From IMG/VR virus record IMGVR_UViG_3300006638_000198, positions 1 to 22,801 of that record: a stretch of 22,801 nt of DNA; one strand, written 5' to 3'. Shown here piece after piece: positions 1 to 22,801 of the stretch. Position 1 is the stretch's first letter. Every line of letters starts with the position of its first letter. The notes beneath the pieces are model-generated. The model was not told where the DNA came from. It did not search any database and saw only the letters and a program-made list of their open reading frames with translations. This stretch comes from a virus. The position numbers were made by a program, and so were the translations under genes.

Positions 1-124
1 CCGTAAACGCGACGACGCCGACGATAATCAATTTCTCATGCGCCTTGACGAGCGCGATCCATTTTTCTACAACTGTGATGGGTGCTGCGGTGGGTGTGAC
101 GGGTGCTACTGATATCGATGACAT
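1..124 (-). CDS. Small membrane protein, 5' part only (runs off the window)
   Basis: Reading from ATG at 124 toward position 1 gives 41 residues with no stop, so the gene continues beyond the window. A strong SD, GGAGG, lies 4 nt before the ATG. The N-terminus is Pro/Thr/Ala/Val-rich (starting MSSISVAPVTPTAAP). It is followed by a short amphipathic stretch (VEKWIALVKAHEK) and then a hydrophobic run (LIIVGVVAF) that looks like the start of a transmembrane helix. It is the last gene before the left edge, behind its own predicted promoter and downstream of the endonuclease gene. Small late-phage proteins of this kind can be holins or spanin components, but nothing visible proves a lysis role. 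The family is not recognised. The existence of the gene is well supported by the SD, the promoter and the open frame. Confidence 0.7.
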   Translation of the reverse strand, partial: MSSISVAPVTPTAAPITVVEKWIALVKAHEKLIIVGVVAFT

Positions 125-133
125 GATGCCTCC

Positions 134-162
134 ATAGTACGGAAGTACTACTCGAAAGTCAA
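134..162 (-). promoter_or_regulatory. Sigma70-like promoter P1 with overlapping inverted repeat
   Basis: On the minus strand the -35 box TTGACT (162-157) is followed by a 17-nt spacer and the -10 box TACTAT (139-134), close to the sigma70 consensus. The -35 overlaps the TGA stop of the endonuclease gene. A perfect inverted repeat, TAGTAC-TTCC-GTACTA (150-135), overlaps the spacer end and the -10 and could be an operator. The -10 abuts the SD of the next gene, so the predicted start point would leave only a few leader bases. Confidence 0.7.
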
Positions 163-620
163 GCGTTATTCAATCGCGCGCGCAAGTAATTTGCAACATT
201 GTTGAGGATGTCTGGATTGCGCGCCGCACCGAAGAAACGCTCCACGTAGCCGAGCCCTCGATTACACTTGAAGCACAGCAACCCGCGAACTGATTTGGGC
301 ATCGCGTACCGCTTCGCGTCGGCGATAGCTTGCTTTCTTGTTATTGAGTGACAGATAGCCATCGTCTTCCCCAGTTCGTTGTACGCCTCTGCGCACCACT
401 TTGTCGCATCCTGCGGAGTGGGGTCGTGACGGGACACCTCGACGTGAAAATGGTAGTGATCTACACAGGGCGGGCCATACGCGTCGAGCGGACCTCCGCA
501 GATTCCGCATTTGTCGTTTTGTTCGGCTCGTCGGCGGTCGTGCTCGGCGAGGTCGATGCCGAATTTTTTTCGGAGTCGGATGTCTTTTTGCTCTGCTGCT
601 GTCTTTTTGCTTCTCGCCAT
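159..620 (-). CDS. Recombination endonuclease VII-like HNH nuclease (copy 1)
   Basis: 153 aa. It resembles the endonuclease VII family (T4 gp49), which resolves branched DNA or acts as a homing-type nuclease. Visible motifs are a zinc site from C38-G-I-C41 and C116-F-K-C119, a catalytic DHYH core at residues 54-57, and the family signature RGLLCFKCNRGLG at 112-124. About 50 residues separate the DHYH core from the second Cys pair, longer than in the minimal family and much longer than in copy 2. The N-terminus is basic, as in DNA-binding proteins. The ATG at 620 has a GGAG SD 8 nt upstream. The 5' third overlaps the 3' part of the small membrane protein gene (461-751) in another frame. It could clear branched DNA during packaging or be a free-standing homing enzyme. 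The family call is firm; the role is inferred. Confidence 0.9.
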   Translation of the reverse strand: MARSKKTAAEQKDIRLRKKFGIDLAEHDRRRAEQNDKCGICGGPLDAYGPPCVDHYHFHVEVSRHDPTPQDATKWCAEAYNELGKTMAICHSITRKQAIADAKRYAMPKSVRGLLCFKCNRGLGYVERFFGAARNPDILNNVANYLRARLNNA

Positions 621-751
621 CTCGCTCGCTCCGTGTACCGTTCCTTATTCATTTTGAACATCTCGCGCTCGTACCAACAAACTTTTTCCCCTTGGATCAC
701 AATCCACACCAGCAAAAGAAGTTCAAGGACGAACATAACGTGATCGAACAC
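461..751 (-). CDS. Small membrane protein overlapping the endonuclease gene
   Basis: 96 aa from GTG at 751, which lies 7 nt after the TGA stop of the 1531-aa gene. Its SD (TGAGG, 5 nt before the GTG) includes that stop, an arrangement typical of translational coupling. An in-frame ATG at 736 is an alternative start. Residues 6-20 (MFVLELLLLVWIVIQ) form one strong transmembrane helix. They are followed by an aromatic and charged stretch (WYEREMFKMNKERYTERARW) and a polar Ser/Thr/Lys/Glu tail. The first 43 residues are unique sequence filling an otherwise empty gap. The last 53 overlap the start of the endonuclease VII gene in another frame. Small late-phage proteins with one N-terminal helix and a charged tail include holins and inner-membrane spanins, but I cannot assign one. 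The tail could be a chance read-through, so the true functional length is uncertain. Confidence 0.55.
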   Translation of the reverse strand: MFDHVMFVLELLLLVWIVIQGEKVCWYEREMFKMNKERYTERARWREAKRQQQSKKTSDSEKNSASTSPSTTADEPNKTTNAESAEVRSTRMARPV

Positions 752-758
752 GGCAGCC

Positions 759-3700
759 TCATTTCTTCTTCGGTTTCGCGAGCCCTGAAATTCCTTTGGT
801 CATTCCGGCTTTCTTCGCCGCCGACCGGGCAACGAAGTCCGCAAGGTCAGCTTTGTTCTTCGCGACGCGCGCGGCTTCGGATTGTGCGGCGGTCTTCGCC
901 TGCGCGTCTAACTTTTTGTCCACAACTCGGGAGGCAGGTCCTCCTCCGCTCCCTCGGGAATTTCCTGCCCCAGATAATTTATCTGCAGGTAGTTTTCCTT
1001 CGTCAGCGGAACTTCGTGTGCCCGCATCCAATCGAGAACGTAGTTTTTCGGCGTAGTCGAAGACTTGCTTTCTGGCTTCGTCGGCTGTGATTTTTCCATC
1101 TAAGTGCTCCTTCCAAATGTTGTCGACATCTGCTTTTGTCTCCGCTGTCCGCGTTTCGGGCGGAAACACCTTGCGCCATTCGACCCAGACGACAGACTGA
1201 AGTTGACGCGGATACTTCATCGGTGGATCGTTGGGGTGCTCCGCGTTAATCTCGTGCATCGCCTGTCGGGTCGCTTCCACATAAAGAGGGTAGCTCCCAT
1301 GTACACCTGTTATTGTAGACCCATTCCCGCCAAAATTCAAGCCTGTTTCTGGGTCATCGCCTGCCACAGGGCGCATCAGGCTCAACCCGACGTGGTGCGT
1401 GTCAGCGGTCACGTCCCCGTGTTCCGACTCCGGCTCCGCGATGTTGTTGTAGAAACTGCGGACCTTATGTGCTTCTCCGAGGTTCCGACTGATGTTTTCC
1501 AGCGACCCGTCCTGCAGCACCGAAATTCCCTTGGCGATAGAGTTTAATCCACCCCACGCGACTTTTTCGGGAGTATTAGTCCCGGCGAGCATCATGATCC
1601 CTTTTTTCGAACCGTCGGGAGCGAGTTCGTGAAACTCACGCGGGTTGTGTGCTTCGTCGTATATCCGCACGAACGCGGCTTTCTCGACTGGGTCAGACAA
1701 ATCGCTAAGAGATTTTCCTTTCAAATTTTGGATCAGGTTGGTATCAACCCAAGGCGTCGTAGGCTTCTTGCCCTTTGCGATTTTCTTCTGGTTAGCCTCA
1801 GCGATGTCGCGAATAAAATCGGTCGCCTTCGTCTGCATCTCAGGCGTGAACTTCACATCACTTTTGTTCAAAACCGTGTCGGTTAATCGTTCGTAAAGTG
1901 AGACGTTCTGGTTCCAATCTTTCTGTGGTGACTGGCTCGCTATGGCAGCCCAATTCTGGCGCGGTTCCAGACCCGACGCCTTTGCGTCTTTATTGCCTAT
2001 CTCGTGCGCGCCGTCATACCACTCGCGGTCTTGGATTCTGTTTTCAGGCGTCACATGCTCGTACATGGCCTTTATGTTGTCTTTTGCGTGGCGAACGAAG
2101 GAGTCGAGAATACCTTTCGGCGTTTTTAATTCTTCCGGCGTGAACTTCATGCTCTTATTCTGCGCCAAGAGTTTGTCCGCCAAACGTTGAGCGATGGCAG
2201 GTCTCTGGTGGATCATAGAGGCGTCCAAGGTCAGGTCGTGACCCATCGGGTCTTCCGTCGCGTTCGTGGCGGTCGGAAATCGCGAACTGATGCGGTTCCC
2301 AAGTTGTGTTCCCGTACGGGAACTTTCCGGTGTCGCCGCTTGCTGACTTTCCGAAATGTTACCGTTCGGTGTCTTTTGCGGTTCGTCCTTCATGAAGATT
2401 TCTTTACCCTGCTTCATGTCGAAGATAGCGTCCTGCGCGTGATCGTGCCCTAGTTGCACTGCTTCCGCGCGGTCGGGGATCGTTTTCACGACATCGAGAA
2501 CATGCACGCCGTCTTTGGGTCGCAGCCATGTGCCAAGACTCTCGGTCGGGTCTTTCAGCAAGTCCGCGTTCTTCGCCGCGAAATCCTGAACAGCTTTGGG
2601 CGTCAGTTTACCTTTCACTTCCACGGTTCGGTCGGGGTGAGTAGATACTGCGAAGTTGTCCGTGCCCGCCATGTTTTTGTTCTGAGCGAGATTGAACGTA
2701 GACCCGCCAGCCTCGTTGTGCGCGGCGACGATTTTAGCCCACGGTTTTGCTGCAGGTTTTTCGGGAGCGTTGGCTCCGAAGTTGAACGATGTGGCGTCCT
2801 CATCCTTGTCTGATTTTACTTCTGCGGTTGTGATTTTTTCTGGGAGGATATCGTTCCAACCGACTTCTTTATTTGCTCCCGCAGCTTTGCCTTCTCCTCG
2901 GGCGTCATCTGCCGCACGGTTTTCGACGCCTCCTCCATTAACTGCTGCGTTGTCAGGGTTTCCATTTTGTCCTCTCCTCAGTGCTTCCTCGTGCATCTGC
3001 TGCAATCGTTCCGAACTATAGTGGTACTGCCGCGAAAGTCCGGGTTCTCGGACGTTCTCGTTCTCTTTAATGATATCAGCGACGTGAGGCTGCGTCAAGT
3101 ACTCTTTCGCCGAGTCGATCATCTTGTGCATGTACTCGACCGATTCTTCGTGGCTGAAGCCTGCATCCTTCAAGAACCGATAAGCCTGCCCCCCGTCGGA
3201 ATGAGATTTGTCAAAATCGAAGTTGCGATTCGCACTCCGAGGAATATCGTTGAACGCTTCGTCGGCGGCTATCCCACCCATGAAGGTTTTTATCATGCCG
3301 GGTAATTTTTCTGTTTTAATGAGGCGAGTTCCCGGCTGCATCACATCCGATGCGTCCCACCGCACAGCGGCTCGCATTCGCCCGTGCGCGTCCATATGCG
3401 TATGGCGCAGCATGCCGCGCTGAGTTAAGCCTTCGTTGGCTCCGACCATCGCATGTCCGAGTTCGTGTCGCATGGTCTGAACCGGAGTGCGATTCGATCC
3501 CGATTCAGGCAGCGATAGCAACTTGTTGGTAGGCACAGAATATCCCGCCGCTGGCTCACGTTTTCCAGTTTTGTCGATGGACCAATCCGTCGCGTCGGGG
3601 AACTTCTTTTGGGCTACCTTGAGAGCGTCTTTGGAAGAGAACGCATCGATAGGTTCGAAATGTTCTGCGCCACCCTTATCCGTTATCGCTATCGAATAGG

Positions 3701-5354
3701 GTTGTTTCAGTTCGGATTGATACTCGTTCGTGTGCAGGGTGTCGCCCGCGCCGCCGAGATATTTTCCCGTCTCGCCGTAGTGGTCGTTCATTTTCACAGT
3801 CTGATTCGGATGCACGCCGAGTTTGTCGAGGATCGGCTCGACATCGCGCACACCTTTGTACTGCCAATCGTCGGGACGGTCGAGATTGCTTTTGCTGGCG
3901 GCGGGCTTGTCGGCAGTTTCGATGATGATGTTGCCACGGTTCTTGAGGAGACCTGCCGACTGTTTGAGCGCGTCAACTTGTTCGGGAGTCACGCCGTCTT
4001 TGGGGACCGTAAAGGTGAACGTTTCGCCCGCCTGATGATTCATCTGTGGAGCAACACGAATCGTTTTTGCATCGTTTATGAAATTCGTCCGACCTGATTC
4101 GTCATTGCCGTACTGCGCGCCTTCGGGAACAGACCCGAGCGCGCCTGCGTGAGTGTTCGCTCCGATGGTTGAGACTTTTCCGTCAGGTCCGATAAAACTC
4201 GGTTCAGTTTTCATTTTATCCGAAACATCGCCGACACCAAATTTTTGGCGAACTGCGTCGAGCGCGGGATGAATAGGCGCTGCAGCGGCCACAGTTTCGG
4301 CAGGTTTAGCGGGTGTCGTGCCCGTGGTTCCGCCGTTCGCTTCAAGAAAACTGATCGCCTTCTCGGGCTCCAAATCCGTCACATGCTTGTATGCACCCGG
4401 TTGGGTGAACTCCATGCTGATTTCGGTTGCGTTGGAATTTCGAATGGCGTCGGCGATCTTGGCGCGCGTGTCGGGATTCTTGATGTCGCCAGCTTCGAAG
4501 TGCAGGAGATTACCGCTCGTACCCAACGTAGCGACACGAACGTCACCGTTATTGATGGCGGCTTGGGTGTCGCGGTCTGGTGCCATGTCTTTGTGACTCA
4601 GCCCATAAGGAATTTCTTTGAACCCGTCCTTGGTGATCCAGCCGTCCGTATCGACAGTCGGTGCCGCAGGCTTTTCGGGCGCGCGCACTTCTATTCCACC
4701 GACTCCGCGCAACTGCCCGCCCGGTTTCGGTTTTACTATCGGAGAGATTTTCTTGCCGCCCACTTTCGCGAGTGAGACACGTCCTGCTTCGGAACTTCCC
4801 TCGGGCGCTTTCGCTTCGAGCGCAGCCTTGCCTTCTTCCGCAACCCCTTTGGCGAAATTTTTGCCCGTCTCGGCGAGGTGCGCTCCCACCTCCGGTGCAG
4901 CTTCTAAACCTTTTTCGCCCATGCCGACGTTGACGAGCCCGCCTGCGACCGCACCCGCCATGCCGGGGATATCCCCACGCTTTAGTGCCTCGGCGAATTC
5001 GGGACCGCCTGTGATGCCAGTAACCGTATCCACAGGATGATGAACTAGCTGGTACGCTAATTCTACGGGCATCATGACCGTGGACTTTCCTGTTTTCTTG
5101 ACAGACTCCAGCGGGTTGTTGTACAGGTCTTTCAGTTCCGAGATGGCTTGGTCTATGGGGTGCGGCGTGCCGACCGTAGTTTGACTGAGGTTCTGCCCAA
5201 ACCCCGTGGCGGGGGTTTCAGCATTCGTTGAAACAGGCGCGGCGGGTGAAACTGTGGGAGGCGCAACAGTAGGATTACCGCCAGCACCCAAGTCAGAAAC
5301 GGGGGGCGCGGGCGGCGGCGTCGGAGTCGGTAGGGTCGTGCTGTCGGTTGCCAT
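759..5354 (-). CDS. Giant multidomain phage protein with FtsH-like zinc-protease motif
   Basis: 1531 aa, probably an internal or ejected virion protein (inference). Residues 1-60 are Pro/Thr/Ala-rich and low in complexity, and residues 130-145 are Gly/Ala-rich and hydrophobic. Two loosely similar segments follow (about 236-340 and 361-482). A zincin motif HELGHA is at 630-635, followed by GGIAADEAF at 693-701; this pairing resembles peptidase M41 (FtsH: HEAGH, then GGRAAEE), with E697-D698-E699 region residues as third-ligand candidates, but no AAA ATPase is present. Residues about 1090-1400 contain SPQKDWNQN, VTADTHH and YPRQLQSVVWVEWR, which recall a module of large phage proteins that I associate from memory with DUF7178. 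The C-terminus is Ala/Lys-rich. The ATG at 5354 has TAGGA upstream, overlapping the previous stop. Gene 908-1099 is nested in another frame near the 3' end. The family name and function remain uncertain. Confidence 0.85.
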   Translation of the reverse strand: MATDSTTLPTPTPPPAPPVSDLGAGGNPTVAPPTVSPAAPVSTNAETPATGFGQNLSQTTVGTPHPIDQAISELKDLYNNPLESVKKTGKSTVMMPVELAYQLVHHPVDTVTGITGGPEFAEALKRGDIPGMAGAVAGGLVNVGMGEKGLEAAPEVGAHLAETGKNFAKGVAEEGKAALEAKAPEGSSEAGRVSLAKVGGKKISPIVKPKPGGQLRGVGGIEVRAPEKPAAPTVDTDGWITKDGFKEIPYGLSHKDMAPDRDTQAAINNGDVRVATLGTSGNLLHFEAGDIKNPDTRAKIADAIRNSNATEISMEFTQPGAYKHVTDLEPEKAISFLEANGGTTGTTPAKPAETVAAAAPIHPALDAVRQKFGVGDVSDKMKTEPSFIGPDGKVSTIGANTHAGALGSVPEGAQYGNDESGRTNFINDAKTIRVAPQMNHQAGETFTFTVPKDGVTPEQVDALKQSAGLLKNRGNIIIETADKPAASKSNLDRPDDWQYKGVRDVEPILDKLGVHPNQTVKMNDHYGETGKYLGGAGDTLHTNEYQSELKQPYSIAITDKGGAEHFEPIDAFSSKDALKVAQKKFPDATDWSIDKTGKREPAAGYSVPTNKLLSLPESGSNRTPVQTMRHELGHAMVGANEGLTQRGMLRHTHMDAHGRMRAAVRWDASDVMQPGTRLIKTEKLPGMIKTFMGGIAADEAFNDIPRSANRNFDFDKSHSDGGQAYRFLKDAGFSHEESVEYMHKMIDSAKEYLTQPHVADIIKENENVREPGLSRQYHYSSERLQQMHEEALRRGQNGNPDNAAVNGGGVENRAADDARGEGKAAGANKEVGWNDILPEKITTAEVKSDKDEDATSFNFGANAPEKPAAKPWAKIVAAHNEAGGSTFNLAQNKNMAGTDNFAVSTHPDRTVEVKGKLTPKAVQDFAAKNADLLKDPTESLGTWLRPKDGVHVLDVVKTIPDRAEAVQLGHDHAQDAIFDMKQGKEIFMKDEPQKTPNGNISESQQAATPESSRTGTQLGNRISSRFPTATNATEDPMGHDLTLDASMIHQRPAIAQRLADKLLAQNKSMKFTPEELKTPKGILDSFVRHAKDNIKAMYEHVTPENRIQDREWYDGAHEIGNKDAKASGLEPRQNWAAIASQSPQKDWNQNVSLYERLTDTVLNKSDVKFTPEMQTKATDFIRDIAEANQKKIAKGKKPTTPWVDTNLIQNLKGKSLSDLSDPVEKAAFVRIYDEAHNPREFHELAPDGSKKGIMMLAGTNTPEKVAWGGLNSIAKGISVLQDGSLENISRNLGEAHKVRSFYNNIAEPESEHGDVTADTHHVGLSLMRPVAGDDPETGLNFGGNGSTITGVHGSYPLYVEATRQAMHEINAEHPNDPPMKYPRQLQSVVWVEWRKVFPPETRTAETKADVDNIWKEHLDGKITADEARKQVFDYAEKLRSRLDAGTRSSADEGKLPADKLSGAGNSRGSGGGPASRVVDKKLDAQAKTAAQSEAARVAKNKADLADFVARSAAKKAGMTKGISGLAKPKKK
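908..1099 (-). CDS. Nested 63-aa phage protein inside the 3' end of the giant gene
   Basis: 63 aa, wholly inside the 1531-aa gene but in a different frame of the same strand. The ATG at 1099 is preceded by a perfect SD (AAGGAG, 7 nt spacer), stronger than that of most genes here. The protein has a polar Lys/Ser/Thr start and then a well-formed segment including NYVLDWMRAHEVPLTKENYL and an acidic tail ending DLPPELWTKS. From memory this resembles a common short phage protein type with a pattern like PLTRENYL followed by an acidic end, whose function is unknown. In the same interval the giant protein is low-complexity Ser/Gly/Ala/Lys-rich, so the nested frame looks the more constrained over its downstream part. 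Translation would come from the same mRNA by internal initiation. No domain or catalytic residue can be named. Confidence 0.7.
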   Translation of the reverse strand: MEKSQPTKPESKSSTTPKNYVLDWMRAHEVPLTKENYLQINYLGQEIPEGAEEDLPPELWTKS

Positions 5355-5361
5355 CGGATTC

Positions 5362-5946
5362 CTACGGCTGTACGTGCAGGACTTTCAATTCGGGGTCGAT
5401 TTTACGTGCGCCCTCGATGTTTGCTATCGGAACATGGTGTAACCCACGGTCGCTGGTCTGGACAAGAGCATGACCGGACGGCACTGGAGGGTAGTCTGCC
5501 GCTATTCCTGCTGCGTCAGGCGATGTTTGGGCTCCGCTTGATGGTTTTACCTTCCCTGCTGGTTTGGACTCGTCCTGAGCCGCCGCAGGGGCTTTTTCGG
5601 GTGCTGTAGCCGCTCCGACGAGCACTTTCAGGATATTCGGGTGAGATTCAGCCAGATCAAGTTCCTTGGGATTCATGGCAGCCATGCGGGAAATGACGCT
5701 GAGACCCTTCTCAGCCTGTCCTATCGGCGGGCCAGCGGGAGGTGCCACAGATGCCAATTTCGCGCCGTGCAGTTTCTGCTTCACGTCGTCGGGGATCGGC
5801 AGCGTGTCCAGATGCTGTTTCAATTCGTCGGGATTCTTGCTCTGGAACGCGTCCCACAGATCGGCGCGCTGGGTATCGTCGATGCCCTGAGCACCCTGCA
5901 GAACTCCCGAGGCGTGGTCTATCAACGGCTGAACTGGTGACGACAT
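5362..5946 (-). CDS. Hypothetical late protein, possible internal virion protein
   Basis: 194 aa. The ATG at 5946 has an excellent SD (AGGAG, 5 nt spacer) overlapping the TAG stop of the phosphatase gene. Residues 1-60 look helical and soluble (RADLWDAFQSKNPDELKQHL). Residues about 110-155 are Ala/Pro/Lys-rich linker. The end contains GLHHVPIANIEGARKIDPEL, which resembles a C-terminal pattern of phage proteins in which a DG-x-x-H-x-I/V-P-x-x-N stretch is followed by A-x-x-x-DP. The TAG stop overlaps the TAGGA SD of the giant gene 7 nt upstream of its ATG, so the two are probably translationally coupled and may act together. No enzymatic motif, membrane segment or signal peptide is seen. The function is unknown; a virion-interior or ejection role is inferred only from neighbours. 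Confidence 0.8.
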   Translation of the reverse strand: MSSPVQPLIDHASGVLQGAQGIDDTQRADLWDAFQSKNPDELKQHLDTLPIPDDVKQKLHGAKLASVAPPAGPPIGQAEKGLSVISRMAAMNPKELDLAESHPNILKVLVGAATAPEKAPAAAQDESKPAGKVKPSSGAQTSPDAAGIAADYPPVPSGHALVQTSDRGLHHVPIANIEGARKIDPELKVLHVQP

Positions 5947-5954
5947 AAAATCTC

Positions 5955-6581
5955 CTATGAAATTCCGATTTCGGGCTCGACCGCGCCCAACACAACTTCG
6001 AATTCGAATTCACCTTTGTCGGTGAGGTAGCATGCGACGATGCCGCCCGGTGCGACGGCTTCCGCCACTTCGCCGATGCCCATGAAATGCTTGATGACTG
6101 AATTATGGATCGCGAAGACGGACGGGTATCCGTCGATGGGGCACGCCATGTACTGGGCGAGCACTTGAATGCGCTGCTCGAATTGTTGGAGACTTTCGCC
6201 GCCCGGAATCGGTACGGTCGGGTTATCGACGTAATATTTGAACTTGGCGATATTTTCGGGAGTCTTTTCTTGTCCGGTGAACCCGGCGACCATCCACGCT
6301 CGCAGGTTCGGGTCAGTTCCTAATTGCGGGCAGCACACACAGCACTCGTTCAGGATGATTTCTCCGGTTTGAGTTGTGCGCGCCAGATCGCTACAAATGA
6401 CACGCCCGATTTTTTCGAAGGATAAATACTGTGCGGCTTTCTCGGCGGACATGAGCCCGGTTTCGCTCAACCCATATGCTCCCCAGCCATCCCAAGAATT
6501 CATCGACTGAAGTTCCCCGTGGCGCACCATGTATCCAACTAAAACGCGGTTCGGATTCAAATTAAACATTGTACCATCCAT
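5955..6581 (-). CDS. Histidine phosphatase (phosphoglycerate mutase-like)
   Basis: 208 aa, branch-1-like histidine phosphatase superfamily, which forms a phospho-histidine intermediate and removes phosphate from sugars, nucleotides or proteins. The core is intact: the nucleophile motif RHGE at 20-23 (H21), the second arginine in SDLARTTQTGEII (R68), the acid E129 in GGES, and the second histidine H159 in AIHN. The GL-S-TG--SAEKAA stretch at 37-50 is also typical. A Cys-rich loop NECCVCC sits at 79-84. The ATG at 6581 lies inside the last codons of the zinc-ribbon gene (20-bp overlap); an in-frame ATG at 6569 is possible. The SD is weak, so coupling to the upstream gene is likely. The substrate cannot be read from sequence. 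A metabolic or signalling enzyme inside a late operon is an accessory-type gene. Confidence 0.88.
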   Translation of the reverse strand: MDGTMFNLNPNRVLVGYMVRHGELQSMNSWDGWGAYGLSETGLMSAEKAAQYLSFEKIGRVICSDLARTTQTGEIILNECCVCCPQLGTDPNLRAWMVAGFTGQEKTPENIAKFKYYVDNPTVPIPGGESLQQFEQRIQVLAQYMACPIDGYPSVFAIHNSVIKHFMGIGEVAEAVAPGGIVACYLTDKGEFEFEVVLGAVEPEIGIS

Positions 6582-6735
6582 CGACTTCAGTTTCCTGCAT
6601 CATCGCTTGCTGCAATAATTCAAATCGCGTTTCCCAACTACGCCAGCCACAGGAACAAACGAAGCGGTCGACGCGATTCTCGGGGTCGCGCGTCGCGGTG
6701 CCGCCGCAGTTTGGGCATTTCATTTGGTCGATCAT
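6562..6735 (-). CDS. Small zinc-ribbon protein
   Basis: 57 aa from ATG at 6735. The two knuckles CPNCGG and CSCGW form a four-cysteine zinc ribbon (C-x2-C, then C-x-C), followed by an aromatic and acidic helix ending VDGWYNV. Such small ribbons bind nucleic acid or proteins; no partner is known here. The start is uncertain. ATG 6735 has no clear SD and begins 4 nt after the encoded CCA of the Thr-type tRNA gene. A TTG at 6762 would add nine residues, has GAAGG 4 nt upstream, and overlaps the TGA of a 29-codon frame, but it would start inside the tRNA gene. A third choice is ATG 6723 (MKCPNCGG). The 3' end overlaps the phosphatase start by 20 bp. Confidence 0.75.
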   Translation of the reverse strand: MIDQMKCPNCGGTATRDPENRVDRFVCSCGWRSWETRFELLQQAMMQETEVDGWYNV

Positions 6736-6739
6736 AAAA

Positions 6740-6814
6740 TGGAGCCCCGTGGGGGAATTCAACCCGCCTTCTCAGAGTTACGGGCTCTGCCGTCTAGCGT
6801 TGACATAACGGGGC
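6740..6814 (-). tRNA. tRNA-Thr (CGT), divergent
   Basis: 75 nt with encoded CCA. The acceptor stem GCCCCGT/ACGGGGC pairs perfectly over 7 bp, the D stem is TGTC/GACG, and the anticodon stem CAGAG/CTCTG is perfect. The 7-nt loop CCCGTAA gives anticodon CGT. G1-C72, C2-G71 and anticodon G35-U36 fit known threonine identity elements. Odd points are C instead of the near-universal U33, T-loop TTGAATT instead of TTCAAAT-type, one mismatch in the T stem, and a D loop without GG. A 29-codon frame with a good SD (6759-6848) overlaps it. It is a tRNA gene by fold; function is less certain. Confidence 0.6.
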
Positions 6815-6865
6815 ATTGTGTCGTTCCATCTGTGCCTGCGTCTGTCATCGTCTTTCTCCTCGAAG

Positions 6866-6939
6866 TGGAGCGGACTGCGTGAATCGGACACGCTTGTTCT
6901 GGGTGGAAGCCAGATGCCCTGCCAATAGGCCAAGCCCGC
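6866..6939 (-). tRNA. tRNA-Gly (TCC)
   Basis: 74 nt with encoded CCA. The acceptor GCGGGCT/AGTCCGC forms 7 bp (one G-U) with U73, the usual glycine discriminator. The D stem is GCCT/GGGC with GG in the loop. The anticodon stem TCTGG/CCAGA is perfect and its loop CTTCCAC gives anticodon TCC with U33 present. The T stem GCGTG/CACGC is perfect. The T loop TCCGATT has C where U55 is normally found. It lies 8 nt after tRNA-Met, and the spacer starts TTTTATG as after the Thr gene. Confidence 0.88.
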
Positions 6940-6947
6940 ACATAAAA

Positions 6948-7023
6948 TGGTAGCGGAGGTTGGAATCGAACCAACGATCTTCGGTTTATGAGACCGACAA
7001 AGTAACCACTGTTCTACCCCGCC
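6948..7023 (-). tRNA. tRNA-Met (CAT)
   Basis: 76 nt with encoded CCA. The acceptor GGCGGGG/CTCCGCT forms 7 bp, with G-U at the terminal 1-72 pair and at 6-67. The anticodon stem TCGGT/ACCGA is perfect, with loop CTCATAA giving anticodon CAT. The T stem GTTGG/CCAAC is perfect with a canonical TTCGATT loop. The D stem is weak (GAAC/CTTT, three pairs). Anticodon CAT could also be a tRNA-Ile read through lysidine; the resemblance to bacterial Met tRNAs around the anticodon arm favours Met. The terminal G-U leaves initiator versus elongator unresolved. Confidence 0.88.
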
Positions 7024-7029
7024 ACAAAT

Positions 7030-7080
7030 TGGAAGCGAGAACGTGCGTTTCTGAGCGATGCTCAGGCGTGGATTCTCGCC
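7030..7080 (-). ncRNA. Minimal tRNA-like element, 51 nt, no D or T arm
   Basis: A 7-bp closing stem GGCGAGA/TCTCGCT (terminal G-U, as in the neighbouring tRNA-Met) is followed by T and an encoded CCA. Inside there is only one hairpin, CTGAG-CATCG-CTCAG, flanked by 8 and 10 nt. It starts 3 nt after the previous element and ends 6 nt before tRNA-Met. It looks like a tRNA acceptor stem carrying one arm. It could be a degraded tRNA, a processing hairpin or a functional minimal RNA. It is not a canonical tRNA and no anticodon can be assigned. Confidence 0.4.
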
Positions 7081-7083
7081 ATC

Positions 7084-7160
7084 GTAGACGACTCGCGTTT
7101 CCTCCCACAGTATTGTGATCGGGGAGTGCCGCTGTGCTCGTTGCCAAGCCAGCCGTCTAC
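7084..7160 (-). ncRNA. tRNA-sized three-way-junction RNA element
   Basis: A perfect 7-bp end stem GTAGACG/CGTCTAC encloses 63 nt. The first internal arm is GCTGGCT (loop TGGCAACG) AGC-A-CAGC, a D-arm-like hairpin with GG in the loop and one bulge. The second is CTCCC/GGGAG closing a 15-nt loop. About 11 unpaired nt follow where a T arm would be, and no CCA is encoded. The total of 77 nt is exactly tRNA-sized, but the anticodon and T loops are not canonical. It could be a decayed tRNA or a distinct structured RNA. Confidence 0.4.
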
Positions 7161-7169
7161 AAATAAGTC

Positions 7170-7276
7170 TGGTGCCTGTCGGGACTACGGGATTCAACTC
7201 CCTGAAACCGACGACCTTCGTACAGTACTTGCGCGCTTTCCTGTACGCTGTTCCCTCATGGATGAACTCAAGCACC
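7170..7276 (-). ncRNA. Expanded cloverleaf tRNA-like element, 107 nt
   Basis: An 8-bp acceptor-like stem GGTGCTTG/CAGGCACC (one G-U) is followed by A. The D-like arm is GTTC/GAAC with a 10-nt loop. The central arm CGTACAG/CTGTACG is 7 bp with a 15-nt loop. A T-like stem GTCGG/CCGAC encloses 25 nt that itself holds a GGGA/TCCC hairpin. The order of arms is that of a tRNA, but the anticodon and T loops are greatly expanded. A shorter reading, GCTTG/CAGGC, would leave A plus an encoded CCA. It could be a tRNA with small insertions, a pseudogene or a new RNA class. Confidence 0.4.
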
Positions 7277-7284
7277 TAAAATTT

Positions 7285-7340
7285 AGCGGCTCGCCGAGCA
7301 CCGACGAACTAAGCCCTCGCGAGTTCCCCGAGGAGACCGC
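7285..7340 (-). ncRNA. Short three-way-junction RNA element, 56 nt
   Basis: The end stem GCGG/CCGC (extendable by weak pairs) encloses two hairpins: CCTCG/CGAGG with a 9-nt loop, and TCGTCG/CGGCGA (one G-U) with the 5-nt loop GTGCT. It is bracketed by two copies of the spacer ATTTTAGGT (7350-7342 and about 7283-7275), similar to the A/T-rich spacers that follow the true tRNAs, so it behaves as one unit of the array. There is no T loop, no anticodon arm of normal size and no CCA. Confidence 0.35.
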
Positions 7341-7350
7341 AACCTAAAAT

Positions 7351-7426
7351 TGGTGGACCCGAGAGGACTTGAACCTCCAGCCTCCTGAGTGCAGGTCAGG
7401 CGCGCTACCAGTTGCGCCACGAGCCC
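7351..7426 (-). tRNA. tRNA-Ala (TGC)
   Basis: 76 nt with encoded CCA; first gene of the RNA cluster, about 11 nt after the predicted transcription start of P2. The acceptor GGGCTCG/CGGGTCC contains the G3-U70 pair that defines alanine identity, with A73. The D stem is GCGC/GCGC with GG in the loop. The anticodon stem CCTGA/TCAGG is perfect, and the loop CCTGCAC gives anticodon TGC. The T arm is GGAGG-TTCAAGT-CCTCT. Position 33 is C instead of the usual U, so the anticodon loop is slightly unusual. Confidence 0.88.
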
Positions 7427-7444
7427 ATATTTAATGCAGGTGTA

Positions 7445-7473
7445 AATATGCACCAAACGTTAAATATTGTCAA
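7445..7473 (-). promoter_or_regulatory. Sigma70-like promoter P2 for the tRNA cluster
   Basis: Minus-strand TTGACA (7473-7468), a 17-nt A/T-rich spacer, then CATATT (7450-7445). The -35 is a perfect consensus and the -10 matches 4 of 6. The predicted start near 7437 leaves a short leader before tRNA-Ala. The 15 nt AGATTTCGCTTGACA spanning the -35 are identical to P3. The upstream gene's TAG stop lies at the head of this element. Confidence 0.75.
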
Positions 7474-7480
7474 GCGAAAT

Positions 7481-7678
7481 CTACACAGAGGTGTTATTCT
7501 GATCGCCCGCTTGGTTAATCGAAGTCTGGTGTGGCACCGACTGCGCTACGCCTGTTGGATTCGCAGGCACTGCTGCGGGCGCGGTCGCGACCGGATTCGA
7601 CCTTGCGACCGAGACCAACGGCCAGCCGGGGGTTATCAGTGCTTGACTGCTACTTACGTTCGGAGTGATTGTTGCCAT
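7481..7678 (-). CDS. Small hypothetical protein between terminator and tRNA promoter
   Basis: 65 aa. The ATG at 7678 has a GGGAG SD 7 nt upstream, in the same style as the neighbouring late genes. The protein is Ala/Pro/Val/Ser/Thr/Asn-rich, with no charged core, no Cys, no membrane helix and no recognisable domain (start MATITPNVSSSQALITPGWP). It may be a small surface or decoration protein; this is inference from composition only. It lies about 20 nt after the T-tract of a strong terminator and has no visible promoter of its own, so its expression would depend on incomplete termination. Its TAG stop merges with the conserved block of promoter P2. Confidence 0.65.
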   Translation of the reverse strand: MATITPNVSSSQALITPGWPLVSVARSNPVATAPAAVPANPTGVAQSVPHQTSINQAGDQNNTSV

Positions 7679-7698
7679 CGTCGTTCTCCCTTTGAATC

Positions 7699-7737
7699 AA
7701 AAAAAATCCTCGACTGGTTTACAAGGCCAGCCGAGGA
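7699..7737 (-). terminator. Intrinsic terminator after the 290-aa virion gene
   Basis: On the minus strand an 11-bp stem (7737-7727 with 7717-7707, one G-U) with a 9-nt loop is followed by eight T (7706-7699), a textbook intrinsic terminator. A second small hairpin, TGGGCA-CA-TGCCCA, lies just upstream (7755-7742). It closes the capsid-region transcript 36 nt after the stop of the 290-aa gene. Confidence 0.9.
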
Positions 7738-7773
7738 CGTTTGGGCATGTGCCCAGTTGGATTAGGTTAGGTT

Positions 7774-8646
7774 TTATTCGAGGTCTGCGCGGAATTCATC
7801 CATGGTCAGAACGTTAGCCGCAACCGACACAGTCTGTGTGGCGACGACAACGAAGTTCAAATCCGCTTCGCCGACGAGACCCACGACTGCCGTTGTTGGA
7901 GCGTACACGTCGACGAGAGAGTTAATCTCGTCCGTGAACTGCCCTTGCAAGTTCCCGAGCGCGTCCAACTGCACGCGAACATCGAGAGACCATGATGCCG
8001 TTCCCGATACTGCGCGAGCCGTCGAGGTTGCGATCAGGTTCCAGTTCGTGAAGGTCTGTTGCCCAGCCAACGTATCGGCGATGGGGAGCAGAGCCGCAGG
8101 AACTTCGTAAACCTGCAGGGTGAGAGTGTTCGTAACGGTCGCAACTCCAGCCTCGGGGTTCGTGCTGTAGTTCGCGTGTGTGAAGTTGAATTCAAACTGC
8201 GAACCAGAAAGACCCGTCGAGATAACCGTGACCACAGCCCCGTTAAGAAACGTAGCCGTCGGAAGACCGCTGATGGTAACGACCTGTCCAGCGACGAGAG
8301 TGTTCGTCGCGAGAATGGTGACCACGTTCGACGTGAGTGCCACGTTCGAAATCACGAAAGCCGTACCTGAGCCTGTGACAATCATACCCTGACCAGAGAC
8401 CTTCAACACACGCCCTGTTCCAGAGTAGAGACCCGTGACGCCGAAGGACAGAGGAATGACTCCGCCGCCGCCGTTCGAGTTCGTGACGCCCGGTGAGGGC
8501 GGTTGATAACCCCCGCCAACTGTCAGCGGGTTGTTATTCAGCGCGAACGCCGTGGCGATAAGACCGGGGATCGGATAGACGAGAGGTGCAATCGTCAACT
8601 GTTGTGTTCCAGAAATCTGTCTGCGGATGGTAGAAGCGTTAGCCAC
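7774..8646 (-). CDS. Beta-rich virion protein (head decoration or tail component)
   Basis: 290 aa, start GTG at 8646 with GGGAG 7 nt upstream. The protein is Thr/Val/Ser/Gly/Asn-rich, almost free of Lys and Cys, with repeated beta-type stretches, as in phage virion proteins. Residues about 119-168 carry a module (GQVVTISGLPTATFLNG, then FEFNFTHAN) that closely matches residues 67-116 of the protein at 22055-22645. Its place right after the major capsid gene and the endonuclease, and just before a strong terminator, fits an abundant structural protein such as a head decoration or head-tail protein. The C-terminal third has a different, more charged composition (VDVYAPTTAVVGLVGEADLN). No enzymatic motif is seen and the exact family is not recognised. 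Confidence 0.8.
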   Translation of the reverse strand: MANASTIRRQISGTQQLTIAPLVYPIPGLIATAFALNNNPLTVGGGYQPPSPGVTNSNGGGGVIPLSFGVTGLYSGTGRVLKVSGQGMIVTGSGTAFVISNVALTSNVVTILATNTLVAGQVVTISGLPTATFLNGAVVTVISTGLSGSQFEFNFTHANYSTNPEAGVATVTNTLTLQVYEVPAALLPIADTLAGQQTFTNWNLIATSTARAVSGTASWSLDVRVQLDALGNLQGQFTDEINSLVDVYAPTTAVVGLVGEADLNFVVVATQTVSVAANVLTMDEFRADLE

Positions 8647-8658
8647 GGTAGTTCTCCC

Positions 8659-9057
8659 TTATTTCTTGTACAGCTTCAAATATGAAATTGCTGATTCCAG
8701 TTCTTCAACCGAGTCACTGAAGTAACCGATGCCGAGATTATGGTTTCGGCAAATGATTCCACGATTCTCGTCCGTCTCGTGGTTATGGTCTTGACAGGGT
8801 GAATCGTCGTCCCTGCCACGCTTCCCGAAAGGATGATTCCCAATCGGACACAGATTGTTCTGTTTCGCAATCTGCGATTCAAACGCCTCAAGTGTGATTC
8901 CGTGTTCGCCCTTGTACCAGTTTTCCCGTCGTAACTCGGGATGACGCTCACGATACCGCTTGAAACGTTCCTTCGACTTCTCGGTGGCGTTGTACTTCGC
9001 CTGCCGTCGCTTGTTACTCGCTTTGGCTGCTTCGCTGTTCGGGTCTTTGAATGGCAT
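8659..9057 (-). CDS. Endonuclease VII-like nuclease (copy 2) with altered zinc ligands
   Basis: 132 aa from ATG at 9057, chosen because GGAGG lies 5 nt upstream; a TTG at 9069 is an upstream alternative. The N-terminus is strongly basic (KRRQAKYNATEKSKERFKRY), as in DNA-binding nucleases. The catalytic core DHNH is at 90-93, and the family signature appears as RGIICRNHNLGIGYF at 99-113. The usual zinc-binding Cys pairs appear as C70-x4-H75 and C103-x2-H106, giving a possible Cys2His2 site. It differs from copy 1 by lacking the long insert between core and signature. It sits between the capsid gene and the next virion gene, behind its own promoter P3, an arrangement typical of free-standing homing nucleases (inference). 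The fold call is firm; activity is unproven. Confidence 0.87.
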   Translation of the reverse strand: MPFKDPNSEAAKASNKRRQAKYNATEKSKERFKRYRERHPELRRENWYKGEHGITLEAFESQIAKQNNLCPIGNHPFGKRGRDDDSPCQDHNHETDENRGIICRNHNLGIGYFSDSVEELESAISYLKLYKK

Positions 9058-9073
9058 AAATGCCTCCAAAGAT

Positions 9074-9103
9074 ACCGTACAACAACACCCTAGCGAATGT
9101 CAA
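9074..9103 (-). promoter_or_regulatory. Promoter P3 for the second endonuclease
   Basis: Minus-strand TTGACA (9103-9098) preceded by the same nine bases as in P2 (AGATTTCGC), then an 18-nt spacer and TACGGT (9079-9074). The -10 is weak (3 of 6), so the spacer choice is uncertain. It lies in the gap between the capsid stop and the endonuclease start. The sequence from TTGAC through GGAGGCAT is similar in layout to P1. Confidence 0.55.
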
Positions 9104-9132
9104 GCGAAATCTGTATCGCTTGAAGTCGTTGA

Positions 9133-10128
9133 CTAGACGGCACTTACCTCGCCCCTGACCCTTCTAAAGCCTGGGGTGTTGTTAGTGTTGGGTCTCGCAA
9201 CCACGCCGAGGAACCAGTCGTACGACACGATTGCTCGCGTCTGCAACATTGGGTTCGACAGATCGATGTCGTTATCGCCGAAAGTCTTGACGTTAACCTT
9301 GAAGCTAGGATTCCGGGGAACCCGGTTTCCAAGCAACTCGGAAGCCATCATTGCTTCGCGACCGACCACGTACGTTGCGTAGCCAGTCTTTCCCGTTGAA
9401 GGGTAGTTGGCATACGTTGGCACGGTCTGAGTGCGGATGATGCGGACGCCCGCCCACTCAAGGACGGTATATCCGCGAGTCATGTCGGACTTCAACACCG
9501 TTGCGCCAGCTTCGGAACGCTTGAGCGTATCCACAGCGGACCCAGCAGAGTTGTCGGACATGAAGTCGTACACGACGTACGGGTGCATTGCACTCGTATA
9601 GAGCCCGCCGTCCCGACCCGGAACTGCGTTACCCATCAACTGGGATTCGCACTTTCGAATCGTGTTGGACAGCATGTACTCGTTGTCGAGTAGGTCGATG
9701 CGCGCGGACGGCTGTGCGACTGCGGCAGCTTCGAAGCCGTTAATCGCGATCAGGTTGCTCGTGAGAGCGCCCCGATACGACAAGTTGCGGCTTGCGTCGA
9801 GCGTGATGTCCGCGAGGAACATCTGTTGCGCGACGTTCGAGATGCCGATCCAGTCACCGTATTCGTCGGCGAAAGCATCGCTGAAAACCTGTTGAAGCTG
9901 CAGCGACGGTCCCGGGATTCCTTCAGACAGATCGTAGGTCGCAGCAGCGTACGGCTGTTGGCCGTAGAACTGGAGCGTCCGACCTGACCGACGGGGCAGA
10001 GGACGGAAGTCGCAAAGTTCCTCAAGGAACGGGGTGTTGAACTGCCATTCCATAATTGCAGTACGGTCGTACGCAATCTGCGGAAAGGCGGCTAGTGTAA
10101 CTGACTGTACTCCGGGCGGCAGAATCAT
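9133..10128 (-). CDS. Major capsid protein (N4 gp56-like)
   Basis: 331 aa, forming the icosahedral head shell. The N-terminal half shows the order seen in N4 gp56-type capsid proteins: GRTLQFYGQQPYAAATYDLSEG (split here as residues about 49-70), then a QQVFSDAFADEYGDW stretch, then a long helix-rich segment with ITLDASRNLSYRGALTSNLI. The later part has HPYVVYDF and a well-conserved-looking beta region ending in TRAIVSYDWFLGVVARP. The start is ATG 10128; GAGG lies about 10 nt upstream, a long spacer. It follows the scaffold-like gene, as expected in head modules, and is followed by endonuclease copy 2. I see no signal peptide or protease site. The capsid role is strongly supported by motif order and position; the exact subfamily is from memory. 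Confidence 0.85.
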   Translation of the reverse strand: MILPPGVQSVTLAAFPQIAYDRTAIMEWQFNTPFLEELCDFRPLPRRSGRTLQFYGQQPYAAATYDLSEGIPGPSLQLQQVFSDAFADEYGDWIGISNVAQQMFLADITLDASRNLSYRGALTSNLIAINGFEAAAVAQPSARIDLLDNEYMLSNTIRKCESQLMGNAVPGRDGGLYTSAMHPYVVYDFMSDNSAGSAVDTLKRSEAGATVLKSDMTRGYTVLEWAGVRIIRTQTVPTYANYPSTGKTGYATYVVGREAMMASELLGNRVPRNPSFKVNVKTFGDNDIDLSNPMLQTRAIVSYDWFLGVVARPNTNNTPGFRRVRGEVSAV

Positions 10129-10191
10129 GGCAGTATATCCTCATCCCGATTAGGGAGACTTCTATAAATGAAACGTTTAGTCTAAAACCTA

Positions 10192-11265
10192 CTATCTCTT
10201 TGTCGCAAATCGCTCGATAAATGCAGCGTTCGGATCGATGTGATTCGCAATCAAACTCTCTTTGTATGCAGCAAGAATCTGTGCAGGAGACGCGTCAGCA
10301 GGAATATCTATCGCCGCGTTCATCGCACCAGACGCCGCAGGCGAAACAGCCGTCGGTGCGGGTCCAGAATTTTTTCCGAACATCGAAGATGATGTCGGTG
10401 CGGTTCTCACGGGCTCTACGACGGCAGCCACGACGGGAGCAGCAACAGCAGCGACAACAGGTGCCGCGACCGCCGCTACAACAGGAGCCGCAGTACCTTC
10501 AGCTTCGTAAGGAAACACAGTCTTCGATGCCTTCATCGATTCGTAGGCTTGCGTGATCGCGGCAAGTTTGTTGTCCGCGTCCACGAGTCCGAGCCCTGCG
10601 ATGGTCATACCCAAAATTTCTTTGTTGCGTTCCCCACCCGGCCAGTCAGCGCCAGCAGCGGAGTTCAGGAATTCCTGTGTCGCATCCGACCACGACTGTT
10701 CGAAGCCTCGGCCACGATTCTCTTGGATCGCACTCTTTAATTCACTGAGTGGGACGCCTTGCTCTTCGAGATAATCCTTGATGGCTCCCGACTGTTCGAG
10801 ATACTGCTTCGCGTTGATGTCACCACGCTTGAATTGCAGTTCGAGTTCAGCGCGATCTGAAACGAGTTTATCGGCAGCGGCTCTCTCGGCGGCGAGTTGG
10901 GCAGCATCGGGTACATGCTCCGTCTCGGGGACCTGTTGGGCGTTTTGAAATGCGGTAGCTACCGTATAAGCGTTGTTCACGGTGCGCTCAAGTTCAAGTT
11001 CGGACTCGGCGTCGAAGGTGAAACTGCGCCCGCTAATTTCAACGGTGCGGGTATAGATTTTCGGTTCGGAGGTAACGGCGGCAACTCGGGCGGCAGCGGC
11101 TGCGGCAGTATCTGCGGCAACTTTATCCGCAGTAGCTTGGGCCACAGCTTCGGGAGTGAATCCCTGCTTGATGGCTTCGGCTATGACTGTTTCGCGGATG
11201 TCGGATGAATTAACTGCGTTATCGATAGATTTCTTCAGTTCGTCGTTCACAACTAAGTCGCTCAT
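10192..11265 (-). CDS. Head scaffolding-like protein
   Basis: 357 aa. Residues 1-65 are helical and Ala-rich. Residues 115-185 are highly charged and probably coiled (AAERAAADKLVSDRAELELQ). Residues 188-245 (SWSDATQEFLNSAAGADWPG and onward) match from memory a segment common in phage proteins encoded just before the capsid gene. Residues 260-283 hold three copies of APVVAAVA, followed by a Pro/Ala/Ser-rich stretch and a short C-terminal helix (AQILAAYKESLIANHI), which could be the capsid-binding end. Charged, helical, low-complexity proteins directly upstream of the capsid gene are typical scaffolds that shape the prohead and then leave. The ATG at 11265 has an AGGAG SD. No protease motif is seen. 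The function is inferred from composition and gene order. Confidence 0.75.
   Translation of the reverse strand: MSDLVVNDELKKSIDNAVNSSDIRETVIAEAIKQGFTPEAVAQATADKVAADTAAAAAARVAAVTSEPKIYTRTVEISGRSFTFDAESELELERTVNNAYTVATAFQNAQQVPETEHVPDAAQLAAERAAADKLVSDRAELELQFKRGDINAKQYLEQSGAIKDYLEEQGVPLSELKSAIQENRGRGFEQSWSDATQEFLNSAAGADWPGGERNKEILGMTIAGLGLVDADNKLAAITQAYESMKASKTVFPYEAEGTAAPVVAAVAAPVVAAVAAPVVAAVVEPVRTAPTSSSMFGKNSGPAPTAVSPAASGAMNAAIDIPADASPAQILAAYKESLIANHIDPNAAFIERFATKR
10417..10488 (-). repeat. Three tandem 24-bp units in the scaffold gene
   Basis: Three adjacent, imperfect 24-bp units each encode APVVAAVA (last residue V in the third). The DNA has drifted at wobble positions while the peptide is kept, which points to selection on an extended Ala/Val/Pro linker rather than a recent duplication. 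Confidence 0.7.
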
Positions 11266-11301
11266 TGGGGTTGCTCCTGTTTAGGTTGAAATAGTCTATT
11301 T

Positions 11302-11712
11302 CTACTCACCTACTGCGTAAGAACCTGCTGGTCGGGAATCCATCTCGTCGAACTTCGTCAGAACCTGCTGCCGCACATAGTCGCCCTGATCGATGGCGTC
11401 GGCTGCGGTCGTGGGTGTGGAAAAATTCGGTGAGGACGCTTCGGCGATACCTTGCTCGATAGCCATGTTGATTCGCACAAGTAAGGCGTTGTGATGTTCC
11501 TGTGCTACCTTGGCACGAACGTGCAGCGTGAACAGTTGGTCCTTGTCCCAGCCGGGAAAAGTATTCGCGGCCATGGTCGCTTCGTTGACAAGAGCCTGCG
11601 AAATGCGGATGACATCCAAGAAACCCGGATTGGATCGAACGCTCAAAAGTCGATTTGCTATTTCTCCCGCTGGTGTCGAGACCGACACGAACGGGCTTGA
11701 TGGGGAATTCAT
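11302..11712 (-). CDS. Conserved-looking small phage protein between portal and scaffold
   Basis: 136 aa, start ATG at 11712. It is largely helical. The core stretch LVNEATMAANTFPGWDKDQL followed by LHVRAKVAQEHH resembles, from memory, small phage proteins of unknown function that lie between portal and scaffold genes, with a shared FPGWDKD motif. No Cys, membrane helix or catalytic motif is visible. The C-terminal 30 residues are polar. It lies 12 nt after the portal stop, and its stop is followed by the perfect inverted repeat GAAATAG-A-CTATTTC. A role in head assembly or DNA packaging is inferred only from position. Confidence 0.75.
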   Translation of the reverse strand: MNSPSSPFVSVSTPAGEIANRLLSVRSNPGFLDVIRISQALVNEATMAANTFPGWDKDQLFTLHVRAKVAQEHHNALLVRINMAIEQGIAEASSPNFSTPTTAADAIDQGDYVRQQVLTKFDEMDSRPAGSYAVGE

Positions 11713-11724
11713 GGTACGCTCCGA

Positions 11725-13950
11725 TTAACTACCGCCAAAGGCGGAACTATCCATCTTCGTGAATGCCGACCGTGCCGCTCTGTCGAGACCCTGTGCTTCC
11801 GGCGTGCTCTGTGCCGCCTTGTTCTGGGCCAAGTCGTTCGCTGCGTCAGTCTGCTTCCCGTGCTCATTCAGCGTATGCTCCCCAGTTTTCAGGAGCATGC
11901 GATTCTCTGCTTGGTTGTTGTCCACACCTTTCTTCACTTCTCCCTGCGCCTGAATCATGGCGAGTTTGCCTTGAGCCTGCGCAGCCTTGGTCTGCTCGAA
12001 GCGGCGTTGCTTATCTTCGTCGGTCATCGGGACGATAATCTTTTCCTTGTACGGGACGCCGAAGGTATCGAACAGCGCTTCGAACATGCCGTTGAAGTCG
12101 ATCTTCATCGCCTGCACAGCAAGGTTCTCGACCGTTCCGGGTGACTGGATGAATGTTTCCAACACGCCCATGTACTTGTTCAACGCTTCGCGCGCCGCGA
12201 GTTTGGTACCTGCGGAAATATCCACCTTGTAGGTTCCGTTGATAACGTCGAGCGGCGTCGCCTGAAACGCTTCCCCAAGTTCCTGAGACAGCATGGCACG
12301 AATCTGCGACGGCTTCAGCTTCCCGTTACGCTCGATACAGAATTCAAGAAACGGAATGAATACCTGTTCGGAAATAACGTCGATGAGGTCTTGGAGTTTC
12401 ACAGTCTCGCCGCCCGAGATGGCATCCACTCCTGCGGGAGTACGCATGTCGCCAGCCGCGCCGGGATTTGCGCCGAGCGTACCCGGACCCGCGCCCGTTA
12501 CGGAGGCTGCCCACGTTTTCATCTGTGCGATGACCGTCAGCGGTTCCTTGGCGTCGATAGCATTTCGAGTCATCGGCTTCATTTCGCCGTTCGGATCAGA
12601 CTTGAATACTTTGCCGGGGAATATCCACTGCGCTTGCGCGGTGTTGTTGAGTCCCGCAGGCGACGTGTAAGTTCCCATCAGGTTCAGGTTCATGTCATCC
12701 AAATACGCGTTGATGACGCCCTGACAAATACGTTGGAAGTCGGTCAGCCAAAATGCGATTCCGTATCCTGCGGCGGCGTCGGGAGCATTGCGGAAGCAGA
12801 ACCCAAGGAACGGCGGTCGCCCGAAGTTGTGGGTCTCGTTGAGCAGAACGTACTCTTTATTCAGAATCACACAGTGACGGTCTGCCGTCCAGTAGTCGAA
12901 GCATTCGAATTTTCGTGCGAGCGGATCGTGTGCCGTACGTTCGGTGTAGTTTTCGGGGTACGCCTTCTGTGGCGTAGTCGTCTGCTGGAAAATCGGATTG
13001 CCAGTATTCGACCCGAGAGTTTCGAGCGGGTTTGTGGCGGCAGTATCCTGCATCTGCGGCGTAGTAATCTTCACAATCTGTTCGCGAGTCGGAATCTTCC
13101 AACCCACGGTGTTGCGAAGCGAATCCAAGTCATAACCAGTCGGGTAAATGATGCGACCGAACCAATCTGCGACTCGCGGGTCTCCCCTGCGGAGGTCTGG
13201 TGCGTACCGAGCACGTCGCAGCGGCACGTGTTCCAGCACGGGCATGTTAATTTCCAAAACTTGTGTCGTCGCTTCGATGTCGTCTTCGTCGGCGGTCGGA
13301 ATATTGACGGAAACGTCGCCGATACTCACGCTTTGTATTTTATTTTTCTGAACTTGCTTGATAATGTTCTTTTTGATGCAATTCCAACCGTAGTGGGCGA
13401 CTCCGAAGCCGTAAAACAGTCCGTCGTACGTGATTTCCCGCATCTCGGTCTTAGCCGACACGCCTTTGTACCCGCAGGTCTTCAATTCCGCCTTCAAAAG
13501 TGCTTCCTGAGCGAGTGCACACTCCAACGGCGTCCCAGAAGTGGCGTCGACCTTGAGAACGCGGTATCCGCCGAACAAAGTCTGGTTCACGACACTGTGA
13601 ATGCTGTAAAATTGCTCCGCGACGAGCGGAATTCCCAAATGCGAGCGAAATTGTTCGCTCCCTTTCCACTTGATGGGCTCGACCCACGCGCGCAACATGA
13701 TTTCCGCCATGTTCCAGCGTCCGATTAGCCCGCGTGTGGCGATAAACTGCTCGCTTTCCTCGCGGTTGAGGTTCGCTTCCTTCAACATGGACAAATCGCT
13801 GCGTCGCTGGTCAGCGAAAGCGACTTCGGTGGGTCCGATTGGGAGTGCTGTTTCTCCGTAGGGTACCGCCCCGGGTAAATCGAGGATACGCATCTGTCCC
13901 AAGTCGGCAAAATGCGTGGTTGCTCGGATATTCGTCTCGTTAGAAGCCAT
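11725..13950 (-). CDS. Portal protein
   Basis: 741 aa. It forms the dodecameric ring at the head vertex through which DNA is packaged and leaves. The length is close to the large portals of N4-like podoviruses. Residues about 60-130 contain NREESEQFIATRGLIGRW and a conserved-looking region around the QFYSIHSVVNQTLFGG segment. The middle part (LNKEYVLLNETHNFGRPPFL, then AYLDDMNLNLMG) fits the portal clip and wing. Residues about 480-530 (TGAGPGTLGANPGAAGD and AISGGETVKLQDLID) fit the stem/crown helices. The last 100 residues are Gln/Ala/Lys-rich and probably coiled (AQAQGKLAMIQAQGEVKKG). The ATG at 13950 is preceded by GAGAG. It follows the terminase with a 36-nt gap. The call rests on length, segment order and location between terminase and scaffold. 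Confidence 0.82.
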   Translation of the reverse strand: MASNETNIRATTHFADLGQMRILDLPGAVPYGETALPIGPTEVAFADQRRSDLSMLKEANLNREESEQFIATRGLIGRWNMAEIMLRAWVEPIKWKGSEQFRSHLGIPLVAEQFYSIHSVVNQTLFGGYRVLKVDATSGTPLECALAQEALLKAELKTCGYKGVSAKTEMREITYDGLFYGFGVAHYGWNCIKKNIIKQVQKNKIQSVSIGDVSVNIPTADEDDIEATTQVLEINMPVLEHVPLRRARYAPDLRRGDPRVADWFGRIIYPTGYDLDSLRNTVGWKIPTREQIVKITTPQMQDTAATNPLETLGSNTGNPIFQQTTTPQKAYPENYTERTAHDPLARKFECFDYWTADRHCVILNKEYVLLNETHNFGRPPFLGFCFRNAPDAAAGYGIAFWLTDFQRICQGVINAYLDDMNLNLMGTYTSPAGLNNTAQAQWIFPGKVFKSDPNGEMKPMTRNAIDAKEPLTVIAQMKTWAASVTGAGPGTLGANPGAAGDMRTPAGVDAISGGETVKLQDLIDVISEQVFIPFLEFCIERNGKLKPSQIRAMLSQELGEAFQATPLDVINGTYKVDISAGTKLAAREALNKYMGVLETFIQSPGTVENLAVQAMKIDFNGMFEALFDTFGVPYKEKIIVPMTDEDKQRRFEQTKAAQAQGKLAMIQAQGEVKKGVDNNQAENRMLLKTGEHTLNEHGKQTDAANDLAQNKAAQSTPEAQGLDRAARSAFTKMDSSAFGGS

Positions 13951-13986
13951 AGGGTGCTCTCAATTAAAGCGTAAAAAGTCTACTAC

Positions 13987-15756
13987 CTAGCAAACAAGAC
14001 CGTTTCCGCACCCATTGTCGAGGTAAGAATCAGTATCCACAGGGGCTTCGTTATATTTTCGCAGCCAGTTCTGCATCGAGACCGCCTGCGGGGGATTTTC
14101 CAACTGATACCCGGTCGGAGCCGCGACCACCATGCCTATGCAGTCGGCGAAGTCGTCGTGTCTGCCGAGTTTCGGCCACTTCAGCAACTGCTCGACGAGT
14201 GCTTCGTACCCCTTCATGCCTTGGTACAGCCACAACCGCTTGCTCGCGAGCACGCCTTTGATGGCCCCGATGCGAATCAGCTTGGCGTTGGCGACGTTCG
14301 AGCACTTTTCCCAGACAATCGGAATCTTCTGGATGCCGCGCATGTTCGCGTACGTCGTGATGACGTTGTTGTACGACTCCCACGCCGGGAATTTTTCCAA
14401 GTAGATGATGTTGGGGCGCTCCTTCAGCAACACGTTGACGATATTTTCGGCTACCTGCCCCGAGTCCCACGTCCCGAACTCGCAACGGAAAACGAAAATC
14501 TGTCCTTGGAATAAGCGGCAGATGTAGAGCACCGAATAGTCGCGCCCGTCCGCGCCTACGTACGCGAGGTCACCCACGACGAAGGTATACGCTTGGTTGT
14601 ACGGAGGAATCTGCACCTCGTGGTGCAGCGTCTGCGCACAGATCAGCACCTCGGTGAAGGTCTGCGTGCCCGACGCCATCGGGCTGTTCTCGTACTGGTT
14701 CGCGAAGAACTCAGGTCCGAGTTCGACGCGCTTACCTTCAAGGTATTCCAGACTGTGGCCGATTGCTCGACCATCTTTCGTGCGCGCCTCGGGGAATAGC
14801 ACACCCTTGACGCCCGTTGGCTGAAATCCTTTGCAGTCGCAAATCACACACGGCGGCTCCGCGATGTTGATGTCCTTGTTGTGGTAGACATCGGAGTGTC
14901 CGCACTTGCATCCAAGGCTCCAGCAATCGCGAATGGAAAACTTCCAAACCGTACGTCCTACCGCTTTCTCTTCCAGCTTGGACTTCTCCTGAATCCGCTC
15001 GTAGGTATCCCCGAACGAATACCGGGTTCCTGTCATGATGATGAAACCTGTAGGCTCCAGCATCGGGCATATATCCAAGTACTCCTGAAAGCACTTGTCG
15101 AGAGCCGTGATGCTCTTGTAGTTCTGGTCGTTGACCAAGTCGTCGATGTAGATGAGGTCAAAGTGGGCACCTGACTTGACCGACTTCGCGGTGGATATCT
15201 GAAAGGTCTCTTCGGCGAATGAGTCGTTGTTTCGGCTGGGAACAGTGAACGCATGTTTGTTGCCGAGTTTGACGTACTTCATTTTCCCGTTCTTGTCGTA
15301 ATCGATTCCACAGAAGTCTGGGAACAGTTGCAGGAATCGCTTCGACGGTCGCTCGAAAACTTTCTTGACGCGGGCCAACTGCTTCATGGCGAGCAAGTCG
15401 CTACCTGTCATGAAGCATATGCGAACGTTCGGATAGTTCACGATGTTTTGGATGATGTCCACGATTACGGCACTGGTCTTGAACAAACCGCGAGGCCAGA
15501 GAATCATGAATTTTTTGGTGAGGGTATCCAAGTCCGAGAGAACTAAACCGGAGTCAGGTTTCTTCTGAAGAAATTGGTTGAACAAAAGGCGGTGCGGGTC
15601 TTCTTGGAAGTCCATCTCCAGAAGAGCACCCATAGCCATATGGTCAGACATAGCACGAGCCCGCTCGTCTTTCCATGCCCGTTGTTCGAGTGGCGTCAGC
15701 TTTGCGAACTTCTGCTGAAACCAATCGGGAAATCTAACTATGTCTGGTTCGTACAT
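13987..15756 (-). CDS. terL: Terminase large subunit with Cys-rich insert
   Basis: 589 aa packaging motor that translocates DNA into the prohead and cuts it. ATPase domain: a Walker A-like motif WPRGLFKTS at 87-95 (a shortened, GKT-deviant P-loop with K93), Walker B LIYIDD at 201-206, and coupling motif MTGTRYS at 241-247. Nuclease domain (RNase H-like): GDLAY with D396, DYS with D406, YLEKF with E454, and HDDFAD with D534/D535. Between the two domains a Cys-rich insert at 278-308 (C278, C283, C285, H287, C303, C306, C308) looks like a zinc knuckle, which most terminases lack. The ATG at 15756 has GGAG 9 nt upstream. No small subunit is visible in the window. Catalytic residues appear intact, so the enzyme should be active. 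Confidence 0.93.
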   Translation of the reverse strand: MYEPDIVRFPDWFQQKFAKLTPLEQRAWKDERARAMSDHMAMGALLEMDFQEDPHRLLFNQFLQKKPDSGLVLSDLDTLTKKFMILWPRGLFKTSAVIVDIIQNIVNYPNVRICFMTGSDLLAMKQLARVKKVFERPSKRFLQLFPDFCGIDYDKNGKMKYVKLGNKHAFTVPSRNNDSFAEETFQISTAKSVKSGAHFDLIYIDDLVNDQNYKSITALDKCFQEYLDICPMLEPTGFIIMTGTRYSFGDTYERIQEKSKLEEKAVGRTVWKFSIRDCWSLGCKCGHSDVYHNKDINIAEPPCVICDCKGFQPTGVKGVLFPEARTKDGRAIGHSLEYLEGKRVELGPEFFANQYENSPMASGTQTFTEVLICAQTLHHEVQIPPYNQAYTFVVGDLAYVGADGRDYSVLYICRLFQGQIFVFRCEFGTWDSGQVAENIVNVLLKERPNIIYLEKFPAWESYNNVITTYANMRGIQKIPIVWEKCSNVANAKLIRIGAIKGVLASKRLWLYQGMKGYEALVEQLLKWPKLGRHDDFADCIGMVVAAPTGYQLENPPQAVSMQNWLRKYNEAPVDTDSYLDNGCGNGLVC

Positions 15757-15780
15757 GACCGCTGCTCCGGTATTTCAGGA

Positions 15781-16050
15781 TTAAACTATCGGTTTACAAT
15801 TTGCACAAACAGGACCCTCGGGTGTTGGCGTGTATCGTGCGACGTTGCGATGACAAGTTATGCACTCCGTGCCACCCAGAATCGTCGCAGCAACTCTCAG
15901 CACAGGCACTGCCGCAGCCGTAGCGGGCGGCACCTCGCGAACGATAGGTGTGAGTAAGTCCGACGCTTTCAGTGCGACAGTTGCAGGATGGCGTACCACC
16001 CACCCGAACAGAGCCGCCGTCAATGCCAAATTCATCAGTTCGACTATCAT
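15781..16050 (-). CDS. Small membrane-anchored protein with C-terminal zinc-ribbon motif
   Basis: 89 aa. Residues 4-20 (ELMNLALTAALFGWVVR) form one N-terminal membrane helix. A variable Ala/Val/Pro linker follows, and the end carries CITCH and CANC, two Cys pairs 17 residues apart, as in a small zinc ribbon. CITCH also fits the C-x2-C-H haem c motif, but the second pair argues for zinc. The ATG at 16050 has AGGAG overlapping the TAG stop of the previous gene. It sits just upstream of the terminase. A membrane-tethered ribbon next to packaging genes is unusual. The family is not recognised and no function is claimed. Confidence 0.72.
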   Translation of the reverse strand: MIVELMNLALTAALFGWVVRHPATVALKASDLLTPIVREVPPATAAAVPVLRVAATILGGTECITCHRNVARYTPTPEGPVCANCKPIV

Positions 16051-16058
16051 GTTGTCTC

Positions 16059-16742
16059 CTACCGTCCCACTCCTGTCAGAGGAAGCAATCTTAAGCCCGA
16101 GAACGGTGCGGTCGACGCGGTGATATGCACAATCGCGTTTTGTACGTTCGTTCGCGTCGTCGTCATGCTGTATAACTGGGGCGGGGTGATGGGTCCGTTC
16201 GAATCAAAGAATCCCCACGTACCGAAAGTCAAATCGAAGGATCGTCGTATCGCACCCGCTCCCGCGTTTGGTCCGCCGCCGCCGTTGTATCCACCCTCAA
16301 ACAATATCTCCCACGCGTTGTTCGAAAGGGAAGTCAGACTCGTAGTGTAGGTACTCGCGTCCGCTGCGGTGGCGGTCGCACTACTTGCTTCAGGCTGACC
16401 CGTCTGGGCACCGCTGTTCAAACTGTATGCCCCGGCGAGAAGGTAATGAACGTTCGTGCTGGTGACAATAACGTTGTTCGATCCTACTACTGGATTTTCC
16501 AACACGTATAAATAGGTGCATCGGTTGACGACGGCACTGGCGAGGACTTTACCGACCAACGTCATCAAAATTCCCGCGTACGTCACGCTGGCGATGTCAT
16601 CAAATCCGCCGTTCACGTCGCCCATCACACCGACGTAGAGCACTCGATTCGTTCCGCTGGTGGTGTATGCGGTCGTCAGAGTGTTTGTCGCTTGGTTGTT
16701 GTTCCCCAAGTCTGCTGAGTTGTCAAACGCAATCGACGCCAT
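16059..16742 (-). CDS. Beta-rich virion or adhesion protein
   Basis: 227 aa. The start ATG at 16742 has AGGAG fused to the TAG stop of the upstream gene. It is Thr/Ser/Asn/Gly/Val-rich with alternating hydrophobic strands (NRVLYVGVMGDV, then VTYAGILMTLVGKV), compatible with a jelly-roll or lectin-like fold. The pattern of a ligand-like N-terminal strand, a Y-AGI-MT-VG segment and a later EILFEGGYNGGGG stretch resembles the repeated domains of the 928-aa protein (about 1-200 and 288-497), suggesting a related fold. There is one Cys only, no membrane helix and no enzyme motif. It probably belongs to the fibre or surface group at 16059-22645. The exact role is unknown. Confidence 0.75.
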   Translation of the reverse strand: MASIAFDNSADLGNNNQATNTLTTAYTTSGTNRVLYVGVMGDVNGGFDDIASVTYAGILMTLVGKVLASAVVNRCTYLYVLENPVVGSNNVIVTSTNVHYLLAGAYSLNSGAQTGQPEASSATATAADASTYTTSLTSLSNNAWEILFEGGYNGGGGPNAGAGAIRRSFDLTFGTWGFFDSNGPITPPQLYSMTTTRTNVQNAIVHITASTAPFSGLRLLPLTGVGR

Positions 16743-16749
16743 ACGACTC

Positions 16750-18201
16750 CTAGAAATAAATCGTCGTGATGGTCAACCCGGTTGCAGGAGCCGCCGACGT
16801 GGTCTCCGAAGTTGAGACAGCCACAGCAATACCCGCCGCTGCCGCGATACCTGTTCCAATCCAAACGTTTGCTGCCCCGCCCGCAGGCAGCATCATTTCG
16901 TAGATAAGGTTCGTGGCCGACCCGATGGTTCCGGGGGTGGTCGCCGTGTTGTAGAAAAAGACCCAGACGTTTACCGCGTTCGGATTGCTGAACGCATACC
17001 CGTAGAGTTGTCCTGCAGACGCTTTCACGTTTACGGTAGTAGTCAAACCCTGTGCTACCTTCGACAAACTCCCGCCTTGCGTGGTGGGCATCTGTGTGAC
17101 CCGCTCCGCACCTGTCAAGGTCAGTGATTCGAGAACTTGGTCACCTTCGGTGTAAGCTGGAGCCGCCGCGTTTGCGATACCGACTAAAGCACCGACGTTG
17201 GTCGCACCCGGTGCCGCGTTATTGGTCGTCTTGTTGCCCGCGACCGTCGCGGTTCCCGTGATAGTCGTGGACGCGAGAGACACTACCCACGGCGATGTAG
17301 ACTGTGTGACTGCGACGGTTCCCGTGATGGTCGTACTTGCGAGCGTGACAACCTGACTCGCAGGGAAGTTTGTAACCTGCACAGCGAAGGTACCCGCATT
17401 CGTCGCGGCGATAGTCTGCCCCGCCGAGATGCCTACAGTCCAAGTTCCTGACTGAGTCGCCGCAATGGTTCCGCTTACGGGCTGCGTTGCTGGGAAGTTG
17501 GAAACCGCGACAGAGCCCGATACTGGTTGAGTCGCTGGGAAATTCGAGACCGCGACAGTTCCCCCGACCGTGAAGGTTCCCGTTCCGGCGTTTGCGGTAA
17601 TGGTGCCGCTCACAGGCTGTGTCGCAGGGAAGTTGGATACCGCAATCGTACCTGACACGGGTTGGGTCGCTTGAAAGAACGTGCCCGTCACAGCCACAGA
17701 ACCCGTGATCGTCGTGGACGCCAACGTCACGACTTGGGATGCTGGGAAATTCGAAACCGAAATCGAACCACTGATTGGGACAGTGCCTGAAATCGAAACG
17801 GTTCCGGTTATATCAAGCGCATCGCCAGTCGATGAAATCGGATTGCCGCTACCGTCTTGCAATCTCGCACCAACGGTTGTCGGTTGAAACGGACCCGGAA
17901 ACGGTACGGCGTCGCCGCTGTTAAACAGTAGATTCAATATGAAATTGAGAATCACTCCCGCAGGGATCGGGGCGAGCAATGTGAGCGTGATGATTCCCGT
18001 CGCCGAGTCTATCGTCGCGCTTATTAGAGGTGCGGGCGGATTGGGAACTTCAATGCCTGTGGGAATGAAGCCCAAATTTCCATAGTTCACTGCTGAACCA
18101 GATGAAATCTGATACACGTCGCCCAAATTGAATACGAAGGTGCCTGTAGAGCCGTCACCTTGCAGCAGGATCGAGATGGGAACTACTTGCTGAATCGCCA
18201 T
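16750..18201 (-). CDS. Repeat-rich virion fibre protein
   Basis: 483 aa. Residues 1-120 are a non-repetitive beta-rich head domain. Residues about 131-320 are built of short imperfect repeats of the type VAVSNFPATQPVSGT, alternating with VVTLASTTITGTV, a pattern seen in phage fibre-like proteins that form elongated beta structures. Residues about 380-483 form a separate C-terminal domain (LYGYAFSNPNAVNVWVFFYN), likely globular. Cys is absent and charged residues are rare. ATG 18201 begins one base after the TAA stop of the upstream gene, and GGAG lies 7 nt before it inside that gene's last codons, so translation is almost certainly coupled. It is probably a surface or tail fibre component; the receptor is unknown. 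Confidence 0.8.
   Translation of the reverse strand: MAIQQVVPISILLQGDGSTGTFVFNLGDVYQISSGSAVNYGNLGFIPTGIEVPNPPAPLISATIDSATGIITLTLLAPIPAGVILNFILNLLFNSGDAVPFPGPFQPTTVGARLQDGSGNPISSTGDALDITGTVSISGTVPISGSISVSNFPASQVVTLASTTITGSVAVTGTFFQATQPVSGTIAVSNFPATQPVSGTITANAGTGTFTVGGTVAVSNFPATQPVSGSVAVSNFPATQPVSGTIAATQSGTWTVGISAGQTIAATNAGTFAVQVTNFPASQVVTLASTTITGTVAVTQSTSPWVVSLASTTITGTATVAGNKTTNNAAPGATNVGALVGIANAAAPAYTEGDQVLESLTLTGAERVTQMPTTQGGSLSKVAQGLTTTVNVKASAGQLYGYAFSNPNAVNVWVFFYNTATTPGTIGSATNLIYEMMLPAGGAANVWIGTGIAAAAGIAVAVSTSETTSAAPATGLTITTIYF
17242..17811 (-). repeat. Short-repeat region encoding SNFPATQPVSGT-type units
   Basis: This part of the 483-aa gene encodes several copies of SNFPA(T/S)Q followed by PVSG(T/S) or VVTLASTTITG. 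Copies are similar but not identical at DNA level. One further copy of the unit (VSNFPA with PVSG before it) occurs in the adjacent gene 18203-19228. Confidence 0.75.
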
Positions 18202-18202
18202 T

Positions 18203-19228
18203 TTAATTCTCCGTCCATGTGACCCATATCGTCATCAACGAACCTGTCGCCACCGCTGCGACAGCAATTCCAAAAAAATCTGACGTACCTCGAAGAGTCA
18301 GCGCCTGAGTACTTTCAATCGCAAATTCCAATTCAATCGGGGATGGACCCACAAAACCTGCAGCGTTTGTCACCCACTGCATGTACTGAGATGCATAAAC
18401 ACCTGCACTAAACGGTGTTACTGCAGGCAACCCTGAATACTGAAAAACCGCAGCGGTCGCTGTTGGGTTCGAGGTATCATTAGGAACTGGAGTCACCACA
18501 TTTGGTGTCCCGCCGCTAACTGCACTATATCGTCGAAGCTGAATAACATTCGGAGCAGCGTTTCCTGTCGTGCATGCCCACGAGATTCTAATATTGCGAA
18601 TTCGAATGGTCTTCGTTGCTGATCCTTGAATTACAAAGAACGGAATGGAGGGATCAGACATCGGCGAGAACGCGCTTGCACAGGCTCGATATGTCGAGAT
18701 TCGTCCTGTCGAGTTTATAAAAAGACTGCCCGCTGGATCACATTGCAATGGTTCGATACTGCCGGGACTGATAATAGGTGCGGGCTCAGAGTACACGGCT
18801 CCCATCTGCACGGGATTACCGGATACGGGTGTGCCCGATGCAGCGGTTCCTTGCACCATATTGATCGCCGGAAAATTCGATACGGAGACGATGCCGCTGA
18901 CAGGCTGAATCGTGGTTCCTGTCGGATCGACGCGGATGGGGTTAGTGTCGGTGCCGCCCGCTTGCAGCTTACCGTTGATGTCGACGATGCCAATCTCTGT
19001 GGCGAATGCCGGAGCGAGGACTCCCGTGAGACCCACGCTCGCGTTGACCGCTGTGATGGTTCCGTCAACAGGAAGCGGATTGGTCGGACTGATCGGAGTG
19101 AACACACCCGCGACGAAATCCCCAATCTGGATGGAACTTCCCGGCTGTCCGCCGCCGTTTGGCCCGATGGCGGGAATGGTTATGGTAGAATTGCCGCTAC
19201 CCGATTGTCCGACTATTGATGCACCCAT
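18203..19228 (-). CDS. Beta-rich virion protein related to the repeat fibre
   Basis: 341 aa. The ATG at 19228 has GGGAG 5 nt upstream. The N-terminal 160 residues are Gly/Pro/Thr/Ile-rich with short strands and include one copy of the repeat unit of its neighbour (QPVSGIVSVSNFPA). The C-terminal half (from about 180, STYRACASAFSPM onward) is a beta-rich globular domain with LRRYSAVSGGTPNVV and an end segment LMTIWVTWTEN. Composition and the shared repeat link it to the 483-aa protein, to which it is joined by a one-base intergenic gap. The two may form parts of one fibre or assemble side by side (inference). No catalytic motif or membrane segment is visible. Confidence 0.78.
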   Translation of the reverse strand: MGASIVGQSGSGNSTITIPAIGPNGGGQPGSSIQIGDFVAGVFTPISPTNPLPVDGTITAVNASVGLTGVLAPAFATEIGIVDINGKLQAGGTDTNPIRVDPTGTTIQPVSGIVSVSNFPAINMVQGTAASGTPVSGNPVQMGAVYSEPAPIISPGSIEPLQCDPAGSLFINSTGRISTYRACASAFSPMSDPSIPFFVIQGSATKTIRIRNIRISWACTTGNAAPNVIQLRRYSAVSGGTPNVVTPVPNDTSNPTATAAVFQYSGLPAVTPFSAGVYASQYMQWVTNAAGFVGPSPIELEFAIESTQALTLRGTSDFFGIAVAAVATGSLMTIWVTWTEN

Positions 19229-19259
19229 GGCATCTCCCTAATTATGACGAAAAAGTCTG

Positions 19260-22043
19260 TTACTCGGTTGAGAAGTCGTGGATTGCAGGACCCCTCATCG
19301 TCCCGCATACGATTGTGTGAGGTTGGTACCCTGCAGCGTAAATCGACGTGGGAGGAAATTCGCCCGTGCCGATGGCGGCGGGCGTAAAATTGATTCCTGT
19401 CACGTTGGCGGTCGTCACCACGACGATAGTCGAGGCTGGTGAGAACGTGAACCCCGCGAACACGGGTGTGATGGTATACGTGCCGGGTAAGAGTCCCAAA
19501 ATAGTGTAGGCTCCCCCTGCCCCAGACACCACACTCCCTGATGACGGACCCGTGTAATTGATCGTGACGCCCGCCATTCCCACATTTCCTGATATCGAAA
19601 ACGTCGGGATTAGGGCGGCAGAGCCTGCCGTGAAATGAGAAATCTGAGCGTCGGGAATCACCTCGCCGTTCAGCACGATGCATCCCGTGCCGGAAGCTAC
19701 GTTCGCGTCCGAATAGTTGCCGATGACTGTCCCGTTATGCAGGAAGTAGATGGTGGTTCCGATAGCCGCGATTCCGATTGTATCGCCCACAGAAAACGGT
19801 CGAATCGAAGACCAGACGTATCCGCAAACGATACCAGAGGGGGATAGGATCGGCAAACCGAACGGCTGGGTCGGGGTTATGGACACCACGCCGAAATTAA
19901 ATTTCACTAACCCGCTTCCGACCGGATAAATCCCAAACAGATATCCAGCAAAATCGTTACTGTTTGTGCGGCACTGCACAATAGCGGCACCGACGTAATT
20001 GGTTAGATCGTCAACTCGAAATTGAGCGAACTGGTTATTCGGTAGCGTAATCCCCGTCGCTATGCTAATGCCGTCGCCGCTCCACGGTCCTTGGAAGTTC
20101 GCGTAGATGGTTGCGTCGGACATGACGCACTCGTTGCTGAGAAGCTGACACTGGGGATCGAGAGGCGGAATCGGAAGACCGTCTCCTGTCCAAATACCAC
20201 CATCACTCAGCGGATTTTCGTTCGCCCGAATCATCGTATCGGTGAACGTAGTCGTCAGGGCCAAGTCTGCAGAAATAGTGACGGTGGTGAAATTGTTTCC
20301 CGTCGAATTCGCACCGCTCAAAACTACTTCAGCCTGCGGAATGGCTGATGCTGTGGAAGTGAACAACACTCCAACTTTTTGCGGCATGACCAGATAGGTA
20401 TCGTCTGCGAGACCCGGGCTGACATAATTCCCCGAGGCGTCCGCTGTGGTTGAGTACGGGATTACCGTAGTAGTCGAGATGAACACTACGTTTGCGTTCG
20501 CACCGCTAATTCCCAGCGATCCTGATATCGTGTGATTGACTGAAGTGAGCGACGATTTCAAAGATATCGCCACAACACCCCACGAACTATCGGGTGACTG
20601 ACTCCACGTTGGCGAGTAGGTTCCCGCCCCAGTGGATATAGCGTAAACCAGCGAATCAGGCAATGCCACAGCCTGAGTCCATCCGACCGCAGGCGTCAAC
20701 GTGCCGCTACCCTGAATCGGAACTCCGATAATCAACTCTGATGCGGCGTTAGCAATTACGCTGGCTGTTACGCTTCCCGTTGACCCGGATGCAAAGGCGA
20801 ATTCATCGAGCGGATTTCCGTACGGATCGGAGAACTGTGCGATTTGACAAATCGGGAATGACAGATTCTGCCGTGCCGCTTGCAGAACTCCCGTTCCGGG
20901 AACGATGTCTGCAGTGGAGTACCCAAAAAAGTTAGCGTTGACGGTGCCCGTCTCGGCAACAATCGCGATCCACACATCCAACGACCCATAACCCGCCGTC
21001 AAACCCAACTTCACTGGGTAGTAGGTATTGAGCCCGTCGTACAACGTCCACCCGTATGAACCACCAACAGGATTTCCGTTTCCCGGACCCTGTGCAGCCA
21101 TCCAAGCTACGAGTAGATTCCCTTTCGTGACCGATAAAGTCAAAGACGGTTGTGGATTAAGAAACGAAAAGTCGTGAGCCTCGTTGACGAGACCATAGCC
21201 GCCGACGAACGTCGGAGTGAAATTCACACCCGCGATATTCGAACTGACCACAGTTTCGATTTGACTTGTCGGCGAGAATGTGTAGGTGGCGAGCGACGGC
21301 GTGATCGTGTAGGTTCCTGCGGCCACCGAGAACGTATAATTTCCTGAGCCGTCCGCGACGACGCTTCCCGAAGATGTTCCCGTGTAACTAATGAGGGCTC
21401 CCGCCACTCCCGCGTTTCCTGAAATCGAAAAAAGCGTGACTCCAAAAAACGATACCGCCACGACGCCGAAATTCCCACCGCTCGGCGTCACAACGAACGT
21501 TGGATTATAGTTTCCGTTGGCGGTTACTGAACTGTAGATCATTCCCGAAACGCCGGGAGATACGGCAGTCCATCCCACATCTGGCGTGCAACTACCACCA
21601 CCCGGAACAATCGGCATTCCGATAATCAATTCAGGATTACTTACGCTCGCACCATTCGCCGCGACTTGTGCGTGGGTAATGCCTGACCCGCCCGCCGTTC
21701 CGACTGCATCAAATGGTGTCGCGGTGTTGCCGCTCCACTCCGCAGCCTGAAACGCAGGATACTGAACTGTGGCTGATGCGTGCCATGTGAGGGTTAGTGC
21801 TGCGGTCGAGGTGTTGACAACGGAAAAAGTCCAGAGGTTTCCATACCCAGCATTGAGGACGCCCGTAATGGGACCGTACGTGTTGATGCCGTCCGTGACG
21901 GTAATAGTGGCGGAGCCGAACCCGGTAAGAAAAAAGGTAATCAGAGAGTTGGAGGTGCAATTTCCCGGAAACGTGAGGGTACCTGTAGCCGCGTCAGGAC
22001 CGTAGTTGAAGTTTTCAACGTGCTGTAGAGGGGTCCATGCCAT
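19260..22043 (-). CDS. Large multidomain surface protein with three Ig-like repeats
   Basis: 927 aa from ATG 22043; a GTG at 22046 adds one residue. Two related domains, about 1-204 and 288-497, share GINTY/GLNTY, AGYG, ELIIG-PI and VGWT motifs. Three carboxypeptidase-regulatory/SdrD B-like beta repeats lie at about 206-278, 506-588 and 816-889; the first and third share FSISGN, YTG-SSGSVV and AGTYTITP/PGTYTITP patterns. A lectin-like region at about 598-806 lies between repeats two and three (starts TTFTDTMIRANENPL). Such modular proteins are adhesins, tail spikes or head-surface fibres that bind carbohydrate or the cell surface. It is the largest gene of the fibre cluster. The SD (AAGG) lies 8 nt before the ATG. 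A fibre or adhesin role is inferred from domains; the target is unknown. Confidence 0.82.
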   Translation of the reverse strand: MAWTPLQHVENFNYGPDAATGTLTFPGNCTSNSLITFFLTGFGSATITVTDGINTYGPITGVLNAGYGNLWTFSVVNTSTAALTLTWHASATVQYPAFQAAEWSGNTATPFDAVGTAGGSGITHAQVAANGASVSNPELIIGMPIVPGGGSCTPDVGWTAVSPGVSGMIYSSVTANGNYNPTFVVTPSGGNFGVVAVSFFGVTLFSISGNAGVAGALISYTGTSSGSVVADGSGNYTFSVAAGTYTITPSLATYTFSPTSQIETVVSSNIAGVNFTPTFVGGYGLVNEAHDFSFLNPQPSLTLSVTKGNLLVAWMAAQGPGNGNPVGGSYGWTLYDGLNTYYPVKLGLTAGYGSLDVWIAIVAETGTVNANFFGYSTADIVPGTGVLQAARQNLSFPICQIAQFSDPYGNPLDEFAFASGSTGSVTASVIANAASELIIGVPIQGSGTLTPAVGWTQAVALPDSLVYAISTGAGTYSPTWSQSPDSSWGVVAISLKSSLTSVNHTISGSLGISGANANVVFISTTTVIPYSTTADASGNYVSPGLADDTYLVMPQKVGVLFTSTASAIPQAEVVLSGANSTGNNFTTVTISADLALTTTFTDTMIRANENPLSDGGIWTGDGLPIPPLDPQCQLLSNECVMSDATIYANFQGPWSGDGISIATGITLPNNQFAQFRVDDLTNYVGAAIVQCRTNSNDFAGYLFGIYPVGSGLVKFNFGVVSITPTQPFGLPILSPSGIVCGYVWSSIRPFSVGDTIGIAAIGTTIYFLHNGTVIGNYSDANVASGTGCIVLNGEVIPDAQISHFTAGSAALIPTFSISGNVGMAGVTINYTGPSSGSVVSGAGGAYTILGLLPGTYTITPVFAGFTFSPASTIVVVTTANVTGINFTPAAIGTGEFPPTSIYAAGYQPHTIVCGTMRGPAIHDFSTE

Positions 22044-22054
22044 CACATCCGCCT

Positions 22055-22645
22055 TTAGTAGATGAGAGAGACTTGGACGTTATCGTTGGCACTGGCTCCG
22101 TTGGTGGTAATGAATATGCGGTCAGCGGGAATATTTTCCGACGCAATTTCAATGGCGAGTTGAGCCGCCAAAGACAAACACGCGAAGTATCGCGTAGCCG
22201 AAACGTTCAGGTCGCCGACGTAGATCAAATCGGTGCCGAGAAGTTGCGAGCACTCCAAACGAACTGCACGATAGTGCTGGAATGGACATGCTGCGGTATT
22301 GCCTGCGTCCGCCGTCGAGGCGACGTTGGCGTGAGCGAAATAAAAACTGAACGAGCCCGTCAACGGATTGGTCTCCAACACGGAAACGACTTTGCCGTTG
22401 AAGTATGTCGCGGTCGTGAATCCCCACAGAGTAACCTGTTGGCCGTTCGGAGCGGGCCAGTTCCCTTGGATCGCGGAGTTGGGTCCGTTGTACCCGTTGA
22501 ACGGCAGATTGCCGGGACCGAGCACGAGGGTAGCAATTCCTTGATTGATTGAAAACGAAACGGCAGGGATAACCGTACCTGTGTAGACAGGCGTGGGCGT
22601 GCCAGCCACTGCAATTACAGCACCGATAGTTCGAGGAACACCCAT
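22055..22645 (-). CDS. Virion protein sharing a module with the 290-aa protein
   Basis: 196 aa from ATG 22645, chosen because AGGAG lies 8 nt upstream; upstream in-frame codons would place the start inside the previous gene. Residues 67-116 (GQQVTLWGFTTATYFNG, then FYFAHAN) closely match residues about 119-168 of the protein at 7774-8646. The rest is beta-rich and then helical (FACLSLAAQLAIEIASENIP). The last stretch IPADRIFITTNGASANDNV resembles, from memory, the C-terminus of small phage proteins of unknown function. The TAA stop lies 11 nt before the next ATG. It is probably a structural protein of head or tail; no specific role can be assigned. Confidence 0.78.
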   Translation of the reverse strand: MGVPRTIGAVIAVAGTPTPVYTGTVIPAVSFSINQGIATLVLGPGNLPFNGYNGPNSAIQGNWPAPNGQQVTLWGFTTATYFNGKVVSVLETNPLTGSFSFYFAHANVASTADAGNTAACPFQHYRAVRLECSQLLGTDLIYVGDLNVSATRYFACLSLAAQLAIEIASENIPADRIFITTNGASANDNVQVSLIY

Positions 22646-22661
22646 GGTAAAATCTCCTATG

Positions 22662-22801
22662 TTAGAACGGTTTCGCGACGCTTGCAGAGTCACGCTTCAC
22701 GGCGGGCTCGGGACGCGCGCCCATCATTGCCCCGGTTCCCGACTTCGGCTTTGCGACTCCCGCAGAAATCTGCGTGACTGCCTGTCCGACCTTCGGAGCC
22801 G
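22662..22801 (-). CDS. C-terminal end of an unknown gene (5' part outside window)
   Basis: An open frame enters at the right edge and ends at TAA (22664-22662), giving 46 residues ending RDSASVAKPF. It is Ala/Lys/Pro/Val/Gly-rich (VTQISAGVAKPKSGTGAMM) and looks like a flexible basic tail. The stop lies 16 nt before the next ATG. The Ala/Lys-rich style resembles the tail of the 1531-aa protein, but homology is not claimed. Too little is present to assign a function. Confidence 0.6.
   Translation of the reverse strand, partial: APKVGQAVTQISAGVAKPKSGTGAMMGARPEPAVKRDSASVAKPF

Follow-up and report, generated by a model that had tools for sequence, protein, structure and literature searches.

Structured RNAs between the tRNA genes of a phage array include a probable former tRNA with a maintained palindromic loop

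Small stable RNAs encoded among tRNA genes are already annotated in phages T4 and T5. In the T4 record these are rnaC and rnaD, the species 1 and 2 stable RNAs, which lie next to the tRNA genes. In the T5 record, RNA1 and RNA2 are described as "tRNA-like stable RNA with unknown functions" and RNA3 is given as putative, and four more stable RNAs (RNAI, RNAIII, RNAIV, and RNA2H) are annotated in the tRNA cluster. GOLLD and ROOL are also phage-encoded, often lie near tRNA islands, and are homo-oligomeric, with conserved kissing loops (PMC12286853). The array studied here belongs to a 22.8 kb IMG/VR virus record, which was analysed at its whole length and is called the window below. Its minus strand carries genes for a terminase, a portal-like protein, a major head protein, and endonuclease VII. 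With the major capsid protein as query, 59 related IMG/VR loci were retrieved, most of them >90% identical and some on contigs of 96–99 kb; individual loci are cited below by L numbers. In the window some 1.7 kb separate the capsid gene from the tRNA array downstream of it, and the array is directly followed by a histidine-phosphatase gene (Pfam PF00300; 5955–6581, minus strand). A gene of the histidine-phosphatase superfamily is also located downstream of the array position in 40 related loci. The order on the minus strand is tRNA-Ala, units A, B, C, and D, tRNA-Met, tRNA-Gly, and tRNA-Thr (CGU), and the features are listed here in that direction.

7445–7473, minus strand: promoter-like site TTGACA, 17 nt, CATATT, 10/12 by consensus scan, just upstream of tRNA-Ala.
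7351–7426, minus strand: tRNA-Ala (TGC), canonical, first in the array (ARAGORN; Rfam RF00005, 62.8 bits).
7286–7340, minus strand: unit A, a three-way junction with a 4-bp GCGG/CCGC end stem, a hairpin with the 9-nt loop GNNNNCUCG, and a second hairpin; kept in L029 and L023.
7171–7276, minus strand: unit B, a tRNA-like cloverleaf with P1 of 7 bp, P2 of 4 bp, P3 of 7 bp with a 15-nt loop, and P4 of 5 bp; five phages, compensatory changes.
7231–7236, minus strand: GCGCGC, the self-complementary central hexamer of the unit B P3 loop (7226–7240), candidate kissing-loop dimer site.
7082–7162, minus strand: unit C, a three-way junction with an end stem of at least 9 bp and a GCAA tetraloop hairpin (fold).
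7030–7080, minus strand: unit D, 51 nt, with an 8–9 bp end stem, a single hairpin, and an encoded discriminator and CCA (fold).
6948–7023, minus strand: tRNA-Met (CAT), canonical (ARAGORN, Rfam).
6866–6939, minus strand: tRNA-Gly (TCC), canonical (ARAGORN, Rfam).
6740–6814, minus strand: tRNA-Thr (CGU), divergent, with encoded CCA (Rfam RF00005, 38 bits for 6743–6814; fold).

From the candidate promoter before tRNA-Ala the whole array would be driven. The tRNA-Thr (CGU) at 6740–6814 was not reported by ARAGORN. Its anticodon loop is CCCGUAA, with C at position 33, where U is near-universal in tRNAs, and the same loop is present in L033 (11403–11477). At ~4820–4896 of L029 there is a divergent tRNA-like gene with a Met anticodon and an ACCA end, which neither ARAGORN nor Rfam reported.

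The units are encoded among tRNA genes and on the same strand; the stable RNAs of the T4 and T5 tRNA clusters likewise lie between or beside tRNA genes. rnaC and rnaD resemble them as two small stable RNAs next to phage tRNA genes; however, they are larger (139 and 119 nt), and rnaC keeps a CCGGGUUCGAAUCCCGG T-arm. The T5 RNAs are also small and interleaved with tRNA genes on one strand, and RNAIII has a long end stem, but RNA1 reaches 24 bits with the tRNA model and RNA2 keeps a UUCGAAU T-loop, neither of which is found in unit B. GOLLD and ROOL, unlike the units, are ornate RNAs of several hundred nt; their Rfam models matched nothing at the gathering score in the window and nine related loci, and relaxing the limit to E up to 10 brought up no match in the array either. 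The searches made detected no sequence relation of unit A, unit B, or family E (described below) to the T4 and T5 stable RNAs, GOLLD, or ROOL, and nucleotide searches of named phages and plasmids returned no match. An earlier note on this DNA had considered a new class of phage structured RNA. That the locus encodes structured RNA is supported, but this kind of RNA was already annotated in T4 and T5. The families, the evidence of a conserved passage from tRNA to another RNA, and the maintained palindrome are new with respect to the searched libraries and open papers.

The four stem-closed units that the note placed between tRNA-Ala and tRNA-Met are present on the minus strand of the 7024–7350 gap. 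Neither ARAGORN nor Rfam recognised anything on the sense strand of this gap, even at E up to 10; Rfam at relaxed thresholds gave nothing credible for the units, and neither program matched a tmRNA in the window. The overall shapes drawn before hold, with the end stem of unit C at 9 bp or more and not 7. In the window unit B has an end stem of 7–8 bp, a 15-nt loop on its third arm, and an enlarged fourth loop. One arm of unit C can also be drawn with a 15-nt loop; the loop proposed to be common to both is thus common in length, but the sequences differ. Tiling of the gap by end stems of at least 7 bp gave P = 0.26 by count and P = 0.045 when weighted by summed length; judged from the window by itself, the end stems exceed chance only by a narrow margin. 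Single-sequence fold z-scores were −0.1, −2.4, −2.6, and −4.1 for A, B, C, and D, respectively. Since the true tRNAs of the same array reach only −0.7 to −1.7, these z-scores cannot decide on the units.

Alignment of the array with the related loci revealed copies of unit B in L023, L031, L006, and L029 (n = 5 with the window). The 7 bp of P1 appear as GGUGCUU/AGGCACC, GGUGGGU/ACCCACC, and GGGGUUU/GAACCCC, and those of P3 as CGUACAG/CUGUACG, CGUACGU/GCGUACG, CGUACGG/CCGUACG, and UUCAAGG/CCUUGAA; P4 (4-5 bp) occurs as GUCGG/CCGAC, GCGGU/ACCGC, AGCGG/CCGCU, and GCGG/CCGC, and P2 is GUUC/GAAC (4 bp) with AUGA in its loop. In this alignment 94.7% of the cells are paired, with both-side changes at 12 of the 23 pairs. 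None of 500 shuffles equalled this combination of pairing and both-side changes, and when the partners were slid by one column the pairing fell to 32–41%. All five sequences, folded singly, adopt the same four-arm shape, so the fold is conserved, and AUGA, GAAA, AAGUA, and AAGG are conserved as unpaired sequence. Compensatory changes in relatives had been set beforehand as the test of function, and they are present for unit B (five sequences) and for unit A (three), all from one phage group. Pattern scans of IMG/VR for A and B returned only phages already found, no copy of either unit was detected elsewhere in the related phage records, and IMG/VR seems exhausted for this phage group. Extra matches of a relaxed unit B pattern in IMG/VR were due to chance; the covariance model failed them.

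A conserved stretch could also correspond to a small peptide or part of an ORF, given that mechanical ORFs cross the array, for example, one of 165 aa at 6778–7275. However, the P3 loop of L031 contains an in-frame stop, L006 carries an indel in the D-like arm, and the changes fall on base-pair partners and not on third positions of codons. The peptide-coding reading was rejected on these three observations, and its probability is practically negligible.

Unit A was recovered in L029 and L023 (n = 3 with the window, from the same comparison of arrays). Its 15 pairs in three helices are 97.7% paired, with both-side changes at 3 pairs; 42 of 500 shuffles were as good, with three sequences only, and its covariation is modest. 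A model of unit A matched only the three copies, at 78–84 bits, the next best match being at 17 bits. Units A and B are neighbours in either order, with A before B in the window and L029 and B before A in L023. In the window the unit A loop is complementary to part of unit B (GAACUC/GAGUUC); neither L029 nor L023 keeps this match, and the idea was dropped. Profile searches found no relatives of units C and D. Both fold well; the fold z-score of unit D (−4.06) was equalled by 0 of 200 shuffles, and this unit carries CCA. C and D may be further members of the array, or decayed genes.

A covariance model of unit B (R1) was built from its five members and run on 747 kb of related loci, T4, and T5; for the control (R3) the same five sequences were complemented base by base, which keeps the fold apart from G-U pairs. 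In the related loci, R1 placed its own five members on top, at 77–109 bits. Among the next seven matches, five are tRNA-Ala or tRNA-Met genes in full register, and all seven are when near-identical copies are counted. Two tRNA-Ala matches have E = 6.5e-4 and a tRNA-Met match E = 0.009, the E-values of short-calibrated models being rough. The best four R1 matches in T4 are annotated tRNA genes, and so are the best six in T5, tRNA-Asn having E = 7.5e-6. rnaC and rnaD were not matched in T4, and none of the T5 stable RNAs was among the top matches. R3 matched no tRNA in the related loci, T4, or T5; R1 finds tRNAs and a control of the same fold finds none, and therefore the cloverleaf shape alone is not the reason for the match. 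This tRNA signature of unit B is visible in the AAGGUCG stretch of the variable loop. With canonical bacterial tRNAs unit B has in common a plan of stems of 7 bp (acceptor-like), 4 bp (D-like), and 5 bp (T-like), the AAGGUC variable-loop stretch, and the covariance signal. Because of the covariation and the contrast between R1 and R3, unit B is very probably a former tRNA under selection.

This ancestry is also what would be expected if the units were tRNA genes at different stages of decay, kept only through transcription of the array. Borderline divergent tRNAs occur in the same arrays (Thr-CGU in the window, the Met-like gene in L029), and C and D are without relatives, both of which agree with decay. 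But the stems of B and A are kept by compensatory changes across divergent phages, and unit B conserves features foreign to tRNAs: the 15-nt loop, AUGA in the second loop, and the palindrome. When the note listed decaying tRNAs among its readings, it was correct about the tRNA ancestry of B and not about the present status of B and A. Judged from the aligned copies, decay is already contradicted for unit B and largely for A, and as an account of all the units it is quite improbable.

Unit B differs from a canonical bacterial tRNA in its anticodon loop, T-loop, 3′ end, and RF00005 score. A 7-nt anticodon loop on a 5-bp stem is absent, its place being taken by a 7-bp stem with a loop of 15 nt in four copies and 35 nt in the fifth. 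There is no UUCRANY T-loop. AG directly follows the end stem in four copies; in L006 the end stem is followed by AGCCA, with CCA one base out of register. Neither the window copy nor the L029 copy of unit B was scored by RF00005, even with E up to 10 allowed. Lacking the anticodon loop of 7 nt, the T-loop, and the CCA end, the predicted RNA cannot serve as a decoding adaptor, and the functional reduced tRNAs once suggested for these units are unlikely for both B and A, which are devoid of anticodon loop, standard T-loop, and CCA.

The units might instead act as decoys for tRNA-cutting host nucleases or CRISPR effectors, that is, anticodon nucleases or tail cutters such as Cas12a3. To bait anticodon nucleases in the classic way, an RNA would need a normal anticodon loop. 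B and A are without anticodon loop and CCA, the parts that such enzymes usually read, and no defence system has been linked to the host of the phage. The location in a phage tRNA array and the tRNA mimicry of unit B are nevertheless in line with a decoy, as are the rapid turnover of unit types among related phages and the encoded CCA of unit D, which would suit a tail-cutting enzyme better than B does. Cleavage of tRNA tails as a defence has been published (PMC12851939). We consider decoys unlikely. In 15 related records, mostly fragments, a search for RNA repair genes gave 1 RNA ligase match above the cut-off and 0 RtcB.

The P3 loop of unit B is GAAA-GCGCGC-AAGUA in the window and in L006, GAAA-GUGCAC-AAGUA in L029, and GAGG-CUGCAG-CAGUA in L031. 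It has 15 nt in four of the five copies, and in these four the central hexamer is self-complementary despite the changes of letters and occupies the same position of the loop. The loop of L023 (8245–8280) is enlarged to 35 nt by a triplicated 10-nt unit, GGGAAAGCGC; here GAAAGCGCGG is found in triplicate, and the last copy, GCGCGU, is self-complementary only with G-U pairs. The central GC of the hexamer is always kept. With the observed numbers of substitutions, the joint probability of keeping the palindrome under neutrality is ~2.5e-4, in a post hoc test on few copies. In L031 a small intramolecular hairpin of the loop is also possible.

The dimerisation initiation site (DIS) of HIV-1 presents the same arrangement, a GC-rich self-complementary hexamer preceded by purines in a hairpin loop, and GCGCGC and GUGCAC are common to both. 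In the DIS these two hexamers are favoured and the central G-C pairs are needed (PMC5874298). The DIS loop has 9 nt, unlike the 15-nt loop in the tRNA-like cloverleaf of unit B, and the likeness is one of mechanism only, with no kinship. From the palindrome kept amid changes of letters, together with the HIV-1 DIS pattern, we infer that unit B forms kissing-loop homodimers. In T5 (L140), RNAIII (6285–6390) has a long end stem and carries UCUAGA, a 6-nt palindrome, in an apical loop; this is perhaps a second palindromic loop in an RNA of a tRNA cluster.

The spacers of the array were also compared. In this phage group TTT follows within 11 nt at 25 of the 34 inner tRNA 3′ ends (background 13%) and within 14 nt at 7 of the 8 copies of A and B. 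The likeness between the spacers of units and true tRNAs noticed earlier is thus borne out, U-rich runs following both, and the units follow the spacer rule of the array. Such alternation of stem-closed units with tRNAs, with U-rich spacers common to both, would fit passive processing or spacer elements whose stems separate and protect the tRNAs and which have no role in trans. In the relatives, however, many neighbouring tRNAs are <12 nt apart with no such unit between them, and the conserved unpaired motifs of unit B and its palindrome are needless for spacing. Passive spacers have, in our opinion, only a small chance of being the explanation.

Further structured units populate these arrays. 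Closed units with an encoded CCA end number 14 against 4.6 expected, among them unit D, certain divergent tRNAs, and some copies of a family that we call E. Family E, without a copy in the window, has two stems, of 5 bp and 10 bp, with a variable tip and is present in at least 10 related arrays; 98% of its cells are paired, with both-side changes at four pairs. It can be written CCCACGGAUGGCGCGCGGCGGCA...GUCGCGCAGACCAUC, is often found right after tRNA-Ala, and occurs in L006, L007, L009, L019, L023, L031, L035, L038, L042, and L043. A CCA-ended family with a GCCGG/CCGGC end stem is located in L032 (~3830–3905) and L033 (~11200–11265), with GAUAGACGNNAGGAACC and GUGAAAUCC in common, and no copy of it was found in IMG/VR beyond these two loci. 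L019 carries, directly after tRNA-Trp, a 60-nt CCA-ended mini tRNA-like element with no recognisable D arm (10440–10498). Array stretches in L043 (~11585–11770) and L019 (~10620–11130) are enclosed by GGGGAAUUAUAUAGAUGACUCCCUU, an almost perfect inverted repeat of 24 bp, and possibly represent a mobile element or a long-stem RNA. Mapped on a capsid and phosphatase protein tree, whose support is mixed, the units have a scattered distribution, requiring a minimum of 4 state changes for B, 2 for A, and 9 for E; like tRNA genes, they are gained, lost, or exchanged. With the histidine phosphatase as query, no further array-bearing phage group was found in IMG/VR or GTDB genomes.

The explanation that we favour, with a probability of about two in three as a whole, is that the tRNA array is a small-RNA operon in which tRNAs and several unrelated, separately evolving structured RNAs would be co-transcribed, with unit B acting as a dimeric tRNA mimic. 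Transcription would start from the promoter-like site before tRNA-Ala, and host tRNA-processing enzymes would cut the transcript at the U-rich spacers, giving stable unit A and unit B RNAs as functional members. Unit B would derive from a tRNA whose acceptor, D, and T stem plan (7/4/5 bp) and variable-loop sequence were kept, whereas the T-loop and CCA were lost and the anticodon arm was replaced by the 7-bp stem with the 15-nt loop. Two unit B molecules would pair loop to loop through the 6-nt palindrome. In trans, the dimer might then mimic a tRNA and occupy a protein of the host that binds tRNAs, the candidate targets being a tRNA-directed defence nuclease or a tRNA-handling enzyme. Among the roles considered this one is the likeliest; taken by itself this last step is rather unlikely, and the explanation up to that step is clearly probable. 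A broader proposal, tentative and somewhat doubtful, is that unit B would be the founder of a class: a tRNA rebuilt as a self-dimerising RNA, with a palindromic kissing loop in place of the anticodon arm, whose two-elbow dimer would work for or against the host tRNA-binding machinery, the array being a mobile cassette of such RNA tools, among them A, B, and E, that related phages exchange.

Stable RNAs of the type known from the tRNA clusters of T4 and T5 now have relatives, covariation, and a concrete, testable mechanism. In phage arrays, tRNAs evolve into other kinds of RNA, and the standard tRNA finders leave such gaps of the arrays unannotated. If the kissing-loop dimer is real, a self-assembling former tRNA would be a new solution in the conflict between phage and host, and unit B would stand beside the large RNA-only assemblies GOLLD and ROOL as a small and tractable cousin.
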